A stretch of DNA of 64,000 nucleotides, taken from the NCBI RefSeq assembly GCF_022867805.1, contig NZ_JALIFO010000006.1:248001-312000 (forward strand), read 5' to 3'. This DNA comes from Cuneatibacter sp. NSJ-177 (GTDB lineage Bacteria; Bacillota; Clostridia; Lachnospirales; Lachnospiraceae). The notes beneath the pieces were generated by a model. That model was not told where the DNA came from. It did no database searches and saw only the letters and a program-made list of their open reading frames with translations. The stretch's first letter is position 1; each line of letters opens with the position of its first letter. Made by a program: the position numbers and the translations under genes. This document shows, one piece after another, positions 1 through 64,000 of this stretch.

Positions 1-525
1 GAGCAGGATGAGGTGCTGAACCTGAATTTCCTGCTGAACAGCAGCCTGAACGGTCTTGCCATCGAGGAGATTAACCTTGGCGTGATCGCAAAGCTGAAGG
101 AGGATGCCGGGTGCCACAGCGATGTGGTCAGCAAGGTGCTGGACGCGGTGGCTGAGGCCATTGGCCAGGAGGACGATGTGCCGGTCTACACCAGCGGGAC
201 TCCGAACATTTTCAAATACCCGGAGCTGACCGGAGGCGATAAAGCCAGTGAGCTGATCAGTACATTGGAAGAGAAGGAACGGCTGGGCACGATCATTGCC
301 GAGGAAAGCGGCGAGGAAAAGAAGGATATCCAAGTTTATATCGGCGATGAAGTGCCGGTGGAATCCATGAAGGACTGCAGCGTAGTTACAGCCACTTATG
401 AATTGGGAGAAGGCGTTCAGGGCAAAATCGGTATTATCGGCCCGAAGCGCATGGATTACCAAAAGGTGGTGGACACCTTGAAGAACACCATGTCCCAATT
501 GGACGATATATTTAAAAAAGAATAG
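1..525 (+). CDS. hrcA: Heat-inducible transcription repressor HrcA (C-terminal part)
   Basis: Open from the left edge of the window, so the N-terminal DNA-binding half is missing; about 174 codons remain. HrcA represses class I heat-shock genes by binding CIRCE operators and is kept active by GroEL. The family-typical C-terminal motif IGIIGPKRMDY is visible near residue 150 of the fragment, and the protein ends in FKKE. grpE, dnaK and dnaJ follow at once, which is the classic Gram-positive dnaK operon. The CIRCE operator would lie upstream, outside the window; I saw none inside it. Confidence 0.95.
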   Translation, partial: EQDEVLNLNFLLNSSLNGLAIEEINLGVIAKLKEDAGCHSDVVSKVLDAVAEAIGQEDDVPVYTSGTPNIFKYPELTGGDKASELISTLEEKERLGTIIAEESGEEKKDIQVYIGDEVPVESMKDCSVVTATYELGEGVQGKIGIIGPKRMDYQKVVDTLKNTMSQLDDIFKKE

Positions 526-534
526 GAGGGATTC

Positions 535-1140
535 GTGGTGGCGAAGAAGGATAAAGCAAAAAACGAAAAAGAAATGGAACAGGACCGGAAGAATCAGGAG
601 GCGTCTGCGGAGAGCGCAGAGCAGCAGGCGAAGAATGACGGTCCTGATGAAGCAAAGGATTCAGGCGCGGCGGATCAGGAACAGGAAACCGCGGAGATGG
701 AGAACGACTTGGAGAAGAAGCTTTCGGAGATCACCGACCGGCTTCAGAGAACCATGGCGGAATTCGATAACTTCCGGAAGCGCACGGAAAAAGAAAAGGC
801 GGCCCGGTTTGAGATTGGCGCCCGCAGCGTGATCGAAAAGATTCTGCCGGTCCTGGATAATTTTGAGAGGGGCTTAGGAGGCGTCGAGGAGGAGAAAAAG
901 GAAGATCCTTTTGTCAGCGGAATGGATAAGATCTACAAACAGCTGACGTCCACGCTGGAGGAAATCGGCGTCAAGCCGATCGAGGCATTGGGCCAGGAGT
1001 TCAACCCGGATTTCCACAATGCCGTGATGCACGTGGAGGATGAAGACGCCGGTGAAAATACAATCGTGGAAGAGTTCCAGAGAGGGTACACATATAAAGA
1101 CAGCGTCGTACGCTATAGTATGGTGAAAGTGGCGAATTAG
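535..1140 (+). CDS. grpE: Nucleotide exchange factor GrpE
   Basis: Cytoplasmic co-chaperone that releases ADP from DnaK. The protein has 201 residues with a charged, probably disordered N-terminal 55 residues rich in Glu, Lys, Ala and Gln. A long coiled coil follows (about 55-95, including AEFDNFRKRTEKE, the signature of the family), then the C-terminal beta domain ending in a VVRYSMVKVAN-like segment. It starts at one of two consecutive GTG codons (535 or 538) behind AGGAGGG at 524-530; the second gives slightly more usual spacing. It lies 9 bp after hrcA and is presumably co-transcribed. Confidence 0.95.
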   Translation: MVAKKDKAKNEKEMEQDRKNQEASAESAEQQAKNDGPDEAKDSGAADQEQETAEMENDLEKKLSEITDRLQRTMAEFDNFRKRTEKEKAARFEIGARSVIEKILPVLDNFERGLGGVEEEKKEDPFVSGMDKIYKQLTSTLEEIGVKPIEALGQEFNPDFHNAVMHVEDEDAGENTIVEEFQRGYTYKDSVVRYSMVKVAN

Positions 1141-1210
1141 CGGAGTTTCTCCGATCAAATAAGACAACAATCAGGCAGGGCAAAAGCCCAATTTGACAAA
1201 TATCAATTAG

Positions 1211-3103
<1,893 letters not shown>

Positions 3104-3246
3104 AATAAATCCTGTGTGGCATCTCAGAATCAGATGCTCTGCAGGCGGGCTTGGCCCGGCAAAGGTAAGAATAGAGTCTGTAGCGGGCGGCCAATTTTGG
3201 TCGCCCCTATGGACGTTAAAACCGATGAAACAGAAAGGGCAAAACC

Positions 3247-4380
3247 ATGGCGGAGACTAAAAGAGATTATTACGAAGTGCTGGGCGTCGGCCGTGATGCA
3301 GACGACAACGCTTTGAAGAAAGCCTATCGCGCTCTGGCTAAGAAATACCACCCGGACATCAATCCCGACGACAAAGAGGCCGAAGCTAAATTTAAAGAGG
3401 CTTCGGAGGCTTACGCTGTTTTGAGTGATCCGGAGAAACGCCGTCAGTATGACCAGTTCGGCCATGCTGCATTTGAGAACGGCGGCGCCGGGGCAGCCGG
3501 CGGATGGGATTTTACCGGCGGCGATATGGGCGATATATTCGGCGATATTTTTGGCGATCTGTTCGGAGGCTTCGGCGGAAGAACCCGTACCCGCCGGTCA
3601 AACGCCCCGATGAAAGGCGCCAATCTGCGGACCAGCGTCCGCATCACCTTTGAAGAGGCGATATTCGGCACAGAAAAAGAATTAGAGATGAACCTGAAGG
3701 ACGAGTGCACCCACTGCCACGGCACGGGCGCAAAGGAAGGGACCACCCCTCAGACTTGTCCGAAATGCAGCGGAACAGGCCAGGTAGTCTATACCCAGCA
3801 GTCCATGTTTGGTATGGTGAGAAACGTACAGACTTGTCCGGACTGCGGCGGAAAAGGGACGATTATCAAGGACAAATGTCCTCACTGCTACGGAACCGGA
3901 TTTATCCAGAACCGGAAGAAGATTCAGGTGTCGATCCCGGCCGGGATTGATTCCGGGCAGAGTGTCCGCATTCGCGGAAAAGGAGAGCCGGGAGTAAACG
4001 GCGGCGAGCGCGGCGACCTGCTGGTGGAAGTGGTGGTCTCTCAGCACCCCACCTTTAAGCGTCAGGATACCAATATATTTTCTACCGTGCCGGTTTCCTT
4101 TGCCCAAGCGGCATTGGGCGACACGCTGCGGATCAAAACCGTGGACGGCGAGGTGGAATATCAGGTGAAGCCCGGCACCCAGACGGATACAAGAATCCGC
4201 CTGAAAGGAAAGGGCGTACCGTACTTAAGAAATAAAAATATGCGCGGCGATCACTATGTGACGCTGGTGGTGGAGGTGCCGGAGCATCTGAACGAGGAAC
4301 AAAAGGAAGCCCTGCGTGCCTTTGACGATGCGATGAAGGGAAAGCCCCACGAAAAAAAGAAAAAAGGACTCTTTAAATAA
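3247..4380 (+). CDS. dnaJ: Chaperone protein DnaJ (Hsp40)
   Basis: Type I DnaJ of 377 residues that delivers clients to DnaK and stimulates its ATPase. The domains in order are a J-domain with HPD ([10 protein letters not shown], near residue 35), a Gly/Phe linker (about 75-120), four zinc-binding CxxCxGxG repeats ([32 protein letters not shown], about 150-215) and the C-terminal substrate-binding domains. The 143-bp gap after dnaK has a short GGGCGGCC/GGTCGCCC stem near 3187 but no T-run, so read-through from dnaK is likely. Its stop overlaps the start of prmA by one base. Confidence 0.97.
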
Positions 4381-5408
4381 TGAAGTGGAAAAAGTTCACG
4401 ATTGAGACGACGACGGCGGCAGTGGATTTCATCAGCGAAGAGCTTTCGGAGCTTGGAATCGATGGGATTGAGATTGAGGATCATGTGCCCTTGACGGAGA
4501 GCGAGACCAAGGGGATGTTCATCGACATCCTGCCGGAGATGCCGCCGGACGACGGCTCAGCCAGGATCAGTTTTTATCTGCCTGGAGACCGTGAGACAGC
4601 CGAGACCGCTTTTAACGGAGGGGACGCCCCTCATATGGGCTGCACGCTTTTGGACCATGATCAGGTACTGGAAAAGGTCCGGGAGGCCCTTGAGGAGATC
4701 CGGCTCTTTGTGGAAGCGGGAAGCCTTACGATTCAGGAGTCCGAGACGGAAGACAAGGACTGGATGAACAATTGGAAGGAATTTTTCCACCCCTTTGCGG
4801 TCGGTGATATCCTGATCAAACCTACCTGGGAGGAAGTCCCAAAGGAGCACCAGGATAAGCTCTGTATCACCATTGATCCAGGCTCGGCCTTTGGCACAGG
4901 AACCCATGAAACCACACAGCTTTGTATCTCCGGCCTGCAAAAATATCTGCAGCCAAATGACAGGGTGCTGGACGTGGGGACCGGCAGCGGGATTTTGGCG
5001 ATTACCGCTTTGAAGCTGGGGGCCGGCGCAGCTTTTGGAACGGATCTGGACGAGAGCGCAGTGACGGCCGCCAGGGAGAACGCGGCGGTCAACGGCATCG
5101 GGGAGGATCAATTTAAGGTGATCCCCGGCAACTTGATCGATGATCCTGCTGTTCAGGAAACGGCGGGCGACGAGGCCTATGATGTGGCTGTGGCCAATAT
5201 TCTGGCTCCGGTGATTATTTTGCTCCAGGATGAAATCGGCCGCCATATCAAACCCGGCGGAATCTGGATTACTTCCGGTATTGTTGACAGCAAGGAAGAA
5301 GAAGTAAAAGCCGCCTTTGCCGTACATCCGGAATTTGAGCTTCTGGAAGTGAATCACCAGGGCGAATGGGTTTCCGTGATCGTTCGAAAAAAAGAAAAGA
5401 ATTTATGA
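4380..5408 (+). CDS. prmA: Ribosomal protein L11 methyltransferase PrmA
   Basis: S-adenosylmethionine-dependent methyltransferase that trimethylates ribosomal protein L11; 342 residues, a normal length. The N-terminal substrate-recognition region precedes a Rossmann methylase domain with the SAM-binding motif VLDVGTGSGILAI near residue 200 and a catalytic-loop motif VANILAPV near residue 278. ATG 4380 overlaps the dnaJ stop in a TAATG arrangement, indicating translational coupling. The dnaJ-prmA-rsmE neighbourhood is conserved in Firmicutes. An intrinsic terminator at 5454-5490 closes the transcription unit. Confidence 0.95.
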   Translation: MKWKKFTIETTTAAVDFISEELSELGIDGIEIEDHVPLTESETKGMFIDILPEMPPDDGSARISFYLPGDRETAETAFNGGDAPHMGCTLLDHDQVLEKVREALEEIRLFVEAGSLTIQESETEDKDWMNNWKEFFHPFAVGDILIKPTWEEVPKEHQDKLCITIDPGSAFGTGTHETTQLCISGLQKYLQPNDRVLDVGTGSGILAITALKLGAGAAFGTDLDESAVTAARENAAVNGIGEDQFKVIPGNLIDDPAVQETAGDEAYDVAVANILAPVIILLQDEIGRHIKPGGIWITSGIVDSKEEEVKAAFAVHPEFELLEVNHQGEWVSVIVRKKEKNL

Positions 5409-5423
5409 ATTTTCAATTCTCCA

Positions 5424-5452
5424 TTGTATTTTGAATAGGGATTTGTTACAAT
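5424..5452 (+). promoter_or_regulatory. SigA-type promoter for the 5507 lipoprotein gene
   Basis: TTGTAT (5424-5429), a 17-bp spacer and TACAAT (5447-5452). The start point expected near 5459 falls inside the left arm of the hairpin at 5454-5490. Transcripts from this promoter should therefore lack most of that arm and escape the terminator. Confidence 0.6.
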
Positions 5453-5453
5453 G

Positions 5454-5490
5454 TTCGACAGGCAGGCGGAGACCGGCCTGTCGAATTTTT
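5454..5490 (+). terminator. Intrinsic terminator after prmA
   Basis: A perfect 10-bp stem (TTCGACAGGC at 5454-5463 with GCCTGTCGAA at 5476-5485), a 12-nt loop and five T. It lies 45 bp after the prmA stop and ends 16 bp before the next start codon. Confidence 0.8.
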
Positions 5491-5506
5491 GAAAAGAGGA
5501 ACCGAT

Positions 5507-6370
5507 ATGAAAAAAATAGTTGCATGGGCAATGACCCTAATGCTGGCGTTTTCTTTGACGGCGTGCAGCGGAAATGATACAAAGACAACAGCGGCGGATA
5601 CCACGGCTGCTGAGTCCACCGAGGCGGCCACCACGGCGGCTGAGACTACTGCAGCGGACACGACGGCCGCTTCCTCGGAAGCCGGGACAACTGTGGCGGA
5701 GACGGTTTCGGCGGAAGAGCTGGCGGAGTTTAAGGAAGCTCTCGCCCAGTACAACGCGCTGAGCGCCAAAGAGGAACATATTCAGTTAAGCCAGATTCTG
5801 GGAGAAGGGACTTCGGCCCAGACGGTCAACCTGGATGCGACGATTAAGCAGATCGGTGATGGAGACACTGCCCAGGTTGAGTTTAGCGGAACCCAGATCA
5901 ATAACGGCACCTCGACAGACATTCTCCTTTACTATAAGGACGGCGTGGCATATTTGTCCACCGGCGGTCAGAAGGTTCAGGTTGCCAGCTCTTTTGCCAG
6001 CGTGCAGCAGATGATCGGCGGCAAGTATATTTCCGGAGTCGAGGACATTACTTATACGTCGGTTGCCAAGGAAGAGCAGGCGGACGGCAGTGTGAAGCTG
6101 GTTCTGACGGTCAGTGCCAGTGAGGAAGGCATTGACAGCGGAATTGTCGAGCTTGTGATCGGATCGGACGGCCAGATCATCTCTCTCCATGCGCTGCAAG
6201 AAGGATCTATCACCAGCGGTACGACTTCCATGAAGGCAACGGTGGAGATGACCGTGGAAGTGCTGAACACCAACGACGCGGTTAAGATTGATTATCCGGA
6301 TTTCAGCGATTACGTGGATTCCAACGCCTCTTCGAATACGACGGCGGCAGAGACCACGGCGGAGGGCTGA
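5507..6370 (+). CDS. Putative lipoprotein with Thr/Ala-rich linker, unknown function
   Basis: A secreted, lipid-anchored protein of 287 residues. It has a short charged N-terminus, a hydrophobic segment and the lipobox LTAC (Cys near residue 20). A linker of about 40 residues built almost only of Thr, Ala, Glu and Asp follows, then a mixed alpha/beta region and a second short Thr/Ala-rich tail. ATG 5507 is preferred because AAGAGGA lies 6 bp upstream; an in-frame TTG at 5489 sits in the terminator T-run. It has its own promoter and is flanked by terminators on both sides, so it is probably monocistronic. I do not recognise the family; the layout resembles small LolA- or DUF-type cell-surface lipoproteins, but that is only an impression. 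Confidence 0.85.
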   Translation: MKKIVAWAMTLMLAFSLTACSGNDTKTTAADTTAAESTEAATTAAETTAADTTAASSEAGTTVAETVSAEELAEFKEALAQYNALSAKEEHIQLSQILGEGTSAQTVNLDATIKQIGDGDTAQVEFSGTQINNGTSTDILLYYKDGVAYLSTGGQKVQVASSFASVQQMIGGKYISGVEDITYTSVAKEEQADGSVKLVLTVSASEEGIDSGIVELVIGSDGQIISLHALQEGSITSGTTSMKATVEMTVEVLNTNDAVKIDYPDFSDYVDSNASSNTTAAETTAEG

Positions 6371-6444
6371 TTTCAGAGACCAAAATACCAGAGGCGCTGC
6401 TCCGCTCTGCCGTCCGTATCCGGGCGGAGGGCGGTCCGGCGCTG

Positions 6445-6491
6445 TTTTTGTTTCATGGGAAATTCCAATGGAATTTCCCATGAAACAAAAA
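6445..6491. terminator. Long symmetric hairpin, probable bidirectional terminator
   Basis: Perfect 22-bp inverted arms (6445-6466 and 6470-6491) separated by three bases. The left arm begins with T5 and the right arm ends in A5, giving a stem followed by a U-rich end when read on the minus strand and an A/U-closed stem on the plus strand. It sits 75 bp after the lipoprotein gene. The same element starts the composite repeat described next. Confidence 0.6.
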
Positions 6492-6603
6492 ATGCTCCGC
6501 TAAGGATGCACTCGCAAGTGCAAAGGAAGATGTCGCTGACGCGACGCATTTGCGGCGCGGAATTTCGCAGAGCGAAATTCTTTATCATTTGATAGGAAAT
6601 TCC
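6445..6603. repeat. Composite intergenic repeat (hairpins plus shared 22-bp end)
   Basis: It contains the 22-bp-arm hairpin, then a smaller 9-bp stem GAATTTCGC/GCGAAATTC (6560-6580). It ends with a segment (6582-6603) that recurs with two mismatches at 22228-22249 after recO. No open frame in it has a credible start, and no transposase is nearby. I judge it a dispersed non-coding element of the host genome. Confidence 0.5.
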
Positions 6604-6619
6604 GACAGAGGAGGGTTCC

Positions 6620-7384
6620 ATGTATCATTTTTTTGTGCCGGCAGGCAGAGAAAACGAAGAGGAGTTCCGGATTACCGGCCCGGACGTCAATCATATCCGA
6701 AATGTGCTCCGGATGAAGCCGGGAGAAAAAGTGGCAATCAGTGATGGACAGGATCGGGACTGGTATTGTATAATAACAGAGATTGCAAAGGACTTTGTCC
6801 TGGCAAAAGTCGAGAGTGAGGCGGAGGCAGCGGAGCTTTCTGCGGAGCTGATCCTCTACCAGGGGCTTCCGAAAAGCGATAAGATGGAGTTCATTATTCA
6901 GAAGGCCGTAGAGCTGGGAGCAAAGCGGATCGTGCCGGTTCAGATGAAACGGTCCGTTGTGAAATGGGAAGAAAAAAAGCAGCAGGGCAAACTGGCCCGC
7001 TGGAACGCAATCAGCGAGAGCGCGGCCAAGCAGTCCGGACGGAGCACGGTGCCTGCGGTGGATCCGGTCCTTCGTATGGAAAAAGCGGCGCAGGAGGCTG
7101 CGGAGCTGGATTTGATCCTGGTTCCGTATGAAAATGCAAAAGGAATGGAGGCTACGGCCGAGGCGATTTCCCTGGTGAAGCCGGGAATGCGGGTCGGAAT
7201 CTTTATCGGGCCGGAAGGCGGCCTGGAAGCCTCGGAGGTGGAACGCCTGAGGGAAGCGGGCGCCCGCGTGATCTCACTGGGCCGCCGGATTCTTCGGACC
7301 GAGACCGCGGGACTGGCGGCGCTGACCCTTTGCATGTATGCACTGGAGCTACAGGGAGGAAACAATGGAAATCTATTTGGATAA
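6620..7384 (+). CDS. rsmE: 16S rRNA (uracil(1498)-N(3))-methyltransferase RsmE
   Basis: SPOUT-fold methyltransferase of 254 residues that modifies U1498 in helix 44 of 16S rRNA. An N-terminal PUA-like beta domain (MYHFFVPAG...) is followed by the trefoil-knot domain with the SAM-site motifs FIGPEGGLEASEVE (near 195) and LGRRILRTETAGLAAL (near 222). GAGGAGGG lies just ahead of ATG 6620. Its last 20 bp overlap the next gene, so the two are probably translationally coupled. Confidence 0.95.
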   Translation: MYHFFVPAGRENEEEFRITGPDVNHIRNVLRMKPGEKVAISDGQDRDWYCIITEIAKDFVLAKVESEAEAAELSAELILYQGLPKSDKMEFIIQKAVELGAKRIVPVQMKRSVVKWEEKKQQGKLARWNAISESAAKQSGRSTVPAVDPVLRMEKAAQEAAELDLILVPYENAKGMEATAEAISLVKPGMRVGIFIGPEGGLEASEVERLREAGARVISLGRRILRTETAGLAALTLCMYALELQGGNNGNLFG

Positions 7385-8519
7385 TTCAGCCACGACCGGG
7401 ACTTTCCCCAAGGTGCGGGAGATGATGGTCCGAACCATGGCGGAGGATTTTGGAAATCCTTCCTCCATGCACCGGAAAGGAGTGGACGCAGAGCGATATG
7501 TCCGTCACGCCAAGGAGCAGATTGCAAAGAGCCTGAAGGCGGAGGAAAAGGAGATCTTTTTTACTTCCGGCGGAACGGAGTCCAATAATCTGGCGATTCT
7601 CGGCACTGCAGCGGCGAACCAGCGGGCGGGGAAACATCTGATCACCACGTCCATCGAACATCCTTCGGTCTCGGAGACCATGCGGTACCTAAAGGAGCAG
7701 GGATTTTCCGTTACCTATCTTCCGGTAGATTCTCTCGGAAGGGTTTCAGCAGGGGATTTGGAGAACGCCATGACTCCGGAGACGATCCTGGTGTCAGTGA
7801 TGGCGGTAAACAATGAGATTGGGACCAGGGAGCCCATTGAAGAACTGGGGCCTTTGATCAAAGCGAAAAATCCCAACTGCCTGTTTCATGTGGATGCGGT
7901 GCAGGGCTTTGGGAAATATGTATTTCGGCCCAAAGCCGCAAAAATCGACCTGCTGTCGGTCAGCGCCCACAAGATTCACGGACCCAAGGGCGTCGGTTTT
8001 CTCTATGTCCGGGACGGTGTGAAAATCCGCCCGATCGTGTTTGGCGGAGAGCAGCAAAAAGGCCTTCGCTCCGGTACGGAGAACGTGCCGGGGATCGCGG
8101 GGCTCGGCACGGCGGTGGAGGAGATCTACCGGGATCATGAGGCACGGATTGACCGGCTTTACGCCTGCAAGGAACGGCTGGTTCAAGGGCTGCTGCAGCT
8201 GCCCGATGTCACGGTCAACGGGCCTTCCGGGCGGGACGGCGCCCCCCATGTGGTCAGCGCCAGCTTTGGCGGCGTCCGCAGCGAAGTCCTGCTTCATGCC
8301 TTGGAGGAAAAGGGGATTTACGTTTCGGCCGGTTCGGCCTGCGCTTCCAATCATCCGGGACTCAGTTCCACTTTGGTGGCCATCGGACTGCCCAAACGGC
8401 TATTAGAGAGCACCCTCCGGTTTAGTATGAGCATTTTTACCACGGAAGAGGAGATCGATCAGACTCTTTTGGCGCTGAGGGAGCTGCTTTTGTTCCTGCG
8501 CCGGTTTACACGGAAATAA
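7365..8519 (+). CDS. Cysteine desulfurase (NifS/IscS-like, ThiI partner)
   Basis: PLP enzyme of 384 residues that moves sulfur from cysteine to an active-site persulfide. It begins MEIYLDNSATT. The PLP lysine is in SAHKIHGPKG and the catalytic cysteine in SAGSACASNHPG. ATG 7365 has GGAGGA 5 bp upstream and lies inside the rsmE end; a longer frame from 7338 lacks a ribosome site. The position directly before thiI matches the NifZ-ThiI pairs of Firmicutes, suggesting it serves tRNA 4-thiouridine formation rather than general Fe-S assembly. No scaffold gene (iscU/sufU) is next to it. Confidence 0.92.
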   Translation: MEIYLDNSATTGTFPKVREMMVRTMAEDFGNPSSMHRKGVDAERYVRHAKEQIAKSLKAEEKEIFFTSGGTESNNLAILGTAAANQRAGKHLITTSIEHPSVSETMRYLKEQGFSVTYLPVDSLGRVSAGDLENAMTPETILVSVMAVNNEIGTREPIEELGPLIKAKNPNCLFHVDAVQGFGKYVFRPKAAKIDLLSVSAHKIHGPKGVGFLYVRDGVKIRPIVFGGEQQKGLRSGTENVPGIAGLGTAVEEIYRDHEARIDRLYACKERLVQGLLQLPDVTVNGPSGRDGAPHVVSASFGGVRSEVLLHALEEKGIYVSAGSACASNHPGLSSTLVAIGLPKRLLESTLRFSMSIFTTEEEIDQTLLALRELLLFLRRFTRK

Positions 8520-8531
8520 AAGGAGAAAAAG

Positions 8532-9713
8532 ATGGTATTTCAGGCATTTTTGATTAAATATGCGGAAATCGGGATCAAGGGCAGGAACCGGTATGTGTTT
8601 GAGGACATGCTGGTCAGCCAGATTGCGCGGGCGCTGCGGGCTGTGGAGGGGCGCTTCTCAGTGAGCAAGACCCAGGGACGGATCTATGTGAAGGCGGAGT
8701 CCGATTATGACTATGACGAGACGGTGGATGCGCTGGGACACGTGTTCGGCATCGCCGGAATCTGCCCGCTGCTGCAGGTGGAAGATAGTGGGTTTGAGGA
8801 GCTGTGCCGCCAGGTGGTGGCTTATATGGATGAGATGTATCCGGACAAACACATGACGTTTAAAGTGATGGCCCGGCGGGCGAGGAAAAACTACCCGATG
8901 GATTCCAATGAGATCAACCGGCAGATCGGGGAGGCCGTGCTGGAGGCATTCCCGGATATTCGGGTGGATGTACACCAGCCGGACGTCTATTTAAATATTG
9001 AGGTGCGGGAGATGATCAATATCTATTCGGAGATTCTTCCGGGACCCGGCGGGATGCCGGTCGGCACCAACGGAAAAGGGATGCTTCTGCTTTCCGGCGG
9101 CATCGACAGCCCTGTGGCCGGTTATATGGTTTCCAAGCGCGGCGTCCGGATCGATGCGGTTTATTTCCACGCGCCGCCTTATACCAGCGACCGGGCAAAG
9201 CAAAAAGTCGTGGATCTGGCGCAGATTATTTCCCGGTATACCGGGCCGATTCACCTGCATGTGGTAAACTTTACGGAAATTCAGCTTTATATTTATGAGA
9301 CCTGCCCCCATGAGGAATTGACGATTTTGATGCGGCGGTACATGATGCGGATTGCCGAGCGGCTGGCCAAGGAGAACGGCTGCCAGGCGCTGATCACCGG
9401 CGAGAGCATCGGCCAGGTGGCGTCCCAGACCATGCAGAGCCTGGCTGCGACCAACGACGTGTGCACGATGCCGGTGTTCCGCCCGGTGATTGCGTTTGAT
9501 AAGCAGGATATCGTGGACATTGCAAAGAAGATTAAGACCTTTGAGACATCGATCCAGCCCTTTGAGGACTGCTGTACGATTTTCGTGGCCAAGCATCCGG
9601 TTACAAAGCCGAACCTGAATATTATCCGGCATTCGGAGACGAAGCTGACGCAGATCGATGAGATGGTGGAGAGAGCTCTTCAGACCGTGGAAGTCATCCG
9701 GGTCGGCGAGTAA
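8532..9713 (+). CDS. thiI: tRNA 4-thiouridine synthetase ThiI
   Basis: Cytoplasmic ATP-dependent enzyme that adenylates U8 of tRNA and inserts sulfur; also linked to thiazole synthesis in some bacteria. The 393 residues hold an N-terminal ferredoxin-like/THUMP region and a PP-loop motif LLLSGGIDSPVAGYM near residue 190, with FEDCCTIF near 345. The C-terminal rhodanese domain of the enterobacterial protein is absent, as in the usual Firmicute short form. It starts at ATG 8532 behind AAGGAG, 12 bp after the desulfurase that presumably feeds it sulfur. Confidence 0.95.
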   Translation: MVFQAFLIKYAEIGIKGRNRYVFEDMLVSQIARALRAVEGRFSVSKTQGRIYVKAESDYDYDETVDALGHVFGIAGICPLLQVEDSGFEELCRQVVAYMDEMYPDKHMTFKVMARRARKNYPMDSNEINRQIGEAVLEAFPDIRVDVHQPDVYLNIEVREMINIYSEILPGPGGMPVGTNGKGMLLLSGGIDSPVAGYMVSKRGVRIDAVYFHAPPYTSDRAKQKVVDLAQIISRYTGPIHLHVVNFTEIQLYIYETCPHEELTILMRRYMMRIAERLAKENGCQALITGESIGQVASQTMQSLAATNDVCTMPVFRPVIAFDKQDIVDIAKKIKTFETSIQPFEDCCTIFVAKHPVTKPNLNIIRHSETKLTQIDEMVERALQTVEVIRVGE

Positions 9714-9850
9714 AAATATCTGTTTCAAGGCTGGGGAGCCCGAACAGAGCAAAATAAAAAGTGCTGTGAAAGCCAGTTCCCGCAAGTTTTGGATGCCGGT
9801 GCGGCATCCATTGACTGCGGGGCTGCTTTCCGCAGCACCCAAGCGGCGGA

Positions 9851-10087
9851 TCAGCCTTTGTAGAGATAGGGATCCAGGGATTTCATGATGTCGTCCATGT
9901 TGGAGTCGGAATGGATGTTCAGCGTGATCGGTTTGGAGAGATCCAGACTGAAAATACCCATGATGGATTTGGCATCGATGACATAGCGTCCCGAAATCAG
10001 ATCGAAATCGGTGGGAAAATGAGTAATATCACTGACAAAACTCTTGACTTTATCAATCGAATCCAGGACAATCTGTACGGTTGTCAT
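9851..10087 (-). CDS. HPr-like (Crh-type) protein lacking the catalytic His
   Basis: A small protein of 78 residues with an HPr-like fold: the segment AKSIMGIFSLDLSKPITL aligns with the Ser46 region of HPr (KSIMG). The usual active-site motif G-[LI]-H-A-R-P-A is replaced by DSIDKVKSFV, so a phosphotransfer role at His15 is unlikely. By analogy with Crh it could be a regulatory form phosphorylated only on Ser, but no kinase is visible here. ATG 10087 has AAGGGGGA 9 bp upstream. It is convergent to thiI and divergent from mtaB, with its own promoter. Confidence 0.8.
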   Translation of the reverse strand: MTTVQIVLDSIDKVKSFVSDITHFPTDFDLISGRYVIDAKSIMGIFSLDLSKPITLNIHSDSNMDDIMKSLDPYLYKG

Positions 10088-10118
10088 AATTAGTTCCCCC
10101 TTTATTTTCCTTTCTTGT

Positions 10119-10147
10119 AGTGTAGTCCGGCCCCGAAAAAAAGTCAA
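10119..10147 (-). promoter_or_regulatory. SigA-type promoter for the HPr-like gene
   Basis: On the minus strand: TTGACT (10142-10147), 17-bp spacer, TACACT (10119-10124), about 30 bp ahead of the start codon at 10087. Confidence 0.65.
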
Positions 10148-10165
10148 GTGTTAGGAGCGAAAACC

Positions 10166-11443
10166 ATGAAAAAAGTAGCATTTCACAATCTGGGCTGCAA
10201 GGTCAACGCCTATGAGACCGAGGCCATGCTGCAACAGCTGGAAAGCCGGGGATACGAGATCGTTTCCTTTGGGGAGACGGCCGATGTCTATGTGGTCAAC
10301 ACCTGTTCGGTGACGAATATTGCGGACCGAAAGTCCCGCCAGATGCTGCACCGGGCCAAAAAGAAGAATCCGGACGCTCTGGTGGTGGCCGTGGGATGTT
10401 ACGCCCAGGCCGACCCCGGCCGGGCCCTTGCCGACGATGCCGTGGATCTGGTGGTGGGAAACGATCAGAAAGGCCGGCTGGCAGAGCTGATCGAGGAGCG
10501 GACAAACGGAGTTTTGGATATCGGAGCGGTGCGGGAGTATGAGGAGCTGACCATCTCCGGCAGCGAAGAGCACACCAGGGCTTTTTTGAAGATTCAGGAC
10601 GGCTGCAATCAGTTTTGCAGTTACTGCCTGATTCCCTATGTGCGGGGGCGGGTGAGAAGCCGCCGCGAAGAGGAAGTGGTCGAGGAGGCTGCCCGGCTTT
10701 CGGATAAGGGGTTTCAGGAGATCGTTCTGACCGGAATCCATCTCAGCTCCTACGGCCTGGATTTCGGCGAGGCTAAAATGGGAGAGCCGCTGCTTCACTT
10801 GATCGAAAAGCTCGCAGAGATTCCTGGGCTTGCCAGGATCCGTCTTGGATCCCTGGAACCTAGGATTGTGACCGAGGAGTTTGCCGCGGCGCTGGCGGAA
10901 AATCCGAAAATCTGCCCCCATTTTCATTTGTCCTTGCAGAGCGGCTGCGACGAAACGTTAAAAAGGATGAATCGACGCTATACGACCGGGGAATACTATG
11001 AAAAATGCGAGATTCTCCGAGCTCATTTTGAACATCCGGCGATTACCACCGATGTGATCGTCGGTTTTCCAGGAGAGACCGAAGAGGAGTTCGAGGCGAC
11101 CCGGCAGTTTTTGGAGCGCGTGGGTTTTTATGAGATGCACGTGTTTAAATTCTCCAGGCGGAAGGGCACCAAAGCAGACACGATGCCGGATCAGGTGCCG
11201 GAAGAAGTGAAAGCAAAGCGGAGCGCGGTTTTATTGGAGATGACGGAACGCCATTCCAGAGAATTCCGGAATTTCTATGAAGGTAAGCAAGGAGAGATTT
11301 TGCTGGAAACCGAGACGGTCCGGAACGGAAAGGCTCTCTATGAAGGCTTTACGAAGGAATATGTAAAAGGGTATGCCGAGACGAAAGATCACCGGCCCGG
11401 CCAGCTTGTGACGGTCGCGCTGGGAGGAGAATACGGATTTTAG
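10166..11443 (+). CDS. mtaB: tRNA (N6-L-threonylcarbamoyladenosine(37)-C(2))-methylthiotransferase MtaB
   Basis: Radical-SAM methylthiotransferase that converts t6A37 to ms2t6A in tRNA. The 425 residues contain an N-terminal UPF0004 domain with a conserved Cys (NLGCKVN, TCSVT, VGCYAQ), the radical-SAM CxxxCxxC motif in DGCNQFCSYCLIPYVRGR near residue 150, and a C-terminal TRAM domain. ATG 10166 has TTAGGAG upstream. In Firmicutes mtaB commonly follows rsmE; here nifS-thiI and the HPr-like gene lie between. No clear terminator follows. Confidence 0.93.
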   Translation: MKKVAFHNLGCKVNAYETEAMLQQLESRGYEIVSFGETADVYVVNTCSVTNIADRKSRQMLHRAKKKNPDALVVAVGCYAQADPGRALADDAVDLVVGNDQKGRLAELIEERTNGVLDIGAVREYEELTISGSEEHTRAFLKIQDGCNQFCSYCLIPYVRGRVRSRREEEVVEEAARLSDKGFQEIVLTGIHLSSYGLDFGEAKMGEPLLHLIEKLAEIPGLARIRLGSLEPRIVTEEFAAALAENPKICPHFHLSLQSGCDETLKRMNRRYTTGEYYEKCEILRAHFEHPAITTDVIVGFPGETEEEFEATRQFLERVGFYEMHVFKFSRRKGTKADTMPDQVPEEVKAKRSAVLLEMTERHSREFRNFYEGKQGEILLETETVRNGKALYEGFTKEYVKGYAETKDHRPGQLVTVALGGEYGF

Positions 11444-11533
11444 AGCATCATACACACGAAAACGCCTCGCAAAATTGCGGCCGTGAAAAGTAACAACAAA
11501 AACAACTATTTTCCGTAACAACTGAAAGTCCGC

Positions 11534-11562
11534 TTGCTTCTTTGAAAAAATTGTATTAGAAT
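11534..11562 (+). promoter_or_regulatory. Putative promoter for the ireB-ruvX cluster
   Basis: TTGCTT (11534-11539), 17-bp spacer, TAGAAT (11557-11562), 32 bp ahead of the ireB start. Confidence 0.5.
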
Positions 11563-11594
11563 AGAATGGAATCTTAATTAAGGACGTGACGGTT

Positions 11595-11861
11595 ATGGCA
11601 GATTTGCAGAGAACACAGAGCTTCGTGACAGTGCAGGAAAAGAAGATCGAAGTTCGGGAAGTATTGGAGCGTGTGTACCAGGCGCTGACCGAAAAGGGTT
11701 ATAACCCGGTGAACCAGATTGTCGGGTATATCATGTCCGGCGATCCGACCTACATCACAAGCTACGCAGGAGCCCGCAACCTGATCTCCAAAGTGGAGAG
11801 GGACGAGATTTTGGAAGAGCTGATGAAGGTATACATTGAAGTCATGCAGTCCAAGTTCTAG
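11595..11861 (+). CDS. ireB: IreB family regulatory phosphoprotein (YrzL, DUF965)
   Basis: A small all-helical protein of 88 residues. In Enterococcus, IreB is phosphorylated by the Ser/Thr kinase IreK and affects cephalosporin tolerance; I infer an analogous role. The family pattern is clear: [38 protein letters not shown] in two stretches, and a Thr-rich N-terminus ([10 protein letters not shown]) that includes the known phosphorylation region. ATG 11595 is preferred to GTG 11586 because AAGGA lies too close to the latter. It is followed directly by ruvX and a DUF1292 gene, as in Bacillus yrzL-yrrK-yrzB. Confidence 0.9.
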
Positions 11862-11866
11862 GAGGA

Positions 11867-12289
11867 ATGATGCGAATACTGGGGTTGGACTATGGAAGTG
11901 TGACGGTTGGGGTGGCGATCAGTGACCCTTTGGGAATTACGGCCCAGGGTTTCGAGACGATCACCCGGCCGGCGGAAAATAAACTGCGCCGGACCCTGGC
12001 CAGGATTATGGAGCTGGTGCAGGAATACCAGGTAGAGAAAATCGTGTTGGGATTTCCCAAGAATATGAACAATACCGTGGGAGAACGCGGTGAGAAGGCG
12101 TTGGAGTTCAAGGCACAATTGGAACGCCGGACCGGTCTCCCCGTTCTTATGTGGGACGAGCGTCTGACGACGGTCGCCGCCAACCGGTCGCTGATGGAAA
12201 CCGGCGTCCGAAGGGAAAATCGGAAGGAGGTAATCGACCAGATTGCGGCTGCGCTGATTTTGCAGGGATATCTGGATTCGATTCGATAG
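11867..12289 (+). CDS. ruvX: Holliday junction resolvase-like protein RuvX (YqgF)
   Basis: RNase H-fold nuclease family protein of 140 residues, implicated in 16S rRNA 5' maturation and possibly Holliday-junction processing. Conserved features are the opening [17 protein letters not shown] with the first metal-binding Asp, [18 protein letters not shown] in the middle, and [13 protein letters not shown]. Two in-frame ATGs (11867, 11870) follow an AGGAGG site. It starts 6 bp after ireB. Confidence 0.92.
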
Positions 12290-12293
12290 GATT

Positions 12294-12554
12294 GTGGAGG
12301 AAAAGCTGACATTTACCGGTGAAAACGGGGAAGAGATTGAACTTTATATTTTAGAAAGCACCCGCATTGGCGGTGTGGATTATATTTTAGCGACCGACGC
12401 CGCTTCCGGCGACGGGGATTGCTATCTTTTCAAGGACAAATCGAACAGCGCGGATTCTACAGCGGTTTATGAGCTTGTGGACGATGAGAACGAGATGGAT
12501 TACCTGCTGTCGGTGTTCGCCGAGCTGCTGGACGATGTGGATTTGGAATTTTAA
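12294..12554 (+). CDS. DUF1292 family protein (YrzB-like)
   Basis: An acidic protein of 86 residues that matches the DUF1292 pattern: an N-terminal ...TLTGENGEEIELYILEST-type strand pair, then a site DYILATDAASGDGDCYLFKD and an acidic C-terminus ending LLDDVDLEF. Function unknown. It starts at GTG 12294, four bases after ruvX, so the two are probably coupled. Conserved position after ireB and ruvX supports the assignment. Confidence 0.85.
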   Translation: MEEKLTFTGENGEEIELYILESTRIGGVDYILATDAASGDGDCYLFKDKSNSADSTAVYELVDDENEMDYLLSVFAELLDDVDLEF

Positions 12555-12652
12555 GTGAGAAATCAAGTGGGGGAAGGGAAACTTTTGGCCCTTGTTTTCT
12601 TGCGGAATAAAATGAAAAACGAGAACGGAAATAAGAAATAGGAGGTTTATTT

Positions 12653-14317
12653 TTGAAGAAACAAGACAATTTAAGATTGAAAGTCATTCCTTTGGGCGGC
12701 CTGGAGCAGATTGGAATGAATATGACTGCCTTCGAGTACGGAGACAGTATCATTGTGGTGGACTGCGGTCTTTGCTTCCCGTCGGATGACATGCTTGGAA
12801 TCGATCTGGTGATCCCGGACGTGACGTATCTGGTAGAAAATCTTCACAAAGTGAAGGGATTTTTCATCACTCACGGCCATGAGGACCATATCGGGGCGCT
12901 TCCCTATGTGCTGAAACAGGTTCCGGTTCCGGTTTACGGGACCAAGCTGACCCTCGGCATCATTGAGAACAAGCTGAAGGAGCACACGATTCCGAAAAAT
13001 ATCAAGCGGAAAGTAGTGCGGTACGGCCAGTCCATCAATGTCGGAGATTTCCGCGTTGAGTTCATCCGGATCAACCACAGCATTGTGGATGCGGCGTCTC
13101 TTGCGATCTTTACACCGGTGGGGACCTTGATTCATACCGGAGATTTTAAGATCGACTATACGCCGGTGTTCGGCGATCCGGCGGATTTGTCCCGGTTTGC
13201 CGAGCTGGGCAAAAAGGGCGTGCTGGCTATGCTCTGTGAGAGCACCAATGTGATGCGGGAAGGCTTCACGATGTCCGAGCGGACCGTGGGAAAGACCTTC
13301 GACGGCCTGTTTGCGGAACATGAGGACAGCCGGATCATCGTAGCCACTTTTGCGTCCAACGTGGACCGGGTGCAGCAGATCATCAATACCGCGTATAAAT
13401 ATGGCAGAAAGGTCGTTGTGGAAGGCCGGAGCATGGTGAACATCATCTCCACGGCCCAGGAGCTGGGCTACATCAAGATTCCCGACGGCTGCCTGATCGA
13501 CATTGAAAAACTGAAAAACTATCCGAAGGAGAAGACCGTGCTGATCACCACCGGCAGCCAGGGCGAGTCCATGGCCGCTCTGTCCCGGATGGCGGCCAGC
13601 ATCCACCGGAAGGTTTCCATTGAGCCGGGAGATACAATAATCCTGAGCTCTACACCGATTCCGGGCAATGAGAAGGCGGTCTCTAAGGTCATCAACGAGC
13701 TGTCCCAGCTGGGCGCCAACGTGATTTTCCAGGATACCCATGTGTCGGGCCATGCCTGCCAGGAGGAGATCAAACTGATCTACTCCCTGGTGAAACCGAA
13801 ATATTCGATTCCGGTCCACGGCGAATACCGCCATCTTCAAGCGCATTCCCGCCTGGTGCAGGATATGGGCATCCCGAAGGACAATATCTTTGTCATGCAC
13901 TCCGGCGAAGTTTTGGAGATGGACGAGCAGTCGGCCGGGGTGACCGGCCAGGTGCAGGCCGGATCCGTGCTGGTGGACGGCCTGGGTGTCGGCGATGTGG
14001 GAAATATCGTGCTTCGTGATAGACAGACCCTGGCCCAGCATGGTATAATCATTGTAGTAGCTGTTTTGGAACGGGGAACCAATCAGCTTTTGGCAGGACC
14101 GGATATCGTGACCCGCGGCTTCGTTTATGTGCGGGAGGCCGAGGATTTGATGGAGGATGCCAAGAGCGTTGTGCTGGGCTCGATTATGGAGTGTCAGGAC
14201 AAGCGGATAACCGATTGGAGCAAGATCAAAAATGTGATCCGCGACGATCTGAGCGATTATCTGTGGAAGCGGATGAAGCGGAGTCCGATGATTCTTCCGA
14301 TCATCATGGAGGCATAA
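12653..14317 (+). CDS. rnj: Ribonuclease J
   Basis: Metallo-beta-lactamase/beta-CASP nuclease of 554 residues with 5'-3' exonuclease and endonuclease activity in mRNA decay and rRNA maturation. The zinc motif FFITHGHEDHIGALP is near residue 75. Other family motifs are IHTGDFKIDYTPV, SGHACQEE and IPVHGEYRHLQAHSRL. TTG 12653 is used, with AGGAGG 7 bp upstream. It sits inside an otherwise Bacillus-like yrzB-yrrL interval, an insertion relative to that order. The 98-bp gap before it has no clear terminator. Confidence 0.95.
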   Translation: MKKQDNLRLKVIPLGGLEQIGMNMTAFEYGDSIIVVDCGLCFPSDDMLGIDLVIPDVTYLVENLHKVKGFFITHGHEDHIGALPYVLKQVPVPVYGTKLTLGIIENKLKEHTIPKNIKRKVVRYGQSINVGDFRVEFIRINHSIVDAASLAIFTPVGTLIHTGDFKIDYTPVFGDPADLSRFAELGKKGVLAMLCESTNVMREGFTMSERTVGKTFDGLFAEHEDSRIIVATFASNVDRVQQIINTAYKYGRKVVVEGRSMVNIISTAQELGYIKIPDGCLIDIEKLKNYPKEKTVLITTGSQGESMAALSRMAASIHRKVSIEPGDTIILSSTPIPGNEKAVSKVINELSQLGANVIFQDTHVSGHACQEEIKLIYSLVKPKYSIPVHGEYRHLQAHSRLVQDMGIPKDNIFVMHSGEVLEMDEQSAGVTGQVQAGSVLVDGLGVGDVGNIVLRDRQTLAQHGIIIVVAVLERGTNQLLAGPDIVTRGFVYVREAEDLMEDAKSVVLGSIMECQDKRITDWSKIKNVIRDDLSDYLWKRMKRSPMILPIIMEA

Positions 14318-14338
14318 GAAAAGACGCCGGGAGGGAGC

Positions 14339-14863
14339 ATGAAAAAGAAAAAGGACAGACTGAAAACCTTAGATACCTTGACCAGGATTCTCAGCCGGTT
14401 CGGTATCCGCATTGTGATCTATGCGGCGCTGGCCGTTCTGTTCTATGTCGGAATCACCAAGGCATACGCCTTTGGCTATTCGGTGTTTACCTCCGATCCG
14501 ATCTCCGTACCGCCGGGAACCGATATCGTTGTGACGATCGAGGACGGGATGGATTCGCAGCAGATTGCGGAGCTGTTAAAGGAAAAAGGAGTGATCCGGG
14601 ACGAACAGGTTTTCACGGTGCAGGAGCTGCTTTATACCAGTAAGAAGCATAAGATTTATCCCGGCACTTACACCCTCAACACGTCTTGGGGGGCCACGGA
14701 AATCATTGATTTGCTGACCAAAGAACCGGAAACCACAGAGGAGACCACGGCTTTGGCCGGTGCGGCCGACGCGGCGAAGCAGTCGAAGGAAAACTCTTCG
14801 GAGAACGCGGAAGGCAGCGCGGGGAGCACCGAAAATACAAAGAAGACAGAGGCAGAGGACTGA
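14339..14863 (+). CDS. Short MltG/YceG-like membrane protein lacking the catalytic region
   Basis: A protein of 174 residues. One membrane segment (about 26-46) is followed by an extracellular LysM-like module (DIVVTIEDGMDSQQIAELLKEKG and KKHKIYPGTYTLN in two stretches) typical of the N-terminal part of the endolytic transglycosylase MltG. The protein then ends in about 55 Thr/Glu/Ser/Ala-rich residues instead of the catalytic domain with its Glu. It occupies the place of Bacillus yrrL (mltG) just before trmR. It could be a non-catalytic form binding glycan or a partner. The stop overlaps the next start by one base (TGATG). Confidence 0.75.
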   Translation: MKKKKDRLKTLDTLTRILSRFGIRIVIYAALAVLFYVGITKAYAFGYSVFTSDPISVPPGTDIVVTIEDGMDSQQIAELLKEKGVIRDEQVFTVQELLYTSKKHKIYPGTYTLNTSWGATEIIDLLTKEPETTEETTALAGAADAAKQSKENSSENAEGSAGSTENTKKTEAED

Positions 14864-15546
14864 TGGATTCAGAAAGGCTCCGGGTGTATCTTTCCTCCCT
14901 GGAACAAACCCCGTCCCCTTTGATTCAGGAGATTGAGGCCCACGCGGCCGCAAACTTCGTTCCCATCATCCGGCGGGAGACCGCGGCACTTCTAAAGACG
15001 CTGGTGGCGATGAAGCAGCCGAAGGAAATCCTGGAAGTGGGGACTGCGACGGGGTATTCCGCCCTCCGGATGTGCGAGGCGCTCCGGAAGGATGGAAAAA
15101 TCACCACGATTGAAAAATATGAAAAACGGATTCCCATTGCCCGGAAGAACTTTCAACGGGCCGGAGAGGAAGACCGGATTACGTTTTTGACAGGGGATGC
15201 GGCTGAGGTTTTAAAGACCTTGGCCGGTCCCTATGATTTTATTTTTATGGATGCGGCCAAGGGGCAGTATCTCTCTTTTTTGCCGGAGGTGCTGCGACTG
15301 CTTCCGGAAGGCGGCGTGCTTTTGACGGACAATGTGTTCCAGGACGGCACGCTTTTAGAGTCCCGCTACGCCGTGTGCCGCCGCGACCGGACGATTCACG
15401 CAAGGCTGCGGGACTATCTCTATGAATTGAAACACCGGGAAGATCTTCTGACCAGCGTGGTGCCCATCGGCGACGGCGTGACGGTCAGCGTAAAGATTTT
15501 GCCGGAAAAGAAAGGGACAAGCGAGGAAAATCATGAAGAAACCTGA
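14863..15546 (+). CDS. trmR: O-methyltransferase, TrmR-like (tRNA 5-hydroxyuridine methyltransferase)
   Basis: SAM-dependent methyltransferase of 227 residues in the catechol/caffeoyl-CoA family. Motif I is ILEVGTATGYSALRM near residue 50; the metal/catalytic motif is DFIFMDAAKGQY near residue 125; LLTDNVFQDG follows. In B. subtilis the homologous gene yrrM encodes TrmR, which methylates 5-hydroxyuridine at tRNA position 34, and sits next to the U32 genes that make the hydroxyl group. The same adjacency here supports that role by inference. It overlaps the neighbouring genes at both ends. Confidence 0.82.
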   Translation: MDSERLRVYLSSLEQTPSPLIQEIEAHAAANFVPIIRRETAALLKTLVAMKQPKEILEVGTATGYSALRMCEALRKDGKITTIEKYEKRIPIARKNFQRAGEEDRITFLTGDAAEVLKTLAGPYDFIFMDAAKGQYLSFLPEVLRLLPEGGVLLTDNVFQDGTLLESRYAVCRRDRTIHARLRDYLYELKHREDLLTSVVPIGDGVTVSVKILPEKKGTSEENHEET

Positions 15547-16750
15547 GTTATTGATGCCGGCGGGAAGCCTGGACATTTTGAAAACCGTGATTACCTATGG
15601 GGCGGACGCCGTCTACCTGGGCGGCGAGATGCTGAGCCTTCGGGCCAAGGCTAAAAATTTTACCATGCCGGAGATCAAGGAAGGAATCCGTTTTGCCCAT
15701 GAGCACGGGGCAAAGGTTTACGTGGCCGCGAATATCTTCGCCCACAACTGGGATCTCAAGGCTGCGATGAAATTTTTTCTTCTGCTGAACAATTATCAGC
15801 CCGACGCTCTAATCATCTCGGATCCGGGCCTGTTTACGCTGGCCCAGAGCCTGGTGCCGAACATTCCGGTTCACATCAGCACCCAGGCCAACAACACCAA
15901 TTACGGAACCTATCTCTTCTGGCATAAGCAGGGCGTAAAGCGCGTGGTAGCAGCCAGGGAGCTGAGCATCGAAGAACTGAAAGAGATCAAGGCCAATATT
16001 CCAGATGACATGGAGATCGAGGCCTTCGTCCACGGCGCTATGTGCATTTCTTATTCGGGCCGCTGCCTGATCAGCAATTTCCTGACCGGACGGGACGCCA
16101 ACCAGGGCGCCTGCACCCATCCTTGCCGGTGGAAATACCATCTGGTGGAGGAGACCAGGCCGGGCGAATATATGCCTGTCTTTGAGGATCAGCACGGCAC
16201 TTACCTCTATAATTCCAAGGATCTGTGCATGATCGATCATATTCCGGAGCTGGTGGATGCGGGAATCAGCAGCTTTAAGGTGGAGGGCCGGATGAAGACG
16301 GCTCTGTACGCTGCCACCGTGGCCCGCGCCTACCGGGCGGCCATCGACGACTATGCGGAAGACCCGGAGACTTATTATAAAAAACTGCCCTGGTACCGGG
16401 ACGAGGTGGGAAAATGCACCACGAGAGAATTCTGCACCGGCTTTTATTTTGAGCGGCCGGGGGCGGAGGCTCAGATTTACGACAGCAACACCTACAGCAA
16501 AGAGTGGACTTATCTGGGGACCATTGAAGAACAGGAGGGACGTCCTTTCCTGCTCCAAAAAAATAAATTCTCCGTCGGCGAGGAAGTGGAAGTCATGCGG
16601 CCCGACGGCAGCAACCTGCCGGCCGAGGTAAAAGGACTGGTCACGGAGAGCGGTGAAGCGGTGGAGAGCGCACCCCATCCGGGACAAAAGCTCTTTATCG
16701 ATCTGGGGATCCCGCTGATGCCCTATGACATTCTGAGAAAAAAGGCTTAA
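15533..16750 (+). CDS. U32 family protein, probable tRNA uridine 5-hydroxylase (TrhP-like)
   Basis: Peptidase U32 family protein of 405 residues. It begins ELLMPAGSLDILKTVITYGADAVYLGG in two stretches, and the signature region includes EAFVHGAMCISYSGRCLISNF, DANQGACTHPCRWKY and FKVEGRMKT with the conserved cysteines. Family members TrhP/RlhA hydroxylate RNA using prephenate-derived chemistry rather than cleaving peptides. Being directly coupled (14-bp overlap) to the TrmR-like gene, it most likely makes ho5U34 for methylation to mo5U34. A collagenase-type protease role is the older, less likely annotation. Confidence 0.8.
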   Translation: MKKPELLMPAGSLDILKTVITYGADAVYLGGEMLSLRAKAKNFTMPEIKEGIRFAHEHGAKVYVAANIFAHNWDLKAAMKFFLLLNNYQPDALIISDPGLFTLAQSLVPNIPVHISTQANNTNYGTYLFWHKQGVKRVVAARELSIEELKEIKANIPDDMEIEAFVHGAMCISYSGRCLISNFLTGRDANQGACTHPCRWKYHLVEETRPGEYMPVFEDQHGTYLYNSKDLCMIDHIPELVDAGISSFKVEGRMKTALYAATVARAYRAAIDDYAEDPETYYKKLPWYRDEVGKCTTREFCTGFYFERPGAEAQIYDSNTYSKEWTYLGTIEEQEGRPFLLQKNKFSVGEEVEVMRPDGSNLPAEVKGLVTESGEAVESAPHPGQKLFIDLGIPLMPYDILRKKA

Positions 16751-16769
16751 AACATACGGGGGAAAAGGA

Positions 16770-17504
16770 ATGACGGTTTTTTTGCTGATCCTGGCGGCGG
16801 TCTGTCTGATTTATTTCCTAATCCTGATGATTGGGGCTGGGGTCAGCTCCGCTTTCGTTTGGTTCTGGGCCGCCGCTGCGGCCGGTTTTGGAGGTCTCGG
16901 ATGGCTCCGCAGGAGGATTCATCTGCCCCGGCCGGTCCGGGTGACGGTTCTCATCCTGGTAATCGTGGGGCTGATCGTTTTCCTGGCGGTGGAGGGCATG
17001 ATCCTGTCCCACTTCCGCGATGAGGGGGATCCGGATTTGGATTATCTGATCGTTCTCGGAGCCCAGGTGAAGGGAACCACAGTGTCCCGATCCCTGCGGA
17101 TGCGGCTGGACACCGCCGTCAGCTACCTAGAGGCCAATCCAAGAACGATTGTGATCGTCACCGGCGGTCAGGGCAGAGGGGAAGAGATCACGGAAGCCCA
17201 GGCCATGGCGGATTATCTGATCGAGAAAGGGATTCCCGAAGTACAGATCCGCCGGGAGCAAAACTCCACGACCACGGAAGAGAACCTGCTTTTCAGCCGT
17301 GAATTTTTTGCGGAGGAAGCCCCATCCATCGGCATTGTGACCAATGACTTTCATCTGTTCCGGGCCATTCGCCTGGGAAAGAAAATTCTTCCCCAGGCCA
17401 AGATTTTGGGCATTGCAGCCCCGTCGGAGACTTTTTTGCAGCCCAATTACCTGGTACGGGAGTTTTTTGCCGTAATAAAATATGGAATTTCTGGAAACCT
17501 ATAA
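16770..17504 (+). CDS. YdcF-like (DUF218) membrane protein
   Basis: A protein of 244 residues with two or three N-terminal membrane segments (about 1-25, 27-45 and 55-80), then a DUF218 domain: DYLIVLGAQVKG near residue 90, a run RLDTAVSYLEANPRTIVIVTGGQG, and STTTEENLLFSREF followed by GIVTNDFHLFRAI. Relatives such as SanA and YdcF are linked to cell-envelope integrity, but the reaction is unknown. It starts 20 bp after the U32 gene. Its stop codon lies inside the first copy of a 24-bp intergenic repeat. Confidence 0.85.
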   Translation: MTVFLLILAAVCLIYFLILMIGAGVSSAFVWFWAAAAAGFGGLGWLRRRIHLPRPVRVTVLILVIVGLIVFLAVEGMILSHFRDEGDPDLDYLIVLGAQVKGTTVSRSLRMRLDTAVSYLEANPRTIVIVTGGQGRGEEITEAQAMADYLIEKGIPEVQIRREQNSTTTEENLLFSREFFAEEAPSIGIVTNDFHLFRAIRLGKKILPQAKILGIAAPSETFLQPNYLVREFFAVIKYGISGNL

Positions 17505-17628
17505 AAAATAGCTGCGGAACGAAGTGGAGCAGATATTTTTGTCCAAACGTAGCGAAGCGGAGTTCGGACTCCCCGTCGTTTTTATGGAGCGACGGAGGAG
17601 CGCAATAAAAAATAGCTGCGGAACGAAG
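17501..17628 (+). repeat. Two identical 24-bp direct repeats, period 104 bp
   Basis: A 24-bp sequence with core AATAGCTGCGGAACGAAG is present at 17501-17524 and again, identical, at 17605-17628. A shortened start (AAAAATAGC) appears a third time near 17642. The first copy includes the ydcF stop codon. A diverged copy is found at 34325-34349 after the tepA-like gene, so this is a dispersed intergenic repeat. The interval carries no gene. Confidence 0.65.
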
Positions 17629-17673
17629 CAGAGCAGCGCAAAAAAAATAGCAACACCTGTCGGAGGTAATAAT

Positions 17674-20604
17674 ATGAGAGTGCCGGAAGCATACACCTTG
17701 CTCCAGGAAGAAGAAGTGAAAGAGCTGCGGTCCGCCGCTTATCTGCTTCGTCACAAGAAAAGCGGGGCCCGTCTATTCCTTCTTTCCAATCAGGATGAGA
17801 ATAAGGTTTTCACGATTGGATTTCGGACTCCGGCCGGAGACAGCACCGGCGTGCCCCATATTTTGGAGCATTCCGTGCTCTGCGGTTCGGACAAATTCCC
17901 GTTGAAGGATCCGTTTATTGAGATGGAGAAAAGTTCTCTTCAGACCTACTTGAATGCAATGACCTTTGCGGATAAAACGATTTATCCGGTGGCCAGCTGC
18001 AATGATAAGGATTTTCAAAACCTGATGGATGTCTATATGGATGCGGTGCTGCATCCGGCGATCTACCAGGAACCCAAGATATTCCGTCAGGAAGGTTGGC
18101 ATTACGAGCTAAAGAGCCCGGATGAGCCGCTGACCATCAACGGCGTGGTCTACAATGAGATGAAGGGGGCCTTCTCCTCACCGGATGAGATTTTGGAGCG
18201 TTACTGCCAGTCTGCTCTGTTTCCGGATAATACCTACCAGTATGAATCCGGCGGAGACCCGGAGGTGATTCCGGATCTCACGTATGAAGAGTTTTTGGAC
18301 TTCCATCGGACCTATTACCATCCGTCCAACAGCTATATTTATCTCTATGGCAATATGGATATGGAGGAAAAGCTTCGTTTTCTGGATGAGGAATACTTGA
18401 GTCACTATGAGGCAAAGCCGGTGGATTCTGAGATTCCAATGCAGAAGGCCTTCCCGACTCCGGTAGAGCAGGAAATCTTTTATCCGCTGGAAAAAGGCGA
18501 AGACCCGGCGGAGCAGACCTGGCTGTCCATCCAGTGGGTGCTGGGCACGGTGACGGATGAAAAACTTTATCTGGCGTTCCAGGTTCTGGAATATGTCTTG
18601 CTGTCGGCTCCCGGAGCGCCGCTTCGGAAAGCACTGGTGGACGCAGGAATTGGAAAAGATGTATTCGGCGGCTACCGGAACTGGATTTTACAGCCCTATT
18701 TTTCCTTGGTGGCGAAGGATACTGAGGGAACGAAAAAAGAAGAATTTCTCGCGGTGATCCGCCGGACCCTTGAAGAATTGGTGGAAAGGGGAATTGACCA
18801 AAAGGCGCTGAAAGCCGGGATCAACAACCTGGAATTTCGCAGCCGGGAAGCAGATTTCGGACCGTATCCCAAGGGCCTGATGTACGGAATCGAATGCTTT
18901 GACAGCTGGCTTTACGGGGGAGATCCTCTGCTTCATTTAAAGTATGAGGATACCTATGCGTTTTTGAAAGAGCAGCTTTCCACCCGGTATTTTGAAGAGC
19001 TGGTGCAAAAATATTTCCTGGAAAATACCCACGAGGCGTTGGTCATTCTGACGCCCAGGCCGGGCATGGAAGAAGAACGGGAGACAGAGCTGAAAAATCG
19101 GCTTTCCGCTTACCAGTCCTCCCTTTCCCCGGAAGAAACCGAGCGCCTGATCCGGGAGACCAAGGAGCTGGAAGCGTATCAAGACCAGCCGTCCGCCCCG
19201 GAGGATTTGGCGACCCTGCCGAGACTGACGCTTTCTGATATCGGGGAAGAGGTGCCCCGCCTGTCCACGGCGGAGCGGAGCGCGGGCGAAGTACCGGTGA
19301 TGTTCCACGAAACCTTCACCGGGGGAATCGCATATCTGCGGTTCCTGTTTGACGCGAGCCATGTGAAAAAAGAAGATCTTCCCTATCTGGGCCTGCTCCG
19401 TTTTATGCTCTGCCAGGTGGACACCGAGGAGTGGGGATACGCGGATCTGTGCAATGAGATTAACATCCACACCGGAGGCATCGGCAGCGCGGTCTCCATG
19501 TTTGAGCAGGTGAAGGAACCGGGGGTGTTTACGCCTTACTTTGAGATTCAGGGAAAGGCGCTGTACGGGGATCTGAAAAAGGCGCTGGAGCTGATCTCGG
19601 AAATCCTTACAGGTTCTCGGTTTACCGATGAAAAACGTCTGCGGGAGCTGGTTTTCCAGGTCAAGTCCCGCGGAGAGATGCAGTTGTCCGGAAACGGCCA
19701 TTCCACGGCGGTGCTGCGGGCAAACTCCTACGGCTCCCCGTTCTCCTGGTTCAATGAGCAGTTGTCCGGCATTGATTATTTCCGTTTTTTGGAGGACCTG
19801 CAAAAACATTTTGACGAGAGAAAAGGAGAGCTTGCGAAAAAGCTGGCGGAACTGACCAGACATCTGTTTCAGGAAGAACGGTTCTTTGTCAGCCTGACGG
19901 CCGACGAAGATGGGTTCCAGGCATTGGAGAAGCTGCTGCCGGAATTTGCGGAAAGCCTGGGAGGAGAAAAGGCAGAGAGAACGGGCCATCGCGGATACGC
20001 GGAAGAGATCCTGCTGGAAAAGAAAAACGAAGGATTTACGACGCCCGGCCAGGTGGTCTATGTAGCGCGCAGCGGAAATTTCCGTGAGAAAGGGCTTCCC
20101 TACACCGGAGCGTTGCGGGTGCTGCGGGGGATTTTGGGTGATGAGTATCTCTGGAATAACGTGCGGGTGAAGGGCGGAGCCTACGGCTGCATGTGTAACT
20201 TTGGGCGGAACGGCGTCAGCTATTTTTGCTCTTACCGGGACCCGAACCTTCGCCGGACTAACCAGGTATTTGAGGACATCGTGCCTTATCTGGAGCAGTT
20301 TTCCATGGATCAGGAAGAACTGGTGAAATTCATCATCAGCGCCATCGGGACCTTGGACCGGCCCATGAACCCCTTGGAATGGGGAATCGCGTCCTTGCAG
20401 ACGCATCTTTGCGGAATTACGGATGAACTGCGCAGAGAGGACCGGAGGCAAGTGCTTTCCTGCACGCCGGAGGTGATTCGTTCTCTGAGCCGCTATATCA
20501 AGGCGGTGCTTTCCTGCAATCAATTCTGCACCGTGGGGAATGCAGGAAAAATTGAGGAAGACCGGGATCTGTTTTACCGGACGGAGCCGTTGGTGCGTTC
20601 CTGA
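17674..20604 (+). CDS. M16C-family zinc metallopeptidase (presequence protease-like)
   Basis: A pitrilysin/insulinase-type peptidase of 976 residues that degrades peptides inside a two-half clamshell. The inverted zinc motif HxxEH is present as VPHILEHSVLCGSDKFPLKD near residue 63, with the downstream Glu in the NLMDVYMDAVLHP helix. The second half contains LWNNVRVKGGAYGCM, the substrate-contact motif of the family, near residue 830. There is no signal peptide, so it should be cytoplasmic. ATG 17674 follows CGGAGGT; a longer upstream frame from 17524 runs through the intergenic repeats and is rejected. Confidence 0.9.
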   Translation: MRVPEAYTLLQEEEVKELRSAAYLLRHKKSGARLFLLSNQDENKVFTIGFRTPAGDSTGVPHILEHSVLCGSDKFPLKDPFIEMEKSSLQTYLNAMTFADKTIYPVASCNDKDFQNLMDVYMDAVLHPAIYQEPKIFRQEGWHYELKSPDEPLTINGVVYNEMKGAFSSPDEILERYCQSALFPDNTYQYESGGDPEVIPDLTYEEFLDFHRTYYHPSNSYIYLYGNMDMEEKLRFLDEEYLSHYEAKPVDSEIPMQKAFPTPVEQEIFYPLEKGEDPAEQTWLSIQWVLGTVTDEKLYLAFQVLEYVLLSAPGAPLRKALVDAGIGKDVFGGYRNWILQPYFSLVAKDTEGTKKEEFLAVIRRTLEELVERGIDQKALKAGINNLEFRSREADFGPYPKGLMYGIECFDSWLYGGDPLLHLKYEDTYAFLKEQLSTRYFEELVQKYFLENTHEALVILTPRPGMEEERETELKNRLSAYQSSLSPEETERLIRETKELEAYQDQPSAPEDLATLPRLTLSDIGEEVPRLSTAERSAGEVPVMFHETFTGGIAYLRFLFDASHVKKEDLPYLGLLRFMLCQVDTEEWGYADLCNEINIHTGGIGSAVSMFEQVKEPGVFTPYFEIQGKALYGDLKKALELISEILTGSRFTDEKRLRELVFQVKSRGEMQLSGNGHSTAVLRANSYGSPFSWFNEQLSGIDYFRFLEDLQKHFDERKGELAKKLAELTRHLFQEERFFVSLTADEDGFQALEKLLPEFAESLGGEKAERTGHRGYAEEILLEKKNEGFTTPGQVVYVARSGNFREKGLPYTGALRVLRGILGDEYLWNNVRVKGGAYGCMCNFGRNGVSYFCSYRDPNLRRTNQVFEDIVPYLEQFSMDQEELVKFIISAIGTLDRPMNPLEWGIASLQTHLCGITDELRREDRRQVLSCTPEVIRSLSRYIKAVLSCNQFCTVGNAGKIEEDRDLFYRTEPLVRS

Positions 20605-20636
20605 CTGGATATGAGAAGAAAGAGGGAGGAAATCGA

Positions 20637-21539
20637 TTGGAGAAATGCTTTAAATCCGGCTTTGTGGCCTTGATCGGCCGGCCGAATGTCGGAAAATCTA
20701 CCTTGATGAACCATTTGATCGGCCAGAAGATTGCGATCACGTCCGACAAGCCCCAGACCACCAGAAACCGGATCCAGACCGTCTATACCGACGAGCGCGG
20801 GCAGATTGTGTTTTTGGACACGCCAGGGATCCACAAGGCGAAGAATAAGCTGGGCGACTATATGGTTAATGTGGCCGAGCACACGCTGCGGGAGGTGGAC
20901 GTGGTGCTTTGGCTGGTGGAGCCGACGACCTTTATCGGGGCCGGGGAGCGCCATATCGTGGAGAAACTAAAACAGGTGAAGACGCCGGTGATCCTGATCA
21001 TCAATAAGGTGGATACGGTGGAAAAAACCGAGGTGCTGAAATTCATCGACACCTACCGGAAGATCTACCAATTTGCGGAGATTATCCCGGTTTCGGCGCT
21101 CAAAGACATCAACACCGACGAAGTGCTGAACGTGCTGTTCCGGTATCTGGGGGAGGGCCCCCAATACTTTGACGACGATACGGTGACCGATCAGCCCATG
21201 CGTCAAATCGCAGCGGAGCTGATCCGGGAAAAGGCCCTGCGGTATTTGAGCGATGAGATACCCCATGGTATCGCGGTGACCATCGAGAAAATGAGTGAGC
21301 GGAAAAACGGCCTTTTTGACATCGAGGCCAATATCGTCTGTGAGCGGGATTCCCATAAAGGCATCATCATCGGAAAACAGGGGGCTATGCTCAAAAAAAT
21401 CGGTTCGGCGGCCCGCCGGGAGATCGAGGCGCTGATGGGCGCTCCGGTCAATCTCCAGCTCTGGGTCAAAGTCCGGAAGGAATGGCGGGACAATGAACTG
21501 TTCTTAAAGAATTACGGGTACAGGAGCGAAAATGAGTGA
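20637..21539 (+). CDS. era: GTPase Era
   Basis: Essential GTPase of 300 residues that binds the 3' end of 16S rRNA and aids 30S assembly. G1 GRPNVGKSTLMN is near residue 15, G3 DTPG near 60 and G4 NKVD near 123. The C-terminal KH domain contains IIIGKQGAMLKKIGSAARREIE near residue 250. It uses TTG 20637, with GGGAGGA 6 bp upstream. It overlaps recO by 8 bp, the common era-recO pair. Confidence 0.97.
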   Translation: MEKCFKSGFVALIGRPNVGKSTLMNHLIGQKIAITSDKPQTTRNRIQTVYTDERGQIVFLDTPGIHKAKNKLGDYMVNVAEHTLREVDVVLWLVEPTTFIGAGERHIVEKLKQVKTPVILIINKVDTVEKTEVLKFIDTYRKIYQFAEIIPVSALKDINTDEVLNVLFRYLGEGPQYFDDDTVTDQPMRQIAAELIREKALRYLSDEIPHGIAVTIEKMSERKNGLFDIEANIVCERDSHKGIIIGKQGAMLKKIGSAARREIEALMGAPVNLQLWVKVRKEWRDNELFLKNYGYRSENE

Positions 21540-22200
21540 TCTGATCACTGTGACCGGGATGGTGCTTTCTTCGATGCCCATCGCCGAGTACGACCGGCGG
21601 CTGGTGATTTTGACCAGGGAGCGCGGAAAGATTTCCGCCTTTGCCAAAGGAGCCAGGCGGCCGAACAGCAGCCTTCTGGCCGGCAGCCGGACGTTTTCCT
21701 TTGGAACCATGGAGCTTTACGAAGGGAGGACTTCCTATAACGTGCGCTCCATGGAGATTCAGAATTACTTTGAGAATCTCAGCACGGATTTGGAGCTGGC
21801 CTGCTATGGCAGCTATTTCATGGAGTTCGTCGATTATTACGGCAAAGAGGGGATCGACGGAACCCCTCTGCTGAAACTTTGCTATGTGACACTGCTGGCC
21901 CTTGGAAAACCAAACCTGGACCGGCAGTTGGTCCGGTACATATTCGAACTGAAGGCCATGGCCGAGAGCGGAGAGTATGCGGAGCAGCCTTTAAAGCCGG
22001 TGGGGGAGGCGGCCGCCTATGCCTGGAAATTTGTATTGAACACCCGTCCGGAAAAGCTTTACACCTTTGCGTTGGAAGAGCACGCCAAAAAAGAGTTCAT
22101 CTCGGCGGTGGAGGAACTCAAGAGGTATTATTTGGACCGGGAATTTAAATCGCTGGAAATACTGGAAGGAATTTCAAAGATCGGGCTGCCGGATCGGTGA
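21532..22200 (+). CDS. recO: DNA repair protein RecO (short form)
   Basis: Recombination mediator that loads RecA on SSB-coated DNA; 222 residues, a little shorter than the usual 240-260. The N-terminal OB-fold (VTGMVLSSMPIAEYDRRLVILTRERG in two stretches, then FAKGARRPNSSLLAG) is well conserved. The helical C-terminal part lacks the four-cysteine zinc site found in many Firmicute RecO proteins: only two scattered Cys occur and no CxxC. It is translationally coupled to era. Convergent with the sensor kinase gene downstream. Confidence 0.9.
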   Translation: MSDLITVTGMVLSSMPIAEYDRRLVILTRERGKISAFAKGARRPNSSLLAGSRTFSFGTMELYEGRTSYNVRSMEIQNYFENLSTDLELACYGSYFMEFVDYYGKEGIDGTPLLKLCYVTLLALGKPNLDRQLVRYIFELKAMAESGEYAEQPLKPVGEAAAYAWKFVLNTRPEKLYTFALEEHAKKEFISAVEELKRYYLDREFKSLEILEGISKIGLPDR

Positions 22201-22227
22201 GTAATCACGGGATGGCGGCCCGATCAT

Positions 22228-22249
22228 TTATTATTTGATAGAAAATTCC
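22228..22249. repeat. Second copy of the 22-bp end of the 6.5-kb repeat
   Basis: Matches 6582-6603 with two differences over 22 bp, in the convergent gap after recO. It suggests a dispersed family rather than a local duplication. Confidence 0.45.
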
Positions 22250-22339
22250 TTTTTCGTTATCCGTAAAAAGAATGGATTCTTGCGCATTGCCGTATTCGGA
22301 AACCCAGAGGTGGGAGTAGGATTTGTTTTCGATCCATTC

Positions 22340-23629
22340 CTAAATCGGGATTCGAATCCGGAAGGTGGCTCCGCCGCCCTCCGTGTCCTCCACCCAAATC
22401 TTTCCCCGGTGCAGGCGGACGATCTCCTGGACGATGCAGAGCCCTAGCCCAAAGTGTTCCTTATCCTTGTGGGCGGAGTCAACCCGGTAAAAACGGTCGA
22501 AGATGTGTTCCTTTGCATCGTCGGGGATTCCCGGTCCGTTATCACAGATCTGAAATTCCACAAAGGAACCGGCGCATGCGGCGGCCAGACGGATTTTGCC
22601 GCCTGGGGGCGTGTAAGAGATGGCATTGTCCGTAAGGGCCGAGAGAATCTGAATCATCCGCTCCCGATCGCAGAAGACGGCGGGCAGGGGGTCTTCCGGA
22701 AAATGGATGCCAAAAGCAATGGATTTTTGTTTTGCTGTCTGTTCGAAGTTTTCATAGACGGTGAGAAGCAAAGTCTCCGGTTCCCAGCGGCCCATCTGCA
22801 TGCTCCAGGTCTGATTGTCGGCATTGGCGAGCTGCAGCATATCGTCAATCAAGCGGGACATGCGGCGGCCCTCCGACTCGATGGCGGCCTCATAGCGCTC
22901 CCGGTTCTCTCCGGAGCTCTTTTTTAATGCAGAGAGGCTGGAAAGAATAACGGCCAGGGGAGAGCGCAGTTCATGGGAGGCCGCGGCGATGAATTGAACC
23001 TGCCTTTTTCGGTTTTCCTCCAAAGGCTGTATCTGCCGCTTGGTAAAAAACCAGGCAAAAAGGCCTAAAAACAGCAGGGCGATGAGATCAACGGCGACGA
23101 AGAGCTGACGTTGACTTTGAATCTGGCGGTTTTGCGATTCCTGGGAATAGCAGATTAAAGCGCTGAGCTTCCCGCGGGATTTTGAGAATCGGACCGCCGA
23201 GACATAGTAGCCGGGGCCTTCCGGACTGTCCAGCTCAAATTCCGTGTGCTGGGTCAGTTTTGAAGCGCCGGCCGGGTTTTGGACGTCCAATCCGTATTCA
23301 TCGCGGGCCTTTGTAAGGGCTGCTTCCAGAAGCTGATCCCGGTACTCTGAACGGTGGATGGATTGAAAGAGCAGCGGTTCTCCGTTGTCAAAAAGGTAGA
23401 TATAACAGATTCCATCCTGTTCCATCTGACTCAGCCACTGATGGGAGACCGTGAGCTGTGTCTCCACGGAGCTGAAAATCGTCTGGATACTGCTGAGGAA
23501 AAGGTTGTAATTGCTGTCTTTCATCCCCTTCTCCGAGATTACAAGACAGATGCCGGACATGGTGGCAAGGATCAAACCTGTGATCAGCGTGCAGAAAAAG
23601 GTTAGTTTTTTGTGGAGACGTTTATACAT
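22340..23629 (-). CDS. Sensor histidine kinase (OmpR-partner type)
   Basis: A membrane kinase of 429 residues. A membrane segment at about 8-30 and a second at about 165-185 flank an extracellular sensor region. The HisKA box AASHELRSPLAVIL is near residue 215; the N box DNAISYTPPGG and the G boxes DNGPGIPDDAKEH and FGLGLCIV follow. ATG 23629 has GGAGGT upstream and overlaps the end of the response-regulator gene by 8 bp. It is the probable partner of that regulator. Its divergence from the binding-protein operon suggests that it senses the exported or imported substrate of that system. Confidence 0.92.
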   Translation of the reverse strand: MYKRLHKKLTFFCTLITGLILATMSGICLVISEKGMKDSNYNLFLSSIQTIFSSVETQLTVSHQWLSQMEQDGICYIYLFDNGEPLLFQSIHRSEYRDQLLEAALTKARDEYGLDVQNPAGASKLTQHTEFELDSPEGPGYYVSAVRFSKSRGKLSALICYSQESQNRQIQSQRQLFVAVDLIALLFLGLFAWFFTKRQIQPLEENRKRQVQFIAAASHELRSPLAVILSSLSALKKSSGENRERYEAAIESEGRRMSRLIDDMLQLANADNQTWSMQMGRWEPETLLLTVYENFEQTAKQKSIAFGIHFPEDPLPAVFCDRERMIQILSALTDNAISYTPPGGKIRLAAACAGSFVEFQICDNGPGIPDDAKEHIFDRFYRVDSAHKDKEHFGLGLCIVQEIVRLHRGKIWVEDTEGGGATFRIRIPI

Positions 23630-24302
23630 CCGCCACCTCCAATCTATAACCGATCCCGCGGACGGTTTTGACTTCAATGGCGCTCTTTACGGATCGCAGC
23701 CGCTTCCGCAGAAAATGGATGTAATTGTCCAAGTTGCCGTCCTCCACCTCTGCGTCGGGTCCCCAGACGCGGGAGAGAAGCACGGCCCTGGGAAGGGTCT
23801 GCCCCGGATTTTTGAGGAAGAATTCCAGGAGGCTGGCTTCCTTTTTGGAGAGGGAGCAGGACGCCTGTCCGCGGGAGAGAAGCAGGCGGACCGGGTCAAA
23901 AGAAATGTCCCCAACGTTTAAGTTTTCGGAAGCTTCAAAATTTCGCGGTCTCCGGCTGATGGAATGGATCCTGGCCAAAAGTTCCGGGAAGGCAAAGGGT
24001 TTTACGATGTAATCGTCGGCGCCGCTTTCCAGGCCAATCACTTTATCGGTCAGTTCTCCCAGGGCGGTCAGGAGGATCACAGGAGTGAAATATCCTTCGG
24101 CCCGGATTTTTTTGAGAAGGGAAATTCCGTCCATGCCCGGCATCATTCGGTCCAGGAGGATCAGATCGTGGGCATTCTGCCGGATCCAGGGAAGAGCATC
24201 TTCGCTGTCGCTGCAGACGTCTACCTGGAATCCTTCTTCTTTTAAGGTAAAGCCTAAGGAATCGCATAAGCGGGGATCATCGTCTACCAATAGAATTCTC
24301 AT
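23622..24302 (-). CDS. OmpR-family response regulator
   Basis: A regulator of 226 residues with a receiver domain (MRILLVDDDPRLCDSLG; phosphorylation site DLILLDRMMPGMDG near residue 51; K in DDYIVKPFAFPELLAR) and a C-terminal winged-helix domain (LSKKEASLLEFFLKNPGQ, TVRGIGYRLEV). ATG 24302 follows AGGAGG. It is encoded with the sensor kinase and opposite an ABC-type gene cluster whose promoter carries a direct repeat of the kind OmpR-type regulators bind. Regulation of that cluster is inferred. Confidence 0.93.
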   Translation of the reverse strand: MRILLVDDDPRLCDSLGFTLKEEGFQVDVCSDSEDALPWIRQNAHDLILLDRMMPGMDGISLLKKIRAEGYFTPVILLTALGELTDKVIGLESGADDYIVKPFAFPELLARIHSISRRPRNFEASENLNVGDISFDPVRLLLSRGQASCSLSKKEASLLEFFLKNPGQTLPRAVLLSRVWGPDAEVEDGNLDNYIHFLRKRLRSVKSAIEVKTVRGIGYRLEVADV

Positions 24303-24337
24303 CACTGCCTCCTGATTCATACGGTCTATTTACGGGG

Positions 24338-24366
24338 ATTCTATTCTTAACAATATATCTCAACAA
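24338..24366 (-). promoter_or_regulatory. Promoter for the two-component system
   Basis: Minus strand: TTGTTG (24361-24366), 17-bp spacer, TAGAAT (24338-24343), about 36 bp ahead of the regulator start codon. Confidence 0.5.
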
Positions 24367-24457
24367 TTGGTTTTTGTAAATGGTAAAATTGGGTTACGAT
24401 TCACAGCCGCAAAATTGAAAATGACCAGGATTGCGCTGCCGCAGAATATTTTTTCTT

Positions 24458-24491
24458 TTTAGAGAAAGTTTAGAGATTGGTGTGTTATAGT
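24458..24491 (+). promoter_or_regulatory. Direct-repeat operator and -10 box of the 24.6-32.2 kb operon
   Basis: TTTAGAGA occurs at 24458-24465 and again at 24469-24476, a period of 11 bp (one helical turn). TATAGT (24486-24491) lies 10 bp further on, and no good -35 is visible. The repeat thus covers the -35 position, as expected for an activator of the OmpR type. The leader to ATG 24589 is about 90 nt. Confidence 0.5.
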
Positions 24492-24588
24492 TTCGTTGAA
24501 CGAAAAGATCCCGCAGGCAACATCAAGGCCAAGCAAGTTTTCTTGACCGGCTGCCTTCGGGCGAATCAATGGATAGGGGGATACGAAC

Positions 24589-26958
24589 ATGAAAGGTTTC
24601 GGAAAAAAAGTGATGGCTCTATTCCTGGGAACTTGTCTGCTCTTTGGAGCAGCCTGTTCCAACGGAGAAGCAGAGCCGGCGGGAAATGGCGGGGGAAACA
24701 CCTCGGCAGCCGGGTCGCCGGGGGGCGCCGGGACATCCGGAAACGCTGGGACCTCCGCGGGGAACGGAGGCGGCGGCCAGGGTATGGGGCGCTTTGTGGA
24801 GACAGAGTATTCTCTCCCGGACGGAGTGGAATACATGATGGATTTGAGGCTGTTGGAGGACGGGACCCTGCGCATGGCTGCGATCGGAACAAATCCTCTG
24901 ATGCTGTATTCATCGAAAGATGAGGGGAAAAGCTGGGAGCCGGTTGAAATATCCATGGAGCAGCTGGGAGTAGATAAAACCATGATCCAGTCTGCCAGGT
25001 GGAGTCCCAGCGGACAGTTGTTCATCATCTATATGAATCAGGATGAGGTGATGGCAGGGAATATGAAAACCTACTGTCTGCTCTTTGACCAGAAGGGAAC
25101 AGGAAAGGAACTGACGATTGACCTTCCGCCGCTTTCCTCCGGGTCAGGAAATTCGAATCGGATCTCCGATGTACACTTTGCGCCGGACGGCGGACTTTAT
25201 ATCGTCGATGTCAACCAAACCATTTACCAGATTGACCTGGAAAGTGGAAAAATTTTAAAAAATTATGCCAATCCAGATACCGTGGTGGAAACTTTTGCTG
25301 TGATCGGAAAGAATCTCCTGGTGAAAACCGAAGACGGGGTGGAGTTTTATGACCTGGAAACCGGTAAGAGCCTGGCGCGTCAGGAAGCCCTAAATGAGTA
25401 TATCAAGGCGTTTGACAGCCGTCATCCTTCGGCGGCGGATGTATCCACCGGTGTTTCCGACTATGTATACACAGCCGGAAAAGACGGCAATGATCTATAT
25501 TTTTGTGATGAGACGGGATTGTACCATTACACGCTGGACGGCAGTGTGGTGGAGCAGGTGATCGACGGGGGATTAAATTCCTTGTCTTCGACCACTCTGA
25601 AGGTGAGAGGACTGATCCGGTCGGGCGAAGAGGGATTTTTGATTTTCGGAACGGAAAATAGCAAGGCGAAGCTGATTGCCTTCAATTTTGACAGTTCGGT
25701 TCCGACCCTGCCCGGTACAGAGCTTACAGTATATGCACTGGAGGACAACACGAGTCTTCGCCAGGCGATTCGGATGTACCAGCATGACAACCCGGACGTC
25801 TATGTCACTCTGGAAATTGGAATGAGCGGGGATGACGGCGTCACGGCGGCGGATGCGATCCGGACTCTTAACACGAATCTGATGGCCGGAAAAGGGCCGG
25901 ATGTGCTGATCTTAGACGGGATGACCATCGGAAACTACGTGGAAAAGGGAATGCTGACAGATCTTAGCGATGTAATCGGGGAAGTCTCGTCGGCGGACGG
26001 CCTATTTGAGAACCTGGTAAATGCTTACCAGTCAGACGGCAAGGTGATGGCGGTTCCGGTGTGTGTGATGCTCCCGATGATTTTGGGGAATGCAGATGGT
26101 CTCGGCAGTGTCACGGATTTGAAAACACTGACAGCTTATGTGGAGTCTCTGCGGCAGAAGAATCCGGATGCCCCTGGGATCTGCGGAACGGAAACGGTGG
26201 ACGGCCTTTTACGGTGGATGTATGGAATTTCCTCAGCAGCTTGGCTGAAGGATGGAAATATCCTGGATGAGGCGGCACTGAATGAATTTTTCGATTGTTT
26301 GAAACGAATCAGTGAGGCGGAAAAAAGTCAAATTCCGGCAGGCAATGAAAGCATCATTACGTCGGGGGGCGGCAACCTCTACCTGTCCTACAATATGGAC
26401 CTTTTCTCTTACCTTGGCGGAGATTCGCTGATTTGCGCAGGGCAAATGGATTCTTTCCAGGTCTTTGCGGTATTGGAAACCTTCCGAAGCCAGGGGGACG
26501 CTTACCAATCGCTGAATGGCCAGACCGCGGGTGTGTTCCAGCCGATGCTGACCGTCGGAGTCAACGCCAAAGGAGATCAGAGCGAGACTGCAAAAGGGTT
26601 TGTCAAATATCTGCTCGGCAAGGACTTCCAGTCCAACGAGAATCTGGGCGGCCTGCCGGTGAACCGGGCGGCATTTGACGCTGGGAAGAAAAATCCGTTC
26701 CCATCAGATCTGACGCCTTCTATGAGTTCCATGGGTGCAAGCGGGGAGCTGAAGGATTTGGAGATTCAGTGGCCGTCGGAGAACAGCTTTGCCGAGCTCC
26801 AAAAGCGAATGGAATCCGTAAACATTCCTGCCGATTCGAACCAGGTGATCCGCGAGGCTGTGGAGGCGGAAGCTAAAAATCTATTGGAAGGCGGAAGCGT
26901 AGCGGATGCCGTTCAGAATGTGATAAAGAAAGTAAATCTCTATCTGTCGGAACAGTAA
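24589..26958 (+). CDS. Lipoprotein: beta-propeller-like region fused to an ABC solute-binding domain
   Basis: A cell-surface lipoprotein of 789 residues. The signal peptide ends in a lipobox (FGAAC, Cys near 23), followed by a Gly/Ala-rich linker to about residue 65. Residues about 70-375 look like a beta-propeller: an Asp-box-like SKDEGKSW, then repeated DLESGK, DLETGK and FAPDGGLYIVD blades. From about 378 (ELTVYALEDN) the sequence is a CUT1-type sugar-binding protein, with GPDVLILDG and a later TVGVNAKGDQSETAKGF motif. The operon continues with two permeases. The fusion is unusual; the ligand is unknown but could be a carbohydrate or a cell-wall glycan. Confidence 0.82.
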   Translation: MKGFGKKVMALFLGTCLLFGAACSNGEAEPAGNGGGNTSAAGSPGGAGTSGNAGTSAGNGGGGQGMGRFVETEYSLPDGVEYMMDLRLLEDGTLRMAAIGTNPLMLYSSKDEGKSWEPVEISMEQLGVDKTMIQSARWSPSGQLFIIYMNQDEVMAGNMKTYCLLFDQKGTGKELTIDLPPLSSGSGNSNRISDVHFAPDGGLYIVDVNQTIYQIDLESGKILKNYANPDTVVETFAVIGKNLLVKTEDGVEFYDLETGKSLARQEALNEYIKAFDSRHPSAADVSTGVSDYVYTAGKDGNDLYFCDETGLYHYTLDGSVVEQVIDGGLNSLSSTTLKVRGLIRSGEEGFLIFGTENSKAKLIAFNFDSSVPTLPGTELTVYALEDNTSLRQAIRMYQHDNPDVYVTLEIGMSGDDGVTAADAIRTLNTNLMAGKGPDVLILDGMTIGNYVEKGMLTDLSDVIGEVSSADGLFENLVNAYQSDGKVMAVPVCVMLPMILGNADGLGSVTDLKTLTAYVESLRQKNPDAPGICGTETVDGLLRWMYGISSAAWLKDGNILDEAALNEFFDCLKRISEAEKSQIPAGNESIITSGGGNLYLSYNMDLFSYLGGDSLICAGQMDSFQVFAVLETFRSQGDAYQSLNGQTAGVFQPMLTVGVNAKGDQSETAKGFVKYLLGKDFQSNENLGGLPVNRAAFDAGKKNPFPSDLTPSMSSMGASGELKDLEIQWPSENSFAELQKRMESVNIPADSNQVIREAVEAEAKNLLEGGSVADAVQNVIKKVNLYLSEQ

Positions 26959-26996
26959 AGAAAATCGGAACCGCAAAAGGAAAAGGATGAACTGCG

Positions 26997-27851
26997 ATGA
27001 AAAGATTCAGGATACGGCGGGGGCAGAGAGCGGGAATTCTCTTTGTCCTCCCCAGCCTGCTGGGTGTGGCCTGGTTTCTCCTGCTGCCGTTTCTCGATGT
27101 GGTGGCCCGTTCCTTCCTGGGAGCGGTAAACGGAGAGTGGGTTGGAATCTCAAATTATCAAACCATTTTCTCCAACGAGGCATTCCGGCTGGCAGCGGGA
27201 AATACGGTAAAATTCGCTGTGGTCTGCATCCCCCTTTTGATCGTCATCTCCCTGCTGATCTCCGTTGGGCTGACTCATTTCGGGCGGAAGTTAGGATTTT
27301 TAAAGTCCGCGTTCCTGCTGCCCATGGCGATTCCGGTGGCGTCGGTGGCGCTGATTTGGCGGCTGCTGTTTCACAGCCAGGGGATCGTCAACGGGCTGAT
27401 GGAGCAGCTGGGAGGAAATCCGGTGGACTGGATGAATTCTCCGGCTGCCTTCTGGGTTCTGGTGCTCACCTATCTGTGGAAAAACGTGGGTTATGATGTG
27501 ATTTTGTGGATGGCGGGCTTGTCCGCCATTCCCTACTCGATCTATGAGGCGGCCGAGGTGGACGGGGCGGGCTCGTGGAAATGCTTTACGAAAATCACTT
27601 TGCCGAACCTGAAACCTACGCTGTATACGATCACGGTTTTGTCTTTCCTGAATTCTTTTAAGGTGTTCCGGGAGGCCTATCTGGTGGGCGGGGCTTACCC
27701 CCATGACAGCATGTATTTGATGCAGCATTTATTCAACAACTGGTACCGGGACTTGTCCATGGATAAAATGGCGGCGGCGGCCGTCGTCGTGGCTGTGGTT
27801 ATCTTTCTGGTGATGCTGTGTTTTCAGCGGATCTGGGCCAGAGAGGATTAG
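26997..27851 (+). CDS. ABC transporter permease, MalF-like (CUT1 family)
   Basis: A membrane protein of 284 residues with about six transmembrane segments. The cytoplasmic loop that contacts the ATPase contains the EAA motif as EAAEVDGAGSWKCFTKITLP near residue 185. It starts 39 bp after the binding-protein gene and four bases before the next permease. An importer role for a sugar-type solute is inferred from the family. No ATPase gene is found nearby, so a shared MsiK-like ATPase elsewhere in the genome would be required. Confidence 0.9.
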   Translation: MKRFRIRRGQRAGILFVLPSLLGVAWFLLLPFLDVVARSFLGAVNGEWVGISNYQTIFSNEAFRLAAGNTVKFAVVCIPLLIVISLLISVGLTHFGRKLGFLKSAFLLPMAIPVASVALIWRLLFHSQGIVNGLMEQLGGNPVDWMNSPAAFWVLVLTYLWKNVGYDVILWMAGLSAIPYSIYEAAEVDGAGSWKCFTKITLPNLKPTLYTITVLSFLNSFKVFREAYLVGGAYPHDSMYLMQHLFNNWYRDLSMDKMAAAAVVVAVVIFLVMLCFQRIWARED

Positions 27852-27854
27852 AGG

Positions 27855-28697
27855 ATGGGGAAAAAAGTGTTGATTGCCGGTGCCTTGACGGCGCTGGGGT
27901 TTGTCATCTGCTATCCGGTGATTTATCTGATTTCCGGAAGCTTTATGGGAAATGGGGAATTGGGGGAGGGCTTATCCCCGATCTTAAAAAACGGCGGTGG
28001 TTTTGTGGCCTGGCATGTGATTCCCCTCTTTCCCACTTTGAAAAACTTTGTGGAGTTATTGCTGGACTCTCCGGAATTCTTCGTAATGTTCTGGAATTCC
28101 GTGAAAATTACTGCGGGAGTTTTGGCGGGACAGCTGATCCTTGGGGCGCCGGCTGCCTGGGGCTTTGCAAAATACCGGTTTCCCGGCAGAAAGCTTTTGT
28201 TTGGCCTGTATGTACTGCTGATGATTTTACCGTTCCAAGTGATGATGCTGTCCCAGTATCTGGTGCTCGATGAGCTTCATCTGCTGAATACCCATCTGGG
28301 AATCATCTTGCCTGCGGTCTTCTCCACATTTCCCGTCTTTATCATGGTCCGATTTTTTGACGGGGTTCCGGATCAGATTCTGGAATCCGCCAAGATCGAC
28401 GGAGCAGGAGCCTTTCAGATTTTTTGGAGCATTGGCCTTCCCCTGGGGGCCGGAGGGATTATCTCCGCTTTGGTCTTAAGTTTTCTGGAATATTGGAATC
28501 TGGTGGAGCAGCCCTTAACCTTTCTCAAAGACCCAGCCCTCTGGCCCCTATCCTTGTACCTGCCGAATATTGACCTGAACGATGCGGGGATTGCGTTTAC
28601 CTCCTCGGTCGTCACCTTGATCCCGGCGGTGCTGGTGTTTTTCTGCGGACAGGAATATCTGGAACAAGGGATCGTGGCTTCGGCAGTAAAAGAATGA
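27855..28697 (+). CDS. ABC transporter permease, MalG-like (CUT1 family)
   Basis: A membrane protein of 280 residues and the second half of the permease pair. Six hydrophobic segments are visible, and the EAA loop reads ESAKIDGAGAFQIFWSIGLP near residue 175. Compared with typical MalG-type proteins the first extracellular loop is normal and no domain is added. It lies 3 bp after the first permease and 12 bp before the adaptor gene. Confidence 0.9.
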   Translation: MGKKVLIAGALTALGFVICYPVIYLISGSFMGNGELGEGLSPILKNGGGFVAWHVIPLFPTLKNFVELLLDSPEFFVMFWNSVKITAGVLAGQLILGAPAAWGFAKYRFPGRKLLFGLYVLLMILPFQVMMLSQYLVLDELHLLNTHLGIILPAVFSTFPVFIMVRFFDGVPDQILESAKIDGAGAFQIFWSIGLPLGAGGIISALVLSFLEYWNLVEQPLTFLKDPALWPLSLYLPNIDLNDAGIAFTSSVVTLIPAVLVFFCGQEYLEQGIVASAVKE

Positions 28698-28709
28698 GGT
28701 GAAAATAAA

Positions 28710-30344
28710 GTGAAACAGATGGAACAGAAAAGCCGGAAACGCTCGCTCCGGGAAAAAAGTGTCCGTTGGCTGGCCGGTTTCTTCCTGGTGATGCTTTTGC
28801 TGACCCTGCTTTCCAGGGCTGCCGATGCGGTTACGGTGCCGGTGGTCCAAACCGGCTATCTGAAAAAGTCCACCATCGACCGCACCGTCACGGCGGAGGG
28901 CCGGATCGTACAAAACCAGGAACGGGCCGTTTCCACTGTGGCGGGGCTGCGGGTCGGATCCGTACCGGTCCGGGAAGGGCAGCCGGTGGCGGCCGGGGAT
29001 GTGCTCTTTGAGCTGGACGCGGAAGATTTGTCGGAGAAAATCCGTCAGGCGGAACAGGAATACCGGAAGCTGGAGCTGGCGTTAAAGGATTTGGAAAGCG
29101 GAAAAGACCTGACGGAGCAGGAGCGGAACAAAGCGAAGCAAAGAGCGGATGAGGACTACGCCAACACTTCGGTGCGCACCGGCAGGGAAGTCGAGGACGC
29201 GGAACGGGCCATGACCAAGGCGAAGGAAGACCTGGAAAACTTTTTGGCCGGGGATTCGGACGCGCCGGCGGAAGACCCTGTTTTGACCGGGCTGGAAAAT
29301 ACCTGCCAGGAGAAACAGGATGCCTTGGATCAGGCGGAGCAAGAGCAGAAAGATCTGGAACAGGAAATCCAGGCCGCCGTAGCTGCCGATCCGCCGCAGG
29401 AGGCGGAAATCCGCCGGAGCTATGAGGCAAAGCTGGCGGAGGCGGCAGAACGGGTCAAAACCTGTGAACAAGAAAAAGAACAGGCCGACAATGCGCTCGA
29501 ATCCTATCTGGCTCAGAAAGACGCTAAGAACGAAGAAGACCGCGGGGCAATGGAAGAGAGTCTGCGGGCCGCCTATGAGGAAAAAAAGAAGGCTTATGAA
29601 ACAGCATTGCAAAACCGGAAGGACAGCTTAGAGAACGCGTCCCGGAATGTGGAGGACGCCAATGCCCCGACCAAGGAGGACAGCAGCGGGGAGACGGCCC
29701 GTATGGATCTGGAGAACAAGAAACGGGAACTGGATCAGCTGAAAGCCCTCGAAGAGCAGGCGGGGAAGATCGTTTCCCCTGCGGATGGCCTGATATCGAA
29801 GGTGAATGTGACAACTGGAGATTTTACCGGGGAGGGGACCGCGGTCTTGATGGCGGATCTGACCGAGGGAGGCAGGTTCCAGGCCGCCATCTCCAAAGCG
29901 CAGGAAAAATATCTGTCCCGAGGGGATACCATCAGCCTGAAACAAAATGGGGCGGAAGCCCTGGAACTGCCCATTGATACGATTCAGCAGGATACGGAGA
30001 ACCCCAATTCCTATGTGGTGACCGTGCAGGTGCCGGCCGGTACGCTGGAAATCGGGACGGTTGCCGTGATGACCGCAGTGCGGCAGTCGGAGACCTACAC
30101 CGCCTGTGTTCCTTTGTCGGCGATTCACCGGGAGGATGGGCAGGACTATGTCCTGGCGATTCAGGAAACAAAGACCGTGCTGGGAACCGAGCTGACAGCG
30201 GAGCGGATCCCGGTGACGATTTTGGATAAAAATGAGAGCTTGGCGGCCCTATCTCCCGGCGCATTGACAGAGGACCAGAAACTGATCACGGGGAGCAACA
30301 AAGAGGTGAACGGGGGTGACCGCGTACGGCTGGAAGATACATGA
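28710..30344 (+). CDS. MacA/HlyD-like periplasmic-adaptor (membrane fusion) protein
   Basis: A protein of 544 residues with one N-terminal membrane segment (about 20-38). It contains a split lipoyl-like domain (first half about 45-100, VSTVAGLRVGSVPVREGQPV; second half near 350, VSPADGLISKVNVTTGD), a very long Glu/Lys/Gln-rich coiled-coil hairpin (about 105-345), and beta-barrel and membrane-proximal regions. In Gram-positives such proteins join MacB-like exporters. It uses GTG 28710, and its stop overlaps the next start. Adaptors are not usual partners of CUT1 importers, which makes this operon odd. Confidence 0.85.
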   Translation: MKQMEQKSRKRSLREKSVRWLAGFFLVMLLLTLLSRAADAVTVPVVQTGYLKKSTIDRTVTAEGRIVQNQERAVSTVAGLRVGSVPVREGQPVAAGDVLFELDAEDLSEKIRQAEQEYRKLELALKDLESGKDLTEQERNKAKQRADEDYANTSVRTGREVEDAERAMTKAKEDLENFLAGDSDAPAEDPVLTGLENTCQEKQDALDQAEQEQKDLEQEIQAAVAADPPQEAEIRRSYEAKLAEAAERVKTCEQEKEQADNALESYLAQKDAKNEEDRGAMEESLRAAYEEKKKAYETALQNRKDSLENASRNVEDANAPTKEDSSGETARMDLENKKRELDQLKALEEQAGKIVSPADGLISKVNVTTGDFTGEGTAVLMADLTEGGRFQAAISKAQEKYLSRGDTISLKQNGAEALELPIDTIQQDTENPNSYVVTVQVPAGTLEIGTVAVMTAVRQSETYTACVPLSAIHREDGQDYVLAIQETKTVLGTELTAERIPVTILDKNESLAALSPGALTEDQKLITGSNKEVNGGDRVRLEDT

Positions 30345-31588
30345 ACAACAAAGTAAGGTATGGAGCCGGTATTCTGCTGGCCCTCCTGGTTCTGTTTTGT
30401 CTGGGGAGGGCATTGTCTTTGAAAGAGGGGCTAAAGCAGGCGGAGGGAGCTGTTCTCGATCTGGGGGATGCGGGCATTGGGATGTTGGCAGCCGCCGAAA
30501 TGCTGGAAAAAAATCAACTGCTGGAGGAGCCGATGGAATTTACGCTCTGGGAACAGCAGGAAGATCAGACAGTGGAAAGCCCGGAATTTTCCCGGAGCGC
30601 TCTGGTCCGCGGGATTGCTCTTTGGGGGGATTCCCGGCTGGTGCTGGGCGGGAACGGATTTTTGGACGCGTCGGATCCGGACGGGTGCCTGCTTGACGGG
30701 GATACCGCGCTTTCGCTGTTTGGAAGCCGGAATATAGTAGGGCAAACCGTCCGGTACGGCGGCAGGGAGCTGCCGGTGCGCGGGATTTTGGACGGTGTCT
30801 CTGACACGATTGTGCTGGAGGCCGTCCAGGAGGAGAAGGCAGACACCGGCCAGGAGAACTTTGCCTTTCATCATGTGACCCTTTCCTACGGCGGGGAGCG
30901 GGGGAAAGAGGTCTTGGCAGAGTTTCGCAATCAGTTTGGCGTGTCCGGAACCGTTTTGCCATTGTCCGGGTATCCAGGCATCGCAAAGGGGATCCATGGG
31001 ATGTTCTTTCTGGTTGTACTTTGTTCGGTCTGTTTCCCTTTGCTCCGTCTGGCGCGGACCAAGGCTTTCCGGGAGGAGCGCTATCTTTGCTTGGCAGCTG
31101 CTTTCGGCATGATTTTCGCATTTTTCTGGATTGTCCGGCCGGATTTCCTTTGGCCGGAGGACTGGATTCCAGGCCGATGGTCGGATTTTTCTTTCTGGGA
31201 GGCGCTGTGGAAAGAACAGACCGGGGTTGCCCAGGAGCTGTTTTTCGGAGATTCCTCCGTGCCCATCTGGGCGCTGAAAAGTCCGCTGCTGCAATGCCTG
31301 TGGTATACGGTCTGCGGGACGGCGGCATATATAGCCGGACGAAGGTTTTGGAAGGTGGAGGGAGAACGAGAATTGTGGATCGGGGCATTTGCTGTGATCG
31401 CAGCAGCGTTTGCCGTGATCTTATGGACGGATTCGCCCGAACGGCGGATCCTGTGGGGACTTCCGTTATATGTTTTGGTTGGCTTGTTTCTCCGTTCGCG
31501 TTTTTGCACGGAACCGGAGGGGACGGACCGGCTGATCGATAAGGAGAATAAAAATGAAGCGGTCGAAGGAATGGTCAAACACGGTTGA
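30341..31588 (+). CDS. Membrane protein with MacB-periplasmic-domain-like region, no ATPase
   Basis: A protein of 415 residues with one N-terminal membrane segment. An extracellular region (about 30-210) resembles the MacB periplasmic core: ...DGCLLDGDTALSLFGSRNIVGQ..., VRGILDGVSDTIVLEAV. About five further membrane segments (220-395) follow. The FtsX-type permease signature and the nucleotide-binding domain of MacB are both missing. It overlaps the adaptor stop by 4 bp, so it likely works with the adaptor. I do not recognise it as a named family; the MacB resemblance is by eye and should be treated as moderate. Confidence 0.65.
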   Translation: MNNKVRYGAGILLALLVLFCLGRALSLKEGLKQAEGAVLDLGDAGIGMLAAAEMLEKNQLLEEPMEFTLWEQQEDQTVESPEFSRSALVRGIALWGDSRLVLGGNGFLDASDPDGCLLDGDTALSLFGSRNIVGQTVRYGGRELPVRGILDGVSDTIVLEAVQEEKADTGQENFAFHHVTLSYGGERGKEVLAEFRNQFGVSGTVLPLSGYPGIAKGIHGMFFLVVLCSVCFPLLRLARTKAFREERYLCLAAAFGMIFAFFWIVRPDFLWPEDWIPGRWSDFSFWEALWKEQTGVAQELFFGDSSVPIWALKSPLLQCLWYTVCGTAAYIAGRRFWKVEGERELWIGAFAVIAAAFAVILWTDSPERRILWGLPLYVLVGLFLRSRFCTEPEGTDRLIDKENKNEAVEGMVKHG

Positions 31589-32237
31589 GTCGGGTTTCCC
31601 ACAGCCGGTAACCGGCGAAATGAAAGGTTTTTCATTGGGACGTATTCTGGGAAGAAACCTGTTCCGGCTGGTCAAACTGAATTTACTTTTTCTTGTTTTT
31701 TGTCTGCCGGTGGTCACAGCCCCGGCAGCCACCGCTGCGATGAGCAGGGTTACGAAATCCATGTGGAAAGAATCCCACTTTTTCTGGTCGGATTATTGGG
31801 AAACGTTCTTAGGCGAGTTTGGGAAAGCGTCTTTGGCCGGAATCCTTCTTTATGGCGGAGGCGGGGCCGCTGCAGTTGGTTTTCTGTTTTACCGGGAGAT
31901 GGCAAAACGGACAGCGCTCCTGCTGGCCCCGGCCTGGATCTGCGCCGCTGTTTTCCTTCTTTTCTTGGTCATGGGCGCTTATGTGTTCCCGATGATTGCC
32001 GCTTTGGATCTTCCGCTGAAGGCTGTGTTAAAAAATGCCTTTCTGCTGGTTTTTCTTCGGTTTCCCCAGAATTTGCTGCTGGCGCTGATCTTGGGGGGGA
32101 TCACGGGCGTCTGCTTTTTATTTTTTCCGGTATCGATTCCTTTCGTAGTCTTGCTTGCCTCCTCCCTGCAAAGCCTGACCGGCGCGGCAATTGTCTGGCC
32201 GGGGATCGAGCAGTATGTGTGCGGTGGTGCTCAGTGA
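31554..32237 (+). CDS. DUF624 family membrane protein (YesL-like)
   Basis: A protein of 227 residues with about five membrane segments and the DUF624 opening pattern, including NLFRLVKLNLLFLVFCLPVV near residue 35 and a run around PAATAAMSRVTKSMWKE. DUF624 genes are often found in sugar ABC operons (such as yesL), where their role is unknown. Here it is the last gene of the cluster and overlaps the previous gene by 35 bp. It ends convergently to the YprB-like gene, 18 bp away, with no clear terminator. Confidence 0.85.
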   Translation: MKRSKEWSNTVESGFPQPVTGEMKGFSLGRILGRNLFRLVKLNLLFLVFCLPVVTAPAATAAMSRVTKSMWKESHFFWSDYWETFLGEFGKASLAGILLYGGGGAAAVGFLFYREMAKRTALLLAPAWICAAVFLLFLVMGAYVFPMIAALDLPLKAVLKNAFLLVFLRFPQNLLLALILGGITGVCFLFFPVSIPFVVLLASSLQSLTGAAIVWPGIEQYVCGGAQ

Positions 32238-32254
32238 AACAGGCGGAACCAGGC

Positions 32255-33334
32255 CTAGATTTTTTGAATCAGGGCGCAGAGATAGTTCTTCCAGAACGCG
32301 GAATCTTCAAATAATGTTTTCTCATATGCTACATATCTGGGGCCTTGCGGCAATTCTTGAAAGGCGGGCCGGTCCGGGGGCAGGGAGATTTTTTCCGGTA
32401 CCGGAAGGAAGAGTCCGGACTTTTTGGTATAGCAGTTTTCCGGCTTGGCCTTGACGCGGAACTTTGGATCCACGTAGACGGCCACGCTTTTATGTACGGC
32501 AGTATCCTCCGCCGGCAGATAATAATAATCCTTATAGTTGGGAAAATAATAGCGGAGCTCTCCGGTCCGAAGTGGGATTTTCAGGCGAAGGCTGTCTCTT
32601 TTTGCGATTCCGTACCAGTCTTCCGTGTGAAAGGAGACCGGCTGCGGCAGCCGCAGTTCCAGGGGAAAGCGGAGAAAGAGCTCAGTATCGGATTCTTCTT
32701 CCACCGTGGGAAGTCCGGAGGCGGCCGCGCCGCTTTTCAGGTCGAAATAACAGAGCATGGGAAGGATCTGCAGCATGCCCAGCACATCTTCTTCGTTGTG
32801 GAGCAGGAGGAGTTCAAGCAGCTTGGGATTTCCCGTTTTGACGAACTGATGGTAGATCGGAATCAGTTCGCCGCCGCCGTATTGGTCGTCCCGCTCAATG
32901 TTCAAAAACTGTTCCACCGATTTTTGTTTGACATTCGTCAGACCGCACAGGTTCTTGCATTTTTTGATATTTTGATAAAGATCCAGGCCGTCCATGGTGA
33001 GAAACGAGTCTTTCAGACCTAGTTTCTCACTTCTTTTGTGGAGAAAGGGAAGATCAAACCGGCTGCCGTTAAAATGAATCAGACAAGAAAAATCCCGGCA
33101 GAAAGCGATCACCCGCTCCAAAAGCAGCCTCTCTTCCAGCGGGGACTCGGTCAGCCATTGGCGGAAGCCCCAGCATTCATTCGTGTGGGGAAAAAGGCAG
33201 CCCACAAGATAGACCTTGGAGCGCTCCGATGATAAGCCGGTGGTCTCGATGTCGATAAAAAGGGGCTGATCCGCGCCCAGCCGGTCGATGGGATAGTCGG
33301 TTTGGAGAAAAAATTCTTTTTCAATCGTTTTCAT
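32255..33334 (-). CDS. YprB-like ribonuclease H-fold exonuclease domain protein
   Basis: A protein of 359 residues with an N-terminal DEDD-type exonuclease-like domain (PLFIDIETTGLSSERSKVY near residue 27, HFNGSRFDLPFL near 95). The DIETTG acidic motif and a later HNEEDVLGMLQ fit the family. The second half (about 200-359) is less conserved and is of unknown function. ATG 33334 is used, behind a short AGGA. It has its own promoter on the minus strand. The substrate, probably nucleic acid, is unknown. Confidence 0.8.
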   Translation of the reverse strand: MKTIEKEFFLQTDYPIDRLGADQPLFIDIETTGLSSERSKVYLVGCLFPHTNECWGFRQWLTESPLEERLLLERVIAFCRDFSCLIHFNGSRFDLPFLHKRSEKLGLKDSFLTMDGLDLYQNIKKCKNLCGLTNVKQKSVEQFLNIERDDQYGGGELIPIYHQFVKTGNPKLLELLLLHNEEDVLGMLQILPMLCYFDLKSGAAASGLPTVEEESDTELFLRFPLELRLPQPVSFHTEDWYGIAKRDSLRLKIPLRTGELRYYFPNYKDYYYLPAEDTAVHKSVAVYVDPKFRVKAKPENCYTKKSGLFLPVPEKISLPPDRPAFQELPQGPRYVAYEKTLFEDSAFWKNYLCALIQKI

Positions 33335-33435
33335 TGGTTATCCTGTTCATGGAGTATCGATTGTCAGCCTTGCCACTTTGGCGGTAGGGATGGCCGCGCG
33401 GCTTTGCTGCGGGCCATTTTATTACGCCTGTCGGC

Positions 33436-33464
33436 ATTATAACATAGTAAATTTAAAGAGTAAA
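33436..33464 (-). promoter_or_regulatory. Promoter for the YprB-like gene
   Basis: Minus strand: TTTACT (33459-33464), 17-bp spacer, perfect TATAAT (33436-33441), about 100 bp ahead of the start. A GC-rich imperfect inverted repeat (about 33390-33417) lies in the leader. Confidence 0.6.
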
Positions 33465-33563
33465 GTGGGGAAATCGGTGGGCTGGTCCGCATAAACCCCA
33501 GGCTTTTCGCGCATCCTAAGGAAAAAGCAGAGCAACTATCTAAATTTGCGAGGAGGCATAGCG

Positions 33564-34319
33564 ATGGGAAAATCGGAGGACGAGAAAAAAGAGCAGAAGG
33601 ACGAGGAGGTCAAAGAGTACGGCCAAATGACGCTGGAAGACAATGCAAAGGATTATAAGATTCATTTGCTCTCCGTGATCGGTGAGATTGAGGGCCATGA
33701 AAATCTTCCCGGAAACAGTAAAACCACCAAATACGAACATGTGCTGCCGCAGCTGGCGGCTATTGAGGACAGCCGGGAAATTGACGGGCTGCTGATTCTG
33801 ATCAACTCAGTGGGTGGCGATGTGGAGGCTGGTCTTGCCATTGCGGAGATGATTGCTTCATTGAGCAAGCCCACGGTTTCGCTGGTCCTGGGAGGAAGCC
33901 ACTCCATCTGCGTGCCATTGGCTGTGTCCACGGATTACTCTTTTATCGTCAAGACGGGCACCATGCTGATTCATCCGGTGCGGATGAGCGGAATGATCCT
34001 CGGCGTGCCTCAGACTTATGATTATTTTAAAAAGATCCAGGATCGAATCACCGGTTTTATCTCCGGACATTGTGATATCACCCAGGACCGGCTGGAAGAG
34101 CTGATGCTGGAAACCGGAATGCTGACGAAGGATATGGGGACGATTCTGGTCGGCGGGGAGGCCGTGGAGGAGGGCCTGATCAATGAGATCGGCGGAATCC
34201 GCGAGGCATTGGACAAGCTGTATGAGCTGATTGAGACCGACGATAACGCGGGCCAGACGCGGCGGTTCGGTCAGAGAAACCAGGGACAGCAGGAGAACAA
34301 CGGAAATCAGCAGGAGTAG
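33564..34319 (+). CDS. ClpP-like protease TepA family
   Basis: A cytoplasmic serine-protease-like protein of 251 residues. The first 30 residues are highly charged. The ClpP-like fold has GGDVEAGLAIAEMI, the catalytic Ser in LGGSHSICVPLA near residue 115 and a His in MLIHPVRM near 138. The C-terminus is Gln/Asn-rich. B. subtilis TepA (YmfB) has been linked to protein translocation and spore-peptide degradation; I infer only the family. ATG 33564 has GAGGAGG 8 bp upstream, better than the TTG at 33546. Confidence 0.85.
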   Translation: MGKSEDEKKEQKDEEVKEYGQMTLEDNAKDYKIHLLSVIGEIEGHENLPGNSKTTKYEHVLPQLAAIEDSREIDGLLILINSVGGDVEAGLAIAEMIASLSKPTVSLVLGGSHSICVPLAVSTDYSFIVKTGTMLIHPVRMSGMILGVPQTYDYFKKIQDRITGFISGHCDITQDRLEELMLETGMLTKDMGTILVGGEAVEEGLINEIGGIREALDKLYELIETDDNAGQTRRFGQRNQGQQENNGNQQE

Positions 34320-34324
34320 AAGCG

Positions 34325-34349
34325 CAGTGAAAAATAGCTGCGGAGCAAA
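34325..34349 (+). repeat. Diverged third copy of the 17.5-kb repeat
   Basis: The core GAAAAATAGCTGCGGAGCAAA matches the repeat at 17501 and 17605 with a few changes, and the preceding GCGCA also matches the second copy. It begins 6 bp after the tepA stop. Confidence 0.5.
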
Positions 34350-34446
34350 TCGTTCTATCTGTAGATAAACCGGATTCTGCGGATTGGAATGGGAAGACAA
34401 TCTGTAAATACAGAGAGCGGCAAAAGATCATATCGGACTAGCGCAA

Positions 34447-34478
34447 GATCAATGCCCCCGAATTCGGGGGCATTGATC
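34447..34478. terminator. Perfect 32-bp palindrome between convergent genes
   Basis: Arms 34447-34462 and 34463-34478 are exact reverse complements with no spacer. It lies between the ends of the TepA-like (+) and nspC (-) genes. T-runs are weak on both sides, so a bidirectional terminator role is likely but not certain. Confidence 0.5.
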
Positions 34479-34510
34479 TGTTACAACGGGTTCGGCAAGG
34501 AATCAATGCT

Positions 34511-35728
34511 TTAGGATAGTCTTTCTTTAAAATCCTCATATCCAAAGGAGCGGACCAGGCGGCTCCTTCCCACTGCGTCCCGGTATACGAGGGAGGGAAG
34601 GCGCATTCCGTTGAAGGTATTGGTCTTTACCATGGTGTAGAGGGCCATATCCTCAAAGATCACCAGATCTCCCTCTCGAAGAGGGCGGTCGAAGGAATAG
34701 TCTCCGATTACATCCCCGGCCAAACAGGTGGGGCCGGCCAGACGGTAGGTGTAAGCCTTTTCGCCCGGCTCGCCGCCAAACTGCACAGGCGGCCGGTAAG
34801 GCATCTCCAGCACGTCCGGCATGTGGCAGGCGGCGGAGGCGTCGAGAATCGCAATCTCCATCTGATTATGGACAATTTCCAGAACAGTGGCGGCCAGAAA
34901 ACCTGCATTCAAGACGACCGCCTCTCCTGGCTCCAGATAGACTTCGACCCCATAGGCAGATTGAAAATGCCGGATTACTCGAATCAGAGTTTCCCGGTCG
35001 TAGCCAGGCCGGGTGATATGGTGGCCGCCGCCGAAATTTACCCATTTTCTTCCGGCTAGGTACCTGCCAAATTTTTCTTCCACGGCAGCGGCCGTGACGG
35101 CAAGGGCGTCCGAATCCTGCTCGCAGAGCGTGTGGAAGTGAAAGCCGTCGAGAAGGGGCAAAAGTTCTTCCTCAAAGTTTTCCCTGGTGGTGCCGAGGCG
35201 GGAGCCTGGGGCGCAGGGATCGTAGATCGCATGGCCCTCCTGGGTGGAACACTCCGGATTCAGGCGCAGGCCAACGGATTTTCCGGCGGCTTTGGCCCGA
35301 AGTGCAAATTTCCTGACCTGGGCGGGGGAGTTGAACACGAAGTCATCGGCGTACCGGAGCAGCTCTTCGAATTCATCTTCCCGGTAAGCGGGGGAGAAGA
35401 CGTGGGTCTCTTTTCCAAATTCCTCATGACCCAGCCTTGCTTCATGGAGGCCGCTGGCCGTTGTCCCGGCCAGATAGCGGCGGAAAAGCGGGTAGCAGGA
35501 GAACATGGAAAAAGCTTTTTGGGCCAGGAGGATCTTGCAGCCCGACTGATCCGAAACCTGTTTCAAGATTTCCAGATTCCGAATCAGCCGGGATTCGTCC
35601 ACGAGAAAGTAGGGGGTGCGAAACTGTTTCCACTGGGAATCAGTGATTTCAGCGAAGCTACTATCTGTCCCGAAATCGGAGATTTCAGCGAACGCTACGT
35701 CTGGCCCGGAATTTGAACCCGCGCCCAT
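34511..35728 (-). CDS. nspC: Carboxynorspermidine/carboxyspermidine decarboxylase NspC
   Basis: PLP-dependent fold-III decarboxylase of 405 residues that makes spermidine (or norspermidine) from the carboxylated precursor. The PLP lysine lies in ILLAQKAFSMFSCYP; other family features are GLRLNPECSTQEG, HFHTLCEQDSDAL and NFGGGHHITRPGYD. The start (ATG 35728) overlaps the synthase stop as TGATG. The first 24 codons contain a 12-residue tandem repeat (FAEISDFG / FAEITDSQ) not expected in the family. No later start codon precedes the conserved TPYFLVDESRL, so the repeat is probably translated. Confidence 0.9.
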   Translation of the reverse strand: MGAGSNSGPDVAFAEISDFGTDSSFAEITDSQWKQFRTPYFLVDESRLIRNLEILKQVSDQSGCKILLAQKAFSMFSCYPLFRRYLAGTTASGLHEARLGHEEFGKETHVFSPAYREDEFEELLRYADDFVFNSPAQVRKFALRAKAAGKSVGLRLNPECSTQEGHAIYDPCAPGSRLGTTRENFEEELLPLLDGFHFHTLCEQDSDALAVTAAAVEEKFGRYLAGRKWVNFGGGHHITRPGYDRETLIRVIRHFQSAYGVEVYLEPGEAVVLNAGFLAATVLEIVHNQMEIAILDASAACHMPDVLEMPYRPPVQFGGEPGEKAYTYRLAGPTCLAGDVIGDYSFDRPLREGDLVIFEDMALYTMVKTNTFNGMRLPSLVYRDAVGRSRLVRSFGYEDFKERLS

Positions 35729-36930
35729 CAGTCCACCAGCGCCGGGTGATGGCTTTCCTTCCAGGGCAGCCCCCAGGTGTTCAAGGCTTCCATGAAGGGA
35801 TCGGGATCGAACTCCTCCACATTGTGGACGCCGGGTGTATTCCATTTTCCGGTCATTATCATCATGGCTCCGATCATGGCCGGGACGCCGGTGGTGTAGG
35901 CTACGGCCTGGGAGCCGACCTCACGGTAGCATTCCTGATGATCGCAGATATTATATAGGTAGTAATCCTTTTCTTTTCCGTCTTTCACCCCGCGGAAGAT
36001 GCAGCCAATGTTGGTCTTTCCTTTGGTCCGGGGGCCCAGGGTAGAAGGATCCGGCAGCACGGCTTTTAAGAATTGAAGCGGGACGATCTCTTTCCCCTCA
36101 TATGAAATGGGTTCGATGGACGTCATCCCTACGTTTTCCAGGCATTTCAGGTGGGTCAGATAGCTTTGGCCGAAGGTCATAAAGAAGCGGATCCGCCGGA
36201 TTCCCGGAATATTTAACGCCAGGCTTTCCAATTCCTCATGGTGGAGCAGATACATATCTTTTTTTCCGACGCCTTCAAAGTCGTACTCTTTCTTGATCTC
36301 CATGGGTTTGGTTTCAATAAAACGGCCGTCTTCCCAGTAGGAGCCATTGGCAGAGACCTCCCGGATATTGATTTCCGGGTTGAAGTTGGTGGCGAAGGGG
36401 TAGCCGTGATCGCCGCCGTTGCAGTCCAGGATATCGATGGTGTGGATCTCGTCGAATTCATGTTTCAGGGCATAAGCGGAGAAGACGCCGGTGACGCCGG
36501 GGTCAAAGCCGCTGCCCAGCACCGCGGTGATGCCCGCTTTCTCAAAACGCTCCCGGTAGGCCCACTGCCAGCAATATTCAAACTTTGCCGTATCCTCCGG
36601 CTCATAATTGGCGGTGTCCACGTAGTGGGTCTTGGTGGCGAGGCAGGCGTCCATGATGGTAAGGTCCTGATAGGGGAGGGCGAGATTTAAGACCACGTCG
36701 GGCTTTTCGGCTTCTATCAGCGCGATCAGCTGATCCACCTGGTTGGCGTCCACCTGAGCTGTGGTGATCTTTGTCTTGGTGACGGGCTGTAATTTTTCTT
36801 TCAGGGCGTCACATTTGGATTTCGTGCGGCTGGCAATGCAGATTTCTTCAAAGACTTCGCTGTTCTGGCAGCACTTGTGGATGGCGACTGAGGCGACGCC
36901 GCCGCAGCCGATGATCAGGGCTTTTCCCAT
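35728..36930 (-). CDS. Carboxynorspermidine synthase (saccharopine dehydrogenase family)
   Basis: NADPH-dependent enzyme of 400 residues that condenses putrescine or diaminopropane with aspartate semialdehyde. The Rossmann motif ALIIGCGGVASVAIHKC opens the protein; VVLNLALPYQDLTIMDACL and GFDPGVTGVFSAYALKH follow. It sits directly before nspC, giving the alternative spermidine route. ATG 36930 has AAGGAGG upstream; a longer frame from 37074 is rejected because it runs through the GC-rich hairpins. It is separated from speB by 256 bp of repeats. Confidence 0.88.
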   Translation of the reverse strand: MGKALIIGCGGVASVAIHKCCQNSEVFEEICIASRTKSKCDALKEKLQPVTKTKITTAQVDANQVDQLIALIEAEKPDVVLNLALPYQDLTIMDACLATKTHYVDTANYEPEDTAKFEYCWQWAYRERFEKAGITAVLGSGFDPGVTGVFSAYALKHEFDEIHTIDILDCNGGDHGYPFATNFNPEINIREVSANGSYWEDGRFIETKPMEIKKEYDFEGVGKKDMYLLHHEELESLALNIPGIRRIRFFMTFGQSYLTHLKCLENVGMTSIEPISYEGKEIVPLQFLKAVLPDPSTLGPRTKGKTNIGCIFRGVKDGKEKDYYLYNICDHQECYREVGSQAVAYTTGVPAMIGAMMIMTGKWNTPGVHNVEEFDPDPFMEALNTWGLPWKESHHPALVD

Positions 36931-36964
36931 TGGGTGAATCCTCCTTGAGTGTTTTTGGTGGTAT

Positions 36965-37057
36965 GCGAGGGGGGCCCAGCTCGGAGTCTTGATGCCCGCA
37001 GGTCCCCCCTCGCGCTCCCCCTGCCTTGGGCACGCTTTTTTGGGGCTAGTGGGGGAG
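36965..37057 (-). promoter_or_regulatory. Two GC-rich hairpins in the polyamine operon spacer
   Basis: Hairpin one has 10-bp arms (36965-36974 with 37004-37013). Hairpin two has 7-bp arms (37015-37021 with 37051-37057). They lie between the speB end and the synthase ribosome site. They could reduce read-through, stabilise one mRNA part or separate the two operon halves; the sequence alone does not decide. Confidence 0.4.
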
Positions 37058-37060
37058 GGT

Positions 37061-37095
37061 GAGCTAATAAGCAAATAAGCTAATGAGCTAATGAG
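37061..37095. repeat. Four tandem copies of an 8-bp repeat
   Basis: RAGCWAAT occurs four times in a row with no spacer (37061-37092), followed by a partial GAG. It lies in the speB-synthase spacer. Confidence 0.6.
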
Positions 37096-37096
37096 A

Positions 37097-37192
37097 TTTT
37101 TAATACAGGGCTGGTAGTAGTTCCTGCATGATTGTTTGGTTTTTTAGTGCAGGGCTGGTAGTAGTTCCTGTATGATTGTTGGGTTTTTAATG
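37097..37192 (-). repeat. Stuttered 3' end of speB (about 43-bp units)
   Basis: On the minus strand the last codons of speB (REMLLSLH, stop at 37187) are followed by two further copies of a related segment. Read in their own frames these would encode QELLPALH-stop (stop at 37144) and QELLPALY-stop (stop at 37100). The stop-to-stop distances are 43 and 44 bp. The connecting text (AAAACC-AACAATCAT) is also repeated, so this is a tandem duplication of the gene end and its flank. Confidence 0.6.
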
Positions 37193-38038
37193 CAGGGACA
37201 GGAGCATTTCTCGGACGATTTTGCAGGCTGCGGCGGCGGAGATGCCGCTGGGGTCGTAGGGGGGGCTGAGTTCGGTTACGTCGCAGCCGATGATCCGGGC
37301 TTTGGAGCAGACAAGGGTGGCGGCTTTTCGGAGTTCTTCGAAGGAGACGCCGCCTGGCTCCGGTGTTCCGGTTCCTGGGAATACGGAAGGATCCAAAATG
37401 TCGAGATCCAGGGTGAAATAGATTGGTTTTCCGGATAGCTGTGATAATGTCTGTTCTAGACAGGAAAAGTCGTAGAGGACCGTGCTTACGTGTTTCCTTC
37501 CCCAGAGAAATTCCGGGCGGTCTCCGGAGCGGATGCCGAACTGGAAGATTCGCCCGTCCCCGACGAATTCATGGCAGCGCCTGAGGACGCAGGCGTGGGA
37601 GAGGGGCGTTCCGAGATACTCGTCTCTCAGATCAGCGTGGGCGTCGAAGTGGATGACGGCAAGGTCCGGATACCGGCGCGCCGCGGCCCGGAAAGCGCCC
37701 AGGGTCACAAGATGCTCTCCGCCCAGCAGGAAAGGGCGTTTTCCGTCGGACAGGATCTGGTCTGCGCATGCTTCTATTTGATCCAGCGCTTTTTTTGTGT
37801 CGCCCAGACAGAGTTCCAGGTCTCCGATGTCGATCACCTGTGTGGCCTTAAGGTCCCGGTCCTGATAGGGGCTGTAGGTTTCCAGACCGTAGGACTCCCG
37901 GCGGATCACCCCGCTCCCGAAACGGGCGCCGGGGCGGTAGGAGGTGGTGCAGTCAAAGGGCGCGCCGAATAAGACGGTATCGGCTTCCAGGTAGTCCCGG
38001 TCACAGCCCATGAACACTTCTGTATTTTTATTCCACAT
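37187..38038 (-). CDS. speB: Agmatinase (SpeB)
   Basis: Ureohydrolase of 283 residues that splits agmatine to putrescine and urea using two Mn ions. Metal-binding motifs are GGEHLVTLGAF, VIHFDAHADLRDEYLG and LDLDILDPSVFPGTGTPEPGG in two stretches. Placed after the Arg decarboxylase and spermidine synthase genes, agmatine is the likely substrate; arginase or guanidinobutyrase are alternatives within the family. ATG 38038 overlaps the end of speE by 11 bp and has GAGGAG upstream. Confidence 0.9.
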   Translation of the reverse strand: MWNKNTEVFMGCDRDYLEADTVLFGAPFDCTTSYRPGARFGSGVIRRESYGLETYSPYQDRDLKATQVIDIGDLELCLGDTKKALDQIEACADQILSDGKRPFLLGGEHLVTLGAFRAAARRYPDLAVIHFDAHADLRDEYLGTPLSHACVLRRCHEFVGDGRIFQFGIRSGDRPEFLWGRKHVSTVLYDFSCLEQTLSQLSGKPIYFTLDLDILDPSVFPGTGTPEPGGVSFEELRKAATLVCSKARIIGCDVTELSPPYDPSGISAAAACKIVREMLLSLH

Positions 38039-38879
38039 TTTTTAATAACTCCTCTACATAGGCGGGGATATAAAAGGCTCCTTTGTGGAGCGTGGTGGTG
38101 TAATAGCGGCAGGAGAGGCCCCGCATATTCCAGCGGGTTTCATCGAGATCCCGCAGGGGATGATATTTTTTGGAGGCAAAACCGAACAGCCAGTGGCCAG
38201 AAGAATAGGTCGGGATATGGGCCTGGTACACCTTGCTGATCGGAAAGGATTCGACGATCCGTTTGTGGGCTCTTTGGCAGGCTGCGGCATCCTCGCTGTA
38301 GAAGGGGCTTTCATGCTGATTTACCATGATTCCGTCTTCCTTCAAAGCCTTGTAGCAGTTGCCGTAGAACTCACGGGTAAACAGGCCTTCTCCTGGCCCG
38401 AAGGGGTCGGTGGAATCCACGATGATCAGATCGTAATGATTTTCCTTGGATCGGATAAAACGGAGCCCGTCCTCGAAATGGATGGTCAGCCTGGGATCGT
38501 CCAGCCGGCAGGCGGTCTGGGGCAGATATTTTCGGCAAACTTCCACCACCAGGGGATCGATCTCCGCCATATCAATGTGCTCGATCTCCGGATAACGGGT
38601 CAGCTCCCGGATTACGCCGCCGTCCCCGGCGCCGATCACCAGGACATTTCGGACATGAGGGTGGACGGCCATGGGGACGTGGGTGATCATCTCGTGGTAG
38701 ATGAATTCATCTTTTTCCGTCAGCATCATGTAGCCGTCCAGCGTCAGAAAACGGCCGAATTCCGGGGAATCAAACACATCGATGCGCTGATATTCACTTT
38801 TTCCGCTGTAGAGCTGCCGGTCTACCCGGATCGAAAATTTAACATTCGGGGTCTGCGCCTCCGAAAACCAGAATTCCAT
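38028..38879 (-). CDS. speE: Polyamine aminopropyltransferase (spermidine synthase SpeE)
   Basis: A protein of 283 residues that transfers an aminopropyl group from decarboxylated SAM to putrescine. The conserved motif VLVIGAGDGGVIRELTRYPE (about 85-105), YDLIIVDSTDPFGPGEGLF and the C-terminal signature are present. ATG 38879 follows AAGGAG; the 15-codon upstream extension lacks a ribosome site. It is supplied by SpeD (decarboxylated SAM) and SpeA/SpeB (putrescine), all encoded in the same operon. Confidence 0.95.
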   Translation of the reverse strand: MEFWFSEAQTPNVKFSIRVDRQLYSGKSEYQRIDVFDSPEFGRFLTLDGYMMLTEKDEFIYHEMITHVPMAVHPHVRNVLVIGAGDGGVIRELTRYPEIEHIDMAEIDPLVVEVCRKYLPQTACRLDDPRLTIHFEDGLRFIRSKENHYDLIIVDSTDPFGPGEGLFTREFYGNCYKALKEDGIMVNQHESPFYSEDAAACQRAHKRIVESFPISKVYQAHIPTYSSGHWLFGFASKKYHPLRDLDETRWNMRGLSCRYYTTTLHKGAFYIPAYVEELLKNVE

Positions 38880-38979
38880 GTCAGATTTCTCCTTTCCATC
38901 CCTTTGCCCGGTTCTTTCGGGCATTCAGGGATCTCCCTGCGGTATTGGTTCCTTTTGTTTCTTTTTTCAGGGGCCCCAG

Positions 38980-40458
38980 CTATTGTGCGCCTCCGGGAAT
39001 CCCCCGTAGATCTTTCAAAACATTGAGCCGGTCGATGTCGGGGGCTTCCGGCCCGGTCATCGAACAGCCTTTGGCTTTGGCGTACTCGATATAGTCTAAG
39101 ATTTCGCCGGTGATCCGCTCCCCAGGCGCGAGGATGGGAATACCCGGTGGATAGCACATGACAAACTCGCTGCATACCCTCCCCGCGGTCTGCCGCAGAG
39201 GAAGCGATTCTTTCTCCGCGTAAAAGGCTTCCTGGGGGGAGACGGCCACGGCCGGGTCAATGTATTCCTGCTTCATCAGGCCAAAACGGGTTTTCCCGAA
39301 CCTCCGCCGGACTTCCGAGAGGGCGCTGACCAGCCGCTCCACCTCCCGCAGGCGGTCTCCGATGGAGAGGTAGGCTAGAATATTGCCGAGGTCGCCGAAT
39401 TCGATCTGGATGTCGTACTCATCCCGGAGCAGGTCGTAGACTTCGATACCGGCCAGACCGATGTCCAAGGTATTGACGGAAAGTTTGGTGACGTCGAAGT
39501 CAAAAATGCTGTCGCCGTTGATCAGCTCTCTTGAATAGGCGTAATAACCTCCGATGGCGTTGATTTCCTCCCTGGCATACTCCGCCAGCGCAGTCACTTT
39601 GGCAAAGGACTCTTTTCCCCGCAGCGCCAGGTTGCGGCGGGAGATGTCGAGGCTCGACAGCAGAAGGTAAGAACCGCTGGTGGTCTGGGTCAGGTTAATG
39701 ATCTGGCGCACATGCCCTTCCTGCATGGCCGGACCGGTCAAAAGCAGGGAGCTTTGGGTCAGGCTGCCTCCGGATTTGTGCATGGAGACTGCCGTCATGT
39801 CGCAGCCGGCAGCCATGGCGGATACCGGCAGGTTGTCGCTGAAATAGAAATGGGTTCCGTGGGCCTCATCGGCCAGGCAGAGCATACCGTGGCCGTGGGC
39901 CAGACGGACGATCGCTTTTAGATCAGAACAGATGCCGTAATAGGTGGGATTGTTCACCAGAATCGCCTTGGCATCCGGGTGGGCTTTAATGGCGCGGGTT
40001 ACGGCCGATACGCTCATGCCCAGCGGGATGCCCAGCCGGTCGTCGCACTCTGGGTTGACGTAGACGGGGACTGCGCCGCAGAGCACCATGGCTCCCATGA
40101 CGCTGCGGTGCACATTCCGCGGCAGGATGATTTTATCCCCCCGCTTGGCCACGGAGAGGATCATACTCTGAACCGCAGAGGTGGTTCCGCCCACCATCAG
40201 GAAGGCATGGGCGGCGCCGAACGCCTCGGCTGCCAGCTCCTCCGCCTCCCGGATCACGGAGATCGGGTGGCAGAGATTATCCAGAGGCTTCATGGAGTTT
40301 ACGTCCATCCCGACGCACTTTTCCCCCAAAAGCTCCACCAGTTCCGGATTTCCCCGCCCGCGTTTGTGGCCGGGGACGTCGAAGGGGACGATCCGCATCC
40401 GTTTCAGATTCTCCAGGGCTTCGTAGATGGGAGCTCTTTCCTGCGTCAAAGCAGTCAT
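38980..40458 (-). CDS. speA: Arginine decarboxylase (Orn/Lys/Arg decarboxylase family)
   Basis: PLP-dependent fold-I decarboxylase of 492 residues. The PLP lysine is in TAVSMHKSGGSLTQSSLLL near residue 230; PFDVPGHKRGRGNPE opens the substrate region, and FVMCYPPGIPILAPGERI lies in the C-terminal domain. Ornithine, lysine or arginine could be substrates by family. The adjacency to speB points to arginine. ATG 40458 follows GGAGGTAC. It lies 19 bp after speD. Confidence 0.88.
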   Translation of the reverse strand: MTALTQERAPIYEALENLKRMRIVPFDVPGHKRGRGNPELVELLGEKCVGMDVNSMKPLDNLCHPISVIREAEELAAEAFGAAHAFLMVGGTTSAVQSMILSVAKRGDKIILPRNVHRSVMGAMVLCGAVPVYVNPECDDRLGIPLGMSVSAVTRAIKAHPDAKAILVNNPTYYGICSDLKAIVRLAHGHGMLCLADEAHGTHFYFSDNLPVSAMAAGCDMTAVSMHKSGGSLTQSSLLLTGPAMQEGHVRQIINLTQTTSGSYLLLSSLDISRRNLALRGKESFAKVTALAEYAREEINAIGGYYAYSRELINGDSIFDFDVTKLSVNTLDIGLAGIEVYDLLRDEYDIQIEFGDLGNILAYLSIGDRLREVERLVSALSEVRRRFGKTRFGLMKQEYIDPAVAVSPQEAFYAEKESLPLRQTAGRVCSEFVMCYPPGIPILAPGERITGEILDYIEYAKAKGCSMTGPEAPDIDRLNVLKDLRGIPGGAQ

Positions 40459-40477
40459 CGCAGTACCTCCTTTTTGG

Positions 40478-41224
40478 TCAGCCGTTGAAAATTTCGATCA
40501 TCTCACGGCGCAGGTTCGTCATGATTTCAAGCCTGGTCTGAGGCGGAAGTTCATAGACGTCGGTTTTAAACAGGTAATTTTGCAGATCGATCTCCTTGAT
40601 CATCATCCTGGTGTGAAACAGGTTGGCGCTGTAGACATTCAGGTCCATGGCGTCGTACCGCCGCAGGGTAGCGGGATCGATATAGTTTTGGATCGAAGAG
40701 ATCTTGTGATCCATGAAGAGCTTCTGCCCGTCTTCCGCACGGGTGAATCCCCGAACGCGGTAGTCGATGGTAATGATATCGGAGTCAAAGGATCCGATCA
40801 GATAATCCAACGTAGAGAGCGGCGTGATTTCTCCGCAGGTCGCCACGTCGATGTCGACCCGGAAGGTGGCCAGGCTGGTCTTCGGATGAAATTCCGGGTA
40901 TGTGTGGACCGTGACATGGCTCTTATCGAGGTGGCCCAGCTGGACCTCTCCGCGGGGAAGCATCGGGGCTTCTGCGATCAGGAGCGTAACGGACGCGCCC
41001 TGGGGTTCATAGTCCTGACGGGCGATGTTCAGCACCTGAGCGCCGATTTGATCCGTCAGCGCGGTCAGAATATGGGTGAGGCGCTCGGAATTGTACTGTT
41101 CGTCGATGTAAGCAATGTAGTCTTGCTGTTCGCGGGCCGACTTGGCATAGCAGACATCGTAAATGTTAAAGCTGAGTGACTTGGTCAGGTTGTTGAAGCC
41201 ATAGAGTTTTAATCTCTCCCCCAT
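40478..41224 (-). CDS. speD: S-adenosylmethionine decarboxylase proenzyme
   Basis: A pyruvoyl enzyme of 248 residues that makes decarboxylated SAM. The self-cleavage site is in [15 protein letters not shown] near residue 100: the Ser after Lys becomes pyruvoyl. The length matches the E. coli-type larger class rather than the short archaeal/Bacillus form. It is the first gene of the polyamine operon. ATG 41224 is chosen because an AGAGGA site lies about 10 bp upstream and an earlier ATG at 41320 sits inside the leader terminator. Confidence 0.93.
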
Positions 41225-41690
41225 ATTCGTTTCATCCTCTCTGTCGGTGTTGCGGTAGTCGGTAATGCGTCGCGTGGACGGCATTTCCTTGAAATAAAAA
41301 GCAAGCAAAGTGCCGGGCACTTTGCTTGCAAAAAATCAATTTTATTATGAAATAACCCATTGATGCCGCCTGCGCTTCGAAAAGCCGGCCGCAAAAAACG
41401 ATCGAATAGCCGATAAATCAATTGGGATCGCAAAATGAGCTTCTCATCAGAGTCTATATAGCAAATACTTACTTTTACCACTCTTATTGACCGTTTTACA
41501 AGTTGATGTGTGCACATGCACCGGTTGTAAAGTAACCAACTTATAAAATTGAGCTTTTAACTCAATCAATAATGGCGGCTGCTGCACCGCCGATCGGCAG
41601 TTGACCCGGCTGTCCGTATGGCCTTAACCCCTGGGGTGGTCAGAGAAAATATTTGCATGGATACTCTGTGAAAACTCATATCTCATGACG
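41225..41690 (-). promoter_or_regulatory. Long structured 5' leader of the polyamine operon
   Basis: About 470 nt separate the promoter (41697-41725) from speD. Within it I see a CCCCAGGGG stem region near 41629-41637, a GGCGG/CCGCC hairpin near 41573-41590, an ATTGAG/CTCAAT hairpin near 41550-41570, and a TTTACAA/TTGTAAA outer stem with an inner GTGCATGTGCAC near 41497-41533. A strong terminator at 41293-41329 precedes the ribosome site. I could not match it to a riboswitch class from memory. The layout suggests attenuation. No gene was seen. Confidence 0.5.
41293..41329 (-). terminator. Leader terminator upstream of speD
   Basis: Perfect 14-bp stem (41301-41314 with 41316-41329) with a one-base loop. 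On the minus strand it is followed by TTTTTATTT (41300-41292) and lies about 70 nt ahead of ATG 41224. Being between promoter and gene it would act as an attenuator. Confidence 0.75.
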
Positions 41691-41696
41691 TGTATC

Positions 41697-41725
41697 AGTA
41701 TAGCTCAGGAACGGTGGTCTGTCAA
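41697..41725 (-). promoter_or_regulatory. Consensus SigA promoter of the polyamine operon
   Basis: Minus strand: TTGACA (41720-41725), 17-bp spacer, TATACT (41697-41702). It is the best promoter match near this operon and is 473 bp upstream of speD. Confidence 0.75.
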
Positions 41726-41800
41726 GAAAAATCGCGCGGGATGCAGCCGCACGGGAACGCCGGGCCCAAGTTTAAGACCGTCGCTTTTAAAGTGCGGCCG

Positions 41801-42613
41801 TCAGTCTTTTAGCTGATAGATCCGGCGCGCATTTTCACAGAAGACTGCCTCCCAATATTTTTCCGGTATGATTGCCTTTGTGAAGGCCACGGTATCCCTT
41901 TCATTGGCGAGAGGCCAGTCCGTACCGTACATCAGCCGGTCGTAGGCTTCCGCATATTGGAGCCAGGTGCGGATGTGGGCCAGGTACCCCTCCTTTTCTT
42001 TTAGGAAGAGATCCATATCCTGCTTCCCCTCCAGAATGCCGGATAGATCCGCCGCCACATTGGGATTTTTGTCCATGACGGCCACGGCGTCGACGATCCA
42101 CGGGTTCCCCAGATGGCAGAGGACGAACTGGACGCGGGGATGTTCCGCCGCCACATCGTCCATGGTCAGAGGATGGCTGTATTTCAGCCGCGCGCCGCTG
42201 GTTGCTGTGGCGCCCATATGAACAGCCACCGGTTTCTGGTATTGCTCCGCCAGTTGGTAGAAGGGAGAGTAGATTGGATCATTCAGATAAAAGGGACTGT
42301 AGCCGGGGTATAATTTAATTCCGACGCAGGAGTCCTTCCTCAGATTCTCTTCCACAAGGGCAATGGCTTCCTTGGGGTTCATTTCTGACAAGGTGCTTCC
42401 GTCCAGCCCGATACAGTAGTTCAGAAAATCCGGGTACTCATGGTCTTCCGGATACAGGCTCCGGTTCCCCATCACGATACCACGGCAGACTCCGGCATCC
42501 GCAAAATTTTTCCGAAGCCCTTCCTCCGTATTTTCATACCCAGCTTCTACGGCAATCTGGTTGAAATGTGGGTGATTCATGGTAAAATGGATATGAGCGT
42601 CAATGATTTTCAT
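41801..42613 (-). CDS. Amidohydrolase-family metal-dependent hydrolase
   Basis: A TIM-barrel amidohydrolase of 270 residues. The first metal motif is IDAHIHFTMNHPHF near residue 4; AVHMGATATSG, QFVLCHLGNPWIVDAV and YGTDWPLANERD supply later His and Asp ligands. Relatives include decarboxylases and lactonases of aromatic or sugar acids, so the substrate cannot be named. ATG 42613 follows GGAGG. It is divergent from ddh and is not clearly part of the downstream polyamine operon, which has its own promoter. Confidence 0.82.
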   Translation of the reverse strand: MKIIDAHIHFTMNHPHFNQIAVEAGYENTEEGLRKNFADAGVCRGIVMGNRSLYPEDHEYPDFLNYCIGLDGSTLSEMNPKEAIALVEENLRKDSCVGIKLYPGYSPFYLNDPIYSPFYQLAEQYQKPVAVHMGATATSGARLKYSHPLTMDDVAAEHPRVQFVLCHLGNPWIVDAVAVMDKNPNVAADLSGILEGKQDMDLFLKEKEGYLAHIRTWLQYAEAYDRLMYGTDWPLANERDTVAFTKAIIPEKYWEAVFCENARRIYQLKD

Positions 42614-42760
42614 GGAAAATTCGCCTCCAGCCAATGTTCTTCTACCAAAGTCTATCACAAAACAGAAGAATAAGAGGCGAAATGCTTGAATACGAGAGAA
42701 AAGCAAGAGGCCGCTTACTTTTTGAAATTAAAATAAAGAAAAATTTAATAAAATTAGGGG

Positions 42761-42789
42761 TGGAAATTTCTAGTCGGATGGGTTACAAT
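42761..42789 (+). promoter_or_regulatory. Putative promoter for ddh
   Basis: TGGAAA (42761-42766), 17-bp spacer and TACAAT (42784-42789), with AAGGAGG at about 42821 ahead of ATG 42837. The -35 is weak. Confidence 0.45.
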
Positions 42790-42836
42790 ATGGCACAGAA
42801 GAAATGGCAGCAGAACTGCCGAAGGAGGAATGCAGA

Positions 42837-43820
42837 ATGAAATCCATTCGAATTGGAATTGCAGGCTACGGAAATTTAGGCCGCGGCGTGGAGCTGGCGG
42901 TTCAGAAGAATAGCGACATGGAGCTGGCCGGGATTTTTACCCGCCGGGACCCGTCGGATGTAAAGCCGGCGACCGCCGGGGCAAAGGTTTATGCGCTGAA
43001 GGACGCGGCTGCTCACAAAGATGAGATTGACGTGATGATTCTCTGCGGCGGCAGTGCGACGGATCTGCCGGAGCAGACTCCGCAGATGGCTCAGTTGTTT
43101 TCCGTGATCGACAGTTTTGACACCCATGCGCGGATTCCGGAGCACTTTGCCGCGGTGGATGCAGCCTGCCGGAAGGCCGGTACCGTAGGCGTGATTTCCG
43201 TGGGCTGGGATCCGGGCCTGTTTTCCTTAAACCGCCTGTACGCAGAATCCATTTTGACGGAAGGCGGCACCTACACGTTCTGGGGCCGGGGCGTCAGCCA
43301 GGGGCATTCCGATGCGATCCGCCGGATTCCGGGAGTAAAACGCGCGATCCAATACACCGTGCCGGTGGAGGCTGCGATGGATGCGGTCCGCGCCGGAAAG
43401 AATCCGGAGCTGTCCACCAGAGAAAAGCATTTGAGAGAATGCTACGTGGTGGCGGAGGAAGGGGCGGATCAAGAAGCGATCCGCGAAGCGATTGTGACCA
43501 TGCCCAACTATTTTTCGGACTATGACACCACGGTCACGTTTATGGAAGAAGAGGAATTTGTAAAAGAGCACAATCAGATGCCCCACGGCGGTTTTGTGAT
43601 GCGCAGCGGCGTGACCGGTGAGGGCACTCATCAGATGATAGAATATTCGTTAAAATTGGGTTCCAACCCGGAATTCACGGCCAGTGTGCTGGTTGCCTAT
43701 GCGAGAGCGGTTTCCCGGCTCAGCGCGGAAGGGCAGACCGGCGCGAGAACCGTCTTTGACATAGCGCCGGCCTATCTGTCGCCGCTTACCGGGGAGGAGC
43801 TGCGCAGCCACCTGCTGTAA
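42837..43820 (+). CDS. ddh: meso-diaminopimelate D-dehydrogenase
   Basis: NADP-dependent enzyme of 327 residues that converts tetrahydrodipicolinate directly to meso-diaminopimelate for lysine and peptidoglycan. The Rossmann motif is RIGIAGYGNLGRGVELAV. VGWDPGLFSLNRLYAESIL, FWGRGVSQGHSDAIRRIPGV and MPHGGFVMRSGVTG carry substrate-binding residues typical of the family. ATG 42837 follows AAGGAGG. Its neighbours do not belong to lysine synthesis, so it is likely monocistronic. Confidence 0.95.
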   Translation: MKSIRIGIAGYGNLGRGVELAVQKNSDMELAGIFTRRDPSDVKPATAGAKVYALKDAAAHKDEIDVMILCGGSATDLPEQTPQMAQLFSVIDSFDTHARIPEHFAAVDAACRKAGTVGVISVGWDPGLFSLNRLYAESILTEGGTYTFWGRGVSQGHSDAIRRIPGVKRAIQYTVPVEAAMDAVRAGKNPELSTREKHLRECYVVAEEGADQEAIREAIVTMPNYFSDYDTTVTFMEEEEFVKEHNQMPHGGFVMRSGVTGEGTHQMIEYSLKLGSNPEFTASVLVAYARAVSRLSAEGQTGARTVFDIAPAYLSPLTGEELRSHLL

Positions 43821-44001
43821 GAAGGGAACGTTCCTATTATAAAGGCAGACGGGCTGCTCTTTGCCGTGAAGTCAGAATTTATCGGGACTGCTGGACAATC
43901 GCAGGGCCTGTCCAGGGGCTGTCCCCTGGGGTACAGCGGTATGAAAGATTTGGCGAGATCTTTTGGCAAATCAGGGAATGACCGAGAAGGAGGAGACTGA
44001 C

Positions 44002-45693
44002 GTGAAAAAAGAAAATCCTGCCGCAGCAGCGGAGGAAACGGAAGAGAAAGTGCGGCCCGTCTATGTGGTAGGGCATATGAATCCGGACACAGATTCGATC
44101 TGTTCGGCCATCGCATATGCGAAGCTGAAAGAAAAATTGACCGGGAATCCTTATTATCCCAAGCGCGCGGGGCAGCTGAACCTGGAGACCCAATATGTGC
44201 TCCAGCGGTTCGGTTTCCCGCAGCCGTTCTTTATCAGCGATGTGCGGCGGCAGGTGAAGGATATGGACATCCGCCGGTTTAAGCGGGTCTTAAGCTGCCT
44301 GTCTCTGAAAAAGGCGTGGGAATGGATGGCGGACATGAATGTGGTGACGCTGCCGATCGTGGATGAGGAAGGGTATTTGACCGGGATCATCACCGAGGGC
44401 GATATCGCCGAATCCTACATGGGAATGTACGACAGCAAGGTGGTCTCCCAGGCCGGGACTTCCTACAAAAATCTGGTGGAAACCCTGGGCGGCGAGCTGG
44501 TGGTCGGAGACAAGGACCATGAGCTGACCGAGGGAAAAGTATTGATCGCGGCGGCGAACCCGGATACCATGGAGGAGTTCATCGACGATGGGGACATTGT
44601 GATCACCGGAAACCGCTATGAGTCTCAGCTCTGCGCCATCGAGATGAATGCCGCCTGTGTGATCGTGACCGGAGGCTCCAAGGTATCCCGGACCATCACC
44701 AAGCTGGCCCAGGAAAAGAACTGTTCGATCATTGAAACTCCCTACGATACGTTTACGGCGGCCCGCCTGATCAATCAGAGTATTCCGATTGACTTTTATA
44801 TGAAGAAAGACAACCTGATCTCCTTCCACCCCAATGATTTTATCGACGACGTCAAAGACACAATGACCAAGCACCGGCACCGGGATTTTCCCGTGGTGGA
44901 CAAGGACGGAAAACTCCTCGGTATGATCTCCCGCAGAAAGCTGCTGGGCGCAAAGAAAAAGCAGGTGATTCTCGTGGATCACAATGAGCGCTCCCAGGCT
45001 GTGGACGGCATCGAGGATGCGGAGATCCTGGAGATTATCGACCACCACCGGCTGGGCAGTTTGGAAACCATCAATCCGGTCTTTTTCCGGAATCAGCCCC
45101 TTGGCTGCACGGCGACGATTGTCTATCAGATGTACCGGGAAAATCAGGTGGAGGTGGAGCCGGGCATCGCGGGACTTTTGTGTTCGGCGATCCTCTCAGA
45201 TACGTTGGTCTACCGTTCTCCGACCTGCACGCCCATGGACCGGCAGGCCGCCGAGGAGCTGGCTGCGATCGCCGGGATTTCCGTGGAGGAACACGCTCAG
45301 GCAATGTTTGCCGCCGGAAGTAATTTTGGAAGCCGGACCGCTGAGGAAATCTTCTATCAGGACTACAAGAAATTCAATGTCGGAGAGAGGACTCTTGGCA
45401 TCGGCCAGGTGAACATGATGTCCCGGAAAGAGATGGAGGAGCTGGAAGTGCGTTTGCTGCCTTATATGAGCAAGGTGCTGAAAGAAAAAGCCGTGGATAT
45501 GGTATTTTTTATGCTGACCAATATCATGGACGAGAGCACATTACTGCTTTGTCAGGGAGAAGGGGCCGCGGAGGTGGCCGCCGGAGCCTTCCACCAGGAA
45601 CCCCAGGAGAGTATGTTCCTGCCTGGCGTGGTATCGAGGAAGAAACAGGTGGTGCCGTCCATCATGTCGGCGATGCAGAATGAAAATATTTGA
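44002..45693 (+). CDS. Manganese-dependent inorganic pyrophosphatase with CBS-DRTGG-CBS insert
   Basis: A DHH-family (family II) pyrophosphatase of 563 residues. The catalytic domain is split by an insert. GHMNPDTDSICSAIAYAKL opens it (near 22), then a CBS domain (about 70-125), a DRTGG-like domain (VLIAAANPDTMEEFIDDGD), a second CBS domain (DVKDTMTKHRHRDFPVV), DHH motif IIDHHRLGSLE and a C-terminal DHHA2. CBS inserts in this family bind adenine nucleotides and modulate activity. GTG 44002 behind GAAGGAGGAG is preferred to earlier in-frame TTG/ATG codons at 43963 and 43978. A 7-bp CCAGGGG hairpin sits 70 bp upstream. Confidence 0.92.
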   Translation: MKKENPAAAAEETEEKVRPVYVVGHMNPDTDSICSAIAYAKLKEKLTGNPYYPKRAGQLNLETQYVLQRFGFPQPFFISDVRRQVKDMDIRRFKRVLSCLSLKKAWEWMADMNVVTLPIVDEEGYLTGIITEGDIAESYMGMYDSKVVSQAGTSYKNLVETLGGELVVGDKDHELTEGKVLIAAANPDTMEEFIDDGDIVITGNRYESQLCAIEMNAACVIVTGGSKVSRTITKLAQEKNCSIIETPYDTFTAARLINQSIPIDFYMKKDNLISFHPNDFIDDVKDTMTKHRHRDFPVVDKDGKLLGMISRRKLLGAKKKQVILVDHNERSQAVDGIEDAEILEIIDHHRLGSLETINPVFFRNQPLGCTATIVYQMYRENQVEVEPGIAGLLCSAILSDTLVYRSPTCTPMDRQAAEELAAIAGISVEEHAQAMFAAGSNFGSRTAEEIFYQDYKKFNVGERTLGIGQVNMMSRKEMEELEVRLLPYMSKVLKEKAVDMVFFMLTNIMDESTLLLCQGEGAAEVAAGAFHQEPQESMFLPGVVSRKKQVVPSIMSAMQNENI

Positions 45694-45701
45694 TGTGCCA
45701 G

Positions 45702-45763
45702 ACGCGGCAGGCCTTATCCCGGACAAGAGAGATGTTGTCCGGGATAAGGCCTGCCGCGTTTTT
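45702..45763 (+). terminator. Strong intrinsic terminator after the pyrophosphatase gene
   Basis: A perfect 25-bp stem (45702-45726 with 45735-45759) and an 8-nt loop, followed by TTTT. It starts 9 bp after the stop codon. Confidence 0.9.
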
Positions 45764-45867
45764 GTCTTCTGGGAGACAAAGCGGCCCAGTGAAGTTTACA
45801 CCATTGTAATTGCTTTCCGGTAGAATTACCTGGATATTTGTGATAAAATAAAAAACGATGGTAAAAT

Positions 45868-47193
45868 ATGAAGAAGGATGTTGGATCTTCCAAAAGAAAA
45901 ATGACGAAAAAAATCGAAGAACTGGCCCGGACTTATTTCCCGGAGGCGGTTTCCCTGCGCCGCCTGCTCCACGAGAAGCCGGAATTGGGCTGGTGCGAAT
46001 ATGTTGCAACGTCGGTCGTTGCCGCTCAGCTGAAAGCGCTGGGCTACCAAGTGCAGACCGGGCCTTCCGTGTGCAAAGCGGATGCTCGGATGGGAGTTCC
46101 CTCCGAAGCGATCCTGGAGAGGGAATGGCTGAGAGCCCGATCCGAGGGCATTCCGGAACGGGAGCTGGAGCCGATGCGGGGAGGTTTTACCGGGTTAATT
46201 GCCGTGCTTCACCAGGGGCCCGGCCCGGTGGCTGCCCTGCGCCTGGACCTGGACGCGCTGCCGCTCACGGAGAAGACCGGGCTCCCCTTCGCCTCCTCAC
46301 ATCCTGGCGTCATGCACGCCTGCGGTCATGACGGTCATACGGCGATGGGCGTGGGAATCGCCCGTATCATGAAGGCGATGGGGGATCAGTGGCAGGGAAC
46401 CTTGAAACTGATCTTTCAGCCGGCGGAGGAAGGCGTGCGCGGCGGCAGGGCGGTAGCCGAAGCCGGTCACGTGGACGATGTGGATTTTCTGCTGGGCGCG
46501 CATATTTTCGGCCGCTCCCGCCCGGAAGGAGACTGTGATCTGGTTCCCGGCGCGTCCGGTTCCTTCGCCACGACAAAGCTGGATGCGGAATTTACCGGCC
46601 GCGCCGCCCATGCCGGAAGTTTTCCGGAGAAAGGCCTCAGCGTAATGCCGGCCATGGCCGCCGCGGTCACGGCCCTCTACGGAATCCCGCGCCACAGCAA
46701 AGGGGCGACCCGGATCAACGTGGGGCGAATGGAAGCCGGAGGCGGCCGGAATGTGGTGGCGGATCACGGGATACTGGAATTGGAGATCCGCGGGGCTGGC
46801 ACGGAGATCAATTCCTATATGGAAGAACAGGCTCGCCGGATTTTGCTGGGCGCGGCCAAGATGCACGGTGTGTCCTGCCGGATTCAAACCGCGGGCGGCG
46901 CGCCGTCGGTGGTGAGTAGCCTGTCCCTTTGTGAACGGATCCGGACTCTTTGCCTGGAACAGTTTCCACAAATCCGGCCGACCTCCTACCTGCAAGGGCC
47001 GTCCGAGGGAAGTGAAGATTTTTCCTGGCTGATGGAACGGGTAAAAGCACGCGGCGGCCAAGCGGCGTTTCCCCTGCTGTTAACGGATACGGCGGCGCCG
47101 GGCCATACCCCGGAATTTGACTTTCCGGAGACCGTGCTCCACACGGGAATGACGGTACTTAGCGGCGTACTCTTTGATATTTTGAAAAAGTAA
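45868..47193 (+). CDS. M20-family amidohydrolase/aminoacylase
   Basis: A zinc amidohydrolase of 441 residues. Metal and catalytic motifs are ALRLDLDALPL, MHACGHDGHTAMGVG near residue 150, IFQPAEEGVRGG and SEDFSWLME near residue 385. The family includes N-acyl-amino-acid hydrolases and the AbgA/AbgB p-aminobenzoyl-glutamate enzymes, so the substrate is uncertain. An insert of about 35 residues (about 70-105) separates the N-terminal helix from the first metal motif. ATG 45868 has no strong ribosome site; ATG 45901 is an alternative. Confidence 0.82.
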   Translation: MKKDVGSSKRKMTKKIEELARTYFPEAVSLRRLLHEKPELGWCEYVATSVVAAQLKALGYQVQTGPSVCKADARMGVPSEAILEREWLRARSEGIPERELEPMRGGFTGLIAVLHQGPGPVAALRLDLDALPLTEKTGLPFASSHPGVMHACGHDGHTAMGVGIARIMKAMGDQWQGTLKLIFQPAEEGVRGGRAVAEAGHVDDVDFLLGAHIFGRSRPEGDCDLVPGASGSFATTKLDAEFTGRAAHAGSFPEKGLSVMPAMAAAVTALYGIPRHSKGATRINVGRMEAGGGRNVVADHGILELEIRGAGTEINSYMEEQARRILLGAAKMHGVSCRIQTAGGAPSVVSSLSLCERIRTLCLEQFPQIRPTSYLQGPSEGSEDFSWLMERVKARGGQAAFPLLLTDTAAPGHTPEFDFPETVLHTGMTVLSGVLFDILKK

Positions 47194-47254
47194 GCGGGAA
47201 CGTTTACAAATCTGATACAAAAATAGCGTATCCTATCCGTGGGAGGTGAGGCGG

Positions 47255-47977
47255 ATGCGGAAACGCATGGGAGAACGAAAAATGAATGACCATATTTTAG
47301 TTGTGGACGATGAAAAGGAAATTGCAGATCTGATCGAGCTTTATCTGATGAACGAAGGTTTCACGATCCATAAATGCTATGACGGAAAAAGCGCCCTCAA
47401 AGTCATTGAGGAACAGCGCCTGGATCTTGCCATTTTGGATGTGATGCTGCCAGATACCGACGGATTTTCGATTTGCCGCACGATTCGCGAAAAGTTTAAT
47501 TATCCGATTATTATGCTGACGGCAAAGATCGAGGATGTGGACAAAATCCGGGGCCTTACCATCGGGGCCGATGATTATATCACAAAACCTTTTAACCCGC
47601 TGGAAGTGATCGCGCGCGTAAAGGCTCAGCTTCGCCGGTATAAGAATTATAATGATATTTCTCAGGAGGAAGAACGGGACGTCTATGAAATCGGCGGGCT
47701 GGTGATCGACAATGAACGCCATGAGTGCACGCTCTATGGAAAACCCGTATCGCTGACTCCGATTGAGTTTAAAATTCTGTGGACACTTTGTGAGAATGAT
47801 GGGAAGGTGGTTTCTTCCGAACAGCTTTTTGAGACGGTCTGGGGGGAAGAGTATTTGGACTGCAATAATACGGTGATGGTCCATATCAGACGTTTAAGGG
47901 AAAAGCTGGGAGAGCGGCCAAGAAACCCCAAGTACATCAAGACCGTTTGGGGAGTAGGGTATAAAATTGAAAAATAA
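47255..47977 (+). CDS. VanR-like OmpR-family response regulator
   Basis: A regulator of 240 residues. The receiver has ILVVDDEKEIADLIELYL, DLAILDVMLPDTDG with the phospho-Asp, IIMLTAK and DDYITKPFNPLEVIARVKAQ. The winged-helix ends NPKYIKTVWGVGYKIEK, which matches my memory of VanR closely. ATG 47255 behind GGGAGGTGAG is chosen; ATG 47282 (MNDHILVVDDE) is an alternative. No vanH, vanA/B, vanX or vanY gene is in the window, so it is probably a housekeeping cell-wall-sensing relative. Its stop overlaps the kinase start. Confidence 0.93.
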   Translation: MRKRMGERKMNDHILVVDDEKEIADLIELYLMNEGFTIHKCYDGKSALKVIEEQRLDLAILDVMLPDTDGFSICRTIREKFNYPIIMLTAKIEDVDKIRGLTIGADDYITKPFNPLEVIARVKAQLRRYKNYNDISQEEERDVYEIGGLVIDNERHECTLYGKPVSLTPIEFKILWTLCENDGKVVSSEQLFETVWGEEYLDCNNTVMVHIRRLREKLGERPRNPKYIKTVWGVGYKIEK

Positions 47978-49142
47978 GAAGGAAGATTTCCGGCTGGTCA
48001 AGCGCCGGTCCTTGAGCCGGATTCTGCGAAATCTGCTGATCTATACCTTATTTATGCTGCTTTTGATGGCAGGTTATTACCTGTTTTACCGGGGATCCAT
48101 CTCGATCTGGGTTCAGGAACAACTGGGTTCCCAAACCATGCAGCTCTTAAGAGGAAAAAAAGAGCTCCTGTTTTCCATTGTCTATCTGGCGGGGGCTTTG
48201 ATCATCTGTGTCCGGACGGCCCGGAGAAATCTGCGATATTTGGAGCTGGTGATCCATTCCTTGACTGCGCTGGTGGATGAAGGCGCGGCGATCGAGGCTT
48301 TTCCCGCGGATTTGAAAGAAGTGGAGATGGCGTTGGTGCGGCTGCGGGAGCAGCTGCAAAAGCGGGAGCAGGAGGCGAGGGAAGCGGAGCAGCAGAAAAA
48401 TGATCTGCTGGCTTATCTGGCCCACGATTTGAAGACCCCGCTGACTTCGGTTATCGGATACCTCTCTTTGCTCCAGGAAAATCCGGCGCTGCCGGCGGAG
48501 CAAAGGGCAAAATACATTGATATTTCCGTGGAAAAAGCTTACCGGCTGGAACAGCTGATCAATGAATTTTTCGATATCACGCGGTTTAATACGCAGGGAA
48601 TGGTGCTGGAAAAGAATCGGGTCGATTTGACCATGATGCTTTATCAGATTGCCGACGAGTTCTTCCCGGTCTTAGCGGAGAAAGGGATGACGGCTGTGAT
48701 GGATATCGAAGCAGGGCTGAAGCTGGATGCCGATTCCGACAAGCTGGCCCGTGTCTTTGACAACCTGCTGCGGAATGCGGTGGGATATGGCTATGAAAAT
48801 ACTTGTCTGTGCATTGAGGCGGCGCGGGAACTGGGGGGAATCCGGGTCAGCGTACATAACCAAGGAGATCCGATTCCGCCGGAAAAACTGTCCATGATCT
48901 TTGAAAAGTTTTACCGGGCCGACAGTTCCCGCGGCACCAAGAACGGCGGAGCCGGTCTGGGACTTGCCATTGCTAAGGAGATCGTAGAGCTCCACGGCGG
49001 TACAATCCAGGTGACGAGCGAAGGGCACGAGATCACGTTTTTGATCCATCTTCCGGCTCATGAACCGCGGGAAGATGAGATTTATGATCCGGAGAGTGAG
49101 ACTCTAAAAAAACGTTCAGCTCGGCGCCGGCGAGCAAAATAA
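47967..49142 (+). CDS. VanS-like sensor histidine kinase
   Basis: A membrane kinase of 391 residues. Two N-terminal membrane segments (about 20-42 and 70-88) precede a HAMP-like/coiled-coil stretch. The HisKA box LLAYLAHDLKTPLTSVIGYLSLL is near residue 150; DKLARVFDNLLRNAVGYGYEN is the N box, and GGAGLGLAIAKEIVELHGG the G box. TTG 47967 lies in the regulator end (11-bp overlap). The last 110 bp overlap the end of the convergent BrkB gene; those codons encode a charged, poorly conserved tail (ESETLKKRSARRRRAK). Confidence 0.92.
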   Translation: MKNKKEDFRLVKRRSLSRILRNLLIYTLFMLLLMAGYYLFYRGSISIWVQEQLGSQTMQLLRGKKELLFSIVYLAGALIICVRTARRNLRYLELVIHSLTALVDEGAAIEAFPADLKEVEMALVRLREQLQKREQEAREAEQQKNDLLAYLAHDLKTPLTSVIGYLSLLQENPALPAEQRAKYIDISVEKAYRLEQLINEFFDITRFNTQGMVLEKNRVDLTMMLYQIADEFFPVLAEKGMTAVMDIEAGLKLDADSDKLARVFDNLLRNAVGYGYENTCLCIEAARELGGIRVSVHNQGDPIPPEKLSMIFEKFYRADSSRGTKNGGAGLGLAIAKEIVELHGGTIQVTSEGHEITFLIHLPAHEPREDEIYDPESETLKKRSARRRRAK

Positions 49143-49905
49143 GGATACAGAAGTACAGCCACAGCATCATCAGGATGATGGCGCCCAAGCTGCCGTAAAT
49201 ATACGTATAATTGGAAAAGTTCGTGATGTAATAAGCGTATCCCAAAGAGAAGATGGTCCAGCCCGCGGTGGAGAACAAAACACCGGGAAGCACCTGGAAA
49301 AAGCGGCGCTTAGCGCCGGAGAGCACCATATAAATTCCGCTGAACCCGGCGACGAAGACGGCAGTGGACATCAAAGAGCGGAGTCCGAAGATCAGCGGCG
49401 CGATTTTATTGAGCATCGGAAAATGCGCGCTGGCCGCCGCCTGGATTGAGTTACCGAAAACCAGCAGGCCCAAGGCCATGACCAGGACGACCAGGAAAAA
49501 CAGGGTATAGAGAACCGCCCGCAGGCGCCTCAGGATAAAGTTCTGATGATCCGTGACCCGGTAGATGACGTGAAGGCAGCGCTCCAGGGCCAGCACGCCC
49601 TTTGAGGCACTCCAGACCGCCACCAGCAGCGAGATCGAGACGATGGACGGCGCCGAGTTGGTGAACAGGTCATCAATGGCGGATTCGACCGGCTGGCTCA
49701 AAGAGGCAGGAAGCAGATTCACCACATAGGATAACGCCTCCATCTTGCTGGCCGGAATGAAAAATTGAATCAAGGAGACCAACGCCATCGCAAAAGGGAT
49801 GACGGAAACGACAATGAAAAAGGAAGCCTGGGCGCCGTAGACCGGAATCTGGTCCCCGCTGACTTTTTTCGATACTTCAAAAATTCTTTTCTGCCAGTCC
49901 TTCAT
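49033..49905 (-). CDS. YihY/BrkB family inner-membrane protein
   Basis: A protein of 290 residues with six predicted membrane segments. It carries the family pattern YGAQASFFIVVSVIPFAM at about residue 23, VWSASKGVLALERCLHVIY and YGSLGAIILMMLWLYFCILIL in two stretches. Function unknown; the old RNase BN annotation for this family is not supported. ATG 49905 follows AGGAGG. Its 3' end overlaps the VanS-like gene, and its C-terminal about 35 residues (ESHSPDHKSHLPAVHEPEDG) are encoded there. Confidence 0.85.
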   Translation of the reverse strand: MKDWQKRIFEVSKKVSGDQIPVYGAQASFFIVVSVIPFAMALVSLIQFFIPASKMEALSYVVNLLPASLSQPVESAIDDLFTNSAPSIVSISLLVAVWSASKGVLALERCLHVIYRVTDHQNFILRRLRAVLYTLFFLVVLVMALGLLVFGNSIQAAASAHFPMLNKIAPLIFGLRSLMSTAVFVAGFSGIYMVLSGAKRRFFQVLPGVLFSTAGWTIFSLGYAYYITNFSNYTYIYGSLGAIILMMLWLYFCILILLAGAELNVFLESHSPDHKSHLPAVHEPEDGSKT

Positions 49906-50148
49906 GGCGTCCTCCTTTCTTGTGGTTTTCCCATCTTATCACGACTGGAAATATTTTTCAACGGGGCTTTTCAATAGCCAACCTTTTATTCTTTATTTTA
50001 CATCAAACATCTTCCAATTAAAACGGAAATCACAAATTTTTCGGATTTTGTTCTGAAACGAATAGTAAAAGAGGATTTCTCGGCAATAGAAAAGGAGGGA
50101 AGCCATTGTTTCACGGCATCCTTCCTTTTTCGTGGGAGCAGAACCCTT

Positions 50149-50283
50149 TTATTCCTTGTTGGTTTCACAGATATGCTTATCATAGTGGCTGAACAGCAAT
50201 TTCTGAACAGCGTCGTTGTCATGGGCCTTCCCTGCTGTAAGCAGGGCCATGGCCGCGATGAAGCTGTACTTGCATTGGGTGCG
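50149..50283 (-). pseudogene. Possible remnant of a mobile-element helix-turn-helix gene
   Basis: The frame is bounded by an in-frame stop upstream (50284-50286) and ends at 50149. It encodes a segment including AAMALLTAGKAHDNDAVQKL and FSHYDKHICETNKE. The pattern A-x-x-[GA]-D-x-D-A-[IV]-x-x-[LF]-x-x-[HY]-Y resembles the N-terminal region of small sigma-like/helix-turn-helix proteins in Clostridial conjugative transposons. The rest of such a gene is missing. An ATG at 50250 would give a 33-residue peptide with no good ribosome site. Confidence 0.3.
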
Positions 50284-50346
50284 TCAGGTCTTTTTCACTT
50301 GGGGCGGTTGGCCTATATGTAAAATAGCCCAAGAATCAGGTTTTAC

Positions 50347-50375
50347 TTGCAGGATTCGCGGAACTAGTATAAGAT
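50347..50375 (+). promoter_or_regulatory. Putative promoter for the solitary binding-protein gene
   Basis: TTGCAG (50347-50352), 17-bp spacer, TAAGAT (50370-50375), 23 bp ahead of the ATG at 50399. Confidence 0.45.
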
Positions 50376-50398
50376 ACAAGGAAAGAGGAGGAAAAATT

Positions 50399-51943
50399 AT
50401 GAAAAAAACGATTGCGATGTTTCTGTCTGCCCTGCTGCTGTTTAGTGGCTGCTCTTCCCCGCAGACAAATGGTGAGAGCACTTCGGAAACGGCGGCCCAA
50501 GGGATGGAATCTCAGGGCGCGGAAACAACTGCCGCCACCGGGACAACGGCGGGAGAAAAGACAGCCGCTTCGGTGAAGCTGGATCCGAAAAACCCGGTGA
50601 CGATTACGGTATGGCATTATTATAATGGTTCCCAGAAATCTGCCTTCGACGAGATGGTCAGCGAATTCAATCAGACCAAAGGCGCGGAAGAGGGGGTTTT
50701 TGTAGAAAGTTATAATCAGGGAAACGTGACACAGCTGGAGGACAGCGTGAAAGCGTCGATCAGCAAGGAGGTCGGCAGCAGCGAGGTACCGAATATCTTT
50801 GCCTCCTATGCGGATACGGCTTACGAAGTGGAAAAGATGGGATATCTCGTGGATCTCGGCCAGTATATGACTGAGGCGGAGATTGCCGAATATGTAGATT
50901 CTTATATAGAAGAAGGACGAATCGGCACAGGCGGAGAGCTGAAGATTTTTCCGACAGCCAAATCTTCGGAAATTTTCATGCTGAACAAGACCGAGTGGGA
51001 TACCTTTTCCGCTGAGACGGGCGCTTCGATGGACGATTTGAAAACAAAAGAAGGCTTGGTGAAAGTGGCGGAACAGTATTATAACTGGACCGACGCCAAG
51101 ACGCCGGAGCCTGGCGATGGGAAGGCTTTCTATGGCCGCGACGCCATGGCGAACCTGTTTATCGTCGGATCCATGCAGCTGGGCCATGAGATCTTCCATG
51201 TGGAAAATCAGACCGTGACTTTGGATGTGGACCGGGACGTCATGAAAAAGATCTGGGATTTCTACTATGTTCCCTATGTGAAAGGATATTTCTCAGCATA
51301 TGCCAAGTTCCGCTCCGATGACGTGAAGATCGGAGAAATCATTGCGCTGACCGGTTCTACGACTTCTGCGACATATTTTCCGGATACTGTGGAAATGGAG
51401 GACGGTAGCAGCCATCCCATCGAGGCGGTCAGCTTGCCGACGCCTGTTTTTGAGGGCGGCGCCAATTATGAGGTGCAGCAGGGCGCGGGAATGGTAGTGA
51501 CGAAGAGCACGCCGGAACAGGAATATGCGTCGGTCGTGTTCTTAAAGTGGTTTACCGAGGCGGACCGGAATCTGGAGTTTTCCAGCGGTTCGGGATACCT
51601 GCCTGTGAAAAAGGGCGTGGCGACCAAGGAAAACCTGGATCGTATTCTGGAAGAAAAGAAGATTGAGATCGGGCCCAAAGCCTATGATGCGTTATTGATC
51701 AGCTATGATCGGAGCAGCGAGGCGGCGCTCTATACCAACAAGGCGTTTGACGGCGGGGTGAAGGCCAGAAAGGTGCTGGAGTATAACCTTTCCGACAAAG
51801 CGGCTGCCGACCGGGAAGCCGTGCTCGCGGATCTTGCCGCCGGAAAGTCCGTGGAGGAGGCGCTGGCCCCCTATCTGACCGAGGAAAACTTTGAAACTTG
51901 GTTTGTCCAGTTTCAACAGGCCCTTGAGGATGCGGTAAAATAA
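50399..51943 (+). CDS. Extracellular solute-binding lipoprotein without permease genes
   Basis: A lipoprotein of 514 residues with a lipobox (LFSGC, Cys near 18), a Thr/Ala/Glu-rich linker to about residue 55 and a type-I/II periplasmic-binding fold (ITVWHYYNGSQKSAFDEMV near 62; QQGAGMVVTKSTPEQEYASV near 360). ATG 50399 follows AGGAGG. No permease or ATPase is adjacent. The next gene is a membrane-bound hybrid kinase, so the protein may present a ligand to that kinase rather than act only in uptake. A hairpin with a weak T-run separates them. Confidence 0.88.
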   Translation: MKKTIAMFLSALLLFSGCSSPQTNGESTSETAAQGMESQGAETTAATGTTAGEKTAASVKLDPKNPVTITVWHYYNGSQKSAFDEMVSEFNQTKGAEEGVFVESYNQGNVTQLEDSVKASISKEVGSSEVPNIFASYADTAYEVEKMGYLVDLGQYMTEAEIAEYVDSYIEEGRIGTGGELKIFPTAKSSEIFMLNKTEWDTFSAETGASMDDLKTKEGLVKVAEQYYNWTDAKTPEPGDGKAFYGRDAMANLFIVGSMQLGHEIFHVENQTVTLDVDRDVMKKIWDFYYVPYVKGYFSAYAKFRSDDVKIGEIIALTGSTTSATYFPDTVEMEDGSSHPIEAVSLPTPVFEGGANYEVQQGAGMVVTKSTPEQEYASVVFLKWFTEADRNLEFSSGSGYLPVKKGVATKENLDRILEEKKIEIGPKAYDALLISYDRSSEAALYTNKAFDGGVKARKVLEYNLSDKAAADREAVLADLAAGKSVEEALAPYLTEENFETWFVQFQQALEDAVK

Positions 51944-51964
51944 ATTTGTGATTTGGAAACTCTG

Positions 51965-51998
51965 CTCTGCATCCCGTTTGGGGAACCGGGATGCAGAG
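51965..51998 (+). terminator. Hairpin between binding protein and hybrid kinase
   Basis: A perfect 12-bp stem (51965-51976 with 51987-51998) and a 10-nt loop; only CCTTTG follows, so termination is likely partial. It could set a lower level of kinase than of binding protein. Confidence 0.5.
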
Positions 51999-52021
51999 CC
52001 TTTGCCATAGAAGGAGCGTAT

Positions 52022-55000
52022 ATGCTTCACAGAAAAACCTCGATTTACCGGCGGTTGGTGTTGCCGCTGACCGTGCTGATCTTACTGCAGGCCCTTTTTT
52101 CCTACGCCAGCGTGTATGTCAGCGGAACGGCGGATATGATCAACCAAAATGCGGTGCATGTGCTGAATCAGACGGCAGAAAACCGGAAGATTATCCTGGA
52201 AAATGAAATGATTCAGCAGTGGTCGAATTTCCAGCTGGTGACCGGAACCATCAACCAAAAACTGACTTATTTTTTAAATGAAAAGAACGTGCAGATATCC
52301 GCTTTTCTGGAAGAAGACCGTTTACAGACAGAATTTGCCTCTCTGATCTCCGAGCAGGTAATCTCGGTTTTGCGAACCAATTCTGTTACTGGAGCGTTTC
52401 TTTTTTTGAGCGGCAGGACAGAGACAGACGGCAGTCTGGCTTTGCCGGGTGTTTATTTTCGTGATCCCAATCCAAAAAATAACCCTATGGATTATTCCGA
52501 TTTGGTGATGGTGAGAGGAAATAAGAAAATATCTCATGATTTGGACATCCCCTTTGATGTGTTTTGGTCCACGGATCAGGAAGGAAATCAGGACAGCGAG
52601 TCCATGCGTTTTTTCAGTTACCCCTATCAGGAGGCATTGAAAGCGCCGGGCCTTGATTATCGGAATCTGGGATACTGGAGCCGCCCCTTTTCCCTGGGAG
52701 GGGAAGGGGATCCCTACCGGATGATTACGTATTCCGTTCCTTTGATCTACGACGATCAAACGGTCTATGGTGTATTAGGAATCGATATTTCCCAGGAATA
52801 TCTTCAGGATTTGATTCCGGCAAAGGAATTGGAAGTAGAAGAAAAGGATCAGAGCGGCTATATCATGGCTTTGGAGCGCGAAGACGGCGTGTATGAACCC
52901 TTGCTGGCTTTCGGAGCCGCCGCCAGCCAGCTGTCCCAGGACAATACCAGACTGACTTTGCAGAAAGAAGAAAATGAATTATATCTCATTTCCGGCGCAG
53001 AGCTCTTTGGCAGCAAGGCTTATGCCACAGTGCAGGAATTTTCCCTCTACAATACCAACACTCCGTTCAGCGGGGACCGCTGGGTGCTGCTGGCCGTGAC
53101 CAATTATCACCAGGTCTTCGGGCTCGGAGAGCGCCTCTTGTTCTTGGTCGGCATCGCCGTATGCCTGACTCTGGCAGTCGGCCTGTTGCTGACGAGCCTG
53201 ACGGCGTCCTTTGTCACGAGGCCGATCCGCCGTTTGGCCCAGAATATCCAGGGCGGGCTTCCGGATGTGGAGGGGATGAAGGAAACCCGGATCGAGGAGA
53301 TCGACAATTTAAGAAGGGTTCTGCAAAATCTGTTGGAGCAGCAAAAGAAAGCGGAAGAGCAGTTGTTGGAGGAGAAGGAACGCTATCTGGCGGCCCTGGA
53401 CAGCAGCACCGGAATTTTATTTGAGTATGAGTATTCCTCTGATATGGTACGGTTTTATAATGTGCGGACAGAAGGAAACGAGGAAGCGGAAGAGGGACGG
53501 CTGACCCAGACAATCCATGGGTTTGAATCGTTTTTTGACAACGACGAGATTATCTATCAGCCCGATCGGGACCGCCTGACCGAGATCATCAAATCTGAGG
53601 AACAGTATAAGCGCTGCGAGTTTCGAAGCAGCATTTTCAGCCCCGGACAGTTCCGGTGGGTGGAGATGCGTGCCAAGCTGGTGCAAAATGCCGCCGGACA
53701 GGCGACCAAGATGATCGGAAGCCTCAGCGATATTGAAGAGCGTAAGAATAAGGAACTGGAGGAGCAGGAGAACGCCAAGCGGGACAGCCTGACCGGATTG
53801 TACAACCGGGAGGAAGGCTGGAACATTCTGCTGGAGGCGACCAGACGCGGCGGCTGTCTTTTGTTCTTTGACATCGACAATTTCCAGAGTGTCAACGATA
53901 CGCTGGGCGTGATGGCAGGGAATGTTGTGCTGGAGGAAGCCGGACGCCTTTTCCGTTCTTTGATGAGGGAGCAGGATCTCGCCGTTCGCTACGGCGGAGA
54001 TGAATTCGTCGTCTGGCTGCCGGAAGTCGGCCGGGAGGAAGGGAAGGCCTTTGGCCGGAAATTGGCGGAGGCGTTCGCACGGAACTGCGGAAGCGTAATG
54101 CCGGATATCGGGATCAGCATCGGCTGTATTGAGACCGAGGGAAATCAGCCCCTGCCGCTTTTGATTGAGCGGGCTGGTAACGCTTTGCAGGAAGCCAAAC
54201 AAAAAGGCGGCCATATCATTGCTTACCGAGATATGGGCATGCAGAGAAAGGCAGAAGGCTCCATGGCGGGAAATGTGACGCCGATCACTGGCATCCCCTA
54301 TGAGTCTAATCTCAGCATTGTGTCCATCGTGTTTCATATGTTTGAAAAAGCAGAGGACATGCGCCGGGTGATGCCTGTGCTGCTGATGAAGCTGGGCGCT
54401 TATTTTCAGCTCAGCGATTTGGTGATGACCACGGCGGAACGGGATTTCTATACGACGTATGTATACTGTCAGTGGCACCGGGATGGAGAGCCTGTATCGG
54501 ATCAGGTTCAGCGGTATTCGGAGGCAGTCTACGACCATTGCGTGAATCGGATCCGGGAGAGCCGGATTTTGGAAACAGGCGGATCCAAGGGGGACTTGAG
54601 CGGGGAAGAAAAGCTCTTTTTCGCGGTTCCTGCCGGCCGGTGCGGACTTTGCATCCCGCTCTGGGCGCACGGGGATTATATCGGAAGCATCGGCTTTTTC
54701 GATCAGGATGAAGCGCGCGTTTGGACGCTGGAGGAGAAGTCCAGTCTCTCCGAGGTGGCGAAAATTATTGAGACCAATCTCAGCAAAGCGCGTTCGGATT
54801 CCGCGAGCCGCGCCAAGAGCGATTTCCTTTCGCGGATGTCCCATGAGATCCGGACGCCCATGAATGCCATCATTGGAATGACGGAGGTGGCGAAATCAGC
54901 TCCTGAACTTCCAGAGAAAGCGGCGGACTGTCTGGGCAAAATCGAGATTTCTTCCCGCTATCTCCTGTCTTTGATCAATGACATCCTGGATATGTCCCGG

Positions 55001-55954
55001 ATTGAAAGCGGAAAAATGCAGCTGGCGGAGACGGATTTCGATCTGGATCAACAGTTATTGGAGATTGAAACCGTGATCCGTACCCAGGCGGAGGCAAAAA
55101 AACAGAATTTTCAGCTGGAAAAAGACCTGCCGCATCCCTGGGTGGTTGGGGATGGAATGCGCCTGAGCCAGGTTCTGGTGAACCTGCTCAGCAATGCCGT
55201 CAAGTTTACACCGGAAGGCGGAAGGGTTCGTCTTGTGGTGCGGCAGGAAATCCAAGCAGCAAAATGCAGTCTTTATTTCTCCGTCAAAGATAACGGAATC
55301 GGAGTCAGCGAGGCCAACCGGGAACGGATTTTCCACGCTTTTGAGCAGGAAAGCGACACGACAGCCAGCCAGTTCGGAGGGACCGGACTGGGCCTTGCGA
55401 TCAGCAACAGCCTGGTTCAGATGATGGGCGGTAATCCCATTCATCTGGAAAGCGAGGAGGGAAAGGGAAGCGAATTCACCTTCTCCCTGCGGCTGAATCT
55501 TGCGGAGGGGGTCCGAAAATCCGCTCATGTGGAGGAAACGATCTTCCACTTTGACGGACGGCGGGTTCTTTTGGTCGAGGACAATGATCTGAACGTGGAG
55601 ATTGCCAAGACACTTTTAGAGATGCACGGATTTCAGGTGGAGACGGCGGAAAACGGCAAGGTCGCTGTGGAACGGTTTGGATCGTCTCCGGCCGGTTACT
55701 ATGATGCGGTGCTGATGGATATCCGGATGCCGGTTATGGATGGGTTGGAAGCGACCAGAAGGATTCGAAAACTGAACCGGGAGGACGCCCGGCAGGTGCC
55801 GATTATCGCCATGACGGCCAATGCCTTCGACGAGGACATGAAAAAGTCGGTGGAAAGCGGAATGAACGGCCACCTGACAAAGCCGGTGGATTTTGAAAAA
55901 CTGAGCCGGATGCTTCAGGAGCTGTTTGAAAAAAGAGAAAGACGAGATACATAA
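52022..55954 (+). CDS. Hybrid sensor histidine kinase with diguanylate cyclase domain
   Basis: A multidomain membrane protein of 1310 residues. Two membrane segments (about 10-32 and 370-395) enclose a Cache-like extracellular sensor. A PAS-like domain (about 450-575) is followed by a GGDEF domain with motif YGGDEF at 657-662 and the product-inhibition motif RxxD (REQD) five residues before it, so both sites look intact. A GAF-like region (about 760-920) precedes the HisKA site [10 protein letters not shown] (H941), the HATPase (N box [13 protein letters not shown] box GTGLGLAIS) and a C-terminal receiver with D1233 in LMDIRMP. ATG 52022 follows AAGGAG. It has no separate receiver partner nearby. 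Confidence 0.92.
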
Positions 55955-55962
55955 GAGCATAG

Positions 55963-56008
55963 GAATCTTGCCGCTCAAAAATATGCGGCAAGATTCCATA
56001 CTTTTTTT
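55963..56008 (+). terminator. Terminator after the hybrid kinase gene
   Basis: A 12-bp stem (55963-55974 with 55985-55996), then CATAC and seven T (56002-56008). Confidence 0.65.
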
Positions 56009-56017
56009 CGAAAGCCC

Positions 56018-56046
56018 TTGACTTTATATGAAAAGTGATGTAAAAT
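56018..56046 (+). promoter_or_regulatory. Promoter for tRNA-Arg
   Basis: TTGACT (56018-56023), 17-bp spacer, TAAAAT (56041-56046), about 26 bp before the tRNA start would be expected at +1 near 56053. Confidence 0.7.
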
Positions 56047-56078
56047 CTAGTTTCAGATGCGGGAAGTTCCCGTGATAA

Positions 56079-56152
<74 letters not shown>

Positions 56153-56195
56153 TTTTACCGTGAATCAAACAGTTTCCAGAATTTATAATCTATCA

Positions 56196-56431
56196 AAGAA
56201 AAAGGCGCAGATGGCGCACAGTAGCATTGGAATTTCCGACAGAGAGGGAGAATCACCGGCTGTAAGTTTTCCCAGGTTCCTTTCCAAGAGCGAATTTCCC
56301 GCCGGAGCCGCGTCCCCGAACTAGAATTAAGGGGCGACGTATCTGCACGTTACGCAGCGAGAGAGCCTGTGAGAACAGGAATTAGGGTGGTACCGCGATG
56401 ACCTCGTCCCTTTTGGGATGGAGGTTTTTTT
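56196..56431 (+). promoter_or_regulatory. T-box leader of pheST
   Basis: The conserved T-box sequence AGGGTGGTACCGCG is at 56384-56397, followed by the terminator stem (56401-56410 with 56415-56425) and seven T. Upstream sequence contains GAGAGGGAG (AG-bulge type) and a specifier-like GAATTTC near 56291, consistent with Phe codons. A perfect TATAAT at 56184-56189 lacks a good -35 and may be the promoter. Uncharged tRNA-Phe would favour read-through into pheS. Confidence 0.88.
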
Positions 56432-56513
56432 ATTTCCTATTATATCAAAAATTGAGACGGTAAGAATTTTTCTGGGAAGGCGCTGCTTCCCAAAAATCCT
56501 AAAGGAGGAAGTC

Positions 56514-57533
56514 ATGAAGGAAAAATTAGAAAAAATACGGCAGGAAGCGCTGGCAAAGATGGAGGACCTGGGCAACATGGAGGCCCTCAATGAGATCCGC
56601 GTCGCCTACCTGGGCAAAAAAGGACAGCTGACCGAACTCTTAAAGAGTATGAAGGAAGTCGCGCCGGAAGACCGCCCGAAGGTGGGTCAGATGGTAAACG
56701 AAGCCCGCGCCGAGCTGGAGGGAAAGCTGGAGGCAAAAAAGGCGGAGCTGGCGGCCAAGGCCAGAGAGCTGCAGCTTCGCTCCGAAGTCATTGATGTGAC
56801 CCTGCCTGCGAAGAGAAACCGCGTCGGCCACCGTCACCCCAACACCATCGCCCTCGAAGAGGTGGAGCGGATCTTTATCGGCATGGGCTACGAGGTCGTG
56901 GAAGGCCCGGAGGTGGAGTACGATTACTATAACTTTGAAGCGCTGAACATTCCTGCCAATCATCCGGCCAAAGATGAGCAGGATACCTTCTATATTAATA
57001 AGGATATTGTTCTGCGGACCCAGACGTCGCCGGTGCAGGTGCGTGTGATGGAGCAGCAAAAGCCCCCGATTCGTGTGATTGCGCCGGGCCGCGTGTTCCG
57101 TTCCGATGAGGTGGACGCCACCCACTCCCCTTCATTTCATCAGATCGAGGGCTTGGTCATCGACAAGGGGATTACCTTCTCCGACTTGAAGGGAACGCTG
57201 CAGCAGTTCGCCCGCGAGCTGTTCGGGCCGGAAACCCGCGTGAAATTCCGCCCTCACCATTTCCCGTTCACCGAGCCGTCTGCGGAGGTGGATGTCTCCT
57301 GCTTTAAGTGCGGCGGTAAGGGCTGCCGGATGTGCAAGGGTTCCGGCTGGATCGAGATCCTAGGCTGCGGCATGGTGCATCCGAAGGTGCTGCGGATGAG
57401 CGGAATTGATCCCGACGTTTATTCCGGCTTTGCCTTTGGCGTAGGCCTGGAGCGGATCGCCCTGCTGAAATATGAGATTGACGACATGAGACTTCTCTAT
57501 GAGAACGACGACCGCTTCTTAAAGCAGTTCTAA
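56514..57533 (+). CDS. pheS: Phenylalanine-tRNA ligase alpha subunit
   Basis: Class II aminoacyl-tRNA synthetase catalytic subunit of 339 residues, paired with PheT. An N-terminal coiled coil (about 1-85) binds tRNA. Motif 2 is in RVFRSDEVDATHSPSFHQIEG in two stretches, followed by motif 3 FGVGLERIALLKY near residue 310. A short Cys pair run FKCGGKGCRMCKGSG near 265 is typical of bacterial PheS. ATG 56514 follows AAAGGAGG; earlier in-frame starts lie inside the T-box terminator. Confidence 0.97.
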   Translation: MKEKLEKIRQEALAKMEDLGNMEALNEIRVAYLGKKGQLTELLKSMKEVAPEDRPKVGQMVNEARAELEGKLEAKKAELAAKARELQLRSEVIDVTLPAKRNRVGHRHPNTIALEEVERIFIGMGYEVVEGPEVEYDYYNFEALNIPANHPAKDEQDTFYINKDIVLRTQTSPVQVRVMEQQKPPIRVIAPGRVFRSDEVDATHSPSFHQIEGLVIDKGITFSDLKGTLQQFARELFGPETRVKFRPHHFPFTEPSAEVDVSCFKCGGKGCRMCKGSGWIEILGCGMVHPKVLRMSGIDPDVYSGFAFGVGLERIALLKYEIDDMRLLYENDDRFLKQF

Positions 57534-57557
57534 CACCGGAAAAGAAAGGAAACGGAA

Positions 57558-59978
57558 ATGAATACAGCATATTCTTGGATTAAAGCATATATTCCGGATC
57601 TGGACGTGGCACCGCAGGAGTATACGGATGCGATGACGCTGACCGGAACGAAGGTAGAAGGATTTACCAAACTGGACAAGAACCTGGAGAAAATTGTGGC
57701 CGGCGAGATTACCTCGATCGAGCCTCACCCTGACGCTGATAAGCTGATCATTTGCCGGGTGGATGTTGGAAATGAGATTCTCCAGATCGTCACGGGCGCA
57801 AAGAATATAAAAGTCGGCGACAAGGTGCCGGTGGTTCAAGACGGCGGCCGTGTGGCCGGCGGCCATGACGGCGGCCCGATGCCGGAAGAAGGAATTAAGA
57901 TTAAAAAAGGAAAGCTCCGCGGAGTCATGTCCTACGGTATGCTCTGCTCCATCGAGGAGCTGGGCTCTTCCCGTGACATGTATCCGGACGCGCCGGAGGA
58001 AGGGATCTACATCCTTCCGGAGGATGTGGAGGTAGGCGCTGATGCTGTGGAAATCCTGGGGCTCCACGATACGGTATTTGAATATGAAATCACCTCCAAC
58101 CGGGTGGACTGCTACAGCGTGCTTGGAATCGCCAGGGAAGCGGCGGCCACGTTCCGCAAAGAATTTGTTCCTCCGGAAGTCCGTGAAGTCGGAAATAAGG
58201 AAGATGTGAACGACTATATCAAGGTGGAAGTAAAAGACGGTAATCTCTGCCCCCGCTACTGCGCCAGGGTCGTGAAAAACATCAAGCTGGGGCCGTCGCC
58301 CGAATGGATGCAGCGCCGTCTGGCGGCCAGCGGCATCCGGCCGATCAACAATATCGTGGATATCACCAACTATGTGATGGAAGAATACGGCCAGCCGATG
58401 CACGCCTATGATCTGGATCAGGTGGCGGATCACAAGATCGTGGTAAAGCGCGCCGAGGACGGCCAGGAATTCCAGACGCTGGACGGCCAGATCCGGAAAT
58501 TGGATCACAATATTTTAACCATATGCGACGGGGAGAAGGCTGTCGGCATCGCCGGAATCATGGGCGGGGAAAATTCCAAGATCACCGACGACGTGCAGAC
58601 CATGCTCTTTGAGGCGGCCTGCTTCGACGGGACCAACATCCGGCTCTCGGCCAAACGTCTGGGCCTTCGGACCGAAGCATCCGGCAAATTTGAAAAGGGA
58701 CTGGATCCCAACAACGCCGAAGCGGCGATCAACCGCGCCTGCCAGCTGATCGAGGAGCTGGGCTGCGGGGAAGTGGTCGGCGGCATCGTAGACGTTTACA
58801 CGACGGCTCTGGGGCCGAAGCGCATTGCCTTCCGCCCGGACTGGGCCAATGAATTCCTGGGAACGCAGATTTCCAAGGGAGAGATGCTGAAATATTTTGA
58901 GAAAATTGATCTGGAATACGATGATATCACCGAGGAGGTCATTGTTCCTTCGTTCCGCCAGGACCTGGAATGCGAAGCGGATCTGGCCGAGGAAGTGGCC
59001 CGTTTCTATGGATACGATAAAATTCCGACCACTCTGCCCCGCGGCGAGGCGACCACCGGAAAGCTTTCCTTCAAGCTCCGGATCGAGGAAGTGGCCAGGG
59101 ATGTGGCCGAATTCTGCGGATTCAGTCAGGGGATGACGTATTCTTTTGAGAGCCCGAAGGTATTTGACAAGCTGCTTTTGCCGGAAGATTCGCCTCTGCG
59201 CCGGACCGTGACGATTTTAAATCCGCTGGGCGAGGATTTCAGCATCATGCGGACGCTGCCCTTGAACGGAATGCTGACGTCCCTCTCCACCAACTATAAC
59301 CGGAGAAATAAAGATGTCCGTCTGTATGAGCTGGCCAACATCTATCTGCCGAAGGCGCTGCCCCTGACCGAGCTGCCGGAGGAGCGGATGCAGTTTACCC
59401 TTGGTTTTTACGGGGACGGCGATTTCTTTACGATGAAGGGCGTCATCGAGGAGTTTTTTGAGAAGATCGGCCTGCACGAAAAGATTCATTATAATCCGGA
59501 AGGCGGCAAGCCGTTCCTGCATCCGGGACGTCAGGCAGAGCTTTCCTACGGGGATATCGTGGTCGGCTATATGGGCGAGCTTCATCCCCAGGCGGCGGAT
59601 AACTACGGCATCGGAGAGCGGACTTATGTGGCGGTCATCGATATGCCGGCCGTGATTCCGATGGCGACCTTTGACCGGAAATACGATGGGATCGCCAAAT
59701 TCCCGGCTGTGACCCGCGATATCAGCATGGTGATGAAGAAGGACATCAGAGTCGGGCAGATCGAAGAGATCCTGGAGAAGAAGGGAGGCAAGCTTCTGGA
59801 GAGCTATCGAATGTTCGATCTCTACGAGGGAGCTCAGATCAAGGCGGGCTACAAATCCGTGGCCTACAGCGTCACCTTCCGGGCGAAGGACCGGACCCTG
59901 GAAGATAAGGATGTCAATGAGGTGATGAATAAGATTCTGGGCGCTCTGAAAGATTTGGGGGTAGAGCTTCGCTCCTGA
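57558..59978 (+). CDS. pheT: Phenylalanine-tRNA ligase beta subunit
   Basis: A protein of 806 residues, normal for the long bacterial form. The N-terminal EMAP/OB-fold region (about 40-150, ITSIEPHPDADKLIICRVDVG in two stretches) is followed by B3/B4 editing domains, B5, the catalytic-like core and the C-terminal ferredoxin-fold anticodon-binding domain ending LGALKDLGVELRS. It begins 24 bp after pheS, with AAAGGAAA upstream. A bidirectional terminator follows. Confidence 0.97.
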   Translation: MNTAYSWIKAYIPDLDVAPQEYTDAMTLTGTKVEGFTKLDKNLEKIVAGEITSIEPHPDADKLIICRVDVGNEILQIVTGAKNIKVGDKVPVVQDGGRVAGGHDGGPMPEEGIKIKKGKLRGVMSYGMLCSIEELGSSRDMYPDAPEEGIYILPEDVEVGADAVEILGLHDTVFEYEITSNRVDCYSVLGIAREAAATFRKEFVPPEVREVGNKEDVNDYIKVEVKDGNLCPRYCARVVKNIKLGPSPEWMQRRLAASGIRPINNIVDITNYVMEEYGQPMHAYDLDQVADHKIVVKRAEDGQEFQTLDGQIRKLDHNILTICDGEKAVGIAGIMGGENSKITDDVQTMLFEAACFDGTNIRLSAKRLGLRTEASGKFEKGLDPNNAEAAINRACQLIEELGCGEVVGGIVDVYTTALGPKRIAFRPDWANEFLGTQISKGEMLKYFEKIDLEYDDITEEVIVPSFRQDLECEADLAEEVARFYGYDKIPTTLPRGEATTGKLSFKLRIEEVARDVAEFCGFSQGMTYSFESPKVFDKLLLPEDSPLRRTVTILNPLGEDFSIMRTLPLNGMLTSLSTNYNRRNKDVRLYELANIYLPKALPLTELPEERMQFTLGFYGDGDFFTMKGVIEEFFEKIGLHEKIHYNPEGGKPFLHPGRQAELSYGDIVVGYMGELHPQAADNYGIGERTYVAVIDMPAVIPMATFDRKYDGIAKFPAVTRDISMVMKKDIRVGQIEEILEKKGGKLLESYRMFDLYEGAQIKAGYKSVAYSVTFRAKDRTLEDKDVNEVMNKILGALKDLGVELRS

Positions 59979-60039
59979 TTTTGAACGAAAACGGCATCCC
60001 AGCGCGAAAGTCTGGATACCGGAGATGAATGGAGAATAG

Positions 60040-60085
60040 AAAAACGCTTTGGCATAGAAGATATCTTCTGTCAAAGCGTTTTTTT
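60040..60085. terminator. Bidirectional terminator between pheT and chromate transporter genes
   Basis: Outer 12-bp arms (60040-60051 with 60072-60083) begin in A5 and end in T, so each strand has a T-run. The inner loop contains the palindrome AGAAGATATCTTCT. Confidence 0.9.
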
Positions 60086-60088
60086 CGA

Positions 60089-60643
60089 TTAAATCAAGGA
60101 GAGCAGTCCTCCGGCCGCTCCGCACAACGTCATCAGCAAAATGGGATTGGCGCGGAATTTCCTTAGACAAAAGAAGGTCCCGGAGAACAGCAGTACGGCG
60201 GGAAGATCCAGCTGGGAGAGAACCGGAAGCCCATCGCTCCCAAAAAAGGTTAAGAGCAGAATGGTTCCGGCTGCGGAGGCAATCAGGCCCAGGGAGGCTG
60301 ATTTCAGGCCGCACAGCAATTCAAAAATTATTTTGGAATCCCGGTGTCTCTGAAAAAAGCGGTACAGAGACAGGGAGATCACAATACCGCAGATGACGCA
60401 CCCGGCCGTGGCTGCCACGGCTCCGGCGACTCCGGCCATCCGCATGCCGACAAAGGTGGACGTATTGACTGCCAGGGGGCCGGGCGTCATCTGGGAGATG
60501 GCAATGATGTCGGTAAAGGCCTGCTCAGAAAGCCAGCCTTGATTTTTTACGATTTCGGTCTGAATCATCGGAATGATGGCATAGCCGCCTCCGATACTGA
60601 GAAGGCCGATTCGGACGAAGAGGAAAAATAAGGTGATCAGCAT
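60089..60643 (-). CDS. Chromate transporter subunit (half ChrA)
   Basis: A membrane protein of 184 residues, one of two short CHR-family halves. The family motif GLLSIGGGYAIIPMIQTEIV lies near residue 12, with ISQMTPGPLAVNTSTFVG near 45 and several later hydrophobic segments. Transport of chromate or sulfate is the family function; the true substrate is not shown. It overlaps the other half by 7 bp and ends next to the bidirectional terminator. Confidence 0.9.
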   Translation of the reverse strand: MLITLFFLFVRIGLLSIGGGYAIIPMIQTEIVKNQGWLSEQAFTDIIAISQMTPGPLAVNTSTFVGMRMAGVAGAVAATAGCVICGIVISLSLYRFFQRHRDSKIIFELLCGLKSASLGLIASAAGTILLLTFFGSDGLPVLSQLDLPAVLLFSGTFFCLRKFRANPILLMTLCGAAGGLLSLI

Positions 60644-61233
60644 TTCGGGATCTTTTCCTCCTTTTTCATTTTTTGTGCCCGGATGTTCCGCCCCCAGGTC
60701 CGCAGAAGACAGAGAGCGCAGGAAAACAGCAGAATCCAGACCGCTCCAATCTCAAAAATAAAATTGGCGGCAAAGCAGGCGGGTGCCAGCAATGTCAGAA
60801 AGCGGGAGTGTTCTCCGGTGATGATCCGGTACATATCCACAACGTAATCCACCATCAAAGCCGCGGCCCCGGCCTGCATCCCGGCCAATACCGCGGAGAC
60901 CACCGGGTTCGAGGCAAAGGCGTCATACCAGACCGAGACGGCGGAAAGGATGAGGAGGGGAGGGAGCACGGCAGACACACAGCTGACCGCGGCTCCGGCG
61001 GCCCCGGCTGTCCGGTAACCGGCCAGGGCGGACAGATTGATGGCGATGGCTCCGGGGGAAGACTGGGCGGTGGCAGCCATCTCCACCAGCTCTTCCTCGG
61101 AAAAAAGTTCCTTTTTCCGGACAAAATATTTCCGCACCATGGGAACGACCACGTAACCGCCTCCAAAGGTAAAGGCGCTCAAGAAAAAATTGATGCCGAA
61201 CAGCCAGGCGCAGAGCTTCCATTTTTTTGGCAT
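60637..61233 (-). CDS. Chromate transporter subunit (half ChrA)
   Basis: A membrane protein of 198 residues and the first gene of the pair. FTFGGGYVVVPMVRKYFV lies near residue 20 and AATAQSSPGAIAINLSALAG near 50. Two half-sized CHR proteins form a heterodimer in bacteria with the split type. ATG 61233 follows a GAGGAT-like site. The divergent LysR-type gene 176 bp away is the likely regulator. Confidence 0.9.
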   Translation of the reverse strand: MPKKWKLCAWLFGINFFLSAFTFGGGYVVVPMVRKYFVRKKELFSEEELVEMAATAQSSPGAIAINLSALAGYRTAGAAGAAVSCVSAVLPPLLILSAVSVWYDAFASNPVVSAVLAGMQAGAAALMVDYVVDMYRIITGEHSRFLTLLAPACFAANFIFEIGAVWILLFSCALCLLRTWGRNIRAQKMKKEEKIPKC

Positions 61234-61324
61234 GGGAAATCCTCCGTTTAGAAATCATATTCCGCAGAGAGTCCCCGTTTTGATCTGTCTGCGGGCCGCC
61301 TCCCTGCCGGTTTGCCTGCCTGTG

Positions 61325-61353
61325 ATTATACCTCTTGCCATGCCATATGTAAA
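61325..61353 (-). promoter_or_regulatory. Promoter for the chromate transporter genes
   Basis: Minus strand: TTTACA (61348-61353), 17-bp spacer, TATAAT (61325-61330). It overlaps the opposite promoter by 19 bp. Confidence 0.7.
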
Positions 61354-61363
61354 ATGATATAAT
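61335..61363 (+). promoter_or_regulatory. Promoter for the LysR-type gene
   Basis: TTGCCA (61335-61340), 17-bp spacer, TATAAT (61358-61363), 46 bp ahead of ATG 61410. It lies across the divergent promoter. Confidence 0.7.
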
Positions 61364-61409
61364 TTTGTATAAACCATGAATAAAACTAATGACAAAGGCG
61401 GTTGTCACC

Positions 61410-62321
61410 ATGAATCTCAGGCACTACGAGGTATTCCAGGCTGTGGCGGAAACAGGAAGCCTCACCCAGGCGGCCGAGCGTCTGGCCGTCACCCAATCGG
61501 CGGTTTCCCATGCGATCCGGGAGCTGGAGGAGGGGGCCGGCACCATTTTGGTGGAGCGGCGCCCCAGAGGGATCCGGCTGACCCGCGCGGGAATTTTGCT
61601 TTTGGAGGATGCGGTTCCTTTTCTCGCATCCTGGGAAAGGCTGTCGGAAAAACTGCCGAAGCTGGAGCAGCAGGCTCCGCTGCGGCTTGCATCCAGCATC
61701 ACGATAGCAGTGCATTTTTCCCCCTATTTCTTAAAACAGTTTGCCCGGATCTTTCCAGAGACGCCGGTGGAAACCCAGGTGGTCAGCGCTTCCTGCGCGG
61801 CGGATCTGTTGAGAGAAGGAAAAGCAGACTTGGCGCTGCTGGAAGGAGTGATGCCGGAGGGGCCGTTTATCGGGAGGGTGTTTGGCTCCTATGGGATCCG
61901 GGCCTTTGGCTCGCCGGAGTTTTTTACGCGGACTGAACCGATGTCCATGGAGGAACTCTGCCGGCAGCCGCTGCTTCTCCGGGAGACCGGGAGCGCAATC
62001 AGGGATACGGTGGACAGCGCTCTCTTATTAAAAGGGTTTACCGTGCGCCCGAAGATCACAAGCGTCAATTCCCAGGCGCTGATCGAGGCCGCCAAGGCAG
62101 GGCTTGGCATCACGGTGCTGCCGGAGCTTCTGGTTCAGAAGGAGTTGAGCGAGGGAACCTTGGCGTCTGTGGAGGCGGAAGGCTTTCCTCTGTCAAACGC
62201 CATGTCGGCGGTTTACCGGTCCGATAGCCGGGTGACTGCGGTTTTGGAGGGCTTTTTGCAGGTGATCGGACGGTTGGGGGAGAAACGGGAAGAAGGATGG
62301 AGCGGCGAAAGCGTGCAATAG
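61410..62321 (+). CDS. LysR-family transcriptional regulator
   Basis: A regulator of 303 residues. The N-terminal winged-helix has MNLRHYEVFQAVAETGSL and AAERLAVTQSAVSHAIRELE; the C-terminal half is the effector-binding type-II fold (about 90-300). It starts at ATG 61410, with a weak AAAGG upstream. It is divergent from the chromate transporter pair, with overlapping promoters; co-inducer unknown. Auto-repression together with activation of the transporter pair is the usual pattern in this family. Confidence 0.9.
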   Translation: MNLRHYEVFQAVAETGSLTQAAERLAVTQSAVSHAIRELEEGAGTILVERRPRGIRLTRAGILLLEDAVPFLASWERLSEKLPKLEQQAPLRLASSITIAVHFSPYFLKQFARIFPETPVETQVVSASCAADLLREGKADLALLEGVMPEGPFIGRVFGSYGIRAFGSPEFFTRTEPMSMEELCRQPLLLRETGSAIRDTVDSALLLKGFTVRPKITSVNSQALIEAAKAGLGITVLPELLVQKELSEGTLASVEAEGFPLSNAMSAVYRSDSRVTAVLEGFLQVIGRLGEKREEGWSGESVQ

Positions 62322-62345
62322 AGAATAGATTTTAATGGAAAAAGC

Positions 62346-62374
62346 TTGTATTTCACTGCTGTTTATGCTATAAT
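62346..62374 (+). promoter_or_regulatory. SigA promoter for secG
   Basis: TTGTAT (62346-62351), 17-bp spacer, perfect TATAAT (62369-62374), 31 bp before the ATG. Confidence 0.75.
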
Positions 62375-62405
62375 CTTTAACGTATGACCATTAGGAGGAA
62401 CGGAC

Positions 62406-62648
62406 ATGGACGTGTTGAAAATTATTCTGACCCTGGTTTTAGTTGTCGTTTGCATTGTTATGACTGTAGTGATCTTAGCGCAGGAGGGGAGATCCTCCGG
62501 CCTCAGCGGCTCCATCGCAGGCAGCTCTTCGGAGACCTATGTGAGCAAGAACAAAGGCCGCACGCCGGAAGGAAAGATGGAAAAGTGGACGAAGATTATG
62601 ATTGCCGCTTTTATGATCCTGGCGTTGTTGTTAAATATTTTAAACTGA
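62406..62648 (+). CDS. secG: Preprotein translocase subunit SecG
   Basis: A protein of 80 residues with two membrane segments (about 3-22 and 60-78) and a cytoplasmic loop rich in Ser and Gly: ILAQEGRSSGLSGSIAGSSS near residue 24. It is the accessory subunit of SecYEG and increases the efficiency of protein export. ATG 62406 follows TTAGGAGG. It is closed by a terminator at 62657. secG commonly precedes rnr; here an unrelated gene intervenes. Confidence 0.95.
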   Translation: MDVLKIILTLVLVVVCIVMTVVILAQEGRSSGLSGSIAGSSSETYVSKNKGRTPEGKMEKWTKIMIAAFMILALLLNILN

Positions 62649-62656
62649 GAGAATAC

Positions 62657-62697
62657 AGCCCATGGTTTTGCAAAAGAATAAACCATGGGCTCCTTTT
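62657..62697 (+). terminator. Intrinsic terminator after secG
   Basis: A 12-bp stem (62657-62668 with 62680-62691), an 11-nt loop, then CC and five T. Confidence 0.85.
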
Positions 62698-62719
62698 TAT
62701 CCTTTTGGAGGTGGTTGCG

Positions 62720-63481
62720 ATGATTTTTTACTTTACCGGCACAGGGAATTCTTTGGCGGCGGCGGAATATCTGGCGGAAGAGACTGGGGAGCGGCTGATT
62801 GATATGGCGCAGGCTCTGCGGGACCGGGACTTTCAGTATCAGGCCGGAGCAGGGGAAAGCGTAGGGTTTGTCTTTCCCGTTTACTATTGGGGAATTCCGA
62901 CTCTGGTCGGAAGCTTTTTAAAGCATCTTCAGGTGAACACTGAGGAAAATGGGTATTTCTGGGCGGTGATCACCTGCGGCGGCAGCATTGGGGGAGCGGA
63001 TCAGCAGCTGCGCTCGCTGATGAGTCAGAAGGGATATCCGCTTAAAGCCGTTTATCCGCTGGTGATGCCGGAAAATTATATCTTAATGCCGAAGGTGATG
63101 CCGCTTTCCACCCCGGAAGAGGAAAAAAAGATCCTGGAGCAGGCGGAATCCACCCTGGAAGAGATCGGCGCTGCGATCCGCGGGCGGGAAGAACGAAAAT
63201 TCTCAGGACCGAAAGCGCGGATTGCCAGCAAGCTGGCCTGGACCGTTTACCGGAAGGGCAGAAAAACCGCGCCTTTTTGGGCGGATGAGGGCTGTATTGG
63301 CTGCGGCCGCTGCGAACGGATCTGCCCGGTCGGAGCAATCGAATGTAAGGAAGGAAAGCCAGTGTGGGTCAAGGAGAGGTGCGTCCTGTGTTTGGCCTGC
63401 ATCAACCGCTGTCCGGTCCAGGCGATCCAATATGGAAGCCGGACGAAAGACTGCGGCCGGTATCATCATCCTTCCTTGTAA
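62720..63481 (+). CDS. EFR1-family flavodoxin-ferredoxin fusion protein
   Basis: A protein of 253 residues. The N-terminal flavodoxin-like domain begins IFYFTGTGNSLAAAEYLA (FMN phosphate loop) and has FPVYYWGIPTLVGSFL. The C-terminal part holds two 4Fe-4S motifs, CIGCGRCERICPVGAIEC (near 195) and CVLCLACINRCPVQAIQ (near 225). EFR1 proteins are frequent in anaerobes and act in unknown electron-transfer steps. ATG 62720 follows TTGGAGGTGG; a long in-frame extension to 62384 crosses secG and is rejected. Confidence 0.9.
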   Translation: MIFYFTGTGNSLAAAEYLAEETGERLIDMAQALRDRDFQYQAGAGESVGFVFPVYYWGIPTLVGSFLKHLQVNTEENGYFWAVITCGGSIGGADQQLRSLMSQKGYPLKAVYPLVMPENYILMPKVMPLSTPEEEKKILEQAESTLEEIGAAIRGREERKFSGPKARIASKLAWTVYRKGRKTAPFWADEGCIGCGRCERICPVGAIECKEGKPVWVKERCVLCLACINRCPVQAIQYGSRTKDCGRYHHPSL

Positions 63482-63552
63482 CGTGGGAAAGTCCGGGCTT
63501 TCCCAATGTCTTAAAATAGGAAAGAACGAAAAGCGTTTAACAGAAAGGTTTT

Positions 63553-64000
63553 ATGGAAGAAAAGGAACTGGAAATAAAAAAGAAACATGTGGAGGCGTTG
63601 ATTTTTGACCCCCACTATCATCCCATGAAGGTGAAGGAGCTGGCGATTTTGCTGGGTGTTCCGAGGGAGCAGCGAGATGAGCTGAAAACCGTCCTCGACT
63701 CGCTGCTGACGGAAGGCCGGATCGGCCTCTCAAAGCGGGGAAAATACGGGCGGCCGGAGGAGACTGCGCTGACCGGTATTTTTTCCGGTACTTCGCGGGG
63801 ATTTGGATTCGTGACCGTGGATGGCTGGCCGGAAGATATTTATATTCCGGAAAAGAATGTGAACGGGGCCATTCACGGAGATAAGGTGAAAATCGCCGCC
63901 CTGGAGGGCCGCCGCGGCCGGAGAGCGGAAGGGACGGTGTTAAAGGTTCTGGAACGGAACACCACAACTGTGGTGGGGATGTACCAGAAAAAGAAGCATT
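63553..64000 (+). CDS. rnr: Ribonuclease R (N-terminal part)
   Basis: Runs off the right edge; 149 codons are visible. It begins MEEKELEIKKKHVEALIF; a winged-helix-like region (VKELAILLGVPREQRDELK) is followed by a cold-shock/OB domain (RGFGFVTVDGWPEDIYIPE, near residue 85). This is the N-terminus of the 3'-5' exoribonuclease RNase R family; the catalytic RNB domain would lie beyond the window. ATG 63553 has AAAGG 5 bp upstream. The usual secG-rnr order is preserved apart from the inserted EFR1 gene. Confidence 0.9.
   Translation, partial: MEEKELEIKKKHVEALIFDPHYHPMKVKELAILLGVPREQRDELKTVLDSLLTEGRIGLSKRGKYGRPEETALTGIFSGTSRGFGFVTVDGWPEDIYIPEKNVNGAIHGDKVKIAALEGRRGRRAEGTVLKVLERNTTTVVGMYQKKKH

Follow-up and report, generated by a model that had tools for sequence, protein, structure and literature searches.

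The window, a stretch of 64,000 nucleotides from the genome of Cuneatibacter sp. NSJ-177, contains a compact block of eight genes, all of which were confirmed in the ORF list of the window at the coordinates originally assigned to them. Two genes on the reverse strand encode an OmpR/PhoB-family response regulator (23622–24320), composed of receiver and winged helix domains (Pfam/NCBIfam), and a sensor histidine kinase (22340–23677) with HisKA and HATPase_c domains (Pfam), in which hydropathy indicates two TM segments flanking an extracytoplasmic region of ~140 residues. The TTG start of the kinase at 23677 is probably too early, and the Met at 23629 fits better. Six genes on the forward strand diverge from this pair and encode a propeller-solute-binding protein (SBP) fusion, MalF- and MalG-type permeases, a membrane-fusion adaptor, the product of the ORF at 30341, here called P7, and a DUF624 protein. 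They are separated by 38 bp (SBP-MalF), 3 bp (MalF-MalG) and 12 bp (MalG-adaptor), or overlap by 4 bp (adaptor/P7) and 35 bp (P7/DUF624). The divergent intergenic region carries a predicted regulator box on the forward strand at 24458–24475 (TTTAGAGAAAGTTTAGAG), a direct repeat with an 11-bp period of the form TTTAGAG-N4-TTTAGAG, followed on the same strand by a predicted -10 hexamer, TATAGT (24486–24491), with TG before it.

The first gene of the forward run (24589–26958) encodes a lipoprotein in which a propeller (approximately residues 66–372) precedes a CUT1-type solute-binding domain (residues 376–789). The indications are SBP_bac_8/SBP_bac_1 matches, similarity in profile searches to WD40/PkwA propellers and to CbpC, and an AlphaFold model (pLDDT 86) with a strand-rich N-terminal propeller and a sugar-type SBP domain. 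In the domain search the N-terminal half was weakly propeller-like. The SBP domain is closest to CbpC (7x0o; Z 27.2, 375 residues aligned, residues 374–788), a structure match that identifies the carbohydrate-binding fold characteristic of CUT1 systems, and Cys23 and the Asp-box are conserved. Because this domain belongs to the sugar-binding cluster, the ligand is probably a carbohydrate, which is the weakest step of the interpretation developed below. Tandem paralogous propeller-SBPs occur within one operon at several loci (L093, L102, L106, L107 and L116).

The MalF-type permease (26997–27851, forward strand; Pfam BPD_transp_1, 6e-17) and the MalG-type permease (27855–28697, forward strand; BPD_transp_1, 3.5e-14) form the pair of permeases typical of a CUT1 importer, with the EAA coupling loops EAAEVDGAGSWKCFTKITLP and ESAKIDGAGAFQIFWSIGLP, respectively. 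The loops of both proteins are kept in 47 of 47 aligned copies, and the two permeases appear, from their sequences, to retain the interface with an ATPase. As predicted from the window, the block contains no ATPase gene according to the ORF list and the domain search, and the ATPase is most readily placed elsewhere: the genome holds one OB_MalK ATPase gene, unlinked to the window, against 77 BPD_transp_1 matches, and in three relatives (L035, L071 and L135) an OB_MalK ATPase gene lies within the cassette itself. Because multitask ATPases common to several type I importers are established (PMC7658222), the lack of an ATPase gene in the block is ordinary for importers of this kind.

The adaptor (28710–30344, forward strand) is of the MacA/HlyD type by Pfam, NCBIfam and profile matches, and its sequence contains an N-terminal TM segment, a split lipoyl domain, a hairpin insert and a beta-barrel, as in membrane fusion proteins. 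Here the two lipoyl halves are separated by ~250 residues; the insert ranges from 128 to 444 residues across relatives, which would allow varied reach if it forms a coiled-coil hairpin.

P7 (30341–31588, forward strand) has a sub-threshold Pfam match to MacB_PCD (E 0.001, residues 109–151) as its only Pfam match. Support for this weak call comes from the extracellular domain of YknZ (PDB 5f9q), which P7 matches in a profile search at E 8.4e-7, and from an AlphaFold model (pLDDT 91) that matches MacB (5gko; Z 12.8 over 291 residues), as well as SpMacB (5xu1) and the YknZ domain (5f9q). Alignment of 52 relatives gives a topology of TM1, a MacB-type periplasmic region, TM2-TM3, an extracellular loop and TM4, after which some relatives have two further helices that are absent in others. 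The extracellular loop contains the motif IPxxWSDFxFW, the core of which is invariant among the 52 relatives (WSDF is encoded at 31178–31189). Thus, the periplasmic core fold and the TM1/TM2 stalk of MacB-type proteins are present in P7. The major coupling helix of MacB sits between TM2 and TM3 (PMC5985334). In P7 the centres of these two segments are ~27 residues apart, the coupling motif was found in 0 of the 52 relatives, and no FtsX domain is matched by Pfam. A cognate NBD, fused or adjacent, was likewise not found in the block, nor was a MacB-type ATPase in the cassettes of annotated relatives. P7 therefore keeps the platform for the adaptor, which is periplasmic in MacB, but, given the missing FtsX domain, the short TM2-TM3 spacing and the missing motif, very probably not the contact with an ATPase. 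True MacB proteins from the same genome (L172) and from a related genome (L171) have both the FtsX domain and the sequence ERTREIGIRKA. The former belongs, in contrast to P7, to a canonical MacAB-type locus (L172:6350-12327; contig 1, ~25.3–31.3 kb) comprising an adaptor, an ABC ATPase, a MacB with FtsX and its own two-component system.

The possibility that P7 is a normal MacB permease served by a distant ATPase was rejected, as FtsX and the coupling motif are missing. The original prediction drew attention to a paradox, namely that CUT1 importers and MacA-type adaptors normally work in opposite transport directions. The paradox is weakened, because P7 has lost the features that make MacB an ATPase-driven permease. 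The usual direction of the adaptor family stands, MacA-type adaptors normally serving efflux or secretion (PMC5985334), and would suit an exporter in which MalF/MalG or P7 drives a substrate outward through the adaptor. This is nevertheless very improbable, since the permeases are of the type I importer kind with a dedicated SBP, P7 is devoid of FtsX, coupling motif and linked NBD, and the ATPases found within cassettes are MalK-type.

The arrangement is widespread among relatives. With P7 alone as the query, relatives were found in 42 of 299 genomes of the family, 38 genomes being recovered at E 1e-20 or better in a profile search; outside the family the distribution is sparse, with a P7 match in 4 of 391 genomes of the class, the present genome included. 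In 40 loci from family genomes, inspected with 20-kb flanks, the order SBP-MalF-MalG-adaptor-P7 is found nearly everywhere with the regulator and kinase adjoining, usually divergent as in the window. In a scan of named Clostridia genomes, the best 80 of 222 P7 relatives were kept as loci, and 65 of these had enough flanking sequence to be counted: the adaptor lies beside P7 in all 65, MalF and MalG in 63 each, the propeller-SBP in 61, the OmpR regulator in 52 and the kinase in 51. The carriers among these best 80 include Robinsoniella, Lactonifactor, Blautia, Coprococcus catus, Anaerotruncus colihominis and Clostridium celatum. The 4-bp overlap of the adaptor and P7 genes is common among relatives. 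Because the arrangement recurs in dozens of species, it is not a product of chance. The gene-neighbourhood search proposed with the original prediction places P7 and its adaptor almost exclusively beside SBP and permease genes, so that the prediction of one system withstood this test, and the comparison of sequences and gene order indicates that SBP-MalF-MalG-adaptor-P7 is a conserved unit. Two loci (L136 and L142) carry SBP-adaptor-P7 without MalF/MalG; dispensability of the permeases was considered from these copies and rejected, as both genomes also have a complete copy. Several Clostridium loci (L074, L075, L077, L080, L084, L089 and L092) have no typical divergent regulator and kinase, and in L074 at least, an undecaprenyl-phosphate translocase-like gene lies directly upstream.

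The importer and the adaptor-P7 pair could in principle be an ordinary CUT1 importer and a separate device that are placed under common control and never meet physically, each half having known relatives that work alone. Several observations make such a pairing of two independent functions improbable. The linkage is near-absolute in divergent species, with the tight spacing conserved, and the divergences of SBP, MalF and adaptor are correlated (Spearman 0.75–0.80), although tree-like correlations of this kind are weak evidence because species history is common to all genes. Furthermore, eight loci (L176–L183) have SBP-MalF-MalG-adaptor without a recognisable P7, so that the adaptor can accompany the importer in the absence of P7. 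A sister class of loci, class B (L155–L171, L173 and L174; present in 28 of 299 genomes), repeats the pairing: the order SBP-MalF-MalG-adaptor is followed by a different MacB_PCD protein, which has a YPYWENxAR motif, then apparently a single TM segment, and no FtsX domain, and whose profile aligns with P7 across the periplasmic region with 98.9% probability. L155:3891-11020 is an example of this class, and two SBPs flank some of the copies.

The box supplies independent evidence on the same point. Of 52 divergent intergenic regions, 30 contain an exact direct repeat of 7 bases with an 11-bp period, against ~2 expected, whereas repeats with other periods in these regions are close to chance. 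When one mismatch was allowed, the box occurred at 98 sites in 3.0 Mb of loci (0–6 for shuffled control boxes), 95 of them lying upstream of one of the system's genes at a distance of no more than 450 bp. The consensus of the 91 distinct sites is TTTAGAGAtanTTTAGAGAtTnntnTGnTATncT. An extended -10 (TGnTATncT) stands at a fixed distance from the box in these 91 sites, and the repeats therefore overlap the -35 position, which may reflect an arrangement as in class II activation. Where the operon is split (L057, L086, L095, L129, L132 and L149), the box also precedes the separate MalF-MalG-adaptor-P7 operon, which provides independent evidence of joint action by the halves. The box was not found near class B loci. 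Receiver and winged helix domains together with a direct-repeat box of 11-bp period are the features of an OmpR/PhoB two-component system, and the predicted box ties the conserved unit to its own such system. The view that the importer and the MacA/MacB-like parts form one system, already taken in the original prediction, is thus upheld by the conserved gene order and by a box that is common to the halves even in split operons.

The main rival explanation is a device for sensing, or protection against, envelope-active compounds, comparable to Bce-type or YknXYZ systems, in which the SBP, permeases, adaptor and P7 together act as a membrane co-sensor or remover that feeds a dedicated kinase, with import of solutes reduced to a secondary role or lost. 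In favour of this reading, the two-component system is dedicated, and the intergenic box matches in the genome are limited to the window locus and a paralogous locus on contig 4, whose adaptor and P7 are 41% and 29% identical to those of the window. A third match (C4:190782) lies inside a coding sequence and was judged a chance occurrence. Adaptors and MacB-type domains are components of efflux and defence systems, and no catabolic genes are enriched among the 87 proteins flanking the loci, so that a nutrient role is unsupported by context. In addition, three loci (L184–L186) are reduced to a propeller-SBP with a regulator and kinase of the same type, with no permeases, adaptor or P7; these are possibly SBP-dependent sensors and are unexplained by a pure importer model. 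However, P7 very probably lacks the contact with an ATPase on which pumps of this kind rely, while MalF/MalG retain theirs, and the SBP domain is a binder of the sugar type. Bce-type kinases are not known to carry an extracytoplasmic domain, whereas the kinase of this locus has one. A sensing or protection device is accordingly considered rather unlikely.

The best explanation, to which a probability of about 0.55 is assigned, is a CUT1 importer under two-component control that uses a shared MalK-type ATPase and carries an adaptor-P7 scaffold at the cell surface. MalF and MalG, together with a shared MsmX/MalK-type ATPase, would power inward transport. The adaptor would oligomerise on the platform of P7, as MacA does on MacB, and may stand in the wall zone as a passive stalk or funnel, where it would gather the ligand, or else the propeller-SBP itself, or hold it in position for the importer. 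The kinase would sense the ligand or the state of the transporter and raise expression of the same genes. We infer the scaffold role, whether as a conduit, in reaching through the wall or in docking of the SBP, and likewise the identity of the ligand. A more specific form is a wall-spanning ABC importer of Gram-positive bacteria, in which a MacA-type tube on an ATPase-less MacB-fold base feeds the propeller-SBP and the CUT1 permease; it is put forward tentatively, as a doubtful but possible extension. If true, tripartite efflux would have an equivalent that works in uptake, and at least two lineages (the WSDF and YPYWEN types) would possess it.

Each part of the system belongs to a known family. 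In common with CUT1 (type I) importers that share MsmX/MalK, there is an SBP of the sugar cluster, a pair of MalF/MalG permeases with EAA loops and an ATPase encoded elsewhere (PMC7658222), but the SBP here has an N-terminal beta-propeller and the operon also encodes a membrane-fusion adaptor and P7. The adaptor and MacB-fold membrane protein recall MacAB, YknXYZ and SpMacAB (type VII), from which the system differs in having no NBD, FtsX domain or coupling motif, a CUT1 importer taking the place of the ATPase. It resembles BceAB-RS in that a transporter is regulated by a dedicated OmpR-type system, but the 10-TM BceB-type permease and the BceA ATPase are missing here and the kinase does have an extracytoplasmic sensor region. 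The alginate importer AlgM1M2SS and the Mce/Mla systems are ABC importers of polymers or lipids with large extracytoplasmic assemblies. They provide a precedent for an extracytoplasmic conduit on an ABC importer, although they are not known to have a MacA-type adaptor or MacB-fold protein and their conduit proteins are unrelated. An earlier description of the combination of importer, adaptor and P7 was not found in the open-licence literature, and the combination is provisionally regarded as new. Efflux-type adaptors and sugar importers have so far been treated as separate worlds; a conserved unit combining the two with a MacB-fold protein devoid of ATPase contact would mean that the architecture of MacA/MacB can serve anew, as a scaffold in uptake or sensing. 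Carriers are numerous among gut and environmental Clostridia (Blautia, Robinsoniella, Anaerotruncus, Coprococcus and Clostridium), in which annotations probably misread the system, because they are likely to list its proteins as efflux adaptors and sugar permeases. The regulator box offers a direct handle on the inducer.

The last gene of the block (31554–32237, forward strand) encodes a DUF624 membrane protein (Pfam 3.9e-10) that passes the general Pfam cut-off for DUF624 and is a distant match to the MusI family (56.7 bits, under the NCBIfam cut-off of 160). It had been counted as part of the system, which is not borne out: among the loci of relatives no conserved gene was found 3′ of P7, and DUF624 was therefore rejected as a core part and is taken as a local addition. 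Farther downstream, at 33546–38038 of the window, inspection by eye suggests a TepA/ClpP-like protease followed by a polyamine cluster of carboxynorspermidine decarboxylase-, saccharopine dehydrogenase- and agmatinase-like genes.
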